Part shown: one piece after another, positions 1-64,000 of the stretch
Numbering within the stretch: the first letter of the stretch is position 1
Layout: each line of letters starts with the position of its first letter
Origin: Acidobacteriaceae bacterium
GTDB taxonomy: Bacteria > Acidobacteriota > Terriglobia > Terriglobales > Acidobacteriaceae
Length of the DNA stretch: 64,000 nucleotides
Assembly: GCA_021323655.1 (NCBI GenBank)
Contig: JAJPKO010000027.1
Coordinates: 62,001-126,000 of the forward strand
Reading direction: 5' to 3'
The notes under the pieces: model-generated
The model's input: the letters and a program-made list of their open reading frames with translations, nothing else
Told to the model about the DNA's origin: nothing
Database searches by the model: none
Made by a program: the position numbers and the translations under genes

Positions 1-511
1 GTGCGTCATCAGGAAATACAGCCGCGGCCCAGGCTGGCGTGGCGCTGGCCACGATGGTCCAGTTGATCTCGTGCCGGGTAATCAGTTCGAGAGCAGGGCG
101 GTACGCTTGTGACACGGCGCGATTGGCACGGCCCACTTTTTCCGGATCTTCATTCGAGAGCAGCGATGGATTCGCGCCTGCCACAGCCAGCCTTGCCGCG
201 CCGCTTTTAAAGGCCGCGCCCATTCCGTCATAGAGCCACGCCGCAGCGCGATCAAAGCTCTCGTCGGGCGCAAACCTGTAGCGCATCAGCGTGGATTCAT
301 CATCGCTGAATAGAGTCGTGACCAGCGAGGCCCCGGCACGATATGCATGCTCCGTAATGCGCCGCACCAGCGGCAGCGCGTCCAGCGATGCGGTCATGAC
401 CAGCTCTTGTCCGCGTTCAAGCCCAAGGCCAGCGCGAATCGCAACTTCAGCGAGGCGGTCGAGCTTCTGTTCATGCGTAAGATGTTCGGTGGCAACTGCT
501 GCTGTCGTCAT
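1..511 (-). CDS. Aminopeptidase, M29 (PepS/AmpS/aminopeptidase T) family, 5' part only
   Basis: This is the N-terminal part (about 170 codons) of a metallo-aminopeptidase; the rest lies beyond the left edge of the window. Reading from the ATG at 511, the protein has the family's opening: a helix ending GLGLERGQELVMTA, then two helices and strands with AYRAGASLVTTLFSDDE. M29 enzymes are cytosolic, use two metal ions and remove N-terminal amino acids from peptides; the metal ligands lie in the missing C-terminal part, so activity cannot be judged. The gene follows prmC on the same strand with a gap of about 16 bases, so the two are probably cotranscribed. The family assignment is by recognition of the N-terminal pattern only. 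Confidence 0.72.
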   Translation of the reverse strand, partial: MTTAAVATEHLTHEQKLDRLAEVAIRAGLGLERGQELVMTASLDALPLVRRITEHAYRAGASLVTTLFSDDESTLMRYRFAPDESFDRAAAWLYDGMGAAFKSGAARLAVAGANPSLLSNEDPEKVGRANRAVSQAYRPALELITRHEINWTIVASATPAWAAAVFPDDA

Positions 512-527
512 AGATCCAGTGTATTCC

Positions 528-1355
528 TTACTTCTGCGCGCACGCGACGCGCGGAATCCCCCGGAGATCGCTTATAAAGCCCAGATTTCTCCATCCAGAA
601 AGAAGATGTGCCAGCGCATCATCCTGGCCCTGACCCATTTCCATCACCAGCCAGCCATCCTGCTTCAGCAGCGCGCGCGCCTGGGGAATCAGCCTTTCAT
701 AGATATCCAGTCCCGAAGACCCTGCAAACAGCGCATGCGCGGGCTCATAATCACGCACCTGTGGCTCCAGGGACGCCCTGTCGCCTTCCGCCACATAGGG
801 CGGATTGGAAACAATCGCGTCAAAACTCTCTCCTGCCACTGCGGCCAGCAGATCGGATGTGACAAAGTGAATGCGCTCGGAGACATGATGCCGTTCCGCA
901 TTCCTGCGCGCTATCGCCAGCGCTGGTTGCGAAATATCCAGGGCCACCACCTCGGCCTGCGGCAGAGAAACAGCCAGCGCCACCGCGATGGCCCCTGAGC
1001 CGGTGCCCACATCGGCAATGCGTAACGGCTCGCCGTGCGGCACACGCTCCAGGAGGGCCTCCACCAGATGCTCCGTCTCGGGCCGGGGAATCAGAACGTC
1101 GGGCGTGACAGAAAATGTCAATCCGAAAAACTCCTGCTCCCCCAGAATGTATTGGATCGGCTCATGGGCGGCACGCCGGTCCAGCCATGCTTCGTAAATT
1201 TCGCTTTGGCCAGATGCAAGCGGTGCATCAGGATGCGTCAGCAGGAATGCTCGGTCGCATCCGAGCACCTTCATCAGCAGCAGTTCCGCATCCAGTCGCG
1301 GCTGCGCAGAGATACCCTGCAGCTTGTCTGCGCCTGTAGCGATGGCCTGTTTCAA
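528..1355 (-). CDS. prmC: Peptide chain release factor N5-glutamine methyltransferase
   Basis: PrmC (HemK) methylates the glutamine of the GGQ motif in release factors RF1 and RF2 using S-adenosylmethionine. The 275-residue protein has an N-terminal helical domain (about 1-85), the RPETE segment at 91-95, the SAM-binding VGTGSG at 116-121 and the catalytic NPPY at 184-187. The reading frame begins at a TTG codon (1355). No in-frame ATG lies between this codon and the upstream stop at about 1392, but a CTG at 1376 would give an N-terminus closer in length to the E. coli protein, so the start is uncertain. The usual partner prfA is not next to it; an M29 aminopeptidase gene follows. Confidence 0.95.
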   Translation of the reverse strand: MKQAIATGADKLQGISAQPRLDAELLLMKVLGCDRAFLLTHPDAPLASGQSEIYEAWLDRRAAHEPIQYILGEQEFFGLTFSVTPDVLIPRPETEHLVEALLERVPHGEPLRIADVGTGSGAIAVALAVSLPQAEVVALDISQPALAIARRNAERHHVSERIHFVTSDLLAAVAGESFDAIVSNPPYVAEGDRASLEPQVRDYEPAHALFAGSSGLDIYERLIPQARALLKQDGWLVMEMGQGQDDALAHLLSGWRNLGFISDLRGIPRVACAQK

Positions 1356-1481
1356 ATGAAGTTCTGAAGAATGCAGGGTTATTCTGCTCCGTTACCGAAG
1401 ACCATTGTGGCAGCGCAGTCGCGCTTCCTGCAATGTGACTGGTCTGGGCGGACGAGGCCATCCGCCCAGAATGCATAGAAG

Positions 1482-2318
1482 CTACCAGCGGACGCCAAAG
1501 GTAACAGGCAGGGTCCCGAAGCTGCCCGTGCCCTGCTGTGTTGCCGTGGCAGACGGCGAATCTACCCAGACATAGCGGACTTCAGCAAAGAGTTTGCCAT
1601 TGCTGTCAGGGCCGAAGGCCTTCCAGGTAAACCCGGCGCCAATGTTCATGCCGCCCTGGTTGCTCGAGAAGTGCCCGATTGTGACATTGGTGACACCCTC
1701 ATAGCAGAAGCCAAAGTAGTCGCAATACAGCACAGGCTGCGGCGAAGTAAAGGTAGTGACTTTGCGGTAAAAACCGCCGCCGCCCGTAAAGTATGCCCCG
1801 AAATTGCCCCTCGAGGGCAGGTAAACAATAGGATCAATCGTGAACGACCACACATGCACATTCCCGCCAGGAGCACCCACCGCGGCGAGCGTCCGGCCCG
1901 GAATTTTGTCCGCAATAAACTGATACTCCACCAGCGTCCCGAGCCACTTGTTGAAATTCCACCCTGCTCCCAGGGTGATGTTTCCACCATAGGTCGCATA
2001 GTTGGTGGTATGGCCCACTGGCGCGTTAAACCCTCCGCCTGCCTCAAACGCCACGTGGCTCCAGCGGTTCTGGTACGACGGATACGAGTTGGTCTGGCCA
2101 TACTGCGGCTTCGCAGACGGCGCAGGGTTGGGAGCGGCGGCAAGAGAATCGCCGTCAATGTCTTCACTCAGATAAGCCTTGTAGTCCGATGAACTGGACA
2201 CAGCAGGCCCGCTGGTCTGGGCCTTGGCAGTAAATGGAATTGCCGTCATTGCCAGGGCAGAGCAGGCAAGGACCATCCGGAAAAAAAACGAGCGGGAAGG
2301 ACTGGAACTGACCACCAT
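1482..2318 (-). CDS. Exported outer-membrane beta-barrel-like protein, function unknown
   Basis: This is a 278-residue protein with a Sec signal peptide (about residues 1-33, charged start, hydrophobic core, AKA-Q cleavage site). A low-complexity Ser/Pro/Ala linker (35-75) follows. The rest is rich in glycine and aromatics with alternating hydrophobic strands (FEAGGGFNAP, ITLGAGWNFN, GAGFTWKAF) and ends in an aromatic residue (GVRW), as in small outer-membrane beta-barrels of the OmpA/OmpW type. The ATG at 2318 is preceded by a GAGGGA ribosome-binding site. It is flanked by prmC downstream and divergent queC upstream, with no obvious functional link. The barrel fold is inferred from composition and pattern; no specific family was recognised. 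Confidence 0.75.
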   Translation of the reverse strand: MVVSSSPSRSFFFRMVLACSALAMTAIPFTAKAQTSGPAVSSSSDYKAYLSEDIDGDSLAAAPNPAPSAKPQYGQTNSYPSYQNRWSHVAFEAGGGFNAPVGHTTNYATYGGNITLGAGWNFNKWLGTLVEYQFIADKIPGRTLAAVGAPGGNVHVWSFTIDPIVYLPSRGNFGAYFTGGGGFYRKVTTFTSPQPVLYCDYFGFCYEGVTNVTIGHFSSNQGGMNIGAGFTWKAFGPDSNGKLFAEVRYVWVDSPSATATQQGTGSFGTLPVTFGVRW

Positions 2319-2478
2319 AAATTTCCCTCAGTGTTTTGGATTGGGGGCTTTCGTGGGACAGACCCCTAACAACCTGTTAACACTACTCGGATGCTTTTGA
2401 TTCGGCAGGTGATGCATTTATGGCAAATCGATCCACCCTATCGAACGGCGCATTGGCCTTGCGCTACCATGAAAGTGA

Positions 2479-3171
2479 ATGCCCTCCGTCCGCCCCAAAG
2501 CCGTTGTGAGCCTCTCTGGAGGCATGGATTCCTGTGTGTGCGCCGCACTCGCCGCCCACGACTATGACGCATACGCCCTGCACTTCAGCTATGGCCAGCG
2601 GACCGAGGCCCGCGAGCTGACAGCAGCAAAAGCGGTGGCCAGTCACCTGGGGTTTAAGGATTTCCTCCACCTGAAAATAGACCTCTTCCGTCGCATCGGC
2701 GGCTCCGCGCTTACAGACACGAAGATCGCAGTCCCCGACGCCCCCCACGATACCCAGATCGGGGCAGAGATTCCCATCACCTATGTGCCGTTCCGTAACG
2801 CGCATTTCCTCTCAGCCGCAGTAAGCTGGGCCGAGGTACTGGGTGCCAACAGAATTTTTATCGGCGCCGTCGAGCAGGACAGTTCCGGATACCCGGATTG
2901 CCGTCCGGCCTATTATGAGGCATTTCAGCAACTTGTCCGCACTGGAACCAAAAATGGAGACATCGAAATCGTCACTCCTCTCATCCATCTCCGCAAGAAG
3001 GAAATCGTGCGGCTCGGCCTTGAATTAGGTGCGCCCCTGGATTTAACGTGGTCATGCTATTCAGACGAAGATACCGCCTGCGGCGTATGCGAAAGTTGCG
3101 TCCTGCGACTCCGTGCTTTTGAGGAAGCAGGAACTCGAGACCGCATCCCATATGCTGCGCATCATGCATAA
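2479..3171 (+). CDS. queC: 7-cyano-7-deazaguanine synthase
   Basis: QueC converts 7-carboxy-7-deazaguanine to preQ0 with ATP and ammonia, a step in queuosine tRNA modification. The 230-residue protein has the PP-loop SGGMDS at residues 13-18 and a C-terminal zinc site with four cysteines (CYSDEDTACGVCESC), both diagnostic. Length is normal for the family. No other queuosine gene (queD, queE, queF) is adjacent, so it appears to be a single transcription unit. It is divergent from the outer-membrane protein gene and precedes the exported TPR protein. I looked for a preQ1 riboswitch in the 160-base leader and saw no convincing one. Confidence 0.96.
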   Translation: MPSVRPKAVVSLSGGMDSCVCAALAAHDYDAYALHFSYGQRTEARELTAAKAVASHLGFKDFLHLKIDLFRRIGGSALTDTKIAVPDAPHDTQIGAEIPITYVPFRNAHFLSAAVSWAEVLGANRIFIGAVEQDSSGYPDCRPAYYEAFQQLVRTGTKNGDIEIVTPLIHLRKKEIVRLGLELGAPLDLTWSCYSDEDTACGVCESCVLRLRAFEEAGTRDRIPYAAHHA

Positions 3172-3257
3172 GAAAGCGGCCCGGACCCGCAGTAGACGGT
3201 CGGCCTGAGCAGATTTTTGAAAAATACGCGCTGGATGGGCGTGTGAAGGAGAAAAAC

Positions 3258-4346
3258 ATGAGAAAGATGAAGTTCTGGCTGGTATTCATGCTTGCGGCAT
3301 GCCTGCCAGTGTTTGCACAGGAGCAGACCGGGAAAATCCACGGTCATATCCAGGACCCGGCAGGGGTGGCCGTGACCGACGGCATCGTGACCCTCTCGAA
3401 CGACGGTGGCAAGACCGCCAAGTACACCTTCAAGGCCGACGCCAACGGCGATTACAAAGGCGACGGCATTGCCCCCGGCACCTATACCGTTTCTCTGCGG
3501 CGGCCCGATACACCCGCCGACAAGGTGCTGGACCAGTTCCAGAACGTGAAAATCACCGCGGGTGAAGACACCCTCCAGGATTTCGACATGACCCGCGCTG
3601 ATTACATCTCCAAGCTCTCACCCGAGCAGCGCAAGCAACTCGAAGAGCTGAAAAAGCAGAATGCCGAGGCGATGAAGGAAAACTCCGTCATCAAGAACCT
3701 CAACGCTGATCTGCAAAAGGCCCGCGAGGACAACAAAAACAAGAACTACGCTGAGGCCGAACAGCTGATGCAGAAGGACACCCAGGCCAAGCCGGACGCT
3801 GCTGTTCTCTGGCTCGAGTTGGGAGCGGCACAGGCGGGCGAGAAGAAATGGCCGGATGCCGAGACCTCCCTGAAGAAGGCGATTGAACTCGACAGCCAGA
3901 GCAAGAAGCCAAACCCGGAAATCGAGGCCGCCGCCAACAACTCGCTTGGCGAAGTGCTGGCCAACCAGGGCAAAGTGCAGGATGCGCAGGCCGCCTATGA
4001 GGCCGCCGCCAGGATAAACCCAGCCCAGGCCGGGATGTATTACAGCAACGAGGCCATCGTCATGAGCCGCGCCGGCCAGTCTGACGCCACCGTGGCTGCC
4101 GCCGACAAGGCCATCGCCGCTGATCCCAATAAGCCAATTCCCTACTACCTGAAGGGCCAGGCCCTCGTCGGCAAGGCCACCGTGGACCAGAAGACCGGCA
4201 AAATTGTCGCTCCTCCGGGATGCGTCGAAGCCTACCAGAAGTATCTGGAACTCGACCCCAACGGCCCCTTCGCCAACGAAGTAAAGGGCGTGCTGCAGGG
4301 CATGGGAGAAACCATAAAGAGCAGCTACAAGGCGCCCAAAAAGTAG
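3258..4346 (+). CDS. Exported carboxypeptidase-regulatory-like and TPR repeat protein
   Basis: This is a 362-residue secreted or periplasmic protein. A signal peptide (FWLVFMLAACLPVFAQ; the Ala-Ala-Cys could also be read as a weak lipobox) is followed by a beta-sandwich of the carboxypeptidase-regulatory/CarboxypepD_reg type (about 25-110, with GKIHGHIQDPAGVAV and GDYKGDGIAPGTYTVSLR). A charged helical linker (115-165) leads to several TPR-like helix pairs (about 165-350: AEAEQLMQKDTQAKPD, AVLWLELGAAQ, NNSLGEVLANQGKVQDA). I chose the ATG at 3258 because AAGGAG lies six bases upstream; a GTG at 3243 overlaps that site. Such fusions are common in Acidobacteria; the function is unknown and presumably involves protein contacts in the envelope. 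Confidence 0.85.
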   Translation: MRKMKFWLVFMLAACLPVFAQEQTGKIHGHIQDPAGVAVTDGIVTLSNDGGKTAKYTFKADANGDYKGDGIAPGTYTVSLRRPDTPADKVLDQFQNVKITAGEDTLQDFDMTRADYISKLSPEQRKQLEELKKQNAEAMKENSVIKNLNADLQKAREDNKNKNYAEAEQLMQKDTQAKPDAAVLWLELGAAQAGEKKWPDAETSLKKAIELDSQSKKPNPEIEAAANNSLGEVLANQGKVQDAQAAYEAAARINPAQAGMYYSNEAIVMSRAGQSDATVAAADKAIAADPNKPIPYYLKGQALVGKATVDQKTGKIVAPPGCVEAYQKYLELDPNGPFANEVKGVLQGMGETIKSSYKAPKK

Positions 4347-4367
4347 CTCCTCAGACAACCGCACATC

Positions 4368-4399
4368 AGGGCGTCCGCTTATGGACGCCCTCTTCTTTT
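4368..4399 (+). terminator. Rho-independent terminator of the TPR gene, overlapping the 3' end of the convergent CHAD gene
   Basis: AGGGCGTCC (4368-4376) pairs with GGACGCCCT (4383-4391) around a six-base loop, followed by CTTCTTTT. The hairpin starts 21 bases after the TPR stop codon. The stop codon of the convergent CHAD gene (4379-4381) lies in the loop, so the 3' arm and T-tract are inside the CHAD coding sequence. Confidence 0.85.
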
Positions 4400-5341
4400 G
4401 CGCTGCGTCACCGCCAGAAACTCCCCCAGCAGCTTTCCGCGCAGCCGTTGCACCGTCTTCATCGCCAGAACAAAGTGCCGGTCCCGCTCATCTGCAAGAA
4501 CGGCCATCAACTCCCCGCCATGCTTGTCCAGCGCCGCCTGCGCTTCTTCGGCCAGCACCAGCCAATCATGCCAGTCTCCGATCTCGTCCTGCAGTTCCTT
4601 GAGCGCTTTCCCAACCGCCTGCGCATGAGCATCGCCTTCTGCGGACTCAGCAATATATCGCGCCTTTTTCGCACCTTTGCGAAAATCATGCAGGTTCTCC
4701 GCATTCAGATGCGGCATCTCATGTGCGAGCCGGGCAAATGCCTCCAGCGCCACCACCGCAGCACTCTGCGCCCTGCGTCTGGGACTACGTGAGGCGCCCA
4801 TGGCCGCATGCAGCGCCGCGGCTTCTTCGTCGAACTTCGGCAGCCACTTCGCCGCCTTCTTCCTCAGCGCCGCCGCCCGATGTTGCCGCGCATGGTGCAG
4901 CCACGCGTCCAGATCATCTGCCTGCTTTTCTACCGCGCTTACAGGAAGTTCCGTTGCAGGGGCCTCTATCACGTCCGGCACAGGTGCTGTCACGGCTCCG
5001 CTACCGGTCTTCACAATCTGCCCGGCGCCTGCATGGTCGCTTCCATACTTCATCAGCTTGCGCAGAAGTTTGCGATGCACATCCAGGTCGCGCACCGGGG
5101 CGGCCGCGCGGCGCAACTTCTTCAGCAGATCCAGCCAGCGCTCTGCCGCTTCTTCCAGCGCGGCATCCTTCCGCTCGCGCAGCATCGCTTCCACCATCGC
5201 CTGCACGCGTCGCGTTCCCGTGCGCAAATCGTGGACCGGGTCCACATCCGGGTCCGCGGCGCACTTCTCCAGATTGCCGCGCAAGGCCGCAATCAGTTTC
5301 TGCAAGTGCGCATCTCGCCCCGACGCTGCTCTGCCCGTCAC
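4379..5341 (-). CDS. CHAD domain protein
   Basis: This is a 320-residue, all-helical, basic protein. It shows CHAD features: paired helical repeats with conserved histidines and basic residues (VDPVHDLRTGTRRVQAM near the start, HDFRKGAKKARYIAE in the second half, and IGDWHDWLVL). CHAD domains bind inorganic polyphosphate and are often found with granules or next to polyphosphate enzymes. No CYTH domain is fused here and no ppk or ppx gene is near. The start is a GTG at 5341, close to the start of the divergent glycosyltransferase at 5370, so the two promoters must share the 28-base gap or lie within the coding regions. The family call is firm; the role is inferred. Confidence 0.88.
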   Translation of the reverse strand: MTGRAASGRDAHLQKLIAALRGNLEKCAADPDVDPVHDLRTGTRRVQAMVEAMLRERKDAALEEAAERWLDLLKKLRRAAAPVRDLDVHRKLLRKLMKYGSDHAGAGQIVKTGSGAVTAPVPDVIEAPATELPVSAVEKQADDLDAWLHHARQHRAAALRKKAAKWLPKFDEEAAALHAAMGASRSPRRRAQSAAVVALEAFARLAHEMPHLNAENLHDFRKGAKKARYIAESAEGDAHAQAVGKALKELQDEIGDWHDWLVLAEEAQAALDKHGGELMAVLADERDRHFVLAMKTVQRLRGKLLGEFLAVTQRKRRGRP

Positions 5342-5369
5342 ACTGATATCCTAAAGCTTCGAAAACATC

Positions 5370-7376
5370 ATGGCTGAATCTACTTTGCCCGGGGTCCATC
5401 CTCGCAAACCCGCGCTTCTTTCGTCCGTCTCCAGGAGCTGGACGCTGCTTCTGCTGGTCTTTCTCGCAGTGCACTTCGCCGCGCTCTTTTCGCCTCCATT
5501 ATTGGATGACGCCGACGCAACCCACGCCAATGCCGCGCAGCACATGGCCAAATCCGGCGACTGGGTCACGCTCTACGTGAACGGCATCCGCTATCTGGAA
5601 AAACCCCCGCTCCCTTATTGGATGGCCGCAGTGGATTACCACATCTTCGGCTACAATGTCTTTGCCACGCACCTTCCGGAAACGCTCGGCGTGCTCGCCT
5701 GCGCCATTCTCGCCTGGCTGTGGGCACACCGCGCTTATGGAGATCGCGCTGCCTTCTATGCCGCACTGGGCATGCTCACCAGCCTTGGCGTCTTTCTGTG
5801 GACGCGCTTCTTCATTCCCGAATCCATCCTGACGTTCTTCATCGCACTGGCCCTCTATTGCTTTCTCACCGGACTGGATGACCGCCGACCCACACGGATC
5901 TATGTCATGTACGCATCGCTCGCCATCGCAGCGCTGGCGAAAGGTCTCATTGCCCCCGTCTTCTTTCTCGCCGCGGTCCTTCCTTATCTGGTCATTACGG
6001 GCGAGTGGCGCAAGTGGCGGCAGCTTCGCCCCATCACCGGCCTGCTGCTGTTTCTCGCCATTGCCGCACCGTGGCACATCCTGGCCGGCATCCGCAACCC
6101 GGACCATGGCAATCCCGTCGGCAACGTTCCTGCGCCCGGCCACGTCCACGGCTTCTTCTATTTCTATTTCATCAACGAGCACTTCCTCCGTTTTCTCGGC
6201 AAGCGCTACCCGCACGACTACAACAAGCAGCCCGTCTGGGTCTTCTGGATCGGCCAACTCGCCTGGCTCTTTCCCTGGAGCCTCTATTTTCCCGTCGCCA
6301 TCCGCCGCGCGTGGCGCAATCGCAGAATCTTCTGGGCCGATGTCCGCTACGACGCCTCAAACACCCTGCACTTCCTTGACCCCAAAAGTACTGCCTATGA
6401 GGCCGCCCGCATGGCCGCCCGCGTCCGTTTCCGCGCACGCACAGGCCTTCTGCTGCTTATCTACGCCGCGTTCATTCTGGTCTTCTTCTCCATCTCCACC
6501 AACCAGGAGTACTACACCTGGCCCGCTTATTTTCCCATCCTCCTGCTGACCGCCGGCTCGCTCGCTTCCATTGAAGAAACTCCCGATGCAGGACGCTGGA
6601 TCAACAACCGCAGCAAATGGCTCACTGGAGCACACGCGGCCTTCGCCATTGTTGGCATAGTTGCGGCAATGGCCCTCACCGCAGGACTGTGGAGTAGCCG
6701 CAATCTGCCCTATGTGCCGGACATTGGAACACTGCTCGCCCATCGCGGAGTAGGCGATTATTCGCTCGCAACGTCCCACTTGTTCGACCTCACCGGCCCG
6801 TCCTTCGCCGCTCTGCGCCTGCCCGCGGCGCTTGCCGCAGTTGCGCTGCTCATTGGCCCGCTCGTGGCCTGGGTCCTCCGCAAACGCGGACACGCATTTG
6901 AGTCCACTGTCTCTGTCGCATTTACTGCTGCCGTCTTTCTCATCGCGGCCCACATTGCCTTCGTACGCTTTGGCCCCATGCTCTCCTCGCGTACGATGGC
7001 GGACACGATCAACCGCCTCGCATCGCCCGCAGACCAGTTGCTCATCTACGGCGACCAGGCCGACGGTTCGTCTGTCATCTTCTACACGCAAAGACAAGCA
7101 CTGCTTGTACACGGCACAAACTCATATTTCGAGCCAGACAGCGACCACCCCCAACAAACCTTCGGCAGCTCCATGATCTGGGGCGCAAATTATCCCGACG
7201 CACCGCACATTTTCCTGGACGATAAAGACCTTCTGCCGATGTGGGATACCGGGCCACGAAAGTTCCTCTTTGTGCCCGGAGAATACAACGCCCACGTCGA
7301 GCAGATTCTGCACGGCCGTCTCTACAAATTGCAGGAAGTCTCCGACAAGACGCTCTATACCGACAGGCCCCTGTAA
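5370..7376 (+). CDS. ArnT/PMT-like membrane glycosyltransferase (GT39/GT83 type)
   Basis: This is a 668-residue polytopic inner-membrane protein of the dolichyl-phosphate-mannose mannosyltransferase/ArnT superfamily. After TM1 (about 24-42) comes the first periplasmic loop with the acidic catalytic pair region (LLDDADATHANAAQHMAKSG, then RYLEKPPLPYWMAA), followed by about 11 further hydrophobic helices and a C-terminal soluble part (560-668). Such enzymes move a sugar from a polyprenyl-phosphate donor onto lipid A, another lipid, or protein. ArnT itself transfers aminoarabinose, but no arn genes are nearby, so the substrate is unknown. It is monocistronic, followed by a long repeat-containing gap. 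Confidence 0.88.
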   Translation: MAESTLPGVHPRKPALLSSVSRSWTLLLLVFLAVHFAALFSPPLLDDADATHANAAQHMAKSGDWVTLYVNGIRYLEKPPLPYWMAAVDYHIFGYNVFATHLPETLGVLACAILAWLWAHRAYGDRAAFYAALGMLTSLGVFLWTRFFIPESILTFFIALALYCFLTGLDDRRPTRIYVMYASLAIAALAKGLIAPVFFLAAVLPYLVITGEWRKWRQLRPITGLLLFLAIAAPWHILAGIRNPDHGNPVGNVPAPGHVHGFFYFYFINEHFLRFLGKRYPHDYNKQPVWVFWIGQLAWLFPWSLYFPVAIRRAWRNRRIFWADVRYDASNTLHFLDPKSTAYEAARMAARVRFRARTGLLLLIYAAFILVFFSISTNQEYYTWPAYFPILLLTAGSLASIEETPDAGRWINNRSKWLTGAHAAFAIVGIVAAMALTAGLWSSRNLPYVPDIGTLLAHRGVGDYSLATSHLFDLTGPSFAALRLPAALAAVALLIGPLVAWVLRKRGHAFESTVSVAFTAAVFLIAAHIAFVRFGPMLSSRTMADTINRLASPADQLLIYGDQADGSSVIFYTQRQALLVHGTNSYFEPDSDHPQQTFGSSMIWGANYPDAPHIFLDDKDLLPMWDTGPRKFLFVPGEYNAHVEQILHGRLYKLQEVSDKTLYTDRPL

Positions 7377-7433
7377 CGGCTGAAGATGAAAGCTATCTGC
7401 GGAATATCTTCAGTTTCGTCATCTGAGCAAAGC

Positions 7434-7475
7434 CGGGCGCCCCAGGTTCACGAAGCTGACCTGGGCCCATCCCCG
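7434..7475. repeat. Inverted repeat, locus 1 (CCCAGGT stem)
   Basis: GGGCGCCCCAGGTTCACG is followed by CTGACCTGGGCCCATCC, giving a seven-base-pair stem (CCCAGGT/ACCTGGG) with an 11-base loop. The arms resemble the longer inverted repeat at 44994-45076 (GGCGCTCCAGGTTCGCG and CTGGAGCGCCCATTC), and both end in CCCATYC. No T-run follows, so it is not an obvious terminator for the glycosyltransferase gene that ends at 7376. Confidence 0.6.
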
Positions 7476-7567
7476 TCCGCTCCCCCTGTGGAAAATTCTT
7501 GTCAAGCCCTCTTCCCCGAAACTTTCCAGTTAACCCGCACAAAATAAATAAGTTATTTACAACCACG

Positions 7568-7605
7568 CATGGCCGGTAATTTCCACCCAATTTGTTATCC
7601 TGAAA
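7568..7605 (+). repeat. Conserved intergenic block, locus 1 (ends TTTGTTATCCTGAAA)
   Basis: The block starts CATGGCCGGTAAT and ends TTTGTTATCCTGAAA (7591-7605). The corresponding block at 45219-45259 starts CATGTGCCGTAA and ends with the identical 15-mer, so the similarity runs over about 38-41 bases with small gaps. TATCCT (7596-7601) could act as a -10 element, but no clear -35 hexamer stands at the right distance. Confidence 0.7.
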
Positions 7606-7628
7606 ATAAGAACCAAAGTTCCAACCAG

Positions 7629-7655
7629 CGCCCGCGCTTGCGGGCGTTTTCTTTT
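7629..7655 (+). terminator. Intrinsic terminator inside repeat locus 1
   Basis: CGCCCGC (7629-7635) pairs with GCGGGCG (7640-7646) around GCTT, followed by TTTTCTTTT. It lies 250 bases downstream of the glycosyltransferase stop and only 25 bases after the conserved block, so it would either end readthrough from upstream or terminate a very short transcript begun at the block. Confidence 0.75.
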
Positions 7656-7680
7656 ACAGCTCACGAGGCCAACCCCCTCG

Positions 7681-7768
7681 TAAGTTGTTGAAAACACTAG
7701 TTAGGCATTAACTCCAGCAGAATCAATAGGATAGCGGGGGATGATCCCCCGCTAAGTCATTGAAAACA
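7681..7768 (+). repeat. Paired TAAG..TGAAAACA motif, locus 1
   Basis: TAAGTTGTTGAAAACA at 7681-7696 and TAAGTCATTGAAAACA at 7753-7768 are direct repeats 72 bases apart that differ at two positions. Between them lies an inverted repeat, GCGGGG/CCCCGC (GCGGGGGATGATCCCCCGC, about 7734-7752), directly abutting the second motif. Comparable pairs occur at 45312/45355 and, diverged, at 53317/53359. Confidence 0.8.
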
Positions 7769-7810
7769 AATAAAACTGCTCCCGATAAGGGAGGGGGAGG
7801 GGTACTCACC

Positions 7811-8239
7811 ATGTCCGCCATTCAGCCATATGTCTACACCGAATGCCAGCATGTCCGTCCGAACGGAGCCAAGTGCCGGGCCATCGCCATTCGTGGACAT
7901 CGCCTTTGTTACTTCCACCTTCATGTCCGCCGGCAAATGGCGAGCATCGTACCCGCAGCAGCTGTTGACAATGAATCCATGGCCCCCGCACAGGAAGCAG
8001 CCACTCTTGCGCTTCCTGTCCTCGAAGATCGCAGCGCTGTTCAGATCGGTCTCTCTCAGGTATTGCGAGCCCTGGCCGCCAACCAGATAGACACAAAACG
8101 CGCCAGCCTTCTCATCTACGGCTTCCAGATAGCATCAAAAAATTGCACTGAAGAATCAATCGTCGCCCCCCACCCCGTTCACGAGCTGACTCTGACTCCG
8201 GAAGGAGAAGAACTCGGCCCTGAAATCGAATTCGAATAG
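7811..8239 (+). CDS. Small CCCH zinc-motif protein, function unknown
   Basis: This 142-residue protein has an N-terminal putative zinc-binding module: C12, C22, C33 and H36 in the pattern C-x9-C-x10-C-x2-H, with the text ECQHVRPNGAKC then RGHRLCYFH. The remaining 100 residues are an Ala/Glu-rich linker and one amphipathic helix region (VQIGLSQVLRALAANQI) ending in an acidic tail. I place the start at the ATG at 7811, just after an AGGGAGGGGGAGGGG tract; a TTG at 7760 would extend it but lies inside the TAAG repeat. Small proteins with this cysteine layout are, to my recollection, common in Acidobacteria and unassigned. Nucleic-acid binding is a guess. The upstream repeats are the notable context. 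Confidence 0.75.
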   Translation: MSAIQPYVYTECQHVRPNGAKCRAIAIRGHRLCYFHLHVRRQMASIVPAAAVDNESMAPAQEAATLALPVLEDRSAVQIGLSQVLRALAANQIDTKRASLLIYGFQIASKNCTEESIVAPHPVHELTLTPEGEELGPEIEFE

Positions 8240-8274
8240 AGAAGGCGTTTCCGAATAAGCAGTTGAGTAAGGGA

Positions 8275-9528
8275 CTACGCCGTAACAACAGGCTCGCGTT
8301 CTGGCGCAGATTCGGAGGCAGGCAGCATCAATCCATCCTGCGCCAGGCGATATACCTGCCCCCGCCATACGATATGGTTGCTGGTATAACTCGCCGCCCA
8401 GTAGAAGAAGCCCAGCAGGTCACGCACTGGGTAAAGCAGCGCTGTCCGCAGCAGATGGCGCTCCTTGACCACCGCTGCGCCAACCACCAGCGCCATCACC
8501 ACCCGGGCCACAACGCTCCACGCCAGCAGCAGCCACGCCAGATGAGGCATGTCCAGCCACAGGCCAGACACAAAAGCCAGCAGTCCAAACGGCACCGCAA
8601 AGGTCAAAGCTGTACCAAAGTGCCCCTTCGGACGCGAAAAGCGTGTGGACTTCATCCACCGGACCTGGTGCTTCACCGAAGCATCCAGACTCAGGTTCAG
8701 CACCACATGATCAATCACATGCTCTGAAAGCACGACTTCATACCCGTTCGCGGCAACCCAGTTGCCCAGCAGAAAATCGTCAGAGCAATACGGACCGAGG
8801 CGGCCAAACCCACCCCATTCCCTTACGCACTCGCGTCGTACCGCCATTGTAGGACCAAGAGCAAACTTCATGCCTTCCATCATGTTGGCCACCAGCACGC
8901 CAGAGGTCATTTCAATGGACATGCCTGCCGCCTCCAGCATGGACCACAGGCCCTCGTCCGCCACACCACGATAAAGGCAGGTCACCGCACCGACATTCTT
9001 CCGCGCAAACGGAGCCACAACCTCTCGGATATAGTTCGGCGTGACGCGCACGTCGCTGTCACTGATGATGAAGATATCCGTGCTGGCTGCCGCTGCCATC
9101 TTTTCGAGCGAGGACACCTTGGCATTGATGTAGGTCTCTTCTCCGGTACAGAGAAACTTTGCCCGAACATGCGGGTAACGCGCCGCCACGCGCCGCGCAA
9201 TCAGCAATCCAGGATCGTCTGCCGCCCGCGCGCAGAAAAGGACTTCATAGTTGGGATAGTCCTGCTCAAAGAACGTGGCAATGTGGGCCTCCAGATTCGG
9301 TTCTTCCCCATGCAATGGTTTGAGCAGGCTTACCGGAGGCAAAAAGTCCTTCCGCTCTTTGCCAGCCCTGCCAAACCGCAGTACCCCGGCAAAGACCATC
9401 CCCTGAAAGACAGTCGAACTGATCAGGCCGAGTATTCCCAGCCCCAGCAGTAGATCGAAGATGTGCTTCGAAAACACATATTCAGGGTACCGCAGCGCTT
9501 GGTCTTTCGTCTTTAAGGGATACTGCAC
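8275..9528 (-). CDS. Ceramide-glucosyltransferase-like glycosyltransferase (GT21, HpnI-like)
   Basis: This is a 417-residue membrane-anchored GT-A glycosyltransferase. An N-terminal TM helix (about 22-50) is followed by the catalytic domain with VSLLKPLHGEEPNLE, the DxD-type SDSDVR, the third acidic motif YCSDDFLLG and the (Q/R)xxRW element HQVRWMKSTR, all typical of GT21. Two or three hydrophobic segments close the protein. Bacterial members glucosylate ceramide or, as HpnI, add GlcNAc to a hopanoid; no hopanoid genes are adjacent, so the acceptor is open. The frame opens with GTG at 9528, without a clear ribosome-binding site, and another GTG 17 codons in is possible. murC lies upstream on the same strand after 85 bases. 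Confidence 0.87.
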   Translation of the reverse strand: MQYPLKTKDQALRYPEYVFSKHIFDLLLGLGILGLISSTVFQGMVFAGVLRFGRAGKERKDFLPPVSLLKPLHGEEPNLEAHIATFFEQDYPNYEVLFCARAADDPGLLIARRVAARYPHVRAKFLCTGEETYINAKVSSLEKMAAAASTDIFIISDSDVRVTPNYIREVVAPFARKNVGAVTCLYRGVADEGLWSMLEAAGMSIEMTSGVLVANMMEGMKFALGPTMAVRRECVREWGGFGRLGPYCSDDFLLGNWVAANGYEVVLSEHVIDHVVLNLSLDASVKHQVRWMKSTRFSRPKGHFGTALTFAVPFGLLAFVSGLWLDMPHLAWLLLAWSVVARVVMALVVGAAVVKERHLLRTALLYPVRDLLGFFYWAASYTSNHIVWRGQVYRLAQDGLMLPASESAPEREPVVTA

Positions 9529-9613
9529 GGATGCAATTCATAATCATTCACAAGCAGGTCATGCATACCCGTCCGTACCTGGAAAGTATCGTGGTCCTGC
9601 AACGAACCGAACA

Positions 9614-10972
9614 CTAGGCCCTGCTGGCCGTCAGTTTTTCCAGCACTACCGGAGCAAGCTGCGAGATATTCCCCGCTCCCAGCGTCAGAATGGCGTCGCC
9701 TTTGTCCGCGTGTGCCACTGCGCGTTCGATGGCCTCTTCCGTGGTCGCTGCATAATGGACCTCCGGATGCTTCATTCCCGCCACCAGTTCCTTCGCGGTA
9801 ATTCCGGGAATAGGCTCCTCGCTGGCCGCATAAATGTCGAGCACCTCCAGCGTGTCGGCATCCCCAAATGCAGTCTGGAACTCCTCCATCAGGTCGCGGG
9901 TCCGCGTGTAGCGGTGCGGCTGGAAGATGACATGCACTTTGCCGTACCCGCATTCCTTTGCCGCTCGCAAGGTGGCGCGGATCTCCGTCGGATGGTGTCC
10001 GTAATCATCAATTACGGTCACCCCGCGCTCGCAGCCTTTCGTCTGGAAACGGCGGTCTACTCCGCGAAAGCTGTTCAGCCCTTCGATAATCGCGGCCGGT
10101 TTGATCTCAAGCTGCGCAGCAATCGCAACCGCCGCCGTCGCATTCAGAACATTGTGTCTTCCCGGCACCTGCAGCTGGAATGGGCCAAAGACCTGTCCAT
10201 CCGCAGCCACCTCAAAGCGTCTGTCAGCCAGCACCCGCGTAACAAAGTCTGCCTTGGGGTCCATCCCATACGTAAATACGCGCCGCCGGACGCGCGGCAG
10301 AATCCCGGCAAGTTGCGGATTGTCCACACATGCAACGCAGCTCCCGTAGAAAGGTACGCGATCCATGAATTCCAGAAAGGCATCTTCCACATCGCCAATG
10401 TCGCGATAGCAATCCATGTGCTCGCGGTCGAGATTGGTGACCACGGCCAGAATCGGAGACAGCTTCAGGAACGAACGGTCGCTCTCATCAGCTTCTGCCA
10501 CCAGATACTGCGACTTTCCCAGACGCGCATTCGACCCAAGCGCATCCACGCGTCCGCCAACCACGACGGTCGGATCCAGCCCGCCTGCCGCAAGCACGGT
10601 GGCAATCATGGAGGTCGTCGTGGTCTTGCCATGCATTCCTGCAACAGCAATGCCATATTTCAGCCGCATCAGCTCAGCCAGCATCTCAGCGCGCTGGATG
10701 ACAGGGATCTTGCGCGTCCGCGCCTCTGCTACTTCTGGATTCTGCTCATTCACAGCAGAACTGGTGACGACAACGCCCGAGCCGATCACATTGGCCGCCG
10801 CGTGGCCTTCAAATACCGTCGCGCCAAGTGAAGCCAGCCGTTCAGTAATGGGAGAACGCCGAAGGTCCGAGCCAGAAACGGCATAGCCAAGATTCAGCAG
10901 TATCTCGGCAATGCCACTCATGCCGATGCCGCCAATCCCAATAAAATGTACCCGTTGTGCTTTTGCGAACAT
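9614..10972 (-). CDS. murC: UDP-N-acetylmuramate--L-alanine ligase
   Basis: MurC adds L-alanine to UDP-MurNAc with ATP, the first amino-acid step of peptidoglycan synthesis. The 452-residue protein shows the N-terminal Rossmann motif [14 protein letters not shown] (12-25), the ATP-binding [13 protein letters not shown], the central [10 protein letters not shown] and the Mur ligase C-terminal [10 protein letters not shown]. Length is normal. The start is the ATG at 10972. It stands outside any dcw cluster: a Dph6-like ATPase gene lies upstream on the same strand with a short gap of about 23 bases, and a GT21 enzyme lies downstream. Confidence 0.97.
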
Positions 10973-10995
10973 TTCAGAATGCTGTGATTACTCTA

Positions 10996-11667
10996 TCAGC
11001 GCATGGAACCCAGCAGCACATCTGCAAAGACAAACCCGTCTCGCTCCACTACTTCGCCGCTTGTGACTGCAATCTCTTTCTGGAACATAGGCCCGCCGTA
11101 AACACAGGTGTGAAACTCGCCATTCTCCCCGCACGGATCAACACCGTCTGGAAACTCCCGCAACAGGCCCTCGCCGTAATTGCGTCCAGCGAAATCGCCC
11201 GGTAATTTTCGCGGATCAATGCACACGATACGCGCTTTCATCCCGGCAGAAGCCATCTCTTCCGCCAGCAGCCTGGTGTTCTTGCCCCATAACGGAAAGA
11301 TGGGCGTCAGACCAGAGCCCGCAAGACGTTCTTCACGATAACGCCGCACATCCTCCAGAAAGAGGTCTCCGAAGGCAATCACTTCGACTCCCTCCGCAAC
11401 CGCCCTCGCGCACGCCCCGCTCATCGCGTACTCATACATCTGGTTGGAGCAGGGCCACGGCAAAGGAACGGTCCACAAGGGCAATCCAGCCGCTGCGGCT
11501 TGCGCCTCCAGCACTTCACGTCGTGTGCCGTGCATGGCCACGCGATCAAACGCTGTATTCAAAGCGGCGAGCAATCCGGCGATTTGGTATTCGCCGGATT
11601 GTTGCAGAATGTGCAGTGCCCAGGCGCTGTCCTTCCCGCTGCTCCAGGAAACGATCGCCTTCTTCAC
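10996..11667 (-). CDS. Dph6-like adenine-nucleotide alpha-hydrolase-fold ATPase
   Basis: This is a 223-residue PP-loop protein with SSGKDSAWALH at 9-19, the TRREVLEAQAAAAGLPL helix and the characteristic second half (FGDLFLEDVRRYREERL, PLWG, GENGEFHTCVYGGPMF). This layout belongs to the diphthine-ammonia ligase/MJ0570 family. True diphthamide synthesis occurs in archaea and eukaryotes, so the bacterial substrate is unknown; an ATP-dependent amidation of another molecule is a reasonable inference. Its start codon overlaps the stop of the upstream transsulfuration gene (positions 11664-11667), so the two are translationally coupled, and a role linked to sulfur amino acids or a cofactor is possible but unproven. 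Confidence 0.82.
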   Translation of the reverse strand: MKKAIVSWSSGKDSAWALHILQQSGEYQIAGLLAALNTAFDRVAMHGTRREVLEAQAAAAGLPLWTVPLPWPCSNQMYEYAMSGACARAVAEGVEVIAFGDLFLEDVRRYREERLAGSGLTPIFPLWGKNTRLLAEEMASAGMKARIVCIDPRKLPGDFAGRNYGEGLLREFPDGVDPCGENGEFHTCVYGGPMFQKEIAVTSGEVVERDGFVFADVLLGSMR

Positions 11668-12824
11668 AACTTCGCCAGGGCCTGATCGAGGTCCGCAATG
11701 AGATCGTCTACGTCCTCAATTCCAACTGACAGGCGCACCAGCCCATCGGTGATGCCTAGCCTGGCCCGCATCTCCGCGCCTGTTGCTGCGTGGGTCATGG
11801 TTGCAGGGTGCGAAATCAGGCTCTCCACCCCGCCCAGCGATTCCCCCAGCGTGCAAAGCCGCACATTCTTAAGCAGGGTCTTTGCATTCTCAAACGATCC
11901 CGTTTCGAATGACATCATGGAGCCGAAACCATAAGCCTGCTTCTTGGCCAGCTCGTACTGCGGATGGTCCGGCAATCCGGGATAGAAGACCTTCTTCACT
12001 TTAGGGTGTTTCGCCAGAAATTCTGCGATCCTGCGGCCATTCTCGTCATGCTGCTTCATGCGCACCGCAAGTGTCTTCACACCACGCAGCACCAGCCAGC
12101 ATTCAAATGGAGCAAGAATGCCGCCTGTGGACTTCTGCACAAACCCAAACCGCTCTTTATGCTCCGGCCTGGTACCAACCAATACTCCGCCCAACCCGTC
12201 GCTGTGCCCATTCAGAAACTTCGTCGTGGAATGCATCACGATATCCGCGCCAAGCTCAATCGGACGCTGTAAATATGGCGACATAAACGTGTTGTCCACG
12301 CTCATATCAATTCCGTGCTCATGGCAAATGTCAGCGACGGCGCGAATGTCCGTCAGTGTCATCAGCGGATTGGTCGGTGTCTCGATATGAACGAGTTTTG
12401 TAGATGGCCGGATCGCGCGCCGCACATTTTCCGGGTCTGATGTGTCCACATAGGTGAACTCAATGCCATAATTCACCACGATCTGGTTAAAGAGCCGCGT
12501 TGTGCCGCCATACACATTCTCGCCGCAAACCACATGGTCACCGGATTTCAGCATAGTGACCAGCGCCATGATGGCTGCCATTCCGCTGCCAAAGGCGCAC
12601 GCATTTGCGCCGCCTTCTAGCGATGCAAGACTGGCTTCCAGTGCGTCGCGAGTGGGATTTCCGGCGCGGGAGTAGTCCCATCCTTTGTGCTTACCCACCT
12701 CTTCCTGGGCGTAAGTGGAAGTCAGATACAGCGGCACACTGACAGCACCCGTCTGGGGATCAGGGGCCTGTCCAGCATGAATGGCACGGGTGGAAAAACC
12801 GGAGTTTGATTTCGACATGGCCAT
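11664..12824 (-). CDS. PLP-dependent transsulfuration enzyme (cystathionine gamma-synthase/lyase family)
   Basis: This 386-residue fold-type I PLP enzyme belongs to the Cys/Met metabolism family. Recognisable parts are the N-terminal TRAIHAGQAPDPQTGAV, the substrate-entry YSRAGNPTRDALE, GSGMAAI, the DNTFMSPYLQRP segment and the PLP lysine in MHSTTKFLNGHSD. The family includes cystathionine gamma-synthase (MetB), gamma-lyase (MccB) and beta-lyase (MetC), which sequence inspection alone does not separate. The gene just upstream encodes a cysteine/cystathionine-beta-synthase-like protein. That pairing favours a reverse-transsulfuration role (cystathionine to cysteine), but this is inference. The downstream Dph6-like gene overlaps its stop codon. 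Confidence 0.9.
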   Translation of the reverse strand: MAMSKSNSGFSTRAIHAGQAPDPQTGAVSVPLYLTSTYAQEEVGKHKGWDYSRAGNPTRDALEASLASLEGGANACAFGSGMAAIMALVTMLKSGDHVVCGENVYGGTTRLFNQIVVNYGIEFTYVDTSDPENVRRAIRPSTKLVHIETPTNPLMTLTDIRAVADICHEHGIDMSVDNTFMSPYLQRPIELGADIVMHSTTKFLNGHSDGLGGVLVGTRPEHKERFGFVQKSTGGILAPFECWLVLRGVKTLAVRMKQHDENGRRIAEFLAKHPKVKKVFYPGLPDHPQYELAKKQAYGFGSMMSFETGSFENAKTLLKNVRLCTLGESLGGVESLISHPATMTHAATGAEMRARLGITDGLVRLSVGIEDVDDLIADLDQALAKL

Positions 12825-12865
12825 GATTCCAAGTTTAAATGGATGAGGTGAGTATGACCGGACAG

Positions 12866-13819
12866 CTATTCCTCGAAAATCTTCTTGGAAAGATACCGTT
12901 CTGCTGAATCCGGAACAATGGTAGCAATCCGCTTCCCGGGGCCAAGCCGTTTTGCAACGGCCAGAGCAGCATGCACGTTTGCCCCTGCGCTTGACCCGGC
13001 GAGCACGCCTTCTTCTGCGGCAAGACGCCTGACCATAGCGAATGCTTCAGCATCCATCACGCGGACAATTTCATCAGCCACGTCGCGGTCAAATGTTTTG
13101 GGTACAAACGATACGCCAATGCCTTCCACCTTGTGCGGCCCCGGCTCGCCGCCTTGCAGCACAGAGCCTTCTGTTTCTACCGCGACCGTCAGGATGCGCG
13201 GATCTTTTTCTTTTAGCAGGCGTGCGATCCCGGAAAACGTCCCTCCCGTCCCAACTCCTGCCACAAACGCATCCAGGCGGCCTTCCATCTGCTCCCACAG
13301 CTCCTGCGCCGTCGTTTCGTAATGGAACCGAGGGTTGGCCTGATTATCGAACTGCATGGCCGGGAAGATACTCGCATCTGTCTTTGCCAGGACCAACGCC
13401 CGGCGAATGGCTCCGCTCATGCCCTCGGCTTCCGGGGTGCGTACCACGGTAGCGCCAAATCCCCTCATCAGCATGCACTTTTCTTCGGCATAGCCTTCAG
13501 GAACAAAAAGTACAACCTTATATCCGCGGTTCACACCTACCAGAGCCAGTCCCACTCCGGTATTTCCGGCTGTAGCTTCCACAATCGTTGAGCCCGGCTT
13601 CAGAATGCCCCGAGCTTCTGCATCAAGAATCATGCCCAGCGCCGCGCGGTCTTTCACGCTGCCTCCGGGGTTCAGAAACTCCAGCTTGGCGTAAACATCC
13701 GCCATCTCAGGAGCTACGGTCCGCCCCAGATGCAACATAGGCGTCTGGCCCATCAGTTCGGTTATGTTCTCGGCAACGCGCAGACTGCGAACGGGCTGAA
13801 GAGTGGTAGGTTCTTTCAT
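12866..13819 (-). CDS. Cysteine synthase/cystathionine beta-synthase family protein
   Basis: This is a 317-residue fold-type II PLP enzyme. The PLP lysine lies in NPGGSVKDRAALGMI, the substrate loop is EATAGNTGVGLAL and the phosphate-binding loop is GVGTGGTFSGIARLL; the C-terminus has AGSSAGANVHAAL. Members make cysteine from O-acetylserine and sulfide (CysK/CysM) or cystathionine from serine and homocysteine. No CBS regulatory domain is attached. I chose the ATG at 13819 because GAGAGG lies about seven bases upstream; a longer frame to 13906 has no such site. It precedes the transsulfuration gene by 41 bases on the same strand, suggesting a CBS/CGL-type pair for moving sulfur between homocysteine and cysteine. 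Confidence 0.9.
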   Translation of the reverse strand: MKEPTTLQPVRSLRVAENITELMGQTPMLHLGRTVAPEMADVYAKLEFLNPGGSVKDRAALGMILDAEARGILKPGSTIVEATAGNTGVGLALVGVNRGYKVVLFVPEGYAEEKCMLMRGFGATVVRTPEAEGMSGAIRRALVLAKTDASIFPAMQFDNQANPRFHYETTAQELWEQMEGRLDAFVAGVGTGGTFSGIARLLKEKDPRILTVAVETEGSVLQGGEPGPHKVEGIGVSFVPKTFDRDVADEIVRVMDAEAFAMVRRLAAEEGVLAGSSAGANVHAALAVAKRLGPGKRIATIVPDSAERYLSKKIFEE

Positions 13820-13959
13820 AACAAAACCTCTCAGTGTAGCAGGGACAGGAGATGCACGGGAGCCTACCTGCAATTTCCAGAAAGAAGCATCGTCATCCAT
13901 CAGCATTTTATTTTCTGGTGGCCGCCTTCAAATCTGGATACACTTTTTAAACGTCGGCT

Positions 13960-15327
13960 TTGGAAAACCTGAACACATCTCCGCTGAAATCCAGAAACAG
14001 GACCATGTTTCTTCTGGGTCTGGGAGCTCTGGGATCTGTCATCTTCCAAGGCGCAGCCGCACTGCTCGTGTATCACACCACGAGAAGCCTGCTTTCTGCG
14101 CGCGACTGGGAAGAGCACTCTCAGGAAGTGCTCAGCACTCTTCAGCTGACTTCTCAGCGTCTGGACCGGCTTGACCTGACCAGCAGACTTTATTTCAGTG
14201 AGAAAGATTCTGACGATCTGCGCAGCTGGTTTTGTTCGGCTTCCTGGTGCGCGATGCCGCCCATCAGTTTAAGTCCGAGCAGGAAATTTCAACTGCAAAT
14301 GCTCAATTGGCGGCAACGGTCCATCTCATGAAAGAGCGCGCCATCGAATCGGCCCTGCTGGCAGATACAAGAGAAGAGCTGCAATTATGCACTCACGTTA
14401 CGCAGGCCTATCAGGTCACGGTCCGCCGCTGCTCCCAGTTGCTGCCCTCCGCCAGCATTGCCTTGTTGATGATCAACAATTCACGGCAGATGGTGGAACT
14501 GGCCGCGGCATCCGATGGGCTTACCCATATTCTGGAAGGGTTTCCGCTCGATGCCTGCTGTGGCCTTCGCGGCGGTCAGGTACGCTGGCGCAAGCCCGAC
14601 CAGCCCGAAATTGACTGCGACCATTTTGTCGGCGTGCCTCCGGAAAATTACCTGTGCCTGCCGCTGGCTGCCCACGGAGACACTCTCGGCATTCTTTACG
14701 TAGAGTGCCCATCCACCCCGGACATGCAACAGATGGAAGCGAAGGTCGAAGCACTCAAAAGTATCACAAAAGTAGCAGCTGTCTTTTTTGGCAGCCTGAA
14801 TCTTCGCGCCCGTCTTGAGCACCAATCCATTCGTGATGGTCTTACCAACCTCTTTAACCGCCACTTCATGGAAATTTCTCTCGACCGTGAAATTCGTCGT
14901 GCCGCAAGAAGCCGTTCAGAGCTGGCCGTTCTCATATGATGTGGACTACTTCAAACACTTCAACGACACCTTCGGCCACGAAGCTGGAGACTTCGTTCTT
15001 CGCGAAATTGCCGAAGTGTTCAGAAGCGTTGTCCGGGCTGAAGACATCATCTGCCGATACGGCGGCGAGGAATTCGTCATCATCCTGCCGGACACCAACG
15101 CTGAAGCCGCAAAGATGCGGGCAGAGGAAATCCGTAAACGGGTCCAGGGCCTGCAGCTCCGTTTCCGGGGTGAAACCCTGCGTGAAACCACCGTTGGCGT
15201 TGCTGTCTACCCTGAGCATGGAGGCTCTCTGGTCGAACTTCTCCGAAATGCCGACCGTGCGCTGTACGCAGCCAAGAACCGCGGCCGCAACTGCGTTGTG
15301 TCCTCATTGACTGAAGTACCCGTTTAG
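13960..15327 (+). pseudogene. Broken diguanylate cyclase (TM/CHASE3-like start, GAF, GGDEF) with two frame changes
   Basis: Three consecutive frames together make one diguanylate cyclase. Frame 1 (13960 to about 14230) gives a TM helix (MFLLGLGALGSVIFQGAA) and a CHASE3-like opening. At about 14220 the sense continues in another frame with LVLFGFLVRDAAHQFK, a helical linker, a GAF domain (NYLCLPLAAHGDTLGILYV) and the start of GGDEF (RDGLTNLFNRHFMEISLDRE). It ends at TGA 14937-14939 after LAVLI. The original frame resumes at 14938 with DVDYFKHFNDTFGHEAGD, an intact RYGGEEF and an RxxD I-site (RAED) five residues before GGEEF. The second break is best explained by loss of two bases. The periplasmic part also looks too short, so an internal deletion at the first junction is likely. 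Confidence 0.85.
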
Positions 15328-15330
15328 CTC

Positions 15331-16605
15331 TTATTCGGGAATCCTTCTCCGGATCCAAGACTGCGCCGGACGCTCCACAAATTTCATCGTTAGCAGGGCT
15401 GCGGCAGTCAGCAGAAAATAACTGATCCAGGGGTCGAAGGCCGACAGGTGCATGTTATCCAGTACATGCGATTTATGGATGATGTCCCACAGATTAAAGT
15501 GCAGGATATAGAGGCAGTAGCTGGCCTGCCCTATGGCCACAAATGGCGCGAATCCAAAAAAGTGGGCAATCATGTTGCGTCCGGCCAGCCCCAGAATCGC
15601 CAGCGCAAACAGCGGCATCAACAGGCCGTCGTGCATCATGGCGTAAGGCATGTGGTCGCCGTAATACAGGATCACGTACAACCCGGCAACGCCAAGGGCA
15701 CCCAGCCATAGACGCATACGCGATTCACGTGCAATCAGAGCATCCACGTCTGCCAGTACAATCCCAAACAAGAAGGACGGAACATGCGGCGGCGGAGAAA
15801 ACTTCAGCGCCCGAATCCAGAAACTATCTGTATACCGTCCCGGATGCTGCCCGTCTGGCTGAAAAATGGTATAGAGCGCCGGCAGCACCATTCCCGCAGC
15901 CCACAGCGCGAACAGCAAAGCTATCAGTCCACGCCAATGCTTTGGCCTGCGCCACAGAATCACAGCGGGAAAGATCAGGTAAAAAAAGGCCTCGGTACAC
16001 ATCGTCCAGGCCGGTGTGTTCCAGAAGGTGGCGAGCTTAGGAACCCATCCCTGCAATAGCAGTGGCGTCAGCGTAGCTCCCAGGACAAATTCGCCCACAC
16101 TGCGCACGTGCCACTCTTCGATTAGCATGCCGACTGACACCAGCAGCGCAAACAGATATACCGGATACAAACGCGAAAGGCGGGCCATCCAGAAGCGTGT
16201 GGCCTTAAGCTGCCCCTGCCGTGCGCGGTCGCTGTAGTTATAGGCCAGAATGAAACCGGACATCAGCAGAAAAAAGCTGACCGAGGTGTAGCCATTGTCC
16301 ACAATAGGAGCAAATGGTCCAAACCACTTTGGGTCTGAGAAGTGAAAAAAAACAATGTTCAGCGCAGCAAAGGCGCGCAGGCCCGAAAGCGCCGGCAATC
16401 TCGGTTTGCTGATCTTCTTCGGTTGTTGAGACGGCTGGTGCAGGGCTTCGTGCGGTTCGAGTACCGCAACAGGAATCTCCGCAATGTGCGGTTGCGCGCT
16501 CAGGCAGTCACCAGTGAGCCGACTTTCTCCCCGCAAATCACGCGGCGGATGTTCCCCGGCTGGCTCATGTTGAAGATAATCATGGGCAGATTGTTGTCTT
16601 TGCAC
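15331..16605 (-). CDS. Acyltransferase family 3 (OafA/YrhL-like) membrane protein
   Basis: This protein of up to 424 residues has about ten TM helices. The family signature begins at [20 protein letters not shown] with the catalytic-type histidine after the first TM, followed by [29 protein letters not shown] and a C-terminal FVERPAQSW. Such proteins acetylate or succinylate cell-surface glycans, lipids or antibiotics from acyl-CoA. The start is uncertain: the only in-frame ATG (16605) lies 106 bases inside the 3' end of pyrH. A CTG at 16503 overlapping the pyrH stop, or a TTG at the LPALSG motif, would avoid that overlap. The gene follows pyrH on the same strand. Confidence 0.85.
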
Positions 16606-17201
16606 AGGCTTACCGCAGTGGTGTCCATTACCTTTAACCCCAGCCGCAGAATTTCCATGTAGGTAATCTGCTCAAATTTCACAGCGTCAGTTTTGATGAC
16701 CGGGTCGGCGTCAAAGATGCCCTCGACCTTGGTCGCTTTCAGTAAGACGTCCGCCTTGATCTCCATGGCGCGCAGCGAAGCTGCAGTATCTGTGGAAAAA
16801 TACGGATTTCCGGTTCCGGCGGCAAAGATCACCACGCGGCCCTTTTCCAGGTGCAGGATGGCACGACGGCGAATATACGGCTCGCAGACCTGGGGCATTT
16901 CAATGGCTGACATGACGCGCGCATGGCAGCCCTGCTTTTCCAGAGCATCCTGAATCGCCAGCGCATTGATGACGGTCGCCAGCATGCCCATGTGGTCAGC
17001 CGAAACGCGGTCCATCTCCTTGGCCTGCGTAACACCGCGAAAGAAATTGCCGCCGCCCACAACAATTCCCACGTCCACGCCCAGCTCGCGTACTTCGGCA
17101 ATCTCCCCCGCAATCTCATGGATCCGGGTCCCGTCCACGCCAAAGCCACGCCCGGCGGCCAGCGCTTCCCCTGAGAGCTTTAAAACCACGCGCTTGTACA
17201 T
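16500..17201 (-). CDS. pyrH: UMP kinase
   Basis: PyrH phosphorylates UMP to UDP and is a hexameric, GTP-activated enzyme of the amino-acid-kinase fold. The 233-residue form starting at ATG 17201 begins [14 protein letters not shown], with [45 protein letters not shown] and [13 protein letters not shown]. All are highly conserved in the family. Earlier in-frame ATGs at 17219 and 17267 would add residues not found in homologues; AAAGAG precedes 17201. In many bacteria pyrH sits in rpsB-tsf-pyrH-frr; here it is isolated and followed by an overlapping acyltransferase. Confidence 0.96.
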
Positions 17202-17281
17202 TCTCTTTGAGTATCGCATGGGGTGGGGACAGGACAAAGAGGGGAGAGGAGAAGCTATTGCCAGCAAACCTCGCCCCCTAT

Positions 17282-18298
17282 TTACGCGCCTGTCTCAATC
17301 ACTACCCTGAACCTCGCTTTGCCGCTCATCATTCGCTCGTAAGCTTCGGCCGCGCGGTCGAGAGGATACTTTTCAATCAGAGGAAGGACTCCGGACAGCG
17401 CGCTGAACTTCAGCGTGTCTTCTGAATCAATTGAGGTCCCGCTCGGCCATCCGCGCACGGACTGACGCTGCATTACAAGCGGCCCGGTATGGATCTGGAC
17501 CGGATCGCTCGGCACTCCCAGGACGACAAATTCGCCCTGATGCCCCAGTCCTCCGATCGCGGCTGACATTGCGCCAGCATCCGTCACTGTTGCCAGAATT
17601 ACCCGCGCCCCGTCCAGCTTCTGCAATGCCTGGGCGACGTTTTCTGCGGAACTGTCAATGTAGTGGTGCGCACCAAGCTCGTGCGCGAATTTTGCCTTGT
17701 CCTGCCCGCGAGCAATAGCAACAGTGGTGAAGCCCATTTTTGCCGCGAACTGCACGCCCAGGTGCCCGAGTCCACCCATGCCCAGAACGGCGACCAGGTC
17801 CGGCGGCCGCGCTCCTGTATTTCGCAGCGAGTTGAAGGTGGTGATTCCGGCGCAGAGAAGAGGCGCGGCTTCTGCGCTCTGCAGTGCATCGGGCACCGCC
17901 GCCAATGCTTCTGCCGGGGCGATGACGTAATCGGCATATCCGCCATCGTAGGTGACACCCGGAATCATCGGATTTCTGCAGGCGACCATATCTCCGCGAC
18001 GGCAGGGCCCACAACGGCCACAGTGGCCTCCAAACCACCCAATGCCAACCCGCTGCCCGGCCTTCCATTGCGGAACACCGTCTCCCACCGCGTCAACGAG
18101 GCCGACAATTTCATGCCCCGGCACACGTGGATATTGAATAAACGGGAAAATGCCTTCTTTGGTGACAGAATCGCTGTGGCACACTCCGCACGCCTGTACC
18201 CGGACTCGTACTTCGCCCGCTTTTGGCCCAGGCACTTCACGGGTGATAACTTCCAGCGGCGCTCCAGGCTTCCTGATCTCGACGTATCTTGCCTGCAT
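17282..18298 (-). CDS. Zinc-dependent alcohol dehydrogenase (AdhA/AdhP-like, medium-chain)
   Basis: This is a 338-residue medium-chain dehydrogenase/reductase. The catalytic zinc site is visible as CGVCHSD and GHEIVG, the structural zinc site as [17 protein letters not shown], and the NAD(P)-binding Rossmann motif as [17 protein letters not shown]. The family oxidises primary alcohols or reduces aldehydes; the pattern [12 protein letters not shown] is typical of the bacterial AdhA/AdhP and cinnamyl-type branch. The substrate cannot be deduced. It is upstream of pyrH on the same strand (80-base gap) and divergent from the ankyrin gene. Confidence 0.9.
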
Positions 18299-18412
18299 CC
18301 TGAATCTCCTTCAATGAGACTACTCCCAAGTGGAGCACAGGGAGAAGCCAAAGCAGGAAATCCACGGTCGTTACAAACTCTTTCAGTAAGGCCGGAGCGA
18401 TATACTCGGCGC

Positions 18413-19069
18413 ATGGGCCAGCATCTATTTGATCTGATTCGCCAGGGGAAGGCCGCCGAAATTGCTGAACTCGTAGGTACGCAGCCGCAATTGGCCCGTT
18501 CGCGCGACGCCCAGGGTCTCTCTGCCCTGATGCTTGCGGTATACACGCAGCAGACCGTCATCCGGGATTTTCTCCGGGCGCACTGCGGAGATCTGGACAT
18601 CTTTGAAGCGGCGGCAGTAGGCGATTGTGCCCGCCTTCATGCGCTGATTGCAACAGATGCCACACAAGCACGCGCCGTTTCAGCCGATGGCTGGACGCCG
18701 CTACATCTGGCCGCCGCCTTTGCCAGACCGGAAGCTGTAACGCTGCTCATCGAGCACGGAGCGCACGCGCACCAGGTCTCGCATAATCCCTTGCGCAACC
18801 AGCCGCTGCACGCCTGTGTTGCGCTCAACAACTCAGCAGATGCAGTGCGTGCGTTGATCGAAGCAGGTGCAGATGTGAACGCAACCCAGCATGGGGGATT
18901 TACTCCGCTGATTCAGGCCGCCTCTGCTGGCAAGAAAGAGATTGTGCAGGTCCTGCTTGCACACGGAGCACGCACCGATACACGATGCGACCAGGGCAGG
19001 ACAGCCTTGGACTATGCGCGGGAACGCAGGCATATGAGCATTGCGGAGCTCCTGGAACAACATTCATGA
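18413..19069 (+). CDS. Ankyrin repeat protein
   Basis: This is a 218-residue protein built of about five or six ankyrin repeats. The clearest are DGWTPLHLAAAFARPEAVTLLIEHGAHAH, HACVALNNSADAVRALIEAGADVNA and GGFTPLIQAASAGKKEIVQVLLAHGARTD read as separate segments, with less canonical repeats before them (QGLSALMLAVYTQQTVI). There is no signal peptide or TM helix, so it is probably cytosolic and mediates protein-protein contact. The start is the ATG at 18413; the open frame runs 750 bases further upstream, but that part is antisense to the dehydrogenase and looks non-coding. No partner is evident among the neighbours. Confidence 0.9.
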   Translation: MGQHLFDLIRQGKAAEIAELVGTQPQLARSRDAQGLSALMLAVYTQQTVIRDFLRAHCGDLDIFEAAAVGDCARLHALIATDATQARAVSADGWTPLHLAAAFARPEAVTLLIEHGAHAHQVSHNPLRNQPLHACVALNNSADAVRALIEAGADVNATQHGGFTPLIQAASAGKKEIVQVLLAHGARTDTRCDQGRTALDYARERRHMSIAELLEQHS

Positions 19070-19093
19070 ACAGATGAAATAACAGCCGGGCTC

Positions 19094-20251
19094 CTAACTG
19101 CCCATCATTCGTTGTCCGCGAAGGATGGTTTCAATGACCTCACCTTTCGGGGAGAGGACCGTGATATCTGCCCGGCGCCCCGCCTCGAGCGCACCAATCT
19201 GTGAATCGAGCCCAGTCATGCGTGCCGGATTGCGCGAGGCAAGAGTAACCGCGGTGCCAATTTCTACGCCTGCAAACTCCGCAAAATTTCTAATGCCTCT
19301 GTCGAGAGTCAGCGTGCTGCCTGCGAGTGTGTCTTCGCCAATAATGCACTTGCCGTTTTTCACCCGAACATCAAGTTCGCCCAGCTTGTAGTTGCCGTCA
19401 GGCATTCCCGTGGCGCTCATCGCGTCAGTGATCAGAATGGCGCGATCGGCCCCTTTCGCCCTCCAGAACATACGAACGACTGTGGGATGAACATGCAGAC
19501 CATCGCATATGATTTCCGCAAATAGCTCATCGCGCTCCAGCACCACACCCAGAATCCCGGGATCGCGATGATCAAAGCGCCGCATGGCATTGAAGATATG
19601 CGTCGCCGATACGGCGCCGGACTGCACTCCGCGCAATGTCTCCTCACTCGACGCGTTGCTGTGTCCAAGACTCACACGGACACCCAGCGACACTGCGCGT
19701 TCAATCACCTCAATCGCGCCGGGAAGCTCCGGCGCAATGGTCATCAGGCGAATATGGCCTTCAGCGGCCTCCCACATGCGATTAAATAGTGCAACAGATG
19801 GCCGTCGGATCTCCTGCTCTGGGTGCGCTCCCCGTTTAGAGTGCGATATAAATGGCCCCTCAATGTGAATGCCGACAGGCCGTGCACCTTTCAGGTCCTT
19901 TCCGATGAGCTTCGCCAGCCCACTAAGAGATTGCAGCGTCGCATCCACCGGAGCGGTAACCGTTGTCGCAAAGTAGGCACCCACTCCATGCTTTGTAAGA
20001 AAGCCACCTATCGTATTCAGCGCGTCTTCAGTGGCTTCCATCACATCACTGCCGGCGCTCCCGTGAAAATGGACATCAAAATATGCAGGGACCAGCAGCG
20101 CTCCACGAAAATCCAGCCGCCGCCCCTCCGGAACCGGGCCTTCGTCGCGAGATAGAATGCTCGTGATGGCCCCGTCCTCAATAACAACGGTTGGATGACG
20201 GAGGATCTCCTCTGGAGCAAGCAGCTTTTCGGCAGTCAGAATTGTTCGCAT
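19094..20251 (-). CDS. nagA: N-acetylglucosamine-6-phosphate deacetylase
   Basis: NagA removes the acetyl group from GlcNAc-6-P, feeding amino-sugar and peptidoglycan-recycling pathways. The 385-residue amidohydrolase shows the metal site FDVHFHGSAGSDVMEA, GIHIEGPFIS, the histidines in VSLGHSNAS and THIFNAM, and the catalytic aspartate in LITDAMSATG. Length is normal. No nagB or nagE is adjacent. The gene is divergent from nfo with a 49-base gap carrying repeated TGTATAG, a possible operator. Confidence 0.95.
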   Translation of the reverse strand: MRTILTAEKLLAPEEILRHPTVVIEDGAITSILSRDEGPVPEGRRLDFRGALLVPAYFDVHFHGSAGSDVMEATEDALNTIGGFLTKHGVGAYFATTVTAPVDATLQSLSGLAKLIGKDLKGARPVGIHIEGPFISHSKRGAHPEQEIRRPSVALFNRMWEAAEGHIRLMTIAPELPGAIEVIERAVSLGVRVSLGHSNASSEETLRGVQSGAVSATHIFNAMRRFDHRDPGILGVVLERDELFAEIICDGLHVHPTVVRMFWRAKGADRAILITDAMSATGMPDGNYKLGELDVRVKNGKCIIGEDTLAGSTLTLDRGIRNFAEFAGVEIGTAVTLASRNPARMTGLDSQIGALEAGRRADITVLSPKGEVIETILRGQRMMGS

Positions 20252-20257
20252 AGATTG

Positions 20258-20285
20258 TCTCTTGTATAGCTGTATAGTCTATTAC
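20258..20285. promoter_or_regulatory. Possible operator/promoter between nagA and nfo
   Basis: The 49-base divergent gap contains TGTATAGCTGTATAG (a direct repeat of TGTATAG) followed by TCTATTAC. TATAGT could serve as a -10 for nfo. GntR-type amino-sugar repressors bind AT-rich TATAG-containing sites, so an operator for nagA is possible, but there is no regulator gene nearby to support it. Confidence 0.3.
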
Positions 20286-20300
20286 TTTTATTGATTTGAG

Positions 20301-21182
20301 ATGAACAAGAATCTTGTACGCATTGGTATACACCTTTCTACTGCCGGAGGCGTTTACATGGCTGCCGAACGAGCTCAGGCCATCGGCGCAAACACCTTCC
20401 AGATTTTCTCCTCCAGCCCGCGCATGTGGCGCCCTGCGCATATTGAACCTGCACACTGCGAGCGCATGCGTGAATTACGTGAGAAATACGGCTGCTCGCC
20501 CCTGGTCATCCACACCAACTACCTGGTAAATCTGTGCAGCCAGTCAGAAGAGGTGCGCAGCAAGTCCATCACTGCATTTCACGGCGAAGTGGAACGCGCT
20601 CTCGCCCTGGGCGCGGAATATCTGGTACTGCATCCCGGCTCATGGCGCGGGTTGACTCGCGAACAAGGGCTGCTGCTCGCTGCTGAGTCCGTCGAGCGCG
20701 CGCTCGATGGACTCGACTGGCACACGAGCCACTTCAAAATTCTGATTGAGAACACCGCCGGGGCCGAGTTCTCGCTTGGCGGCAATTTTGAGCAGGTCGC
20801 CGAACTGATGCACCGCCTGCGCGACATAGCCCCCGTCGGCTCGTGCCTCGATACCTGTCACACGCATGTGGCCGGATACGACATCGTCACGCCAGATGGA
20901 TACGAACAGACCGTTCGGCAAATCGAAGAAACCATAGGTCTCAAGCATGTTCACGTCTGGCATATGAATGACGCCAGGGCCGCCCGCGGGTCAAATCTCG
21001 ACCGCCACCAGCACATTGGCGAGGGGACGATAGGATCCGATGCTTTCCGGCGCCTCTTACACGACGAACGCTTCGTTCATTGCGCCTTTATCGCGGAAAC
21101 GCCCGTGGATGAGCCAGGAGATGACGAACGGAACGTGGCCCGGCTGCGTTCGCTGGCCGCAGTCGCCTTCCCGGTAAAATAA
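20301..21182 (+). CDS. nfo: Endonuclease IV (AP endonuclease)
   Basis: Nfo cuts the DNA backbone 5' to abasic sites in base-excision repair. The 293-residue TIM-barrel protein has the family's zinc-ligand motifs: GIHLSTAGGV at the start, VIHTNYLVNL, VLHPGSW, ENTAGAE, CLDTCHTHVAGYD and WHMNDARAARGSNLDRHQHIG. All nine metal ligands appear to be present. It starts at ATG 20301 and is followed after four bases by leuS, so nfo, leuS and the next membrane protein probably form one operon. Confidence 0.96.
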   Translation: MNKNLVRIGIHLSTAGGVYMAAERAQAIGANTFQIFSSSPRMWRPAHIEPAHCERMRELREKYGCSPLVIHTNYLVNLCSQSEEVRSKSITAFHGEVERALALGAEYLVLHPGSWRGLTREQGLLLAAESVERALDGLDWHTSHFKILIENTAGAEFSLGGNFEQVAELMHRLRDIAPVGSCLDTCHTHVAGYDIVTPDGYEQTVRQIEETIGLKHVHVWHMNDARAARGSNLDRHQHIGEGTIGSDAFRRLLHDERFVHCAFIAETPVDEPGDDERNVARLRSLAAVAFPVK

Positions 21183-21186
21183 ATCC

Positions 21187-23814
21187 ATGTCGTCAAGCAA
21201 GCCAGAAGCTGCCCCCGCGGCGGCCGCCAAAGAATACCGCTACAATCCGGCTGAGATTGAACCGCGCTGGCAGGAGCGCTGGGCCGCGCAGCCCGACCTG
21301 TACGCCACGGAGCCAGCCTCCAGCGAAAAGCCCAAGTACTACGTACTGGAAATGCTGCCGTACCCCTCAGGCCAGCTCCACATGGGACACGTGCGCAACT
21401 ACTCCATTGGAGACGCACTCGCCCGCTATATGTGGATGCAGGGCTACAACGTTTTACACCCTATGGGATGGGATGCCTTCGGCCTTCCCGCAGAAAACGC
21501 GGCGCTTAAAAACAACACGCCTCCGCGCGAGTGGACCCTCTCCAACATCGCCGCCATGAAGCGGCAGATGCTGCGAATTGGCTTCAGCTACGACTGGCGC
21601 AACGAAGTCACCACCTGTCTGCCCGACTACTACCGCTGGAACCAGTGGTTTTTCATCCGCATGTTTGAGAAGGGGCTGGCCTATCGCAAAAAGAGCAAGG
21701 TCAACTGGTGCCCGGAATGCGCTACGGTCCTTGCGAACGAGCAGGTCGTGAACGGCCGCTGCTGGCGCCATGAAGACACCATCGTGGAGCAGCGCGATCT
21801 GGAACAGTGGTTTCTGCGCATTACGAATTACGCCCAGGAACTGCTCGACGATCTGCAAAAGCTCGATGGCTGGCCGGAGAAGGTCCGGACCATGCAGCGC
21901 AACTGGATTGGCCGCAGCGAGGGCGCGGAGGTCGAGTTTGCAGTAGAAGATGACACCAGCGTGCCGGAAGACGAGCGGTCGCAGCGCAGGAAAGGAACAA
22001 CAGTACTGCCCGCGCGAGAAGATGCGAAAACAGCAGGCAAGATTACTGTGTTCACCACGCGCATTGACACCATCTTCGGTGCAACCAGCATCCAGCTTGC
22101 TCCCGAACACCCCTTGGTGAAGGAATTTGCTGCTTCCGATTCCAACCTTGCAGACGAAGTAAACACATTGCTCACACAGCAGAAGAAGGCGCGTGAAGCA
22201 GGCGGTCTCGGCGAAATAGAAAAGCACGGCGTATTCACCGGACACTATGCCATCAATCCTTTCAATGGCGAACGGTTGCCCATTTGGGTTGCAAATTACA
22301 TTCTCGCCGAGTACGGAACAGGTGCGATCATGTCCGTGCCTGCACATGATGAGCGCGACTACGACTTCGCAAAAAAATACGGGCTGGAAATTCGCGTCGT
22401 CATTCTGCCCAGCCGCAATGGCGAACCAAATACAAATGGCGAAGAAGAGAACCTGCTGCCATTCACCGATGAGCAAAGCCTGCTGATCAATTCAGGCGAG
22501 TTCAACACGCTTGGCTGCAAGGAAGCCCAGCAGAAAATGGCGGCATTCGCGCAGGAAAAGGGTTTCGGCAAAGCGACCATTATCTTCCGCCTGAAAGACT
22601 GGGGCGTAAGCCGCCAGCGGTATTGGGGCACACCCATCCCCATGCTCTACTGCGAAAAGGACGGCATCGTTCCTGTTCCGGACGACCAATTGCCTGTGCT
22701 GCTGCCGGACAATATCGAAATTACGCAACAAGGCGGCTCACCTCTGGGCAAACTGGCTGAGTTTGTGAACACGAAATGCCCGAAGTGCGGTGCCCCTGCG
22801 CGGCGCGAGACTGACACCATGGACACCTTTGTGGATTCATCCTGGTACTTCTACCGCTACACCAGCGCGAAGTACGACAAAGGCCCATTCGACACCGCCA
22901 CCGCAGCCTACTGGTTCCCGATTGACCAGTACATTGGCGGCGTTGAGCACGCCATTCTGCATCTGATTTATTCGCGTTTCTGGACGAAGGTAATGCGCGA
23001 CCTCGGCCTCATCAAAAATGATGAACCGGTGACACGCCTCTTCACCCAAGGCATGGTGATCAAGAACGGCGCAAAGATGTCCAAGTCCAAGGGGAACGTG
23101 GTCTCGCCCGACGACATGGTCGCCCGCTACGGCGCGGACGCCACGCGCATGTACGCGCTCTTTGCCGCGCCCCCTGACCGCGACCTCGACTGGCAGGAAG
23201 ACGGCGTCGCTGGTGTCAGCCGCTTTTTGGGCAAAGTCTACCGTTTTGTGATGAAGCACGCAGAAGCGGCCCGCTCTGTAACCAATACAGATACAAATGC
23301 TGCCGACGCAGCCTCGCAGGCGCTTCTGCGCAAACTGCACCAGACCATCGGAAAAATCACAGAAGACTTCGCCGGCCGCTGGCACTTCAACACCTGCATT
23401 GCTGCCATCATGGAACTGGTAAATACGCTCACCGCTGCGGAGGAAGAGCTTACCTCCGGCAGAGTCCCGGCAGGCGTCCTCAAAACATTGCTGGAAAACC
23501 TCGTCCTTCTGCTTGCACCCTTCGCGCCGTATCTTGCCGCGGAACTATGGCAGGAGCTTGGCAAAGAGCAAAGTATCCTGCGTACCCCGTGGCCGAAGTA
23601 TGACGAAGCGCTCGCCCGCGAGGACGAGATCGAAATTCCGGTGCAGGTGAACGGGAAATTACGCACAGTGGTGAAGGTCGCTGCCGGTACCGACCAGGAC
23701 GCTTTGCGTGAAGCCGTCAAGTCCGACGCCAAAGTGCAGGCCGCCGTAGCTGGAAAAGAGACCGTCAAGGTCATCGTCGTCCCCGGCAAGCTGGTCAACA
23801 TCGTTGTGAAATAA
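21187..23814 (+). CDS. leuS: Leucyl-tRNA synthetase
   Basis: LeuS charges tRNA-Leu. The 875-residue class I synthetase has the HIGH-type motif HMGHVRNY preceded by LPYPSG, a CP1 editing domain in the middle with TTRIDTIFGAT, a zinc-type segment (CPKCGAP), and KMSKSKGNVVSPDD for the KMSKS loop. The C-terminal anticodon-binding and leucine-specific domains are complete, ending VPGKLVNIVVK. The N-terminus has an alanine-rich extension. It sits four bases after nfo and one base before the next gene. Confidence 0.98.
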   Translation: MSSSKPEAAPAAAAKEYRYNPAEIEPRWQERWAAQPDLYATEPASSEKPKYYVLEMLPYPSGQLHMGHVRNYSIGDALARYMWMQGYNVLHPMGWDAFGLPAENAALKNNTPPREWTLSNIAAMKRQMLRIGFSYDWRNEVTTCLPDYYRWNQWFFIRMFEKGLAYRKKSKVNWCPECATVLANEQVVNGRCWRHEDTIVEQRDLEQWFLRITNYAQELLDDLQKLDGWPEKVRTMQRNWIGRSEGAEVEFAVEDDTSVPEDERSQRRKGTTVLPAREDAKTAGKITVFTTRIDTIFGATSIQLAPEHPLVKEFAASDSNLADEVNTLLTQQKKAREAGGLGEIEKHGVFTGHYAINPFNGERLPIWVANYILAEYGTGAIMSVPAHDERDYDFAKKYGLEIRVVILPSRNGEPNTNGEEENLLPFTDEQSLLINSGEFNTLGCKEAQQKMAAFAQEKGFGKATIIFRLKDWGVSRQRYWGTPIPMLYCEKDGIVPVPDDQLPVLLPDNIEITQQGGSPLGKLAEFVNTKCPKCGAPARRETDTMDTFVDSSWYFYRYTSAKYDKGPFDTATAAYWFPIDQYIGGVEHAILHLIYSRFWTKVMRDLGLIKNDEPVTRLFTQGMVIKNGAKMSKSKGNVVSPDDMVARYGADATRMYALFAAPPDRDLDWQEDGVAGVSRFLGKVYRFVMKHAEAARSVTNTDTNAADAASQALLRKLHQTIGKITEDFAGRWHFNTCIAAIMELVNTLTAAEEELTSGRVPAGVLKTLLENLVLLLAPFAPYLAAELWQELGKEQSILRTPWPKYDEALAREDEIEIPVQVNGKLRTVVKVAAGTDQDALREAVKSDAKVQAAVAGKETVKVIVVPGKLVNIVVK

Positions 23815-23815
23815 A

Positions 23816-24706
23816 ATGGCCGCTACGCAGCAGGTACGCGGCACACAATCACTCGTCCACACCATCGGCGAGTGCTGGCGGCGCCCTGCGCTCCTTCTGT
23901 TGGAACTCGCATGGCGCTGGCTCTTCGGAATTCCAGCGCTTGCGCTCCTCAGCTTCGAAGCGTGGCGAATTTATTCTGCAACTGCGGCCCAGCTTGCAGC
24001 AGCAGGTCTTTTCGAATTTTCCCTGCAGGACCCGATGCGCGCCGCCATCATCGTTTCCGACGTCTTCGCCATCCTGTGTCCTCCGGTGCTTCAAGTCCTG
24101 ATCTGGCTTGCACCGCTGCTGACCGCTGGCTGGGCCATCGCTTCGGGTATTGGACGAAACATGGTCCTGCGCCGCTATGATCCGGCGCTGCCCCGCCATA
24201 GCACCGCACTCGTTCTATTGCAGCTCCTCCGAGTACTTGGCCTCAGCGCAACATTTATCGGCTGGTTCGCCTCCATCCACTGGGCTGCGGGATTCTCACT
24301 CTCCAGGCCCGAACCGAATCTTGTCCTTTACTGCGCACTGGTCATCTGCATTTCACTCGGCGTTTTTACCCTCTGGGCTTTGCTGAGCTGGATATTCTCC
24401 ATCGCGCCGCTCCTCGTTCTGCTGGAAAACCGCAGCGCCTTCAGCGGCCTCCTGCAAAGCCTGCGCCTCGGTCCGCTTGCCAGCAAACTTGTAGAAGTGA
24501 ATCTTGTCATGGGCATCATCAAACTGGCGCTCGTAGTACTCGCCATGGTGCTCTCGGCCTCGCCTCTGCCCTTTGAGACGGTAATGCAAGGCGACGCGCT
24601 TTATCTCTGGTGGACGTTCGTTTCTATTCTCTATTGCGCCGCTTCTGACTTCTTTCAGGTGACGCGTCTGGTGGCCTTTATCCAGTTCTGGCGCGCCTAT
24701 AAATGA
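23816..24706 (+). CDS. Polytopic membrane protein, function unknown
   Basis: This is a 296-residue integral membrane protein with about six hydrophobic helices (around 32-50, 80-105, 130-155, 172-200, 230-255, 265-285). It has few charged residues and no signal peptide or recognised catalytic motif. It begins two bases after the leuS stop, which strongly suggests cotranscription and probably coupling with leuS. I do not recognise the family; proteins in this position after leuS in Acidobacteria seem conserved in my recollection, but that would need a search. Confidence 0.8.
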   Translation: MAATQQVRGTQSLVHTIGECWRRPALLLLELAWRWLFGIPALALLSFEAWRIYSATAAQLAAAGLFEFSLQDPMRAAIIVSDVFAILCPPVLQVLIWLAPLLTAGWAIASGIGRNMVLRRYDPALPRHSTALVLLQLLRVLGLSATFIGWFASIHWAAGFSLSRPEPNLVLYCALVICISLGVFTLWALLSWIFSIAPLLVLLENRSAFSGLLQSLRLGPLASKLVEVNLVMGIIKLALVVLAMVLSASPLPFETVMQGDALYLWWTFVSILYCAASDFFQVTRLVAFIQFWRAYK

Positions 24707-24736
24707 GGACCTGATTTCCTATTGAACTACACGCAA

Positions 24737-25741
24737 TTATCGCCCGGCAGTTACACGCAGCTTGCGATCAAGAACAAGGCGGCGGGCCTGTAATGAAATT
24801 CGCTTCTGAATGGCCCCCAGTGAGTGATGCCGCAGTAATTCAAACACATGCCAACCGGGTACGCGGGCAATCGTTGAGACGGCATGGTGCGGTGCCGTTG
24901 CAGATTCTCTCTCGGCGAACTCTGCAATTCGGCTCTTTAATGCTTTCTTATACTCCTGCCACCACGCATAACACCCCATCCGGAAATCTTCCATGCGGAC
25001 CGTATCGGATGCAATTTCCGCGACAAACCTGCGCGCCTCGCTCCACCTGCGAAAGGTAGGCAATGGGTTCGGCCCAAATAGGTGATCGAAATAGTTCAGG
25101 CCTACTCGTCTTTCAAGAATCGGGACCGCACCGGATTCCAGTGCCTCATAAATTCGCCAGCACTCCAGATTTACGTTCCCCATCGGCGAAGGAACAAACA
25201 CTGATTGCAGTAAAACATCCTGATACTCTGATCGTGACAATGGTATCTGCGGCTTGCCGCGATCATCAGTCACATACACAAACTGCGGCCGAATGGAATG
25301 CATCGCGCTCAGCATCTCCGGCCTGGACGCCTTATTGGCTTCCCCCAGAAAGCTCCACAAATACTTTCTTTCATGCGCTTTGGGCAAGTTTCCCGGCGGT
25401 AGCGGTGTCTGCGTAAATCCCAGAGGAAATGTCATGACATACGCAGGGTCAAAAACAGAGGACCAGTAGTTGCGAAACACCCCCCGAAAACATCGGTAAT
25501 ACTCGTAGCCTCCCTCATATGTTTCATCCGAAAGGTGGACGAGGAAGGCATTTTTCCCCTGAAAGGAACGGTAATACGCAGCAGGTCTGGCGTGCAGATA
25601 CTGGTCAATCACCAGGCAATGGTCCCGAACAATCTCATGTTTGCCGTCATACACGTTTTCTGCGATCAGGTCGCCAAACACAAACTGGATCCATTCCAGT
25701 TCCTTGATTCGCTCGATTTGCCAGATTGCCGTAAATGCCAT
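24737..25741 (-). CDS. Exostosin-like (GT47-type) glycosyltransferase, putative
   Basis: This is a protein of about 334 residues resembling the exostosin/GT47 class. The N-terminal half has IQFVFGD and VHLSDETYEGGYEYYRCF, and the C-terminal half has SVFVPSPMG followed by CWRIYEALESGAVPI, the nucleotide-sugar-binding pattern of these enzymes. Such enzymes add sugars to polysaccharides or glycolipids. It stands alone, with no polysaccharide genes beside it. The start is unclear: ATG 25741 gives the part that looks conserved, while the frame extends to ATG 25825 and beyond, into the region that must hold the guaA promoter; neither start has a good ribosome-binding site. Confidence 0.65.
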   Translation of the reverse strand: MAFTAIWQIERIKELEWIQFVFGDLIAENVYDGKHEIVRDHCLVIDQYLHARPAAYYRSFQGKNAFLVHLSDETYEGGYEYYRCFRGVFRNYWSSVFDPAYVMTFPLGFTQTPLPPGNLPKAHERKYLWSFLGEANKASRPEMLSAMHSIRPQFVYVTDDRGKPQIPLSRSEYQDVLLQSVFVPSPMGNVNLECWRIYEALESGAVPILERRVGLNYFDHLFGPNPLPTFRRWSEARRFVAEIASDTVRMEDFRMGCYAWWQEYKKALKSRIAEFAERESATAPHHAVSTIARVPGWHVFELLRHHSLGAIQKRISLQARRLVLDRKLRVTAGR

Positions 25742-25840
25742 TGTGATCGTATGCCCTGTTATTTGTGTAACACATGGTCTCGCCGCACCAGATAAAACAG
25801 CAGGCTCCGGATTCGTTCCGATCATTTTGTAAACTGGACT

Positions 25841-27391
25841 GTGGACACATCTTCGATCGTCATCCTTGATTTCGGCTCTCAATACACCCAACTGATCGCG
25901 CGCCGCATCCGCGAGCAGAATGTTTTTTCCGTCGTACTGCCCTGCACTGCGAAGCTCAAAGAGATCGCGAGCTACAAACCACTCGGCATTATTCTCTCCG
26001 GCGGCCCCAGCTCGGTGTATGACTCAGACGCGCCGCCCGCCGACCCCGGCGTCCTCCAACTAGGCAAGCCCGTTCTGGGCATCTGCTATGGATTACAGTT
26101 CATCACGCATCATCTTGGCGGCAAAGTGCGCTCCGCCGAAAAACGTGAGTATGGTCACGCGCAGGTCTCTGTCGTAGACGCGGCGACTCCGCTCTTCTCC
26201 GGTCTTCCCGCTTCCCTCCAGGTCTGGATGTCGCACGGCGATGAGGCCCTCGACCTGCCTCCGGGCTTCCACCTCACCGCAAAAACATCCAATGCCGTCG
26301 CAGGCATCGCCAATCCTGAAAAGAAAATCTGGGCAGTGCAGTTCCATCCTGAGGTCCACCACACTCCGCTCGGCACAGAGCTTCTGCGGAACTTCCTCTT
26401 CAATATCTGCAACGCTAAGCCAGACTGGACACCCGAGCACTTCATCCAGTCCACGGTTTCTGCCATTCGCGATAAGGTCGGCGATGATCACGCCATCTGC
26501 GCGCTTTCCGGCGGCGTGGATTCTTCTGTCGCAGCCGTGCTCGTGCATCGCGCCATCGGAGATCGCCTTACCTGCGTCTTTGTAGACAACGGTGTGCTCC
26601 GCAAAAACGAGTTCTTCAAAGTACAGGAAAATCTGCGCGGCAAACTCGGCCTCAACCTCGTCGCTGTAGATGCCAGCGGACGTTTCCTGTCGAAACTCGC
26701 CGGCATCACCGACCCAGAAACCAAGCGCAAGATCATCGGCAACGAATTCATTGCAGTGTTCGATGACGAAGCACACCGTATCGCACAGCAAACTGGTGGC
26801 GTGGACTGGCTGGTACAGGGCACACTCTATCCCGATGTGATCGAATCATCCTCCGTTAAAGGCCCATCGCAGACCATTAAGAGCCATCACAATGTCGGCG
26901 GCCTGCCGGAAACGATGAAGCTCAAGCTGATCGAACCGCTACGCGACCTCTTCAAAGATGAGGTCCGCCGCATCGGTCGGGACCTGGGTATGCCCGACGA
27001 CATTCTCCAGCGCCAGCCATTTCCCGGCCCCGGGCTCGCCGTACGCATTTTAGGCGAGATCACGCCCGAGCGGGTCGCACTCCTGCAGGAAGCCGACGAC
27101 ATCGTCGTGACAGAAATCAAGGCTGCAGGGCTCTACCAGCAAATCTGGCAATCCTTCGCCGTCCTGCTGCCTGTAAAGAGCGTCGGCGTCATGGGCGACC
27201 AGCGTACATACGCTTATACCTGCGCCATCCGCGCCGTGCACTCTGAAGATGGAATGACCGCCGACTGGGTGCCGCTCCCCTATGATGTGCTCAAGAAAAT
27301 CTCCAGCCGCATCGTGAATGAGATTCGTGGCATCAACCGAGTCGTCTACGACATCACCTCCAAGCCTCCCGGCACCATTGAGTGGGAATGA
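25841..27391 (+). CDS. guaA: GMP synthase (glutamine-hydrolysing)
   Basis: GuaA converts XMP to GMP with ATP and glutamine. The 516-residue protein starts with a GTG and has a class I glutamine amidotransferase domain ([19 protein letters not shown], the nucleophile in LGICYGLQF, and the His-Glu pair in VQFHPEVHH). The ATP pyrophosphatase domain follows with [10 protein letters not shown], and the C-terminal dimerisation domain ends KPPGTIEWE. All motifs are complete. The neighbouring glycosyltransferase is divergent and a DinB gene follows on the same strand. Confidence 0.98.
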
Positions 27392-27399
27392 GGTTGACT

Positions 27400-27450
27400 G
27401 CGCAAAGCGGAAGCGCTTTCAGCGCAAATGCCCGTCGCCTACGGGCCTCT
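27400..27450 (+). terminator. Hairpins after guaA, probable terminator
   Basis: Two hairpins follow the guaA stop: GCGC..AAAGCG-GAAG-CGCTTT..GCGC (about 27400-27425) and GCCCGT-CGCCT-ACGGGC (27430-27446), the second followed by CTCTCT. There is no strong T-run, so termination efficiency is uncertain. Confidence 0.5.
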
Positions 27451-27501
27451 CTGGAATAGAATGGCAACTGCTGTCATTTGATCAACAGGGAGCTATTGAA
27501 A

Positions 27502-28014
27502 ATGAGAATCGCCGAAGTGTTGCTTACAGATTTTGATTTTGAAATTGCGAATACCCGCCGCACGCTCGAACGCATCCCCGCAAATCTAGCTGAATACAAG
27601 CCTCATGAAAAATCCATGCCTATGGGACGATTGGCCATGCACTGCGCCACTATGCCTCTCTTCGGCTGCTACATTCTGGAAGATGACTCCATGGATCTGG
27701 CTGCACCCAAGCGTCCTCACGCAGACCTGACCTTCAAATCACAAAAAGAGTGTCTGGCCACTCTCGATGAGAGTGCCGCGAAGTTTCGCGCCGCCCTGGA
27801 AGCAGTCACAGACGAACACCTTCAGGAAAAATGGCCATTCACCTGGGGCGAGCACACCATCTCCAACGAAAGCCGCCTGCTGACCTACCGCCAGTTGTTC
27901 TTCAACCATCTGGTGCATCACACGGCACAACTGGGCGTTTATCTTCGCCTGAACAACCTTCCCGTTCCCGCACTCTATGGCCCTTCCGCAGACGAGCAAT
28001 GGTCTCCTAAATAG
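27502..28014 (+). CDS. DinB-family (four-helix bundle) protein
   Basis: This 170-residue protein has the DinB/YfiT four-helix layout. The three metal-ligand-type histidines appear in LAMHCATMPLFG and in FFNHLVHHTAQLGVYLR, the latter being the typical C-terminal helix. The family contains metal-dependent thiol transferases and damage-inducible proteins, but most members are uncharacterised. I chose ATG 27502, preceded by AGGGAG; eight further in-frame residues upstream are unlikely. It follows guaA with its own probable promoter and ends before the convergent protease gene. Confidence 0.85.
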   Translation: MRIAEVLLTDFDFEIANTRRTLERIPANLAEYKPHEKSMPMGRLAMHCATMPLFGCYILEDDSMDLAAPKRPHADLTFKSQKECLATLDESAAKFRAALEAVTDEHLQEKWPFTWGEHTISNESRLLTYRQLFFNHLVHHTAQLGVYLRLNNLPVPALYGPSADEQWSPK

Positions 28015-28053
28015 GAGCCGTATAACACAGGCCTCGATATGACCTCCTCTCTT

Positions 28054-29517
28054 TTATTTGTTAAACGGCACTGCGATGAACAGCGACTGCCCACCGCGCA
28101 ACACTTGCACCAGCGCCGGGCGCCCGCCAGATTTCGCAAGCGCAGAGGCCACATCATTCGCATTGCGGACCGGTTGATGATTGATCTGCTGAATGACATC
28201 GCCCTGCTGAATGCCCGCGCTTGCCGCTGGACCTGTCGGGTCTACAGCAATTACTGCCAGCCCCTGCGTATTGCGTGGTACTCCAAGCTGTGCGGCAACA
28301 TCCGGCGTTACCGGTGTGGCCTGTATCCCCAACCGGCCTGATGGTGCACCGCCGCTCTGCCTATTTTGCCCGGAAGCTGCTACATTCGGGTTGAACTCGC
28401 CCAGCTTTACCCGTATCTGCTGATGTTTACCATCACGAAGGACTGTGAGCGTGACCTCGGTGCCTGCTCCAGCAGAGGCCACTTTATTACGCAGCGTGTT
28501 GACGTCGTCCACTGAAGCACCATTAAAGGCAAGAATCACGTCCCCCTGCCGGATGCCGGCCTTCTCCGCAGGCCCTCCCGGCTGGACACTGCTCACCAGC
28601 ACACCCTGTACCTGCTTCAGTCCCAGGCTCGCCGCAAGATCAGAATTGATGTACTGCACCGTGGCCCCAAGCTGACCGCGTGAAACCTTCCCATGCGTAA
28701 TCAGCTGCTCCATCACGTTCTTGGCCATGTTTGACGGAATGGCGAAACCAATACCGATATTGCCGCCATTCGGCGAAAGAATCTGCGAGTTGATGCCAAT
28801 CAGTTCGCCGCGCGTATTCACCAGCGCTCCGCCTGAGTTGCCCTGGTTGATCGGCGCATCGGTTTGTAGAAAATCTTCGAAGCTGCCATCGCTCAAATCG
28901 GTCTGGCGCCCTTTGGCACTGATGATGCCCGCAGTGACCGTTTCACCAATCCCCAGCGGATTGCCCACCGCGAGACAAACATCCCCCACGCGTACCTGGT
29001 CTGAATTCCCAAGTGGCAGCACAGGCAGGTTGTTTGCTTCAATCTTCAGCACAGCCAGGTCGCTGGGTTTGTCTGCACCTACCAGTTTTGCTTTAAAGGT
29101 CCGCCGGTCCACCAGGTCTACGCTGATCTCTTCCGCACCATCAATTACATGGTCATTCGTGAGAATGTACCCATCCGAGCGCACAATCACGCCCGAACCA
29201 AGCGCATGCTCCTCCACGGGAGGACGTTGCGCACCCTGCTCTCCACCAAAAAGCCAACCAAAGAAAGGATCATTCGAAAACGGAAACTGTTGCGGAGCGC
29301 GCACCCGCTTCGCCGAGCGCACCGTCACCACCGCCGGGGCAACATGGTCCACCGTATTCGCATAAGAAACAATATTCCCCTCCGGTTCAATGTGCCCGGA
29401 GATGCTCTGGCCCGGGGCCATTCGCCCCTCCGATGCCCCGGCAGTATTTCCGTTCTCATTTCGATTGCAGGCGGTAAGAAAAAGGCAAACGAGCAGGACA
29501 ATGACAGAACGGCGCAT
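28054..29517 (-). CDS. Do/DegP-type serine protease, predicted lipoprotein
   Basis: This is a 487-residue periplasmic protease-chaperone of the HtrA family. It has a lipoprotein signal (LFLTAC, Cys17), a trypsin-like domain with the triad H123 (TNDHV), D153 (SDLAVLK) and S228 (GNSGGAL), and two PDZ domains (about 285-385 and 400-487). HtrA proteins degrade or refold misfolded envelope proteins. Starting at ATG 29517 gives the lipobox and a GAGG ribosome-binding site; the frame extends 13 codons upstream. The lipid anchor is less usual than the soluble DegP form and would tether it to a membrane. The gene is divergent from the CocE-like hydrolase gene. Confidence 0.94.
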   Translation of the reverse strand: MRRSVIVLLVCLFLTACNRNENGNTAGASEGRMAPGQSISGHIEPEGNIVSYANTVDHVAPAVVTVRSAKRVRAPQQFPFSNDPFFGWLFGGEQGAQRPPVEEHALGSGVIVRSDGYILTNDHVIDGAEEISVDLVDRRTFKAKLVGADKPSDLAVLKIEANNLPVLPLGNSDQVRVGDVCLAVGNPLGIGETVTAGIISAKGRQTDLSDGSFEDFLQTDAPINQGNSGGALVNTRGELIGINSQILSPNGGNIGIGFAIPSNMAKNVMEQLITHGKVSRGQLGATVQYINSDLAASLGLKQVQGVLVSSVQPGGPAEKAGIRQGDVILAFNGASVDDVNTLRNKVASAGAGTEVTLTVLRDGKHQQIRVKLGEFNPNVAASGQNRQSGGAPSGRLGIQATPVTPDVAAQLGVPRNTQGLAVIAVDPTGPAASAGIQQGDVIQQINHQPVRNANDVASALAKSGGRPALVQVLRGGQSLFIAVPFNK

Positions 29518-29668
29518 GAGCAGCACCTCACTGAAAATAAAAGTTTTTAAGCCCACTTATTATACTCCGCATCTGGCAGAAGAGGATGCATATAGAGGGA
29601 ACAGCACCATTCTTCGCTGTCTAAAAAAAGACCGAAAAAAGACTGCAGTTCTGCTATGGTTTTTGTTT

Positions 29669-31813
29669 ATGGATTTCCACCGCCGTTGTCATGCCGCTCT
29701 GCCTCTTGCTCTGCTGTTGTGTGCCGGGTCTGCCACGCAGGCGCAATCGCTCGATAAATATGTGGGCCAGTACCGCGACAATGCCGAGCCTGAAATCATC
29801 TACTCTTTCTTTCACGAAGGCAATCAGCTTGCGCTCGAATCCACCCGCATCCCGCATACGCCGCTACACTCTGTCTCGCAGAACACCTTCGCTGCTGAGA
29901 ACAACAACGAGCGCTTTGTCTTCACCTCAGATGCGAGCGGCAAAGTCTCCGCTGTCGAGCGCATTGCAGAAAGCTCTCACGGTAAAGAAGAATCCGCGGC
30001 CAGTAAAATCAGTGACCAGCCGCAGCATAATCACTTCCGCCCGTACAGCCGTGAAGAAGTCATGATTCCCATGCGCGATGGAGTTCGCCTCCACGCCATC
30101 ATCCTTCGTCCCACAGACACAAACCAGCCACTACCTTTTCTCATGCAGCGCACTCCCTACGGCGTAGATGGCTCGACCTCTGACTCAATCAATGCTCGCT
30201 ACCCCGAACTGGCGCAGAGCGGTTATATCTTCGTCATGCAGGACATCCGTGGCCGCTACGGTTCCGAAGGCCAGTTCCTCATGAACCGTCCCATCGTGAA
30301 CCACCATGACCCCAGCTCGCCCAACGAAAACTGGATTGACGAAACCACCGATGCTTACGATACCGTTGCCTGGCTCATCAAAAATATACCCAACAATAAT
30401 GGCCGCGTCGGCGTGATGGGCATCTCCTATCCCGGTTTTCTTGCCATCGAGTCCGGCATTGATCCTCATCCTGCCGTAAAGGCCATCTCCCCACAGGCCC
30501 CCATGACCGACATCTGGATGGGCGACGACTTCTTCCATAACGGTGCCTTCCGCCAAACCTATGGATACGACTACGCCATCGGTCTTGAGACGAGCAAAGA
30601 GAACGCCTTCGGCAAGCTGAGTGAAGATGCCTACGACTACTTCCTTCAGGCAGGCTCCTTCGCTGGCGCTGTGAAAAAGGCAAACGTCGGGATCCTGCCC
30701 ACATGGAAGGCCTTTTTCGACCATCCCGCTTACGACGACTTCTGGCAGTCCCGCGCAGTCGAAAAGCACCTGACCCAGGTCAATGTGCCCACGCTCGAAG
30801 TAGGCGGCTGGTGGGACCAGGAAGATATGTGGGGACCACAGGCCGAATATGCCGCCCTCGAACCCCATGACAAGCACCATGAAGTCTTTCTCGCCCTCGG
30901 CCCATGGAACCACGGCGAGTGGGCCCGTACTACACGTTATCTGGGGGATGTAGACTTCGGCGCTCCGACCACCGACCAGTTCCGGTCTCAGATTGAAGCA
31001 CCCTTCTTCGCGCATTATCTGAAGGACGAAAGCGGCTTCAACCTGGAAGACACCGCCTCCTTCCAGACCGGCACCAACCGCTGGATGCGCTACAGCCACT
31101 GGCCTCCAAAAGAATCCACCGAACGCAATCTGTACCTTGAAGCCGACGGCTCCCTGAGCTTCAACAAGCCCAGGGGAGGCGACGCAACCAGCTTCAGGAG
31201 CTACATTTCTGACCCAGCAAATCCAGTCCCCTACCGCAAGCGTCCCATTGAAACAACGTATGCGCCCGGTGGCTCCGGCTGGTACACCTGGCTCGTACAG
31301 GATCAGCGTTTCCTTGGCGACCGCAAAGACATCGCTACCTGGACTACTCCCGTCCTCGACCACAACGTAACCGTTACCGGAGACGTCGTCGCAGACATCT
31401 TCGCCTCCACCTCCGGCACAGATTCCGACTGGATCGTAAAGCTCATTGACGTGTACCCCAACGATCCCTCACTCGGCAAAATGTCAGGAGCTGAATTAAT
31501 GATCGCGGACGAAATCTTCCGCGGACGCTACCGCAAGAGCTACGAGCATCCCGAGGCCATTCCCACCAACCAGCCTGAAGAGTACAAGTACAGTCTGCAC
31601 GGTGCCGATCACGTCTTTCTGAAGGGCCATCGCATCATGGTGCAGGTGCAGAGTACCTGGTTTCCGCTCTACGACCGCAACCCACAGACCTTCGTGCCGA
31701 GCATCATGACGGCCACGCCTTCAGACTACAAAGCGGCCACGCAGCGCATCTACGGATCGGCAGAGCACCCCTCTCACCTGGTTCTTCCGATAGCCGCAGA
31801 CCAGACACCATAA
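29669..31813 (+). CDS. CocE/NonD family hydrolase, exported
   Basis: This is a 714-residue secreted hydrolase. A signal peptide (ALPLALLLCAGSATQAQ) precedes a small beta domain of DUF3471-like appearance (about 28-110). Then comes the alpha/beta-hydrolase of the X-Pro dipeptidyl-peptidase S15/cocaine-esterase type with PMRDGVRLHA, the nucleophile Ser253 in GISYPGF and the catalytic histidine in GPWNHGEW. A C-terminal jelly-roll domain (about 490-714) completes it. Known relatives cleave X-Pro dipeptides, cocaine, glutaryl-cephalosporins or alpha-amino acid esters; the substrate here is not known. The start ATG 29669 fits the signal peptide, and the longer open frame overlaps the divergent protease gene. 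Confidence 0.92.
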   Translation: MDFHRRCHAALPLALLLCAGSATQAQSLDKYVGQYRDNAEPEIIYSFFHEGNQLALESTRIPHTPLHSVSQNTFAAENNNERFVFTSDASGKVSAVERIAESSHGKEESAASKISDQPQHNHFRPYSREEVMIPMRDGVRLHAIILRPTDTNQPLPFLMQRTPYGVDGSTSDSINARYPELAQSGYIFVMQDIRGRYGSEGQFLMNRPIVNHHDPSSPNENWIDETTDAYDTVAWLIKNIPNNNGRVGVMGISYPGFLAIESGIDPHPAVKAISPQAPMTDIWMGDDFFHNGAFRQTYGYDYAIGLETSKENAFGKLSEDAYDYFLQAGSFAGAVKKANVGILPTWKAFFDHPAYDDFWQSRAVEKHLTQVNVPTLEVGGWWDQEDMWGPQAEYAALEPHDKHHEVFLALGPWNHGEWARTTRYLGDVDFGAPTTDQFRSQIEAPFFAHYLKDESGFNLEDTASFQTGTNRWMRYSHWPPKESTERNLYLEADGSLSFNKPRGGDATSFRSYISDPANPVPYRKRPIETTYAPGGSGWYTWLVQDQRFLGDRKDIATWTTPVLDHNVTVTGDVVADIFASTSGTDSDWIVKLIDVYPNDPSLGKMSGAELMIADEIFRGRYRKSYEHPEAIPTNQPEEYKYSLHGADHVFLKGHRIMVQVQSTWFPLYDRNPQTFVPSIMTATPSDYKAATQRIYGSAEHPSHLVLPIAADQTP

Positions 31814-31870
31814 GCAATTTTCCTGTAATCCCAGAAATAATTTTTATGACATAACCGCTGTCTCACCAAT

Positions 31871-31900
31871 TTGACTGACGCTTCCCTGCCTATACAGATA
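31871..31900 (+). promoter_or_regulatory. Possible promoter in the CocE-PAP2 gap
   Basis: TTGACT (31871-31876) matches a -35 element. TATACA (31891-31896) looks like a -10 but the spacer is 14 bases, shorter than usual; ACAGAT gives a 17-base spacer but a weaker match. A terminator hairpin begins about 20 bases later. Confidence 0.35.
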
Positions 31901-31918
31901 CGCTTTCGCAATCCCTAT

Positions 31919-31947
31919 GCACCGCGGCTGATTCGCGGCGCTTTTTT
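31919..31947 (+). terminator. Intrinsic terminator between the CocE-like and PAP2 genes
   Basis: CCGCG (31922-31926) pairs with CGCGG (31934-31938) with outer GC/GC pairs beyond one mismatch, followed by TTTTTT (31942-31947). It lies about 105 bases after the hydrolase stop codon. Confidence 0.75.
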
Positions 31948-32030
31948 ATGCTCACAATTTAAGGAAAAATTCAGAAAACACATTGGCGGCATAGAGTTGT
32001 GGCAGTTCGCATGATACGCTCAAACTTCCT

Positions 32031-32852
32031 ATGTTTTTCAGGCATTCCGCACTCCTCCTGGCCCTTTGCTGCGCCTCCGCTGCGTTCGCGCAGGACGCGC
32101 AGAACGACGACTGCTCCCTGCATAACCTCAAGCCGTGTGTGACCCACGTAGTACAGGATGAAGTCGGCATCGTCACCAGCCCCCTGCGTATGAACAGCAA
32201 TGACCTGCTCTGGGTCGCGCCATTTGGCATGGCCACAGGTCTCTCTCTGGACTACGACGCGCATATGATGCGGGACCTCGGCGTCCATCCCGACCGCGAA
32301 AAAAAATTCAAGAGGTTTTCTGATTACACCACCTACGGTGCCTCCGCGGCTCCCGCCATTGGCTACCTCGTGGGAGTGGGCACACACAACGACTACCTTC
32401 GCGAGTCTTCTGTGCTTGCAGGCGAAGCAACCATGGACGCCCTCATCCTGAACACTGGGTTGAAATACGCCATCAATCGCGAACGCCCCAACCAGGGCGA
32501 TGGCACAGGCCGCTTCTGGCCGCACGGGACCCGCACCTGGCCCGACGGCCAATCCATGCCCTCAAATCACTGCATTATCGTATGGTCATTCGCGCGCGTC
32601 ATTGCCGGACAGTACAACACGCCGGCGACCAAAATCACCGTTTACTCGCTGGCCACCGTTGTCTCAGCCTCCCGCGTCCTCGCGCGTGAGCACTTCCCTT
32701 CAGACGTGATCGTCGGCAGTACCTTCGGCTATCTCATTGGCGACTATGTCTTCCGCCACCGTTCGCGGGAAGCCAGCCTCTTCTCACTGTCCGCCGTCAG
32801 CACACCCGCCGGACATGGAGTGCAGCTCAACATCAATCTCGGGCGGCGCTGA
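32031..32852 (+). CDS. PAP2-family phosphatase, exported
   Basis: This is a 273-residue protein with a signal peptide (about 1-20, cleaved after AFA) and a C-terminal PAP2 domain. The three acid-phosphatase motifs are present: K145-x6-R152-P153 (KYAINRERP), PSNH at 177-180 in place of the usual PSGH, and S214-R215-x5-H221-x3-D225. It also has a moderate number of hydrophobic segments. Such enzymes dephosphorylate phosphatidic acid, undecaprenyl-diphosphate or soluble phosphomonoesters in the periplasm. The Gly-to-Asn change in motif 2 is tolerated in some family members. The gene is convergent with the HIT gene, only one base apart. Confidence 0.9.
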   Translation: MFFRHSALLLALCCASAAFAQDAQNDDCSLHNLKPCVTHVVQDEVGIVTSPLRMNSNDLLWVAPFGMATGLSLDYDAHMMRDLGVHPDREKKFKRFSDYTTYGASAAPAIGYLVGVGTHNDYLRESSVLAGEATMDALILNTGLKYAINRERPNQGDGTGRFWPHGTRTWPDGQSMPSNHCIIVWSFARVIAGQYNTPATKITVYSLATVVSASRVLAREHFPSDVIVGSTFGYLIGDYVFRHRSREASLFSLSAVSTPAGHGVQLNINLGRR

Positions 32853-32853
32853 G

Positions 32854-33192
32854 TTAACCCGGAGGCCAGTGCATCTGCCGTCCGCCCAGAAGGTGCAGGT
32901 GCAGGTGTGACACTGTCTGCCCTCCGTCCGCTCCGGTATTGATGACGGTGCGGAAGCCCTGCGCCAGACCCTTCTCCCGTGCCAGCTTCACCGCCGTTGC
33001 CTGAATATGCCCCAGCAACCCAGTATCCGCCTCCCCTGCTTCCAACAGCGAGGAAATGTGCTTCTTCGTCACAATCAGAATATGTACCGGCGCTCGCGGA
33101 TCAATGTCCGCAAAGGCGTACACCTGCTCATCTTCATAGACCTTCTGTGAAGGAATGGTTCCGGCAATGATCTTGCAGAAGATGCAATCCAT
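32854..33192 (-). CDS. HIT family nucleotide-binding protein (HinT-like)
   Basis: This is a 112-residue histidine-triad protein that starts MDCIFCKIIAG, with FADIDPRAPVH and the active-site HLHLHLLGG. HinT-type enzymes hydrolyse AMP-lysine, phosphoramidates or aminoacyl-adenylates. The ATG at 33192 is the family's usual start; an ATG six codons upstream is possible. The end of the gene abuts the end of the convergent PAP2 gene. Confidence 0.92.
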   Translation of the reverse strand: MDCIFCKIIAGTIPSQKVYEDEQVYAFADIDPRAPVHILIVTKKHISSLLEAGEADTGLLGHIQATAVKLAREKGLAQGFRTVINTGADGGQTVSHLHLHLLGGRQMHWPPG

Positions 33193-33279
33193 GCCGACAG
33201 AATACCGCATGCCGCCCGGTCATGTTTTCCGCGCTATTCGTCAGGTTCGCTAAAATAAAGACCAACGAGTCCTTTATTT

Positions 33280-33951
33280 ATGCAATCCAGATTCAGCGTG
33301 TTTGCTGCTTTTGCCGTGGTGCTTTCTGCCTTTGTTCCAGCCACGGCGCAGTTTTCCAATCCGCAGGCCGAAACCACACAAGTGCACAATGCCCGGGCGT
33401 TGCGTCCGCCTGCGGGAGCACACGTCGCAATTTATGAATTTGAAGACCTTGAATGCCCCGACTGCGCGCGCGCGAATCCTCTGCTCAAAGGGGCCTCCGA
33501 AAAATATCACATCCCCTGGGTACGGCATGATTTTCCATTGCCCTTCCACACCTGGAGCTTCGATGCGGCAGTAGATGCACGCTGGTTCGACACAAAATCA
33601 AAGAAGCTCGGCGATGACTTCCGCGATGCCGTCTTTGCCAATCAGCCCAGCATCACCACGCAGGACGATCTGCGAAACTTCGCCCAGAAATTCGCACAAC
33701 AACATGGTCTTGCCTTTCCATTTGTCGTAGATCCGCAAGGCAAGTTGGCCGCACAGGTCAAGGCTGACTATGATCTCGGCCAGAGCATCGGCATCCAGCA
33801 CACGCCAACTATCTGGATTGTTACCAGCAAAACCAGCGGCACCCCGTTTGTAGAGGTCGTGGACCGCAGCCGCCTCTACGAACTGATTGACCAGGCACTC
33901 GCCGAAACAAAAGGCGAAGGGGACAGGCATCACTCAGGCGGGAAAGACTAA
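33280..33951 (+). CDS. DsbA-like thioredoxin-domain protein, exported
   Basis: This is a 223-residue protein with a Sec signal peptide (about 1-23, ATAQ) and a thioredoxin-fold domain of the DsbA/DsbG class. The redox motif is C59-P-D-C62, preceded by YEFEDLE; a cis-proline in IQHTPTIWI (TP) is visible. CPDC differs from CPHC of E. coli DsbA but is found in acidobacterial homologues in my recollection. It would oxidise or isomerise disulfides in the periplasm. The C-terminus is charged. The FmdB zinc-ribbon gene follows after 30 bases on the same strand. Confidence 0.87.
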   Translation: MQSRFSVFAAFAVVLSAFVPATAQFSNPQAETTQVHNARALRPPAGAHVAIYEFEDLECPDCARANPLLKGASEKYHIPWVRHDFPLPFHTWSFDAAVDARWFDTKSKKLGDDFRDAVFANQPSITTQDDLRNFAQKFAQQHGLAFPFVVDPQGKLAAQVKADYDLGQSIGIQHTPTIWIVTSKTSGTPFVEVVDRSRLYELIDQALAETKGEGDRHHSGGKD

Positions 33952-33981
33952 ATTTACATCTTGCAAGGAGTAAGCAACACC

Positions 33982-34284
33982 ATGCCTTTATACGAATATC
34001 AGTGCAAAGCCTGTGGGCATGTCTTTGAGAAAATCAAGAGCTTCAGCGGCCCTGAGGAGAAAGAATGCCCCATCTGCAAAAGCGAAGTAGAGCGCCTGCT
34101 CTCCGCTCCAGCCGTGCAATTCAAAGGGTCGGGCTGGTATGTGACCGACTACGCCTCGAAGGGAGGCAATAGCAGAAAAACCTCCTCTGCTTCGGGCGAA
34201 AACAGCGGAAGCAAGCCTGCGGAGAACTCTTCCTCCTCATCCGCAAGTTCGTCCTCTTCCATCACTTCTTCCAAAAGCGAATGA
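33982..34284 (+). CDS. FmdB-family zinc ribbon protein
   Basis: This 100-residue protein begins MPLYEYQCKACGHVFE with CxxC at 8-11 and a second CxxC in ECPICK, the zinc ribbon of the FmdB/CxxC_CXXC_SSSS family, followed by the typical PAVQFKGSGWYVTDY segment. The tail (about 60-100) is rich in serine and glycine. FmdB was described as a regulator in methylotrophs, but most members are uncharacterised. The start ATG 33982 is preceded by AAGGAG (33965-33970). It probably shares an operon with the upstream DsbA-like gene. Confidence 0.9.
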   Translation: MPLYEYQCKACGHVFEKIKSFSGPEEKECPICKSEVERLLSAPAVQFKGSGWYVTDYASKGGNSRKTSSASGENSGSKPAENSSSSSASSSSSITSSKSE

Positions 34285-34287
34285 CCA

Positions 34288-34329
34288 CCGGCCCGGCTAC
34301 GCGCGCTGGATAGCAGCAAGCCAGGCCGG
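34288..34329. terminator. Stem-loop between convergent fmdB-like and permease genes
   Basis: CCGGCC-C-GGCT (34288-34298) pairs with AGCC-A-GGCCGG (34319-34329): ten base pairs with one C-A mismatch and a 20-base loop. No T-run follows on either strand, so it may be a rho-dependent or processing hairpin; its place between convergent ends suggests a shared 3' boundary. Confidence 0.45.
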
Positions 34330-34337
34330 CGCTCCCA

Positions 34338-36740
34338 CTACTCGTACCGAATGGCCTTCACCGGATCGAGCGCGGCGGCTCTCTGCGCAGGAATCCAGCA
34401 TGCAAACAGCCCCACAAGCGCTAGCAGTAAAGCCACAATCACAAAAAGTATCGGATCAGATGGCGTGACCCCAATGGGTAGAGTGCCAATCAGGCGTGAA
34501 GCAGGCACCGCCAGCGCGATCCCCAGCGCGAGCCCCGCGGCAATCTGCCACAGCCCACGCCGCATCACCAGCAGCATAATATTGCGCGCAGTCGCGCCCA
34601 GTGCCATCCGCACCCCGATCTCCTGCGTGCGCGAATTGGTGGCATTTGCAATCACTGCATAGATACCCACAGATGCGATCAGAAGCGCAATCAGAGCAAA
34701 GCCCGCAAAAAGCTTGGTAAACAGGCGGATGTACCACAGCTGATGATTCAGCGCCGCCTGATACGCATATACATCACGCAACGGCAGGTCCTGGTCCAGC
34801 CCCTGCACAGCGCTGCGGACCGCATTCATCGGATTGATGGTCGCCCGTATCAACAGCGCCATGCTGCCCCAGCCTTTTTCCCGGTACGGCAGAAAGAGAA
34901 TAGGGTTTGGATTAGCAACATCCACCTGCTGCACCAGGTTCGCTGACACTCCCACCACTGTAATCCAGTCTCCTGGCTTGTTTTTATCGTCGTAGAGGCG
35001 AAACCGCTTTCCAATGGGATTCTGGTTGGGCCAGAAATACTGAGCACATTCTCGCGTCAAAATCGCCGCTTTGTGATTGGCGCTCCCATCGGTTTCGTTA
35101 AAATCCCTCCCCATCAGTAGTGGCAGATTCGTGATTTCGAAATAGCCTGGAGACTGCACCAGATAACTCACCCGGGGACGATGCGCCGCATTCTGCACCC
35201 CCGCGTGCTCAATCTCAATGTCCGTCGAATTGGCCCACAGCCCTGGCAGATCGGAAACCAGCGCAACCTGCTTCACGCCCGGAAGCGCCTTGATCCGCGG
35301 CAACAGTTCGTCGTAAAAGCGCTGTCGCGCATCCGTGTCCTTATAGCGGTCCTCAGGAAGATCAAGACGCGCGGTCCACAACTGCTCCACCGGTAAAAAG
35401 CGGTTGGCAGAGAGACTCTTCGTCAGGCTCTGCACAAAAAATCCTGCCCCGGTCAGCAACACAAGCGTAAGCGCAAATTGAAAGATGACCAGCAGGCCCG
35501 AGAGTCCACCGCTGCGTCTTCCAGAACTTCTGGCTCCGTCCTTCAACACTTCATTCACATCTACCCGTGACGAGCGCAGCGCCGGCGCCACTCCAAACAG
35601 CAGTCCGCTGCCGATGCAAAGCGCAGCAAAATAGCCGAAAACACCATAATCCATCGTGAACTGCACCCAATACGGCTTGCCCACATTCTGCGTGGCGAGA
35701 TCAAACCAATGCACGCCCTGCACTGACAGCGCCAGCCCCAGCACGCCGCCCAATACGCTCAGCAGCACACTCTCCATCAATAACTGGCGCACAATCCGCC
35801 AGCGCGAAGCCCCCAGCGCGGCGCGAATGGACATCTCTCTCTGCCGAAGCAGTGCCCGGCCCAGCATCATATTGGCGACGTTGGCGCACGCAATCAGCAG
35901 TACAAAGCCCACGGCCGCCAGCATCAGCAGAAAGACCATGCGGATATTCCCGCCGTTATACCGCTGCTGAAATGTCAGCACGGATGCTCCAATATCTTTG
36001 TTCGTCTCCGGATATTGCTTTGCCAGACGTTGCGCAATTCCATTCAGGTCTGCGCTTGCCTGCGCAATGCTTATTCCCGGCTTCAGAATTCCAAAGAGCT
36101 GCAATTGTCTGTTTTCCCGCTTCTCCAGATCAGGCGTAGGCGTCAACGGCATCCAGAATTCGGTGTCAGACAGAAACTTGAATCCCTTCGGCATCACGCC
36201 AACAATCGTCGTTGGTTTGCCATTCACCCGCACTTGTCGCCCAATCACCGTAGGCGAACTGTTATATCGCGCCCTCCAGACCTCATAACCCAGGACAACA
36301 ACCGGTGCGGCTCCAGCCGCGTCATCCGTCGAAAGAAATCCTCTCCCCAGAATCGGCTGGATCTGCAAACTGGAAAAGGTCCCTGCCGAGACGAATTCCA
36401 TATGGTACGACTGCGCAGGATTGCCGCTCTCGCTCAGGACACCTTCATCATTCGCCGCCGCATTCAGCGACTCGAACGACGTTGTCTGCGCGCGATAATC
36501 CACAAAATCAGGATAGGAAACCCTGTTGACGGCACTCTCGCCCAGCTTCCTGTCCACGCTCAGGATGGACACCAGACGTTCGCCATTCGGAACCGGCACC
36601 GGTTTGATCAATGCCGCATTCACCAGGGTAAAAATCATCGTATTCAGCCCAATGCCCAGGGCCAATGTCACAACGATGGCGGCTGAAAACCAGCGGTGCG
36701 AGAAGATCATCCGCAAAGCGAAGCGCAGATCGTGTGTCAT
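34338..36740 (-). CDS. ABC transporter permease, MacB/FtsX-type, acidobacterial
   Basis: This protein of about 800 residues has the duplicated MacB-periplasmic plus FtsX arrangement seen in Acidobacteria. TM1 (FSAAIVVTLALGIGLNTMIF) precedes a periplasmic core domain (about 55-260), three TM helices (275-410), a second periplasmic core (430-680) and a final FtsX domain (TM helices 690-800, ending DPVKAIRYE). No ATPase is encoded next to it, so it would need a partner from elsewhere, as is common for this type. The substrate is unknown; relatives are linked to macrolide export or lipoprotein transport. The likely start is the ATG at 36740 (MTHDLRFALRMI); an upstream ATG adds 13 residues. Confidence 0.9.
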   Translation of the reverse strand: MTHDLRFALRMIFSHRWFSAAIVVTLALGIGLNTMIFTLVNAALIKPVPVPNGERLVSILSVDRKLGESAVNRVSYPDFVDYRAQTTSFESLNAAANDEGVLSESGNPAQSYHMEFVSAGTFSSLQIQPILGRGFLSTDDAAGAAPVVVLGYEVWRARYNSSPTVIGRQVRVNGKPTTIVGVMPKGFKFLSDTEFWMPLTPTPDLEKRENRQLQLFGILKPGISIAQASADLNGIAQRLAKQYPETNKDIGASVLTFQQRYNGGNIRMVFLLMLAAVGFVLLIACANVANMMLGRALLRQREMSIRAALGASRWRIVRQLLMESVLLSVLGGVLGLALSVQGVHWFDLATQNVGKPYWVQFTMDYGVFGYFAALCIGSGLLFGVAPALRSSRVDVNEVLKDGARSSGRRSGGLSGLLVIFQFALTLVLLTGAGFFVQSLTKSLSANRFLPVEQLWTARLDLPEDRYKDTDARQRFYDELLPRIKALPGVKQVALVSDLPGLWANSTDIEIEHAGVQNAAHRPRVSYLVQSPGYFEITNLPLLMGRDFNETDGSANHKAAILTRECAQYFWPNQNPIGKRFRLYDDKNKPGDWITVVGVSANLVQQVDVANPNPILFLPYREKGWGSMALLIRATINPMNAVRSAVQGLDQDLPLRDVYAYQAALNHQLWYIRLFTKLFAGFALIALLIASVGIYAVIANATNSRTQEIGVRMALGATARNIMLLVMRRGLWQIAAGLALGIALAVPASRLIGTLPIGVTPSDPILFVIVALLLALVGLFACWIPAQRAAALDPVKAIRYE

Positions 36741-37041
36741 GGAAGCCCATACGCATCCATCCCTCAAACGGTTCCTCACCAGCCAGATTTAATTGAAGCC
36801 AGACCGAAAAACATCCATACAGCATCATGAGACGAAAAGATTCGAGAAGACATGGCTTGAACCGGATGCCCATGTTAGTGAAGCCGAAGCCGTGTTAATG
36901 TGGGTCAGTCAACTCTGCGCGAAGCGCACTCCCATTTCCAACCATCCTCCAGAGGGAATGGAAAGAAGGTCCATAAGGGCACAGCAAATTACTGCTATGC
37001 TGCTTGAGCCACCGAGGGAACGGGATATTTGCTGAAATACT
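36741..37041. other. Gene-free gap, permease to DUF4337 gene
   Basis: These 300 bases hold no gene I can support. Short open frames on both strands (36793-37035 plus, 36909-37106 minus) have no ribosome-binding site and unlikely composition. It should contain the permease promoter; I could not identify clear hexamers. Confidence 0.5.
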
Positions 37042-37584
37042 TCAGGGCAAAAGATAAGCGCTTGCCGTAACCACAATTCCGATGGCCCCAAGCAGCATAC
37101 CCGCATACCAGAAAGAACGCTGTCGCGTCAGCAAGGTAATAGACGTAATCACCAGCGCAACCTCCAGCAACACTTCTCCAAAATCAAAGCGGCTGCCGCG
37201 CCGTTCAGCGCGATGCACTTCCGCCTCCAGTTCCTGCGCTTTTTCCTGCTCACTGGTCAGGTCGCCCGCCCATTTATCAGCGTGTTGGCGGTAGTTTTCA
37301 ATGAGCTTTTGCGCATTCGCATCATGGGCTGCCAGTGTGGAAAGCAGGTCCGCTGTAAGCTGCGTCTCGTTCTGGCGTATCTTCTTGGCCTGATATTCGT
37401 TCCACTGGTCGCTCGCTTTGGCCTGCGCCAGAATGGCTTCTGAGTGTGTTCGATGGCCCAGCACTGTGCAAGCCGCCACCAGCACCGCCAGCAGGCTCAT
37501 GGTAAAGGTCACAGGACGCAGACTATGGTCTTTCTCCGCTCGCTCCTGGTGTTCGTGCAATTCATGGACTTCGTTTGGTTCCAT
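37042..37584 (-). CDS. DUF4337 family membrane protein
   Basis: This is a 180-residue protein with the DUF4337 layout. An N-terminal acidic region (EVHELHEHQERAEKDH) precedes TM1 (about 26-43). A long charged helical stretch (50-130, QWNEYQAKKIRQNETQL) that could be coiled coil follows, then two TM helices near the C-terminus (about 138-178). The function is unknown. It begins seven bases after the Wzz-like gene on the same strand, so it may take part in or be regulated with polysaccharide export. Confidence 0.85.
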   Translation of the reverse strand: MEPNEVHELHEHQERAEKDHSLRPVTFTMSLLAVLVAACTVLGHRTHSEAILAQAKASDQWNEYQAKKIRQNETQLTADLLSTLAAHDANAQKLIENYRQHADKWAGDLTSEQEKAQELEAEVHRAERRGSRFDFGEVLLEVALVITSITLLTRQRSFWYAGMLLGAIGIVVTASAYLLP

Positions 37585-37591
37585 CGCGTTC

Positions 37592-38851
37592 TTACGCTGT
37601 CTTTCTGCTCCAGAACGCCCTTCGCAGCAGGTGTAGCTTCTCTGCCTGCTCCGGGTCTTTCTCCATGCGGGAAAGGCCTTCCTGTGTCAGGGCCAAAAAA
37701 ATCCCAATCACCAGTCCCGCAAAAGCAGCGATGATCGTAATCAGACCACGTTTCGGAAAGGACTTGCGGTCAGGAACAACTGCGGGATCTACCACCTGAA
37801 TCAGCGCGCCTTCTCTCGCTTCATCCAGCTTCGCCAGTTCATATTGCCGCGCCAGTATCTCAAAAATCGTTTCGTAGTACTTCACATCGCGGTATTTTCG
37901 GATGTACTCAAGTCCGGCCTGCGGCACCTTGCCTTTGGGAACAATCAGCCCGCTGCCTTCATCCGTATTGCCGCCAAGCTGCGCCAGTTGTGCGCGCAGG
38001 GCATCCAGCTCTTTCTGCGTCTGTACCAGTTCCGCGTTCTGGTCCGTCGCATAACTCTTCATCGCCTGCAATTGGACTTCCTTCGCCGCAATCTGCGCGC
38101 GCAGGCTGGCCGCTGACTCAATCAGAGCGCGTGCCTGGCTGTCCAGTTGGATCATGCCCGTCTGCTGCTGCGTCTCCTTAAGGGCTTCTTCTGCATTGGT
38201 CAGGTTGTCTTTTGCCTGCTGCAATTGCTGCTCAAAAAACAACCGCCGCTGCGCTGCCTCTCCAATCGCAAGATGTTCAGAAAGGTGCCGGTACTCTTCC
38301 ACGTAGCCATTCGCCATCTCTGCCGCGCGTTTCGGGTCGTGGTCTTCCACTGAAATTGTGATCAGATTGTCCTTTGTGCCCGACTCCACCTTGGCATGGT
38401 CTTCAAACGCCTTGCGCGCATCAGACATATATTTCTTGTGGTACTCATCCATCAGATGAAATCGCTGTACCATCGCATCTTCCACCGTGCGGCTCTTGAA
38501 CATCGCCACATACATATCATTGGGATTTTTCAACCCCATGCCGGCTCCCGCCAGGGCGCCCAGTGAGCCGAGGCCCCCGAGCTGGGACATGATGGAAGAT
38601 GAGAGTGAAGAGGACTGTTGTGGTGGCAACACAATCGTGGTGGCCGTGTAACTCTTGGGAAGAAACAGAGTCACAATCAGCGCAATAAGTGCAAGCCCCA
38701 GCATAGTGCGGATGATCGCCTTCTTTCGTCTGGCCAGGACAACCAGCAGATCAATGAGGGATATCTCGTTTTCCTCTGAGGAATGAGCTCCGGGGCCTTT
38801 CTCAGCGGCTGTCGGCTCCAGTTGCCTGATTTCTTCGGTGGTTGTGTTCAT
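37592..38851 (-). CDS. Wzz/chain-length determinant family protein
   Basis: This is a 419-residue bitopic inner-membrane protein of the polysaccharide co-polymerase type. TM1 (about 48-66, LGLALIALIVTLFL) is followed by a large periplasmic domain with a glycine-rich loop (GGLGSLGALAGAG) and a long coiled coil (about 195-300, QQAKDNLTNAEEALKETQQQ), with TM2 at about 370-392. It sets chain length of surface or O-antigen polysaccharides. The C-terminus has no kinase domain. No polymerase, flippase or kinase gene lies alongside; a 44-residue membrane peptide gene precedes it and DUF4337 follows. Confidence 0.92.
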   Translation of the reverse strand: MNTTTEEIRQLEPTAAEKGPGAHSSEENEISLIDLLVVLARRKKAIIRTMLGLALIALIVTLFLPKSYTATTIVLPPQQSSSLSSSIMSQLGGLGSLGALAGAGMGLKNPNDMYVAMFKSRTVEDAMVQRFHLMDEYHKKYMSDARKAFEDHAKVESGTKDNLITISVEDHDPKRAAEMANGYVEEYRHLSEHLAIGEAAQRRLFFEQQLQQAKDNLTNAEEALKETQQQTGMIQLDSQARALIESAASLRAQIAAKEVQLQAMKSYATDQNAELVQTQKELDALRAQLAQLGGNTDEGSGLIVPKGKVPQAGLEYIRKYRDVKYYETIFEILARQYELAKLDEAREGALIQVVDPAVVPDRKSFPKRGLITIIAAFAGLVIGIFLALTQEGLSRMEKDPEQAEKLHLLRRAFWSRKTA

Positions 38852-38917
38852 TCGCTGCCGGTCTGGGCTATCGTGCTTCTCTCAGGCTACCAGAAACCAG
38901 GCTGCTGAGAACACGTT

Positions 38918-39052
38918 TCACGAGTCCTTACCCGGATGCCCCGTCACGTCTCCCATGCCCTCCGCATCGGCCGTATGCCCATGGGTCGCCCACAAAATGG
39001 CCGCCAGAAAAACCAGGGCAAACAGCAGGAGTACTCCAAGCGTATTCGGCAT
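38918..39052 (-). CDS. Small single-pass membrane protein (44 residues)
   Basis: The peptide is 44 residues: a hydrophobic helix (about 5-22, GVLLLFALVFLAAILWA) and a polar tail with THGHTAD. The start ATG 39052 is preceded at the right distance (eight bases) by a perfect AGGAGG at 39061-39066, which is why I treat it as real despite its size. It lies 66 bases upstream of the Wzz-like gene on the same strand. No function is recognised; it could be a helper of the polysaccharide co-polymerase or an unrelated small membrane peptide. Confidence 0.65.
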   Translation of the reverse strand: MPNTLGVLLLFALVFLAAILWATHGHTADAEGMGDVTGHPGKDS

Positions 39053-39060
39053 CTCGCATA

Positions 39061-39066
39061 CCTCCT
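39061..39066 (-). promoter_or_regulatory. Perfect Shine-Dalgarno deciding the start of the 44-residue membrane peptide
   Basis: On the minus strand this reads AGGAGG, eight bases before ATG 39052. It rules out the longer in-frame start at 39115, which would contain this sequence within its coding region. Confidence 0.75.
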
Positions 39067-39148
39067 GAAAATTAAGAGCCTGCGAGGCGGGAATTTGGTT
39101 GCGGCAGCCGTGCAACTGCGATTGATTCGCGTCAAACTAATCAAAGCA

Positions 39149-39799
39149 ATGACATTCCACCTCTTCGAGCAAAACGATTCCAGTCCGCAAAATGAAGAAA
39201 TCGCTCCCGGCGCGGTCTTTCTTCACCGTTTTGCTCTGCCCCATGAGGCCGCCATCCTCCAGGCCCTCAGCGAAATTACTGCATCTGCTCCATTCCGCCA
39301 TATGGTCACACCCGGAGGCCACCAGATGTCCGTCGCCATGACCAACTGTGGTCTTCTCGGCTGGATATCCGATAAATCCGGCTACCGTTACAGCCCCGCA
39401 GATCCCCAAACCGGCAAAAACTGGCCCAGAATGCCGGAAGTATTTCTCCGCCTCGCCACCACCGCCGCCAGCGAGGCCGGATTCGCCGGGTTTGCTCCCG
39501 ACGCCTGCCTCATCAACCGCTATCATCCCGGTACCAAACTCTCTCTGCATCAGGACAAGGATGAGCGCGACTTCAGCCATCCCATCGTCTCCGTTTCGCT
39601 GGGCATTCCCGCCGTCTTTCTCTTTGGCGGGCTCAAGCGGACCGGCAAAACACAGCGCCTCCCCGTCCAGCACGGCGATGTCATCGTATGGGGAGGCCCA
39701 GCGCGTCTTCGCTTTCACGGCATCATGCCGCTGAAGCCAGCCATCCATCCAGCACTCGGCAGCTTCCGCGTCAACCTTACGTTCCGCAAAGCTGGATAA
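39149..39799 (+). CDS. alkB: Alpha-ketoglutarate-dependent DNA/RNA demethylase
   Basis: AlkB removes 1-methyladenine and 3-methylcytosine from nucleic acids using Fe(II) and 2-oxoglutarate. The 216-residue protein has INRYHPGTKLSLHQDKDE (the HxD iron ligands), GDVIVWGGPAR, the distal histidine in LRFHGI and the 2-oxoglutarate-binding FRVNLTFR. Length and motif spacing match the E. coli enzyme. I placed the start at ATG 39149; the open frame extends further but overlaps the small divergent peptide gene. It stands alone, not in an ada operon. Confidence 0.95.
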   Translation: MTFHLFEQNDSSPQNEEIAPGAVFLHRFALPHEAAILQALSEITASAPFRHMVTPGGHQMSVAMTNCGLLGWISDKSGYRYSPADPQTGKNWPRMPEVFLRLATTAASEAGFAGFAPDACLINRYHPGTKLSLHQDKDERDFSHPIVSVSLGIPAVFLFGGLKRTGKTQRLPVQHGDVIVWGGPARLRFHGIMPLKPAIHPALGSFRVNLTFRKAG

Positions 39800-39860
39800 C
39801 AGCGAGTGGATGTTTCATCAAGATGCCCATAGCAATCTCATCGCATCCGAAATAACATTC

Positions 39861-39880
39861 TGTCCACCGGAATTTGGACA
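39861..39880. promoter_or_regulatory. Inverted repeat TGTCCA-N8-TGGACA upstream of the NTF2-like gene
   Basis: TGTCCA (39861-39866) and TGGACA (39875-39880) form a perfect six-base inverted repeat with an eight-base centre, 21 bases before the start codon of the NTF2-like gene. It could be a dimeric repressor site or a leader hairpin; nothing else supports either. Confidence 0.35.
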
Positions 39881-39901
39881 CGGAGTTACCTCATACGACC
39901 C

Positions 39902-40339
39902 ATGAAAACTCCCAGGCACTACCTCGTTTGCGCCCTTGTTCTGCTCCTCACCCATGGCCTGTATGCGCAAAGCGCTGCAGACAACATTCGCACCGTACTC
40001 GCCGCGCAGGTTGCTGCGTGGAACCGCGGTGACATTCCTGCCTTCATGCAGGGCTACAAAAATTCGCCCGACACAACCTTCATCGGAAAGTCCGTACAAC
40101 ACGGCTGGCAGCAGGTCCTTGAACGCTACCAGCACACCTATCCCACAAAAGAAGCCATGGGTACCCTCGATTTCTCTGAAATCAATGCGCGCATGCTCGG
40201 CGCTGACCACGCCGTAGTCACCGGAAAATTCCACCTGGCCCGCAGCGCTTCCGCAGGAGGCGACGCCAGCGGCATCTTCTCGCTCATATGGGAAAAGACC
40301 CCGCAGGGATGGAAGATCATCCTCGACCACACCAGCTAA
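39902..40339 (+). CDS. Exported DUF4440/SnoaL-like (NTF2-fold) protein
   Basis: This is a 145-residue protein with a signal peptide (about 1-22, HGLYAQ) and an NTF2-like fold: VLAAQVAAWNRGDIPAFMQGY, then FIGKSVQHGWQQVLERYQ, a central strand pair and the closing WEKTPQGWKIILDHTS. Relatives are ligand-binding or isomerase-like; the catalytic role is not visible. It is convergent with acnA and shares the hairpin at 40348-40370. Confidence 0.85.
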   Translation: MKTPRHYLVCALVLLLTHGLYAQSAADNIRTVLAAQVAAWNRGDIPAFMQGYKNSPDTTFIGKSVQHGWQQVLERYQHTYPTKEAMGTLDFSEINARMLGADHAVVTGKFHLARSASAGGDASGIFSLIWEKTPQGWKIILDHTS

Positions 40340-40340
40340 A

Positions 40341-40370
40341 AAAACAAAGCCCCGGAATCATTCCGGGGCT
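40341..40370 (-). terminator. Intrinsic terminator of acnA (possibly shared)
   Basis: AGCCCCGGAA-TCA-TTCCGGGGCT (40348-40370) forms a ten-base-pair stem with a three-base loop. On the minus strand it is followed by TTTGTTTTTTT, and it begins 23 bases after the acnA stop. On the plus strand there is no T-run, so it mainly serves acnA. Confidence 0.9.
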
Positions 40371-40392
40371 GATCAGTAAAGCTGCGCCAGAT

Positions 40393-43188
<2,796 letters not shown>

Positions 43189-43523
43189 AAATGTCCTTTC
43201 TTTTTCAGGCGAAGGAATAATTCGCGTCGCGCGAGCAGCGGCGAGCGCCGCACGTTCCTGCTTAGCGCGAAAAAACTTTCAGCACTTAAAGACTAGTCAG
43301 AGAACAGGCCCTCGTCCACGGTCCGGGCGGCCCCGACGAAAACGCTTCAAACGTGGCGGGACAAGATTCATGGTTCTGCAACTATTTTACCGCGTTAAAT
43401 TCCCATGGAATCTCCTGAGCAGAGCGCGTTTTTACAATTTTGCCATCTGAAGTGGGCGCGAAATCGGGGACGTGGCGCACCGTCGAAGAACCGGTTTTTC
43501 TCGCAGATCTTCCAGCAAACGTT
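43189..43523. other. Gap between acnA and the Nramp gene, no gene seen
   Basis: This stretch holds the acnA promoter and leader. Beyond that I see only GC-rich segments with weak inverted repeats (GGCGAGCGCC) and an AT-rich patch at about 43380-43400. No open frame has coding-like composition. A REP-like element follows at 43524. Confidence 0.5.
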
Positions 43524-43561
43524 GCCATCCTGAGCGAAGCGCCGTAGCGCATAGTCGAAGG
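43524..43561. repeat. REP-like palindromic element (CCATCCTGAGCGAAGCG type)
   Basis: GCCATCCTGAGCGAAGCG (43524-43541) is followed by CCGTAGCGCATAGTCGAAGG. The core ATCCTGAGCGAAGCG and the AGTCGAAGG end are, to my knowledge, a widespread intergenic repeat in Acidobacteria and some other phyla. It starts 16 bases after the Nramp stop codon on the minus strand, a usual position for REP elements. Confidence 0.75.
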
Positions 43562-43576
43562 TTTTTCTCCCAACCA

Positions 43577-44902
43577 TCACCCCTGCCCCGTAAACGTCTG
43601 CCACACCAGAAACCCATTCAGCGCTACAATCACGCTCACCGTAAGCCACCCCAGCCCGCGTACCAACCGGTTGTTCACAAACTCGCCCATCACTCCGCGG
43701 TTCCCGGTCAACAGCAGCAGCGGGACCAGCGCAAACGGCAGAGTAAAGCTCAGGCACACCTGCGACAAAATCAGGATCTTCAGCGGATCCAGCCCAATCG
43801 CAATCACAACAATCGCTGGAACCAGCGTAATCAGCCGCCGCAGAAAGATGCTGAACTTGACCTTGAGAAATCCCTCCAGAATCACCTGCCCGGCCATCGT
43901 TCCCACCGTTGAAGACGAAAGTCCGGAACAAAGCAGCGCAATCGCAAATACCACCGCCGAGGTCGGCCCCAGCAGCGGCCGCAGCGTGCGGTGCGCCTCT
44001 TCAATGGACATGCCATTCTGCCACTGTCGCCCGGCAAAGGCCGCCGCAGAGACCACAATCATGGCCGAATTCACCAGCCACGCTCCATTCATGGCTGCAA
44101 AAACGTCTATCGTCTCAAAACGAAGGTGCCGCAGCCGCGCCAATCGTTGACGCCTCGGCGTCTCAGACATCTCTTCCCGGACACGCGGCTGCACCAGCGC
44201 CGAATGCAGGTACACCACGTGTGGCATCACTGTTGCCCCCAGCATGCCTACGGCAATGTAAATGCTCTTGCTGTCAATCGTGGGAACAATCGTGTGGTAC
44301 GCAATCGCCTTCCAGTCCGGATGAATAAAAAACATCTCCACGGCATAACAGAGTCCAATCAAACAGACAAAGCCCATAATCGCAAGCTCCAGCCTGCGAA
44401 AGCCGTACAACTCAATCGCCAGAATGGCGAACACGCATACCGCTGAAACAACGGCCGCTCCCAGCAGAATCTCCGTCTTGCTCCAGCCCATGCCCGTGAG
44501 CCACGGACCAAACAGCAGGTAGAATCCGAGCGCCGCCCCCAAAAACTCGGCCAGGTCCGTAGCCAGCGCGGAAATCTCCGCCGCCACCCACAATCCAATC
44601 GCTGCCGGCCTGGAAAACTCCTCCCGGCAATTTTCCGGCAGCGTTCTTCCTGTAGCGATCCCGAGCTTGGCCGCCAGGTACTGGATAAGGATCGCCATGG
44701 CATTCGACCACAACAGCACCCACAGCAACCGGTAGCCAAATCGCGCCCCGCCATCAAAGTTCGTGGCAAAATTTCCCGGATCAATATAGGCAATGCTGGC
44801 CACAAAGGCTGGTCCAAAGTAGTACCAAAGCTGAGACGAGCGCAACCGCGGCAGCTTCTGCCGGACGGTTTCAGTCACAGATTCTGTCGGAAGAGATCCC
44901 AT
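43577..44902 (-). CDS. mntH: Nramp-family divalent metal (Mn/Fe) transporter
   Basis: This 441-residue protein has about eleven TM helices and Nramp signatures: the helix-1 metal site DPGNFATN, and MPHVVYLHSALV in helix 6 with the His that contacts metal. It imports Mn(II) or Fe(II) by proton symport. The start is the ATG at 44902, before a region with an AACTATAGTT palindrome that could bind a metal-dependent repressor. No MntR or Fur gene is adjacent. A REP-like element lies just after the stop. Confidence 0.92.
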   Translation of the reverse strand: MGSLPTESVTETVRQKLPRLRSSQLWYYFGPAFVASIAYIDPGNFATNFDGGARFGYRLLWVLLWSNAMAILIQYLAAKLGIATGRTLPENCREEFSRPAAIGLWVAAEISALATDLAEFLGAALGFYLLFGPWLTGMGWSKTEILLGAAVVSAVCVFAILAIELYGFRRLELAIMGFVCLIGLCYAVEMFFIHPDWKAIAYHTIVPTIDSKSIYIAVGMLGATVMPHVVYLHSALVQPRVREEMSETPRRQRLARLRHLRFETIDVFAAMNGAWLVNSAMIVVSAAAFAGRQWQNGMSIEEAHRTLRPLLGPTSAVVFAIALLCSGLSSSTVGTMAGQVILEGFLKVKFSIFLRRLITLVPAIVVIAIGLDPLKILILSQVCLSFTLPFALVPLLLLTGNRGVMGEFVNNRLVRGLGWLTVSVIVALNGFLVWQTFTGQG

Positions 44903-44946
44903 CGCACTCCTGTCTTTGAGTATATGATGGCTTCCTCTCCAAAGAA

Positions 44947-44956
44947 AACTATAGTT
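44947..44956. promoter_or_regulatory. Palindrome AACTATAGTT upstream of mntH
   Basis: A perfect ten-base palindrome 45 bases upstream of the mntH start, in an AT-rich tract. Nramp genes are commonly repressed by MntR (DtxR family) or Fur at such sites, but the sequence does not match a consensus I know, so this is a candidate only. Confidence 0.35.
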
Positions 44957-44993
44957 AACTCATATTCATTAACAATTATTGATATAAATGTCT

Positions 44994-45076
44994 GGCGCTC
45001 CAGGTTCGCGTGGTCTTCCACCTTCCGGAGCTGTGGCGAGAAGCAAAAGCAATGTTAGCCACGAATCTGGAGCGCC
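44994..45076. repeat. Long inverted repeat, locus 2
   Basis: GGCGCTCCAGGTTCGCGTGG (44994-45013) is complementary to CCACGAATCTGGAGCGCC (45059-45076): 17 of 18 aligned positions, one mismatch and a two-base bulge, loop of 45 bases. The same GGCGC-CCAGGTTC...CTGG..CGCCCATYC layout, shorter, occurs at 7434-7475. Confidence 0.75.
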
Positions 45077-45218
45077 CATTCTCAGGAAAGGCTGGAAACC
45101 CAGGTGAACCAGCCAGTACAGAGAAGGGCCTTAGGTGCACCATCATTATGTCATCCCTTACCAAGCAATATCGGCCATCAACCCATTCAGGTTCAACAAC
45201 ATACAAAAATCGTCCGTC

Positions 45219-45259
45219 CATGTGCCGTAAAAACCCATACCTCATTTGTTATCCTGAAA
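45219..45259 (+). repeat. Conserved intergenic block, locus 2
   Basis: CATGTGCCGTAA at the start and TTTGTTATCCTGAAA (45245-45259) at the end match 7568-7605 in order, with three bases of length difference. Unlike locus 1, no intrinsic terminator follows. Confidence 0.7.
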
Positions 45260-45311
45260 CTAGAAGAAGAAGATCAGATCACATTTACTAATCCGTCAAC
45301 TCCATGCAACA

Positions 45312-45370
45312 TAAGTGATTGAAAATAAATGATATCTGTGCAGGCATCCGCCCGTAAGCCACTGAAAATA
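45312..45370 (+). repeat. Paired TAAG..TGAAAATA motif, locus 2
   Basis: TAAGTGATTGAAAATA (45312-45327) and TAAGCCACTGAAAATA (45355-45370) are direct repeats 43 bases apart. They match the pair at 7681 and 7753 (consensus TAAGYNRYTGAAAAYA with slight variation). This copy is followed by purD, not by a CCCH gene. Confidence 0.8.
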
Positions 45371-45512
45371 CAGTATCTAAGTAAAAAACGGAAGCAGGGG
45401 CGTCTTATCACCTGCCGATACCCAGCACATTCCTCGTAACTCCCGATTTTTGACGACTTTAGCGGAAAAGCCTGGAGGGGGTTCTCCCGCTCAACCTGTA
45501 GAATAAGAATCC

Positions 45513-46784
45513 ATGAAGGTCCTTGTCATTGGTTCAGGAGGCCGCGAGCACGCGCTGGCCTGGTCAATCCGCAATTCACCACGCATCAGCGAAATCGTAT
45601 GCACCCCGGGAAACGGCGGAATCGCACAGGTAGCCCGCCTGGTTTCCGCCAGTCAGAAAGACCTGAATGACTTATTGCGTGTCGTCGCCACGGAGAATCC
45701 CGATCTGACCGTGGTTGGCCCCGAGGCCCCACTCGCCCTGGGCCTGGTAGATGAGCTGCAACGCCGGGGTCTGCCGGTCTTCGGCCCAACCCGCGCCGCC
45801 GCAATGCTTGAAACCAGCAAGTCCTTCGCCAAGCGCTTTATGCAGCGCCACAACATACCCACGTCAAATTACGCCGTATGCACTACCCAGGAAGAAGCGC
45901 TGGCTTCGCTCGACCTCTTCCACCTTCCGGTTGTCGTCAAGGCCGACGGACTCGCCGCAGGCAAAGGTGTCCTCATCTGTCAGACGAAAAAAGAGGCGCA
46001 GGATGCCATCGCCGGACTCTTCAGCGGAAAGCTGCTTGGCTCGGTCGAAACCAGCATCGTGATCGAAGAGTTTCTGGAAGGTGAAGAAATCTCCTTCCTC
46101 GTCTTGAGCGATGGAAAGCACGTCGCACCGCTCGTTCCCGCGCAGGACCACAAGCGCATCGGCGAAGGCGATACCGGACCCAACACAGGCGGAATGGGTG
46201 TCTACTCAACCGATGCGATGCTCGACCCTCAGATGCGCAACTGGGTGTTGCACCACATTGTGCAGCCAACGATTGATGGCATGGCCGCCGAGGACACACC
46301 TTTTGCCGGCGTCCTCTACTGCGGCCTCATGATGACTGCACGCGGTCCCATGGTGCTGGAATACAACGCCCGCTTTGGCGACCCGGAAACACAGGCCATT
46401 CTGGTGCGGCTGGAAAGCGATCTGGTGGACGCACTCGAGGCCAGTGCAAAGGGCCAGCTCAGCGATACTGAGTTACGCTGGAAGCCCGGCGCCTCGGCCT
46501 GCGTGGTAGCTGCGTCAGAAGGCTATCCCGGTAGCTACACCACCGGACACAAAATAACCGGACTAGATGAAGCAGCAAAAATACCAGGTGTCGAAGTCTT
46601 CCACGCCGGAACAACCCTCTCTGACGGCGGCTACCTGACCAACGGAGGGCGTGTGCTGGCCGTAACCGCCGCCGCCGCCACGCTCGAAGACGCGTTAGGG
46701 CTGGCCTACGAAGGGATCGGGAAAATCCAGTTCGATGGCATGTACTACCGGCGGGACATCGGCCACCGCGCGCTGAAGAAGTAG
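45513..46784 (+). CDS. purD: Phosphoribosylamine--glycine ligase
   Basis: PurD makes glycinamide ribonucleotide in purine synthesis. The 423-residue ATP-grasp protein begins MKVLVIGSGGREHALAW, has VVGPEAPLALGLVDEL, the ATP-binding segment VVKADGLAAGKGVLI, GDTGPNTGGMGVYS, and NARFGDPETQAIL. All motifs are intact. It starts just downstream of the second repeat locus and has no other pur gene beside it. Confidence 0.97.
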   Translation: MKVLVIGSGGREHALAWSIRNSPRISEIVCTPGNGGIAQVARLVSASQKDLNDLLRVVATENPDLTVVGPEAPLALGLVDELQRRGLPVFGPTRAAAMLETSKSFAKRFMQRHNIPTSNYAVCTTQEEALASLDLFHLPVVVKADGLAAGKGVLICQTKKEAQDAIAGLFSGKLLGSVETSIVIEEFLEGEEISFLVLSDGKHVAPLVPAQDHKRIGEGDTGPNTGGMGVYSTDAMLDPQMRNWVLHHIVQPTIDGMAAEDTPFAGVLYCGLMMTARGPMVLEYNARFGDPETQAILVRLESDLVDALEASAKGQLSDTELRWKPGASACVVAASEGYPGSYTTGHKITGLDEAAKIPGVEVFHAGTTLSDGGYLTNGGRVLAVTAAAATLEDALGLAYEGIGKIQFDGMYYRRDIGHRALKK

Positions 46785-46829
46785 ATAACGTACTTGCTTT
46801 GAACCTGGCCAAGCTAAGGCGGTGCCGTG

Positions 46830-47026
46830 ATGCCTGTATCCACCATTCATGAAGCAAAAACCAATCTCTTCCGCCTGGTTCAGAAGGCCAACAGGCAGGT
46901 CTTCTTCCAGGCCGTTACAAAGACCATTTTGACCGTCTGCTGATAGCACAGGCGCAGGCCGAGAACCTTGTCTTAATCAGCAATGAAAGGCTCTTTGATG
47001 GCTATGGTGTCCGCCGCCTTTGGTGA
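46830..47026 (+). pseudogene. Remnant of a Phd/VapC toxin-antitoxin pair
   Basis: An ATG at 46830 opens MPVSTIHEAKTNLFRLVQKA, the N-terminus of a Phd/YefM-type antitoxin, but the frame ends at TGA 46941. A second frame (about 46913-47026) reads YKDHFDRLLIAQAQAENL then LISNERLFDGYGVRRLW and a stop, which is the C-terminal end of a PIN-domain VapC toxin (the DPFDRLLIAQA region with the last metal aspartate). The middle of both genes, including most of the antitoxin and the N-terminal PIN acidic residues, is missing, so an internal deletion of several hundred bases has joined the two ends. No function is expected. It lies between purD and the convergent gatB. Confidence 0.85.
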
Positions 47027-47037
47027 GTGAGAGATAT

Positions 47038-48513
47038 CTAACCATCCAGCTTCTTTGTCACCAGCTCATTCAGCAGAGCAGGATTGGCCTGTCCTTTGGA
47101 AAGCTTCATCACCTGGCCGACGAAGAACGCAGCAACGGTCTTTTTGCCGCCGCGATACTGTTCGACCTGCTTCGGATTCGCTGCGATGACCTCGTCAATC
47201 ATCTTTTCGATGGCTGCCGGATCGGTAATCTGCTGCGGCTTTTCCCGCTCATACACTGCGGGAAAATCTTCGCCCGATTCGAAAGCGCTGTCAAAGAGCT
47301 GCTTGAGCTGCTTGCTAGAGAGTTTGCCCTCTTCTGCCAGATCAGCGGCAAAGGCAATGCCCTTCATCGTGATCGGCGATTGCTCGAGCTCAAGGCACCT
47401 GGCCTTCAGGCGGCTGGTCAGCTCGCTCTGAACAAGGTTGGCCACGCGTTTCGGATTCTTCGCCGCGCGAGCTGCTGATTCGAACTGATCGGCAAGCGAG
47501 CGGGTCGCGGTGAGGGTCTGCGCGTCCTGTTCGGTGATCTCGTACTCGGCGATCATACGCTTGCGGCGCGCTTCCGGAAGCTCCGGCATGAGCTTCACCA
47601 CTTCTTCCTTCAGGCGCGCGGTCAGCACCAGAGGCGGAAGGTCAGGCTCGGGGAAATAGCGGTAATCGTGCGCCTGCTCTTTCGAGCGCATGGAATAGGT
47701 GCGGCCTTCGTTGGCGTTCCACAGGCGGCTTTCCTGCACCACGCGGCCGCCGCTTTCGATGATCTCGATCTGGCGCTCAATCTCATATTCGAGCGCGGCG
47801 CGGATGAAGCGGAAACTGTTGACGTTCTTGACCTCGGCCTTGGTGCCAAACTTCTCTGCGCCGCGCAGGCGGACGCTCACGTTGGCGTCACAGCGCAGTG
47901 AACCTTCTTCCATGTTGCAGTCGCTCACACCGGTAAAGAGCAGTATTTCCTTGAGCCGCGTGAGGTACTCGTAGGCCTCGTCTGGCGTGCGGATGTCCGG
48001 CTCGCTGACAATCTCGATCAGCGGAGTGCCGCAGCGGTTCAGGTCCACGTAAGTGCGCGTGGCCGAGTCCGGAAAGCCGTCGTGCAGGCTCTTGCCCGCG
48101 TCCTCTTCCATATGCAGACGCGTGATACCGATGCGCTTTGTGCCCGCAGGTGTCGGGACCTCGATCCATCCATGCTCGGCCAGCGGCTTGTCATATTGCG
48201 AAATCTGGTAGCCCTTCGGCAGGTCAGGGTAGAAGTAGTTCTTGCGCGCAAAAATGGAGCGGTCGCGCACCTGACAATTCAGAGCCAGCGAGGCCAGCGT
48301 GGCATACTCCACGGCTTTCTCATTCAAAACAGGGAGCGCGCCGGGCAGTCCCAGGCACACCGGGCAGACGTTGGTATTGGGAGGCGCGCCAAACTGGTTC
48401 GCACATCCGCAAAACGCTTTGGTTGCCGTCAGGAGTTGGACGTGGACCTCAAGCCCAATGACCGCTTCATACTTCGCCAGGATCTCTGGCGGAACGCTTG
48501 CCGTGGTAGCCAT
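47038..48513 (-). CDS. gatB: Aspartyl/glutamyl-tRNA(Asn/Gln) amidotransferase subunit B
   Basis: GatB is the kinase/tRNA-binding subunit of the GatCAB complex that amidates Glu-tRNA(Gln) and Asp-tRNA(Asn). The 491-residue protein has YEAVIGLEVHVQL, the zinc/ATP region CVCLGLPG-like PVCLGLPGALP, RKNYFYPDLPKGYQISQYD, GITRLHMEEDAGKS and the C-terminal YqeY/helical domain ending NELVTKKLDG. I chose the ATG at 48513 (MATTASVPPEILAKYEAVIG); the frame extends into the Fic gene. gatC and gatA are not in the window. The Fic gene ends 37 bases upstream on the same strand. Confidence 0.96.
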   Translation of the reverse strand: MATTASVPPEILAKYEAVIGLEVHVQLLTATKAFCGCANQFGAPPNTNVCPVCLGLPGALPVLNEKAVEYATLASLALNCQVRDRSIFARKNYFYPDLPKGYQISQYDKPLAEHGWIEVPTPAGTKRIGITRLHMEEDAGKSLHDGFPDSATRTYVDLNRCGTPLIEIVSEPDIRTPDEAYEYLTRLKEILLFTGVSDCNMEEGSLRCDANVSVRLRGAEKFGTKAEVKNVNSFRFIRAALEYEIERQIEIIESGGRVVQESRLWNANEGRTYSMRSKEQAHDYRYFPEPDLPPLVLTARLKEEVVKLMPELPEARRKRMIAEYEITEQDAQTLTATRSLADQFESAARAAKNPKRVANLVQSELTSRLKARCLELEQSPITMKGIAFAADLAEEGKLSSKQLKQLFDSAFESGEDFPAVYEREKPQQITDPAAIEKMIDEVIAANPKQVEQYRGGKKTVAAFFVGQVMKLSKGQANPALLNELVTKKLDG

Positions 48514-48550
48514 AGATAGCTTGATTTTAGCAGCGGAGGAGAGGCGGGAA

Positions 48551-49219
48551 TCAGGATTCGGGAGCGGCCTCGCCTGAGGCAGCATCGTACACCGCGACCA
48601 ACTGCTTCGCCAGCAAGTCTCCCAGCAACTTTTCCATAGGATCAAGCTTTAACTGGCCATTCTTGTATGAGTTGTCAACTTGCTCTAAGGCTTGGTAGTA
48701 GGGTTTCTTATTGTCTGCTATATGATCCGGAATGGTTTTTGTTCCTGGAAGTCTATATCCCAATCTTATGCAGAGCACCAGATAGGCGATTGCGCGGGCG
48801 GTGCGACCATTTCCGTCCACAAAAGGATGTATCCAATTCATGCGCCAAAGAACATATGCTGCAAGGTGCAATGCGGATTTCGACCAATGTTCATTTACAT
48901 AATCGCATAGCTCTTCAATCAACTCAGGAACAAGGAAAGCTTCAGGAGGTGTGTGCTTACTGCCCCCAATTTCAACTCTGCCGGGACGCCATACTCCCGC
49001 ATAGCGGCTGAGTCCCTGCAAAACAGTTCGATGAAGTTTCAAAATCAGAGATGGGCGCAGCTTAAAGGGATAATCTGGCTGGGTGAAGTGTTCAACTGCT
49101 TCTATGACTTCATCGAACTGCTTCAGTGCATTGCGCGCTTCGAGGGATGCAATGGCTTGCGGATCGTGCGAAAGAGGCTCTTCAAGGGCCCGGCTATGGC
49201 GCTCTTCTTCATTAGCCAA
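48551..49219 (-). CDS. Fic/DOC family protein (putative AMP-transferase toxin)
   Basis: This is a 222-residue Fic-fold protein with the complete active-site motif HPFVDGNGRTAR (131-142), where the histidine is catalytic. The upstream helix RPSLILKLHRTVLQGLSRYAG and the flap with VWRPGRVEIGG are typical. Fic proteins transfer AMP or other phosphate-containing groups to target proteins. The protein starts at a TTG (49219) six bases after the stop of a 59-residue upstream gene that looks like its antitoxin. No obvious inhibitory helix lies within the protein, in keeping with a class I arrangement where inhibition comes from a separate antitoxin. The operon sits next to gatB. Confidence 0.9.
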   Translation of the reverse strand: MANEEERHSRALEEPLSHDPQAIASLEARNALKQFDEVIEAVEHFTQPDYPFKLRPSLILKLHRTVLQGLSRYAGVWRPGRVEIGGSKHTPPEAFLVPELIEELCDYVNEHWSKSALHLAAYVLWRMNWIHPFVDGNGRTARAIAYLVLCIRLGYRLPGTKTIPDHIADNKKPYYQALEQVDNSYKNGQLKLDPMEKLLGDLLAKQLVAVYDAASGEAAPES

Positions 49220-49225
49220 GGTTCT

Positions 49226-49405
49226 TTAGTCCCGCTGCTTCCTGGCAAGCTCTTCGGCCTCAGCATCCACTTTGGCACGCGTGACCATCGCATTTTCGAT
49301 GTGAGCATTGCCGTAGGCGAAGCTCCTACGCTGTTCTTCCTTTTCAGCCGCAGTAAATCTTACTCGCGCAGCAGCGATAATCAGCTTTTCGAGATTCTCC
49401 GACAC
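49226..49405 (-). CDS. Small antitoxin-like protein upstream of Fic (VbhA-like, putative)
   Basis: This 59-residue gene starts with GTG 49405 behind GTGAGGA (49410-49416), with a stop at 49226-49228, six bases before the Fic start. The peptide is helical: SENLEKLIIAAARVRFTAAE, then RRSFAYGNAHIEN and VTRAKVDAEAEELARKQRD. The core with SFAYGN..IEN resembles the inhibitory helix of Fic antitoxins, whose (S/T)xxxE(G/N) motif places a glutamate in the ATP site; here Glu-Asn is present but the residue four before Glu is Asn, not Ser/Thr. Assignment as antitoxin rests on position, size and this motif. Confidence 0.75.
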   Translation of the reverse strand: MSENLEKLIIAAARVRFTAAEKEEQRRSFAYGNAHIENAMVTRAKVDAEAEELARKQRD

Positions 49406-49409
49406 AACG

Positions 49410-49416
49410 TCCTCAC
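49410..49416 (-). promoter_or_regulatory. Ribosome-binding site deciding the GTG start of the Fic antitoxin
   Basis: On the minus strand this reads GTGAGGA, about four to five bases before GTG 49405. No ATG, TTG or other GTG occurs in frame between this point and the upstream stop, so this is the only plausible start. Confidence 0.6.
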
Positions 49417-49540
49417 TTTCTGCAACTTCGATAAGTTAACACATCTTTCCTGGATTTAGATTCGGCGTACATACATATAAGGTGCTTATATCGAAAGCAA
49501 AATTCGATGTCCAGGTCACGATTTGCAGCCTGGGTGGATC

Positions 49541-49693
49541 TCAACCCCATTCCTGGTCTACATGGACAAATTCCTCGGCCAGCTCAAGATTCATCTGGGC
49601 GTTAGTTGCATAGGATTCCGTCAACTCCGCCTCAAAATGAGTCAGAAGTTGTTCTTCGCTTCTGGAATTCTGTTCTGCTCGCTTTCCATCCCC
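49541..49693 (-). other. Open fragment resembling a small antitoxin end, no start codon
   Basis: Fifty in-frame codons read as an acidic helical peptide (EEQLLTHFEAELTESYATN, then MNLELAEEFVHVDQEWG) ending at TGA. No acceptable start is in frame; an ATG at 49689 lies in a neighbouring frame and would give only 15 residues. It could be a frameshifted remnant of a third small gene, or chance. It shares the gap between the Fic operon and mfd with their promoters. Confidence 0.35.
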
Positions 49694-49738
49694 TCATCAT
49701 ATCGGCAGTTTCCCACCACTTGCTAAACTAGAATTTGC

Positions 49739-52700
49739 ATGGTCTTGCCATTTGTCCGCGAGCTGTTAGCGGACCTGGAGCATTCCCCATCTTTTGAACA
49801 GGCGCGAAGGCATCTTTTGCTCGCCCGTGGGCGCCGTCGTGTCTCTGGACTGACTGCGACGGCCCGGGCGCTCTATCTTCCGCTCTTTGCCAGGGCCTCC
49901 GGTGTTCCGGTCATCATTGTGGTTGCCGACAACAAGACCGCAGAAGCGCTCGAGACCGCCCTGCGTGCCGGGTGCGAGCTGACTGGGGCCATTGCTCCTG
50001 AGCGGGTGCTGCGGCTACCGGCGCACGATGTCCTTCCATTTGAAAATCTTTCGCCGCACCCTGATATTCAGGAACAGCGTGCAGCCACGTTGTGGAAGAT
50101 GGCCACCGGAGCGGCCTCCATTGTGATTGCTCCGGTGGAAGCCGCAGCGATGAAGTTCTTCCCGGCGGAGTATTACTCTGGCCTGGCGCAGACGCTGCGA
50201 CGCGGCGAAGAGATTGACCTGGACACCTTAATCGCGCATCTGACCAGCGTCGGCTACAGCGCGGCAGACATTGTGGAGATGCCCGGGCAGTTCTCGCGGC
50301 GCGGAGGCATCCTTGATGTCTACTCGCCGGAAGCGGACCGGCCGATGCGCGTTGAGTTTTTTGGCAATGAGATTGATTCCATCCGAAAGTTCGACCCGGA
50401 ATCGCAGCGCTCCGCCACAGCACTGGATGAAACCACCCTGCTTCCGCTAACGGAAACGCCGATTACTGAGCGTTTGTTGGCTGCTGTCCATGCGCGGTTG
50501 AGCGGCGCGCGGATTGAGTCTGCTGAGGACCCGGAGCTGGTCGCCGAGGCGGTCGCTGCCGGCGGTGTAAGCGTTTTTCCAGGATGGGAGTTCTTCGCCG
50601 CTGGCACCGGAGCAGACAAGACGTTGCTTGACCTGCTTCCACGCTGTGCGCTGTTTGTGGATGAGCCCGCGATGGTGCGCAATCAGCTCGACCGCTGGTG
50701 GAACAAGGTGGAGCAGCGGCATGATCGCAGCGGCACCGGCTCGCTGGTGCAGCCGCAGGACATTTATCTGCGGCCTGAGATTTTGCAGGCCACGCTGGCT
50801 TCGCATATTGGTCTCGACCTTGATCAGCTGGGCGCAGTGGACGTGCTCGAAGACGATACAACGCTTGGCGAAATCGAATTCACGTCGCGTCCCACTCTGC
50901 GATTTCATGGTTCCATTCCCGCGTTCATCGAGCAGGTTCGTACGCTCATGCAGCAGGAAACACGCATGTTGCTGGCCGCTCCCAACCAAGGCGAAGTAGA
51001 GCGGCTGGCCAATCTTCTGCGCGAATATGAACTTCCATACCGGCTCGGCAGTCGCGTGCATCATGCTGGAAGCGAGACGGTGTATGATGAATCGAGCTAT
51101 CTGGCCGGAGACCTGCGCACGCCAATTGTAGTACGCACGCAATTGGCGGCCGGCGTGAGCTTGCCGGATGCCAATCTCGTCATCTTTGGCGCGAATGACT
51201 TCTCTGATGAAGCCGATGTGACCGCGCGTCCTGCACCAAGAAAGTCGAAGACCTCGGCCTTCGTCTCTGATTTCCGCGACCTTGCTGTCGGCGATTACGT
51301 CGTGCACGTGGAGCACGGCATTGCTCGCTACATGGGCCTGAAGGAAATTGTTCAGGACGGCGTGAACATTGAGTTCATGATTCTCGAGTTCGCTGAGCAG
51401 GCGCGGCTCTATGTTCCACTCACGCGGCTCGACCTCATCCAGAAATACCGTTCGAGCGAAGCGGGTACCGCGCCTGTCCTGAACAAGCTCGGCTCGCAGC
51501 AATGGGCCAAAACCAAGGCGCGGGTGCGCAGGGCCATGCAGGACATGGCTGACGAACTGCTGAAACTTTATGCGCAACGCAAGGCCGCACAGGGTTACGC
51601 TTTCGCGGTAGACAATGAATTCCAACGCGAGTTTGAAGACGCCTTCGACTACAACGAAACCGATGACCAGCTCTATGCAATTGCTGACATCAAGCGCGAC
51701 ATGGAATCCACCATGCCGATGGACCGTCTGTTGGTGGGCGATGTCGGTTACGGCAAGACGGAGGTTGCGATGCGCGCGGCCTTTAAGGCAGTGCAGGACG
51801 GCAAACAGGTCGCAGTTCTGACGCCAACGACTGTTCTCAGCTTTCAGCATTTTGAGACGTTCAAACGGCGTTTTCAACAGTTCCCGATCACCATTGAGAT
51901 GCTCTCGCGCTTCCGCACGCCGAAGGAGCAGAAGCAGATTGTAGAAATGGTTGAGGCGGGCAAGGTGGACATCCTTATTGGCACGCACCGCCTGCTTTCA
52001 AAGGACATTAAGTTCCACGATCTCGGTCTGCTGATTGTGGACGAAGAGCAGCGCTTCGGTGTGCGCCATAAAGAGCGGCTGAAACAGATGCGGCAGTCCA
52101 TTGATGTGCTGGCGATGTCGGCCACGCCGATTCCGCGCACACTGCATATGTCCATGGTTGGACTGCGCGACATGAGCGTAATCGAGACGCCGCCGAAGGA
52201 CCGCATGGCCATCCAGACGGTTGTGGCCAAGTTTGACGAAAAGCTGATTCGCTCGGCGATTGAAGTGGAACTGGAGCGCGGCGGACAGGTCTACTTTGTG
52301 CACAATCGCGTGGAGACCATCTATGAAATCGCTGCAAAAATCCAGGAGCTTGCGCCCACGGCGCGCATTACCGTCGGACACGGCCAGATGAGCGAAGGCG
52401 AACTTGAAAAGGTGATGCTCGCCTTCATGCACCATGAATATGACGTTCTGGTGGCGACAACAATCATTGAAAACGGCCTCGACATTCCGCTGGCGAACAC
52501 GATCATCATCAACCGAGCAGACCGCCACGGACTATCGGAGCTGTACCAGTTGCGCGGGCGTGTGGGCCGCTCGAACCGCCGCGCCTATGCGTATCTGCTG
52601 ATTCCCCCGGAGCAGGAGCTGACCGAGATTGCGCGGCGCAGGCTGGCGGCGCTCAAGGAGTTTTCTGATCTCGGCGCGGGCTTCAAGATTGCGGCGCTCG

Positions 52701-53296
52701 ACATGGAACTGCGCGGCGCGGGCAATCTGCTGGGTGGCGAACAGAGCGGGCACATTGAGGCCGTCGGCTTTGAGCTGTACACCAGCATGCTGGAAGAAGC
52801 CGTGGCAAAACTGAAGGGTGAAGACCGGGCCCAAACTCCCGTCACACAGCTCAACCTTGGCATCAGCCTGCGCATTGACGAGAACTACATCCGCGAGGAG
52901 AACCAGCGTCTGCGCATCTATAAACGCATTGCCGGTGCCCAGACGGAGGCAGCCGTCGCCGATGTGCGAGCGGAGCTTGAGGACCGCTACGGTCCGGTTC
53001 CGGATGGCGTAAAGCTTCTGCTGGAGGCCGCTCTGCTGCGTGCCGAGTGCGAACGCATTGGCATTGCGCAGATAGACCGCAAACGCGACCAGCTGCATAT
53101 CCGCTTCTCCGAAAAGGCAAACGTTGACCCGGTACGCGTGATGAAGCTGGTGGCACAGAATGCAAAACGTGGTGCGCAATTCACGCCGCAGGGCATCCTT
53201 AAATATCCGCTGACGCAGACCAGGCCGGATGAGGTGCTCATGGAGATTCGGCTTTTGCTGGACGAGTTGGTGACGGAACCGGTCGCTACGACGTAG
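49739..53296 (+). CDS. mfd: Transcription-repair coupling factor
   Basis: Mfd removes RNA polymerase stalled at DNA damage and recruits UvrABC. The 1185-residue protein has the UvrB-like N-terminal module (about 1-330, with ILDVYSPEADRPMRVEFFG), the RNA polymerase interaction domain (DYVVHVEHGIARYMGLKEI near 520), the superfamily 2 motor with Walker A GDVGYGKTEVAM (about 667), the DEEQ box VDEEQRFGVRHKER and motif VI LRGRVGRSNRRAYAYLL, and the C-terminal TRCF domain. Length is normal. It is divergent from the Fic operon and followed by a 516-base gene-free gap. Confidence 0.98.
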   Translation: MVLPFVRELLADLEHSPSFEQARRHLLLARGRRRVSGLTATARALYLPLFARASGVPVIIVVADNKTAEALETALRAGCELTGAIAPERVLRLPAHDVLPFENLSPHPDIQEQRAATLWKMATGAASIVIAPVEAAAMKFFPAEYYSGLAQTLRRGEEIDLDTLIAHLTSVGYSAADIVEMPGQFSRRGGILDVYSPEADRPMRVEFFGNEIDSIRKFDPESQRSATALDETTLLPLTETPITERLLAAVHARLSGARIESAEDPELVAEAVAAGGVSVFPGWEFFAAGTGADKTLLDLLPRCALFVDEPAMVRNQLDRWWNKVEQRHDRSGTGSLVQPQDIYLRPEILQATLASHIGLDLDQLGAVDVLEDDTTLGEIEFTSRPTLRFHGSIPAFIEQVRTLMQQETRMLLAAPNQGEVERLANLLREYELPYRLGSRVHHAGSETVYDESSYLAGDLRTPIVVRTQLAAGVSLPDANLVIFGANDFSDEADVTARPAPRKSKTSAFVSDFRDLAVGDYVVHVEHGIARYMGLKEIVQDGVNIEFMILEFAEQARLYVPLTRLDLIQKYRSSEAGTAPVLNKLGSQQWAKTKARVRRAMQDMADELLKLYAQRKAAQGYAFAVDNEFQREFEDAFDYNETDDQLYAIADIKRDMESTMPMDRLLVGDVGYGKTEVAMRAAFKAVQDGKQVAVLTPTTVLSFQHFETFKRRFQQFPITIEMLSRFRTPKEQKQIVEMVEAGKVDILIGTHRLLSKDIKFHDLGLLIVDEEQRFGVRHKERLKQMRQSIDVLAMSATPIPRTLHMSMVGLRDMSVIETPPKDRMAIQTVVAKFDEKLIRSAIEVELERGGQVYFVHNRVETIYEIAAKIQELAPTARITVGHGQMSEGELEKVMLAFMHHEYDVLVATTIIENGLDIPLANTIIINRADRHGLSELYQLRGRVGRSNRRAYAYLLIPPEQELTEIARRRLAALKEFSDLGAGFKIAALDMELRGAGNLLGGEQSGHIEAVGFELYTSMLEEAVAKLKGEDRAQTPVTQLNLGISLRIDENYIREENQRLRIYKRIAGAQTEAAVADVRAELEDRYGPVPDGVKLLLEAALLRAECERIGIAQIDRKRDQLHIRFSEKANVDPVRVMKLVAQNAKRGAQFTPQGILKYPLTQTRPDEVLMEIRLLLDELVTEPVATT

Positions 53297-53316
53297 TCCC
53301 CTTGTTTTGGTTTTCG

Positions 53317-53376
53317 TAAAGTATTGAAATAAAATAATTTAGTCTAATATGCAGTGGGTAAAGCATTCAAAATACG
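53317..53376 (+). repeat. Diverged paired TAAAG motif, locus 3
   Basis: TAAAGTATTGAAATAAAA (53317-53334) and TAAAGCATTCAAAATACG (53359-53376) are 42 bases apart, close to the 43-base spacing of the 45312/45355 pair. They align to it with an extra A and a few substitutions. This is a weaker match than between loci 1 and 2. Confidence 0.55.
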
Positions 53377-53472
53377 ATAGTTACAGCTAAAGTATAGATA
53401 TCAAATTACTTGGACGATCATTTTAACCGGTGAGGAGAAAGCAAATTTGAGTCTATTCCCTCCTCTGTCTTC

Positions 53473-53620
53473 CTAAAGTCCAGGAAACAGGTGACTTACA
53501 AGCAAAATATTGATAATAAACAGGTTGAGGGTAGATGCTGAGAGGCATTGGAAAGCAGGAAACAACCCCCCTTACTTTTCTAAAGTCCTACAATCAAAGC
53601 GTTTAGGAGCAAAGTACTGG
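53473..53620 (+). repeat. Two tandem-like CTAAAGTCC units, 107 bases apart
   Basis: Two 40-base units start CTAAAGTCC at 53473 and 53580. They share CTAAAGTCC, then a central TTA, and AGCAAA-TA-TG near the end, with about 26 of 40 positions equal. They are probably further degenerate members of the TAAG family. Confidence 0.5.
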
Positions 53621-53652
53621 GAATGGAAGAGGTTTTGACCTGTTTCTATTCC

Positions 53653-53678
53653 AAAAGAAAAAGCCCGCAGAGGCAGGC
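53653..53678 (-). terminator. Terminator-like hairpin, minus strand (bidirectional)
   Basis: GCCCGC (53663-53668) pairs with GCAGGC (53673-53678, one G-U) around AGAG. On the minus strand TTTTTCTTTT follows; on the plus strand GTTTTC follows. No annotated gene on the minus strand needs it. The sequence resembles the terminator in locus 1 (CGCCCGC..GCGGGCG, TTTTCTTTT). Confidence 0.5.
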
Positions 53679-53812
53679 GTTTTCAGGAAAGAATGCTCCT
53701 ATATATTCATGTTAGCAAATCAGGCGGAAATTCCCGGCATTGAGGGGATCCAAGAAGGAACAGGCCATTTGCTTCAAACCGGATTCCAGTGTGACTGAGT
53801 AAAGAGGACAAC

Positions 53813-55561
53813 TTGAAATCAAAATTTTTCCTTGCGCTTGCTTTTGGAGGAGTCATGACAGCAACCGCTGCCCGCGCGGATGCCAATGCGGACTTTCGCG
53901 CGCTTGCCGACCAGTACTTCGACCAGGTGACGTTTGCCTTCAATCCTACGATGGGGACTTCGGCCGGGTATCACCAATACGATGCCAGGCTGGAGGACTA
54001 CAGCCGGGCGAACATCGATGCTGAGATTGCAGCGCTGCACAAGTTTGAGACGAAATTTGAGGGGCTCTCCTCGGGGCAGCTTGACCCTTCGACGCATGCC
54101 GATTATGAGATGGTGCTGAATGACATTCGCAGCAAGCTGCTGACACTGGAAGTGATCCGGCCTTGGGAAAAGAACCCGGACAACTATTCGAGCGGCATTA
54201 CAGCCAGCGCCTTTACGCTGATGGAGCGTAAATTTGCTCCGGCGAATGACCGGCTGCGCTCGCTGGTGTCGCGGGAAAAGCAGATGCCTGCGGTACTGGA
54301 GGCCGCACGCGAAAACCTGAAGAACCCTCCGCGGATTTATACGGAAATTGCGCTCGAACAGCTTCCGGGACTCATCAGCTTTTTTGAGACCGATGTACCT
54401 TCGGCCTTTGAGGACGCGACGGACAAGAACACCATTGCTGAGTTCCACAAGACCAATGCGGCCGTGATTGCCGCGCTGCGCGACTACGAAGCATGGCTGA
54501 AGCAGGACGTGCTGCCGCGTTCGAACGGTGACTTTCGTCTGGGTGCAGACACGTATGCGAAGAAGCTCCAGTATGACGAAATGGTGGACACTCCTCTGCC
54601 GAAGCTGCTGGACATTGCCTATGCTGATCTGCATAAGAACCAGGCTGAGTTTGCCCGCATTGCAAAAGAAGTAGACCCATCGAAGACGCCGCAGAAAGTA
54701 TTGGCTGAGCTGGCAACGATCCATCCTGCGCCGGACCAACTGCTAGAGACCTTTCAAAACACCTTCAGCAGCCTGATTTCGTTCATCCACTCACACAACA
54801 TTATTACGATCCCTTCAGAGGTGTGGCCTACGCTGGAAGAGACGCCGCCGTTTATGCGCGCCACGACGCAGGCTTCCATGGATCCACCGGGACCGTTTGA
54901 GACGCACTCGACTACTGCGTACTTCAACGTCACGTTACCGGAGAAGAACTGGACAAAGGAACACATTGCCGAGCACATGGCCGCGTTTAATGATGGCACG
55001 ATCATCAGCACCTCTGTGCATGAGGCATATCCGGGGCACTATGTTCAGTTTCTATGGACGAACCATGCCAATCTGAGCAAAGTGCGGAAGCTCATTGGAG
55101 CGAATACAAATATTGAAGGTTGGGCGCACTACTGCGAGCAGATGATGCTGGATGCTGGCTACGGCCAGCCGGGCACGGGCGCGAAGGATGCGCGCGAAGC
55201 CAAGCTTATCCGCCTGGGGCAGTTGCAGGATGCGCTGCTGCGCGATGCACGCTTTGTGGTCGGCATCAAGATGCACACGGAAGGTATGACGCTTGATCAG
55301 GCGCGCGAATTCTTTGTGAAGGAGGGCTACCAGTCGCCTTCAATCGCCGATGTTGAAACCAAGCGCGGCACCTCAGACCCGACCTATCTTTACTACACGC
55401 TGGGCAAGCTCCAGATTCTGAAGCTGCGCTCAGACCTGGAAAAGAAAGAGGGCAGCAGCTTCTCTCTGCAGAAGTTTCATGATGACTTCATGCGGCAGGG
55501 TGGAGCGCCGGTTAAGATAGTCCGGCAGGCCATGCTTGGAGATGACTCGCCCACACTTTGA
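53813..55561 (+). CDS. DUF885 family protein, exported, metallopeptidase-like
   Basis: This is a 582-residue protein with a signal peptide (about 1-22, ALAFGGVMTATAARA) and a helical DUF885 body. The zinc-protease-like motif HEAYPGHY starts at His403, with the further ligand region IEGWAHYCEQMM about 30 residues on, in which a glutamate is likely the third ligand. DUF885 proteins are thought to be metallocarboxypeptidase- or M3-like peptidases but are little studied. The start is a TTG at 53813 behind AAAGAGG. It is a single gene between the repeat locus and galU, on the same strand as both mfd and galU. Confidence 0.9.
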   Translation: MKSKFFLALAFGGVMTATAARADANADFRALADQYFDQVTFAFNPTMGTSAGYHQYDARLEDYSRANIDAEIAALHKFETKFEGLSSGQLDPSTHADYEMVLNDIRSKLLTLEVIRPWEKNPDNYSSGITASAFTLMERKFAPANDRLRSLVSREKQMPAVLEAARENLKNPPRIYTEIALEQLPGLISFFETDVPSAFEDATDKNTIAEFHKTNAAVIAALRDYEAWLKQDVLPRSNGDFRLGADTYAKKLQYDEMVDTPLPKLLDIAYADLHKNQAEFARIAKEVDPSKTPQKVLAELATIHPAPDQLLETFQNTFSSLISFIHSHNIITIPSEVWPTLEETPPFMRATTQASMDPPGPFETHSTTAYFNVTLPEKNWTKEHIAEHMAAFNDGTIISTSVHEAYPGHYVQFLWTNHANLSKVRKLIGANTNIEGWAHYCEQMMLDAGYGQPGTGAKDAREAKLIRLGQLQDALLRDARFVVGIKMHTEGMTLDQAREFFVKEGYQSPSIADVETKRGTSDPTYLYYTLGKLQILKLRSDLEKKEGSSFSLQKFHDDFMRQGGAPVKIVRQAMLGDDSPTL

Positions 55562-55636
55562 ACGGAAAATCTGCATCTTATTGCGTTGGACAATTATGCG
55601 GTAGAATCCTCTGTCACTTTGAGGTAAGGACAACGA

Positions 55637-56512
55637 ATGAATAAAAAAGTACGGAAGGCAGTATTTCCTGCGGCAGGGCTGGGCACGCGTTTTCTCCCCG
55701 CGACCAAATCCATTCCCAAAGAAATGCTGGCGCTGGTGGACAAGCCCATTATCCAGTATGGGGTGGAAGAAGCTCTGGCTGCGGGCATTGAGCAGATCAT
55801 CATTGTTACCGGACGCGGGAAAAGCGCGATTGAAGACCACTTTGATGTGAGCTTTGAGCTGGAATCTACGCTCGAGCGTCGTGGCAAAAAAGAATTGCTG
55901 GCCATTACCCGGAATGTGTCCAACATGGTTGAGCTTTCTTACGTGCGCCAGAAGGAAGCGCGCGGTCTGGGCCATGCCGTGCTGATGGCGAGAGACCTGG
56001 TGGGGGATGAGCCTTTTTCTGTCATTCTGCCGGATGATGTGATTGATGCGCCTGTTCCTTGCCTGAAGCAGATGCTGGACGTTTTTAACCAGCTTCAGGG
56101 ATCAGTCCTGGCGACGCAGATTGTGGAAGGGCCTGCGATTTCAGCCTATGGCGTGCTGGATGGGAAGCAGGTCGCGGGCAATGCGCGCGTGATGGAAGTA
56201 AAGGGCATGGTAGAGAAGCCCAAGCCCGCGGAAGCTCCATCGAAGAATGCGATCATTGGCCGCTACATTCTAACGCCGAAGATTTTTGAGCTGCTGGAGA
56301 AGACCCCTTTGGGCGCTGGCGGCGAACTGCAACTGACAGACGGCATCAAGGGCCTACTCGAAACCGAAAAAGTGTATGGGTATATCTTTGAGGGGACCCG
56401 TTATGATGCGGGCGACAAGCTGGGGATGCTGAAGGCGACCGTGGATTTTGCGTTGAAACGCGAAGACCTGGGCCCGCAGTTCAGGGAGTATTTGAAGTCA
56501 CTCTCGTTGTAA
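55637..56512 (+). CDS. galU: UTP--glucose-1-phosphate uridylyltransferase
   Basis: GalU makes UDP-glucose, needed for LPS core, exopolysaccharide and trehalose. The 291-residue nucleotidyltransferase starts MNKKVRKAVFPAAGLGTRFL with the uridine-binding GLGTRFLPATKSIPKEML, VILPDDVIDAP, VEKPKPAEAP and a closing GDKLGMLKATVDFAL. It lacks no motif. The gene is followed by a long hairpin and the convergent thioredoxin-fold gene. Confidence 0.97.
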   Translation: MNKKVRKAVFPAAGLGTRFLPATKSIPKEMLALVDKPIIQYGVEEALAAGIEQIIIVTGRGKSAIEDHFDVSFELESTLERRGKKELLAITRNVSNMVELSYVRQKEARGLGHAVLMARDLVGDEPFSVILPDDVIDAPVPCLKQMLDVFNQLQGSVLATQIVEGPAISAYGVLDGKQVAGNARVMEVKGMVEKPKPAEAPSKNAIIGRYILTPKIFELLEKTPLGAGGELQLTDGIKGLLETEKVYGYIFEGTRYDAGDKLGMLKATVDFALKREDLGPQFREYLKSLSL

Positions 56513-56540
56513 TGGAAGATGTCTTCTGTCTCAGATTTGT

Positions 56541-56589
56541 GGTTTCCCATCTTATCGCGCCTGAATTAGGCGAGATAGGACGGGAAACC
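56541..56589. terminator. Long stem-loop between convergent galU and thioredoxin-fold genes
   Basis: GGTTTCCC (56541-56548) pairs with GGGAAACC (56582-56589), and within it TTATCGCGCCT pairs with AGGCGAGATAG around GAATT, with one mismatch. In total about 18 pairs form a single long hairpin. There is no T-run on either strand. It could mark a bidirectional 3' end or be an REP-like element. Confidence 0.6.
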
Positions 56590-56633
56590 CGAGATCGTAT
56601 CCGCTCGCGCCGAAGGTGCTCCCACCTGGACGG

Positions 56634-57194
56634 CTAGCCCTCTTTCCATTTAATGTTGCAGCCGATGCTGGGCTTCTGTACTGGATGCACGGGCTTTCCT
56701 GCCAGCAGCGCATCCATAGCGGCGCGCAAATCTTTTCCAGTTACAGGAACGTCGTTGCCAGGGCGACTGTCATCGAACTGCCCGCGATAGGCCAGCTTCA
56801 AGTCCTTGTTGAAGAGGAAGAAGTCGGGTGTGCAGGTTGCGTCATACGCGCGCGCTATCTTCTGCGACTCGTCATAGAGATAAGGGAAAACGAAGCCGAG
56901 ACTGCGCGCCTGTTCGGCGAGGCTTGGTGGCGCGTCGTCGGGATAATTTGCCGCGTCGTTGCTGCTGATGGCGACAATGCCAATGCCTTTGCCCTGGTAA
57001 TCCCGGCCAAGCTGGGCGAGGGACTTTTCCAGGTGCTTCACGAACGGGCAGTGGCGGCAGATAAACATGACCAGCAATCCTTTTGGTCCAGCTGCGGACC
57101 TCAAATCCACAGTCTTGCCGCTCACCACGTCGGGCAGCGAAAACTCTGGCGCTGGTGTTTCAAGTACGAGCATGGCTGATTCAGTGCGTGCCAT
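56634..57194 (-). CDS. Thioredoxin-fold redoxin (AhpC/TSA-like)
   Basis: This 186-residue protein has the thioredoxin/peroxiredoxin fold: LETPAPEFSLPDVVSGK at the start, the active CxxC in MFICRHCPFVKHLEKSL, then IVAISSNDAANYPDDAP and a cis-proline in CTPDFFLFNKD, ending with a C-terminal PSIGCNIKWK. This is the PRX_like1 type, probably a thiol-disulfide oxidoreductase or peroxidase of the cytosol. No signal peptide is seen. The gene is downstream of ruvB, 35 bases after it. Confidence 0.88.
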   Translation of the reverse strand: MARTESAMLVLETPAPEFSLPDVVSGKTVDLRSAAGPKGLLVMFICRHCPFVKHLEKSLAQLGRDYQGKGIGIVAISSNDAANYPDDAPPSLAEQARSLGFVFPYLYDESQKIARAYDATCTPDFFLFNKDLKLAYRGQFDDSRPGNDVPVTGKDLRAAMDALLAGKPVHPVQKPSIGCNIKWKEG

Positions 57195-57229
57195 TCGAAA
57201 TTCTCCTTGAGGGTTGGATTCACGTCTGG

Positions 57230-58264
57230 CTAAAAAAGCGTCGGGTTCTGCTTGCGCGGCAGTGGAAGCCCGAAGTGTTCATACGCGAGCCGGGTGGCCA
57301 CTCTTCCGCGCGGAGTGCGTTCGAGAAAACCAATCTGGATCAGAAATGGCTCGTAGACCTCTTCGAGGGCATCTTCTTCTTCGGCCAGGGTTGCGGCCAG
57401 TGTGCCTAAGCCAACGGGGCCACCGTCATATTTTTCGATGATGGTCTTCATGAGGCGGCGGTCCAGCTCATCGAAGCCGTGGGCGTCCACTTCGAGCAGC
57501 TTGAGCGCCTGCTCGGCTGTAATGCGGTCAATTACGCCGGAGCCGCGTACCTGGGCGAAGTCGCGGACCCGGCGCAGAAGACGGTTGGCAATACGCGGGG
57601 TGCCGCGGGAGCGCATGGCGATCTCAGCTGCGCCGTCCTCGTCTATGGGAATATTCAGGACTTCTGCCGAACGTTCGACGATGTAGCGCAGGTCGTCGTC
57701 GGTGTAGAACTCGAGCCGCAGAAGGATGCCAAAGCGCGAGCGCAATGGGGAGGAAAGCAGGCCCGGGCGAGTGGTGGCCGCGACGAAGGTAAACGGCCGG
57801 ATGTCCATGACGTGCGTGCGGGCGGCCGGCCCCTGGCCAATCATAATGTCGAGCTTGTAGTCTTCAAGCGCGGTGTAGAGTTTTTCTTCGAGCACCGGTT
57901 GCAGGCGGTGAATTTCATCAAGAAACAACACCTGGCGCTCGCGAAGGTTGGTGAGAATGGCCGTTAGATCGCCTTGTATCTGCAGGGCCGGCCCTGAGGT
58001 CTGCTGAAAGCCAACGTCGAGCTCATTGGCAATGATGGTGGCGAGTGTTGTTTTGCCAAGGCCGGGAGGGCCGAAGAGCAGTACGTGGTCGAGCGCTTCG
58101 CCGCGATTTTTTGCCGCCTCGAGGGCGATTGCAAGCTGCTCCTTCAGTTTGGCCTGCCCGATGAATTCTTTAAGCCAGCGCGGACGCAGCTTTAGTTCAA
58201 ACGAGCTTTCATCCTCGGCGCGCGTTGCGCTTACCAGCCGTTCCGGATCACTTTTTGCTGCCAT
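57230..58264 (-). CDS. ruvB: Holliday junction DNA helicase, motor subunit
   Basis: RuvB drives branch migration at Holliday junctions with RuvA. The 344-residue AAA+ protein has [18 protein letters not shown], Walker [12 protein letters not shown], Walker [10 protein letters not shown], sensor [20 protein letters not shown] and the winged-helix end with [17 protein letters not shown]. The ATG at 58264 is preferred over a GTG one codon upstream. ruvA and ruvC are not in the window. A polytopic membrane protein gene is just upstream on the same strand (18-base gap). Confidence 0.97.
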
Positions 58265-58282
58265 CACTTCGGAGTGTAGCAG

Positions 58283-59455
58283 CTACTGCCACAGCAGCGG
58301 CAAGCTGGTGAGGCACAAGGCGGCCTGTGCGACCAGAATGCCGCCTGTGATCCAGAGAAATGGCCGACGGTAGCGGGTTTCGAGCACATCGGCAAAGAGA
58401 CCGCCGACAAATGTAAGCAGAAATGGCAAAGCCCAGAGCCAGGTTTGACTGTGCACCCCGGTAGTAATGAGCGCCAGCAGTATCAAAGAGACGATGAGCG
58501 GCGTGGTATTGCCGAAATAACGCGAGCGCCGGAAGATGAGATACAGCCCGGCCGCGGCAATGGCGGCAATGGTGATGCCGGCATTCTGGAGGGGCGCAAA
58601 CAAATCGCGCGATTGGCCGGGAGAGATCCACATTTTGCCTGCGGCACTGCGAAAGACATAGCTGAAGGCATCGAGACGGAAAGCATAGCAGGCAAAAAGG
58701 AGGAAGAAGGCGCCCAGCACCCACAGGATCAATAAAGTGGGGAGGTATGCGCGGCGGCCTTCCGCCACATATGCCATGAAAGCAAGAGCAAGAACCAGAG
58801 CCAGGACAAATGCTGAAATATGCGCGGCGGCGGTGAATCCGAAAGCCAGCGTCAGCAGCACGATGCGGGGACGCCACTTGTGGTTTGGGCCCTGCATGGC
58901 GTGAGCCACGCCGATGGCAAGATAGACAGCAGAAAAGAGCCCAAATGCCACCAGAATCTCATTGTTGGGATACGTACAGGCATGAATGACAGGCGGAGCA
59001 AAACAATAGAGCGCAAGCGCAATGTATCCTCCAGTGTTGCCATAGAGCCTTCGCGTCACCCACCAGAGGCATGCTCCGAGCGCGAGTCCGGCGGCAATAA
59101 ACGGCAGCCGGATGAGCAACAGGACGTAGCTGATTTCGTGGCGCATTTCCCAGGTAGAGGTGGAAGAGGCCTGTCCGCTGAAAATGCGCTGCAGGGTCAG
59201 CGGCAGTCCTGCAGCGCGGTAGGCGAGCGTTCCGTCATGAACATTGCCGCAGGTGGTGAAGTAGCCGGCCAGCGGAGAAGGCTTCTCCCACATCTCGCGT
59301 CCGCAGCGGGCAAATTCGTAATCGGTCTGGCTTAACGTCTGATGCCGCGCGACCCAGAGACACTGCCCCAGAAGGATGAGCAGCAGCACTGCGGCGATTT
59401 GTTGAGGGCGATTGAAACGGAATTTGCGCAGACTGTGGGCGGTCGAAGGGGGCAT
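58283..59455 (-). CDS. Polytopic membrane protein, PMT-like, function unknown
   Basis: This is a 390-residue membrane protein with about ten hydrophobic helices (starting QIAAVLLLILLGQCLWVA). After TM1 comes a periplasmic loop with QTDYEFARCGREMWEKPS and a CG-NVHDG segment, then helices in a pattern like PMT/GT39-type glycosyltransferases but without the full catalytic motif. The C-terminal region has no soluble domain. I would call it a possible glycosyltransferase; the substrate is unknown. It lies between the LytTR regulator and ruvB on the same strand. Confidence 0.75.
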   Translation of the reverse strand: MPPSTAHSLRKFRFNRPQQIAAVLLLILLGQCLWVARHQTLSQTDYEFARCGREMWEKPSPLAGYFTTCGNVHDGTLAYRAAGLPLTLQRIFSGQASSTSTWEMRHEISYVLLLIRLPFIAAGLALGACLWWVTRRLYGNTGGYIALALYCFAPPVIHACTYPNNEILVAFGLFSAVYLAIGVAHAMQGPNHKWRPRIVLLTLAFGFTAAAHISAFVLALVLALAFMAYVAEGRRAYLPTLLILWVLGAFFLLFACYAFRLDAFSYVFRSAAGKMWISPGQSRDLFAPLQNAGITIAAIAAAGLYLIFRRSRYFGNTTPLIVSLILLALITTGVHSQTWLWALPFLLTFVGGLFADVLETRYRRPFLWITGGILVAQAALCLTSLPLLWQ

Positions 59456-59532
59456 CGTGTCTTAGAGTTGCTGCCATCAGTGTACCGGACGGAGAATCCT
59501 GGGGAAGGCCAACGAACAAGGGCGGCAAAAAA

Positions 59533-60342
59533 TCAGAGCTTGAATAATTCGCGCAGGCGTTTTGTCTGGGCGCGGCTTACCGGAACCTCTGTCTGCTTTT
59601 TGTCGTCCATGCGCAACTGGTAGCTGCTCTTGAACCAGGGCACGACTTCTTTGATGTGGTTGATGTTCACCACATAGGAGCGGTGTGCACGCCAGAAGAC
59701 GGCCGGATCAAGCTGCTCCAGCAGTTCCTCAAGCGTGCGGCATTTGGACTGCCCCTCAAGGACAGGCGTGACCACGGTAATGACGCCTTCATCTATGGAA
59801 GCGAAGCAGATGTCTTTCTGGTCTATGAGAAAGAGGCGGCTGTTTGCCTGGAGGACGATCTTTCCGCTGTGGCGCTGCGGCTGTTGCTGCTGCTCGATCA
59901 GTTTAAGCAAAGCGTTCAGGCTGGCATTGTCGCTTAGATTGCCGATCGTGTCGTGGCCGTGGACTTCCTGCAGGCGCTGCCGCGCACGTTCAATGGCCTG
60001 GAGGACGCGGTCACGATCGAATGGCTTCAGCAGGTAATCAATGGCGTTTACGTCGAATGCTTTGACTGCGTACTGGTCGTAGGCGGTGGCAAAAATGATC
60101 TGCGGAAGGTGCTCGTCTTCGCCATGCTCCAGCAGCTTTTTCAGGACGGCAAAGCCGTCGAGTCCGGGCATCTGCACGTCGAGAAAGACGACGTCCGGCT
60201 GAAGAGTGCGGATGAGGTCTACCGCTTCTATCCCATTGGTGCCCTGTGCCAGGACTTCCACGCTGCCAGCGGTGTCGAGCAGATACTTCAGCTCTTCCCG
60301 TGCAAGTTCTTCATCGTCAATAATGAGCGCTGTCATGGCCAT
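59533..60342 (-). CDS. LytTR-family response regulator
   Basis: This 269-residue regulator has a receiver domain (acid pair D9-D10, phospho-acceptor D55 in VFLDVQMPGLDG, and the K in LLKPFDRDRV) and a C-terminal LytTR DNA-binding domain (about 165-269, with VFWRAHRSYVVNINHIKEV). Such regulators act as dimers on direct-repeat operators, often controlling envelope or virulence genes. No histidine kinase is next to it, so it is an orphan by context. A second ATG two codons on (60336) is an alternative start. The zinc-ribbon gene ends 86 bases upstream. Confidence 0.94.
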   Translation of the reverse strand: MAMTALIIDDEELAREELKYLLDTAGSVEVLAQGTNGIEAVDLIRTLQPDVVFLDVQMPGLDGFAVLKKLLEHGEDEHLPQIIFATAYDQYAVKAFDVNAIDYLLKPFDRDRVLQAIERARQRLQEVHGHDTIGNLSDNASLNALLKLIEQQQQPQRHSGKIVLQANSRLFLIDQKDICFASIDEGVITVVTPVLEGQSKCRTLEELLEQLDPAVFWRAHRSYVVNINHIKEVVPWFKSSYQLRMDDKKQTEVPVSRAQTKRLRELFKL

Positions 60343-60427
60343 GGGTAGAACTTAAAGTATAGGAAGCGGGGAAAGTAGTGGTCAAACCTGCGCCCGTTTC
60401 CGAAGCCGGGTGCGGAGCAAGTGCCGC

Positions 60428-60970
60428 TTAATCATGGAAGGCGTGCAGGCGGGCGGGACGGTTGTCGGTCGAGAGATTGTGTCCGCAGTGGACGCAGAAC
60501 TGGTCTGTGATGCGGACGCTGCGATAACACTTTCCGCAGGAAGCGGAGATATTGTAGGCGCACTGCGGGCAGAAATGGTATTCGCTCTGGACGCGTGTTC
60601 CGCAGGCGGGGCAAAGCGTAATGATGGGCTGGCGCAAAAGGAAATAAAGCACTGCGCCGATTCCTCCGGGCATGACCAGGCAGATGATGATCCAGATGCG
60701 CGCGCTCATGCCGCGGCGCGGCGAATCATTGCTGACATAGCCGACCATCAGCATGTAAAGGGACGCGAGCAGGCCCCAGGTGATTCCGAGATAGAGGCGG
60801 ATGCCGATGGGCGGGTGATGATGGGCACCGCGAGGAAAGACGATCCAGAAGAGGTATTCCATGCCTACGAAGGCAAAGAGTGCGGCTGCAACGGACCAGC
60901 GCGGAATAAGCTTCAGCTCACTCGAGAAGGAGGCATCCTCTTCTGTCCGGATTGGAAAGTTTGTTGCCAT
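60428..60970 (-). CDS. Membrane protein with C-terminal zinc ribbons
   Basis: This 180-residue protein has three TM-like segments (about 26-46, 55-80 and 91-115, IWIIICLVMPGGIGAVLYFL) and a cytosolic zinc region with CPACGTR, FCPQC, CGKCYRSV and FCVHCGH: four CxxC pairs, enough for two zinc ribbons. The PLDc_N-like third segment followed by a zinc ribbon is seen in other membrane proteins of unknown role. It is the last gene of the sigma-factor cluster, starting six bases after the middle gene. Confidence 0.82.
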   Translation of the reverse strand: MATNFPIRTEEDASFSSELKLIPRWSVAAALFAFVGMEYLFWIVFPRGAHHHPPIGIRLYLGITWGLLASLYMLMVGYVSNDSPRRGMSARIWIIICLVMPGGIGAVLYFLLRQPIITLCPACGTRVQSEYHFCPQCAYNISASCGKCYRSVRITDQFCVHCGHNLSTDNRPARLHAFHD

Positions 60971-60976
60971 GATGAA

Positions 60977-61363
60977 CTAGCGGCGTTCGTGCCGTCCGAA
61001 ATGCAAAGGGCCGTTGTCCTTAAAGCTGATCAGCAGGACGCCCACGACGGCAGAAAACAGGACCAGGGCAAGCACGGTGATCATCTCCGGCCATTCGAAG
61101 AAGTGGTCCCCGGCAAAGTAGTCGTCCAGAGTGCTCCAGATGGCTGGAGTCAGCAGCGCGCAAATTGCAATGAACACGAGAGAGACAAAGGCGATGTTCC
61201 GGCGGTTACGGCGGCGCTGCTCACGCATTTCACTGGCGGCCTGCATGACGGCGCGGCGTGTACGCTGTACGGCGGCCAGACTGGCACTGGTGTTCAGCCC
61301 GGCGAGCATATCTAATACTTGCGGATCAGGGGCTTGCAGATCAGGAATGCGCTGCGTGCTCAT
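60977..61363 (-). CDS. Membrane protein in the ECF-sigma operon (possible anti-sigma factor)
   Basis: This 128-residue protein has a charged N-terminal region with a basic stretch (REQRRRNRRN) and two TM helices (about 58-77 and 92-111). It starts four bases before the sigma-factor stop (61360-61363), which is typical of a sigma/anti-sigma pair. I see no ZAS zinc motif (HxxxCxxC), so if it is an anti-sigma factor it is not of that class. The role is inferred from position. Confidence 0.7.
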   Translation of the reverse strand: MSTQRIPDLQAPDPQVLDMLAGLNTSASLAAVQRTRRAVMQAASEMREQRRRNRRNIAFVSLVFIAICALLTPAIWSTLDDYFAGDHFFEWPEMITVLALVLFSAVVGVLLISFKDNGPLHFGRHERR

Positions 61364-62046
61364 TGCGCCTCCTTTGCGGTCAGGGCTTCCAGACGCGGCT
61401 TGAGTGATGCCAGTCCGCGATAGAGCCGCGATTTGACAGTGGAAAGCGGTGCGCGAGTGACCTGTGCGATTTCCTCCAGCGCAAGTTCTTCATGAAAGCG
61501 AAGCACGAGGACTTCGCGGTGCAGTGGATCGAGCGCCAGCAGCAACTCGGCGACGATGCGACTGTTCTCATAGCTCTGGTAAAGCTCAAATGGATTCGGG
61601 TCGTTGCCGGGAACCTCAAAGGGCCGGTCATCTTCACTGGAATCACACATTTCTTCCAGGCTGACCATACTCTTGCGGCGGAGGAGGTCAATGACCAGAT
61701 TGCGGGCGATGGTGAAGAGCCAGGTTTCAAAGCGGGCATTCCCGTTGTACTGGTCGCCGCGCATCAACACGCGCATCCATGTTTCCTGAAAGAGATCTTC
61801 AGCAAGGTCGCGGCTTCCTGTGAGGTAGAGCAGATACCGGAGGAGGCGGTGCTGATACTGCACAATCAGCTCATCGAGCAGGCCAGCCTCGTGGCGCTTC
61901 AGACCCTGTGCAATGAGGGCGCTTTCTTCACGCGCCTGCGCAGTCAATGTGATGGATGCAGTGCTCATTCCTTTGTTTGAGACGGGAGACCCATGGGGGA
62001 AGACGCGCTTCGTCAAAAGATTTTCGAGCTTTTTGAGAGGGCTCAT
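61360..62046 (-). CDS. ECF-type RNA polymerase sigma factor
   Basis: This sigma-70 family protein of up to 228 residues has region 2 (LLDELIVQYQHRLLRYLLYL, AEDLFQETWMRVLMR, TWLFTIARNLVIDLLRR) and region 4 (LDPLHREVLVLRFHEELALEEIAQVT, STVKSRLYRGLASLK). The intervening linker is acidic. It starts at ATG 62046; ATG 61968 is an alternative, but neither has a well-spaced ribosome-binding site. Its stop overlaps the start of the membrane gene. The genes it controls are unknown, and such factors often read their own promoter. Confidence 0.92.
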   Translation of the reverse strand: MSPLKKLENLLTKRVFPHGSPVSNKGMSTASITLTAQAREESALIAQGLKRHEAGLLDELIVQYQHRLLRYLLYLTGSRDLAEDLFQETWMRVLMRGDQYNGNARFETWLFTIARNLVIDLLRRKSMVSLEEMCDSSEDDRPFEVPGNDPNPFELYQSYENSRIVAELLLALDPLHREVLVLRFHEELALEEIAQVTRAPLSTVKSRLYRGLASLKPRLEALTAKEAQ

Positions 62047-62180
62047 TGAGAGTCGGCAGTTTTTAGTTGTCAGTTTTCAGTCCAAAGCTATAACGAAGGC
62101 TGGGGCTGGCGGCCTGGAACTAAGAACTTCCTTTATTATCCGGCACATAGATGACGCGGGGCAAGCGATAAACTGAAGAG

Positions 62181-62972
62181 ATGGAAGTCCTTTATGGCCT
62201 GCATCCGGTAGAAGAGGCCCTGCGGGCCGGAAGCCGCCGGTTTGACCACGTCTGTATTGCCCGGGAACGGCACGACCAGCGCCTCCAAAGCCTGGTAGAT
62301 GAATGCCGGAAGGCGGGGGTCCGGCTGCGGTTTGAACCGCGCGAGCATCTGACACGGCTGGCCAAGACCCCTGGACACCAGGGAGTGGTGGCGGTGGTGC
62401 GGGAGAAGGCCACGCTGGAGCTGGAAGACCTGCTGGATGCACCTTCTGAAGGGAAACCACAGTTATTTCTGGCGCTTGACGGTGTGGAAGACCCCCAGAA
62501 CCTGGGTGCGCTGCTGCGTTCCGCAGACGGAGTTGGGGCGGACGGCGTGATTCTGACAGAGAGACGCTCAGCCCCTTTGAGTGCGGTGGCAATGAAAGCG
62601 TCTGCGGGTGCGGCGGAGTATGTTCCCATTGCGCGGGTCGTGAACCTGAGCCGCGCACTCGAACAGATGAAGGAGCGCAACCTGTGGTGCGTGGGGCTGG
62701 ATGAGCGCGGAACGCTCTCTTACGACGAGTTCGACTTTACGTCTAATACCGTAATTGTGCTGGGGCGTGAGGGCGCGGGACTGCACGACCTGGTGAAGCG
62801 GCACTGCGACCATCTATTGCGGATTCCGATGGCGGGCAAGGTGGCTTCGCTGAATGTTTCAGTGGCCGGGGCTGTGGTGCTGTATGAAGCGGCCAGGCAG
62901 CGGCGCGCGGGTGGAGTGAAAACCGCGTTTCCCGCAAAGAAGAAAGAAAGAAAAGGTCTGGGTTTAAGTTGA
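62181..62972 (+). CDS. rlmB: 23S rRNA 2'-O-methyltransferase, TrmH/SpoU family
   Basis: This 263-residue SPOUT methyltransferase has an N-terminal rRNA-binding domain (MEVLYGLHPVEEAL to about 85) and the three SpoU motifs: NLGALLRSADGVGADGVIL, VIVLGREGAGL and IPMAGKVASLNVSVAGAVVL. RlmB methylates the 2'-OH of G2251 in 23S rRNA; assignment over a TrmH relative rests on the GLHPVEEAL start. The C-terminus is lysine-rich. The start is the ATG at 62181. The next gene overlaps its stop codon. Confidence 0.93.
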   Translation: MEVLYGLHPVEEALRAGSRRFDHVCIARERHDQRLQSLVDECRKAGVRLRFEPREHLTRLAKTPGHQGVVAVVREKATLELEDLLDAPSEGKPQLFLALDGVEDPQNLGALLRSADGVGADGVILTERRSAPLSAVAMKASAGAAEYVPIARVVNLSRALEQMKERNLWCVGLDERGTLSYDEFDFTSNTVIVLGREGAGLHDLVKRHCDHLLRIPMAGKVASLNVSVAGAVVLYEAARQRRAGGVKTAFPAKKKERKGLGLS

Positions 62973-64000
62973 TGATGTTTGTTCGGCCGCTTTTGGCGGT
63001 CCTTCTCTCTGGCGCGACTGCGTTGGCGCAGCAGGCAACTCCCAATCCGCAGCCAGAAGCACATGACAAGGTATTGTTTTCCCGTTCGGGGGATGATGCG
63101 CAGCATCCGGCTGAGGAAAAGAAGCAGCAGGCCATCCAGGCGAAGGCGACGGATGCAGAGCGGTCAGCGATTACATTCACACGGTATGATCTTGATGTTC
63201 ATCTGATGCTGAAACAGCAGGCGATGGCAACGCAGGCGCGAGTAACGGTCCGCAATGATGGCGCTGCTCCGCTGGCACATGTGCCGCTGCAATTGTCGTC
63301 ATCGCTGCACTTAGAAACTATCTCGCTGGAGGGAAAGAAACTCGCCTTTGCGCAGGACCTGGTCCCAAGCGATGCAGACCACACCGGGCAGTTGCGCGAA
63401 GCTGTGGTTGAGCTGCCGCAGCCGCTTTCTCCGAAATCTGAGCTGACGCTGGAAGTGGCGTACAGCGGCGAGATTGTGCCCTCGGCAAAGCGGCTGGAAC
63501 AGATTGGGACTCCTGCTGAGATTGCGAAACAGTCAGACTGGGACGAGATATCAGAAGACTTTACCGGGCTGCGCGGATTTGGAGACGTGGTGTGGTATCC
63601 AGTGGCTTCTGTTCCGCATCTGCTGGCAGAAGGGCCGCAGCTCTTTGCAGAAATTGGACGGCAGAAGTTACGGCAGCAGGACGCGCGGGTGGCGATGCGT
63701 GTGACGGTAGAGTACCTCGGAGTTGCTCCAAATGCCGCGGCTGTGAATGGCCACTTTGTTGCAGTACCTGCGCCGAAAGTGACGCCTACCGCTTCGTTCC
63801 CCGGAGTGGTGACCTTTGCTGTGCCCGAACGGCGCCTGGGTTTTGGAACACTGAGCCTTTTTCTTGCTCCTCGTTTTGCCTATGAGTCGAACGGAGTAAG
63901 GACATTGGCCACAGCGGATGATTCGCCCGCCGTACAGAGCTATGAAACGGCAACGACGATGGTGCGGCCGCTGGTGGAGCAATGGCTCGGCACGGCAAAG
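62972..64000 (+). CDS. Exported protein, N-terminal part, resembles M1-type beta domain
   Basis: The gene starts in TGATG overlapping the rlmB stop (62970-62974) and continues past the right edge, so only 343 residues are visible. A signal peptide (LLAVLLSGATALAQQ) is followed by a long beta-rich domain with ITFTRYDLDVHLML, ATQARVTVRNDGAAPLAHVPL and PLSPKSELTLEVAYSGEI, which resembles the N-terminal beta domain of M1 family aminopeptidases. GDVVWYPVAS and later segments continue that pattern. The zinc-binding HExxH would lie beyond the edge, so function is inferred. It is translationally coupled with rlmB. Confidence 0.75.
   Translation, partial: MMFVRPLLAVLLSGATALAQQATPNPQPEAHDKVLFSRSGDDAQHPAEEKKQQAIQAKATDAERSAITFTRYDLDVHLMLKQQAMATQARVTVRNDGAAPLAHVPLQLSSSLHLETISLEGKKLAFAQDLVPSDADHTGQLREAVVELPQPLSPKSELTLEVAYSGEIVPSAKRLEQIGTPAEIAKQSDWDEISEDFTGLRGFGDVVWYPVASVPHLLAEGPQLFAEIGRQKLRQQDARVAMRVTVEYLGVAPNAAAVNGHFVAVPAPKVTPTASFPGVVTFAVPERRLGFGTLSLFLAPRFAYESNGVRTLATADDSPAVQSYETATTMVRPLVEQWLGTAK

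Follow-up and report, generated by a model that had tools for sequence, protein, structure and literature searches.

The noncoding block in the 7.4-8.2 kb region of the window (the whole stretch of 64,000 nucleotides of Acidobacteriaceae DNA that was analysed) stands directly before a small gene for a protein with a CCCH zinc motif. In the reading that we tentatively favour, and to which we give slightly less than an even chance, it is a member of a dispersed element family that is tied to this gene and forms a population of the REPIN-RAYT kind. In each genome a single element, or in some cases a pair, serves as leader of a CCCH gene, and roughly 5-40 further copies are gene-less and end just before the position where the CCCH gene would start. 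This hints at a partnership of gene and repeat population that is so far undescribed; no description of element or gene was found in the full-text literature, from which most subscription journals were outside reach. The reading is favoured by the copy numbers, the leader linkage, the co-occurrence in the same 4 of 150 genomes, the concerted change of the copies, a duplication in Acidobacterium sp. S8 and compensatory changes, and it is weakened by the lack of an enzyme domain and of a target-site duplication, by a residual signal of site ancestry and by the few copies in two relatives (G077 and G093).

Anatomy of the element and its copies in the window genome

The genome of the window comprises 4.59 Mb in 65 contigs. 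The element starts near 7487 (TGTGGAAAATTCTTGTCAAGCCC) and finishes with the G-tract at 7789-7802 (noncoding block about 7487-7805), and the ATG of the CCCH gene lies eight bases past the end of the G-tract. From left to right its parts are the 5' end, an A/T-rich block, a promoter-like box that includes an extended -10, a hairpin and its T-run, a C-tract, unit 1, unit 2 (with the motif inverted), a palindrome, unit 3 and the G-tract:

7487..7509, + strand: 5' end of the element, TGTGGAAAATTC and TTGTCAAGCCC; similarity among copies starts here
7531..7559, + strand: A/T-rich block TTAACCCGCACAAAATAAATAAGTTATTTA, conserved in alignment A2 (23 copies)
7570..7606, + strand: promoter-like box TGGCCGG-ATTT..TTTGnTATCCTGAA, with the extended -10 TG-n-TATCCT at 7593-7601
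7629..7655, + strand: hairpin CGCCCGC-GCTT-GCGGGCG with T-run, intrinsic-terminator-like, then TTTTCTTTT; read directly
7673..7700, + strand: C-tract CCCCCTC and unit 1, GTAAGTTGTTGAAAACACTAG (alignment A1, 26 copies)
7708..7734, + strand: unit 2, TTAACTCCAGCAGAATCAATAGGATAG, motif in inverted orientation (alignments A1 and A5)
7732..7754, + strand: palindrome TAGCGGGGG-ATGAT-CCCCCGCTA, pairing over 71 copies from 4 genomes
7752..7771, + strand: unit 3, CTAAGTCATTGAAAACAAAT, 72 nt after unit 1
7789..7802, + strand: G-tract GGGAGGGGGAGGGG, right end of gene-less copies
7811..8239, + strand: CCCH gene, 142 aa, with C-x9-C-x10-C-x2-H and a predicted-helical LEDRSAVQ...SLLIYGFQIASKN region

Most of the parts named in the first-pass annotation were found in place. 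The block for which it gave a characteristic ending is promoter-like and ends TTTGTTATCCTGAAA at 7591-7605, the intrinsic terminator corresponds to the hairpin and T-run at 7629-7655, and the two motifs said to be 72 bases apart are TAAGTTGTTGAAAACA at 7681 and TAAGTCATTGAAAACA at 7753, exactly 72, with GCGGGGGATGATCCCCCGC preceding the second. The G-tract was read at 7789-7802, and the 142-residue protein is the open reading frame from the ATG at 7811 to the stop at 8239 (C12-x9-C22-x10-C33-x2-H36). The inverted repeat reported at 7434 exists as a palindrome, CCCAGGT..ACCTGGG at 7441-7465, but lies outside the element, the shared part of which starts near 7487. This palindrome is a separate dispersed repeat adjoining the element, with look-alikes at four other places in the genome (C59, C40 and two in C27) and similar words in the related genome G031.

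The left end, (C/T)TGTCAAGCC, is also that of most copies read in two genomes of another genus, G031 and G124, in which the remaining sequence differs. The A/T-rich block may be an UP element or a fourth, diverged unit. The promoter-like box (TTTGATATCCTGAA with at most 3 mismatches) is found in 23 of the 26 copies in the window genome, and a like-placed TTGGCA..TAnnnT box is present in leaders from other genera. A G+C-rich hairpin occupies the position of 7629-7655 in 13 of these 23 copies (in 6 of the 13, four or more of the 7 bases that follow are T), so that the intrinsic-terminator-like hairpin is not universal. A CRISPR-like reading of the hairpin and ATTGAAAAC was dropped, the 'spacer' being conserved among copies.

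When 451 bp of the window were searched as DNA against their own genome, 45 places matched, and the best of these apart from the locus itself had E = 6.8e-46. The 146-nt core was also made into a model, which yielded 30 matches: 26 are strong (E <= 6.1e-25), one is at 4e-10, and the remaining three are weak, reverse-strand matches to the palindrome. With 45 matching places and 26 strong core matches the element is real far beyond chance, and the noncoding block is supported as a dispersed unit. By eye the copies have no clear strand bias along the chromosome. The CCCH gene is single-copy in this genome, which rules it out as a component of every element copy. The same ordered noncoding parts had also been reported before purD; in that form this was not borne out, and the core model had no match at 45 kb. 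The stretch at 45239-45370 does hold a promoter-box match (88% over 24 nt). Its TAAG..TGAAAA motifs, two in number, are diverged, are separated by only 43 nt and lack the GCGGGG hairpin between them; the purD block is a decayed, partial relative of the element.

No Rfam match at gathering score was obtained in the window, nor any above gathering over the element in 11 loci, and a known RNA family was ruled out on this basis. A phage or plasmid origin was likewise rejected, since a 276-bp BLAST query had no match in phages and plasmids and tblastn found no CCCH relative among 197 pattern matches in viral contigs. The two-motif pattern itself occurs in 36 stretches of viral contigs.

The element and the CCCH gene in related genomes

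It had been suggested that block and CCCH gene be counted together in related genomes, and this count speaks for the link: in 150 genomes of the family the strong core matches and the close CCCH gene fall in the same four. The CCCH protein has a match at E <= 1e-4 in 68 of the 150; a close CCCH gene (E < 1e-50) was found in four (G000, G100, G148 and G171), the next best match being at 1.8e-22. Core-model matches occur in five genomes, strong in these four and weak only in the fifth (G125, best E 4e-6), and G001, the only further genome from the genus of the window, lacks both a close CCCH gene and a core match. Agreement by chance would have a probability of about 5e-8 if the four genomes were independent, which they are not, as three belong to one genus. 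Two draws of 150 genomes were assumed to be identical (their names agree wherever listed in both), and G100 and G171 were taken as S8 and JAATFH again. An earlier set of 60 relatives had no core match besides the window genome. When 199 genomes drawn from the phylum were searched with a CCCH profile, 15 matched, and every one of these belongs to the family of the window.

A search of a genome collection for two motifs separated by 45-70 bases retrieved 26 stretches. Eleven are clear homologs with an exact 86-base span, from Acidobacterium sp. S8 and the metagenome-assembled genomes (MAGs) JAATFH bin_2 and JABDHA BWOrgControl_MAG3. One (L091, a Terriglobales MAG) is a different array, also directly before a CCCH gene; the other 14 were taken as unrelated, many being tandem duplications or tRNA-side sequences. 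With the core model S8 had 36 matches, of which 29 are strong; JABDHA had 13, JAATFH had 6, and three further genomes from the pattern list had none. Full-length CCCH relatives (tblastn, 63-64% identity) adjoin two copies in S8 and a single copy each in JABDHA and JAATFH; apart from one broken gene in JABDHA, the remaining copies in these genomes are without a CCCH gene. From the palindrome anchor to the ATG the distance is 75-76 in five intact cases including the window (in L147 the first ATG matched, at 70, is an earlier one, and 76 is the distance to the in-register start). In JABDHA another copy (L138) stands before a CCCH gene that is broken, with ATC for ATG and an internal stop. The two units of leader and gene in S8 are identical at 709 of 792 aligned positions (90%) from the upstream palindrome to the stop codon of the gene; leader and gene were duplicated together in this genome, since the units are alike up to the stop codon and their surroundings differ.

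Two other arrangements were seen among the pattern stretches and related loci. In Alphaproteobacteria a TAAGTnnTTGAAAA motif stands beside tRNA-like genes (L094, L095); motifs of this sort may be associated with integrase attachment sites. Other Acidobacteriaceae hold arrays of TAAGTGTTTGAAAACA-like units, partly at a spacing of about 40 bases (L087, L093 (MAG JOPF013), L081 (palsa_345) and L088 (JOPF174)), and no CCCH gene was detected next to these four loci when the retrieved stretches were searched for the motif.

The 330 bases before 29 CCCH genes of other genomes have related layouts with different unit sequences. A G-tract lies upstream of 19 of the 29 genes as against 8 of 614 control windows from the same loci, and by eye several leaders (e.g., L184, L186, L191) have three units about 29 and 40-43 apart, compared with 28 and 44 in the window. 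Another leader type is that of the CCCH gene of G031, which is the sole match there at E <= 1e-4 and has a leader sequence unlike the window's; this leader matches 41 places in G031 and 42 in G124, the two being species of another genus than the window's. We read 36 loci in G031 and 40 in G124, one in each being the gene's own leader. Eight further genomes were searched by BLAST with a joined query of eight leaders. G032 had 24 matching places, at least 4 of them before CCCH genes. Places were few or doubtful in G179 (7), G007 (14), G172 (18), G012 (4), G094 (4), G093 (2) and G077 (1), many of the matches in these seven being short or of low complexity. With counts ranging from 24 to 1, leader amplification is frequent but not universal. 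G032 has several CCCH genes, the leader of one matching the 24 places, and gene and leader have multiplied together there.

These copies could also be non-autonomous miniature transposable elements that depend for their movement on the product of a gene at another place, such as a Y1 transposase of the IS200/RAYT-like kind, with the CCCH gene as a passenger behind one copy. Genes for Y1 transposases are present in all 8 genomes tested, and one lies within 1 kb of a gene-bearing element in S8 (L165), at its JABDHA counterpart (L138) and in G031 (L184/L290). Palindromes, sites at gene ends and partial copies would fit such an origin as well. No Y1 gene was found near the gene-bearing element in G000, G148 or G124, however, and of 200 loci scanned no more than 7 had a Y1 match, several of these being the same locus twice. 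A passenger gene also leaves unexplained why a close CCCH gene is present in every genome with strong copies and why the leader type tracks the CCCH type, and we regard this origin as distinctly unlikely. ERIC and Correia sequences are MITE-like dispersed elements that resemble the present one in being non-coding, intergenic and present in tens of copies; here, unlike in MITE-like elements, there are no terminal inverted repeats and no target-site duplication signal, and the leader of the element's own gene is itself a copy. In detail, the words shared by the two ends of a copy showed no excess, at 4.35 against 4.04 after shuffling (31 G124 copies) and 4.13 against 4.05 (24 G031 copies), and the element ends, TGTCAAG and the G-tract, are not inverted repeats of each other.

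Concerted change, genomic sites and structure

In G031 and G124, one species pair outside the window's lineage, copies at fixed sites evolve in concert within each genome. Flank matching identified 26 shared sites, all in the same orientation and including the gene's own site, with a conserved downstream flank at 26 of 26 and a conserved upstream flank at 10. The median divergence of the downstream flank is 10.3%, and the mean divergence of the elements between site partners is 27.1%. At none of the 26 sites was the site partner nearer than any copy in either genome, and at 24 of them a G031 copy was nearer than the site partner; the partner ranked first among 40 at 2 of the 26, with a median rank of 12. 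Over all copies, the nearest one is in the same genome for 52 of 76. Among the G031 copies, 9 of 36 carry a swapped hairpin module, compared with 1 of 40 in G124. Random re-pairing gave a mean distance of 0.288, compared with 0.271 for orthologs (0 of 5000 as low), and a small signal of site ancestry therefore remains. Conversion-like copying explains the concerted pattern best; rapid parallel change together with a co-evolving protein is an alternative source that we do not favour over copying. It is conceivable, although on the unlikely side, that a small CCCH protein reads the units and in a gene-conversion-like manner keeps dozens of copies homogeneous, with lineage-specific unit sequences that co-evolve with it.

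Eight G124 sites that lacked a partner were traced into G031, where all eight flanks were found. One of these G031 sites has an element at a contig end, one has the 3' tail only, three have another dispersed repeat, and the other three had no element in the stretch printed. The other repeat (GCACGGCTTCAGCCGTGCC .. CCGCGCGGCC .. CGCCGAAGGCGTCGAGAACGG) was seen at L330, L331, L333 and L327 of G031, where G124 has the element; at L327 only the 3' tail of the element is kept behind it.

Of 147 copies, 96 have a downstream gene that converges on the G-tract, and for 61 of these 96 the distance between the end of the G-tract and the stop codon of that gene is 0-35 nt (G000 15/21, S8 14/20, G124 16/24, G031 15/21, JAATFH 1/4, JABDHA 0/6). 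A position between convergent genes on both sides is common in G000, with 16 of 26 copies, but not in the other genomes, with 12 of 40 in G124, 4 of 36 in G031 and 8 of 27 in S8. Gene calls around the copies came from our own codon-usage scorer trained on the window, which in the 147-copy count missed the CCCH gene and called an antisense frame there; the large outlying distances in this count are due to such calls.

Pairing within the element was followed across copies. In alignment A5, which spans 4 genomes and holds 71 of 75 copies (L067, L178, L179 and L150 being left out for a low profile score), the palindrome and its flanking motif halves have 80.3% of their cells paired. Eleven of the 18 pairs changed on both sides, in 47 cells where shuffling gave 34.4 (a count that high in 1 of 500 shuffles); the count of further pair types was 27 as against 24.9 (91 of 500). 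For the promoter-near hairpin of G031 and G124, 92.5% of cells are paired, a value of the chosen subset, since alignment A6 holds 46 of the 76 copies and mostly those with the G+C-rich hairpin; both-side changes were found in 12 cells as against 2.1 (0 of 500). RNAalifold run on the 26 window-genome copies alone found almost no covariation. Structure in the element is thus moderately supported; it could operate in RNA or else in DNA, either single-stranded or as a cruciform.

The sites and the pairing also bear on a regulatory RNA network, in which the gene-less copies would be small RNA genes that titrate the CCCH protein or act on converging mRNAs, in the manner of a CsrA/CsrB-like sponge with autoregulation at the leader of the CCCH gene itself. 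The promoter-like box in 23 of 26 window-genome copies, hairpins with compensatory changes, the 61 of 96 G-tracts close to a converging stop codon and the conservation of the downstream flank at 26 of 26 shared sites against 10 for the upstream flank are all in keeping with such a network. Against it, the neighbours are not shared across lineages (2 similar pairs among 139 downstream genes and 6 among 118 upstream genes), so that shared target genes were not found, downstream pairs being no more frequent than upstream ones; furthermore the 3' end of the core has no terminator and no Rfam family was matched. We consider this network unlikely. CsrA and the CsrB-type sponge RNAs are known for repeats within one RNA. 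The present element resembles them, under the working model set out below, in combining one small nucleic-acid-binding candidate with many repeated sites, and differs in that there is no homology and in that its sites are dispersed genes and not repeats in one RNA.

A working model and the CCCH protein

RAYTs are described, in PMC8049555, as single-copy Y1-transposase genes next to a member of an element population. REPIN-RAYT systems are the one gene-linked element population available for comparison. The element family resembles them in having a single-copy gene by one member of the population, dozens of extragenic copies, persistence at stable sites, and palindromes. It differs in that the gene encodes a 142-aa CCCH zinc-motif protein instead of a Y1 tyrosine transposase, and in that the element is about 300 bp long with a promoter-like box, units and a G-tract, compared with a short REP or REP pair. 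Under the REPIN-RAYT-like reading that we favour, the CCCH protein would recognise the repeated units both in the leader of its gene and in the gene-less copies, in the form of DNA or of a structured single strand. Recognition would regulate the protein's own gene, and it would drive or guide a process in which one element is copied onto others and, on rare occasions, to new gene-end sites, the strand-cutting or recombination step being supplied by host or other enzymes. If this is true, populations of the REPIN-RAYT kind arose more than once, in this case on an unrelated small zinc protein. The concert of dispersed elements at fixed sites would mean either copying between non-allelic sites or strong co-evolving selection that imitates copying.

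A small gene preceded by repeats, with a hairpin in its leader, also resembles type III toxin-antitoxin systems, in which case the repeated RNA units would be the antitoxin and the dispersed copies orphan antitoxins. In ToxIN the terminator lies between the repeats and the gene for the ToxN-like nuclease. Here, on the other hand, the hairpin precedes the units instead of separating repeats from gene, the protein has a zinc motif and is not a ToxN-type nuclease, and there was no PADLOC match, all of which makes a system of this type very improbable.

The CCCH family is common in one soil-bacterial family (the 68 of 150 genomes above) and has no functional name. Fourteen diverse members share C, H, G, C, C and H and the LED..Q..A..A..N region. 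No significant family was found in Pfam, NCBIfam, PHROGs or PADLOC, and no recognisable nuclease, transposase or recombinase part is present in the protein; the window protein had no Pfam match at E <= 10, and the family none to Y1_Tnp at E <= 1. Of the 14 members, 11 had a weak profile match to zf-primase (PF09329; best E 0.0019), 7 to DUF5763 and 3 to HGGxSTG. The CCCH zinc finger of Mcm10/primase (PF09329) is alike in having a spacing close to C-x9-C-x10-C-x2-H, and Mcm10 in the PDB gave E 0.38 to the CCCH protein; unlike the PF09329 proteins, the window protein has no significant match and no replication context was seen. The CCCH protein may bind nucleic acid and, as suggested in the first-pass annotation, the block or its transcript. 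An AlphaFold2 model built from two sequences, of low confidence (mean pLDDT 57.8), has a small zinc-knuckle-like part and helices at 34-53, 74-89 and 95-110.
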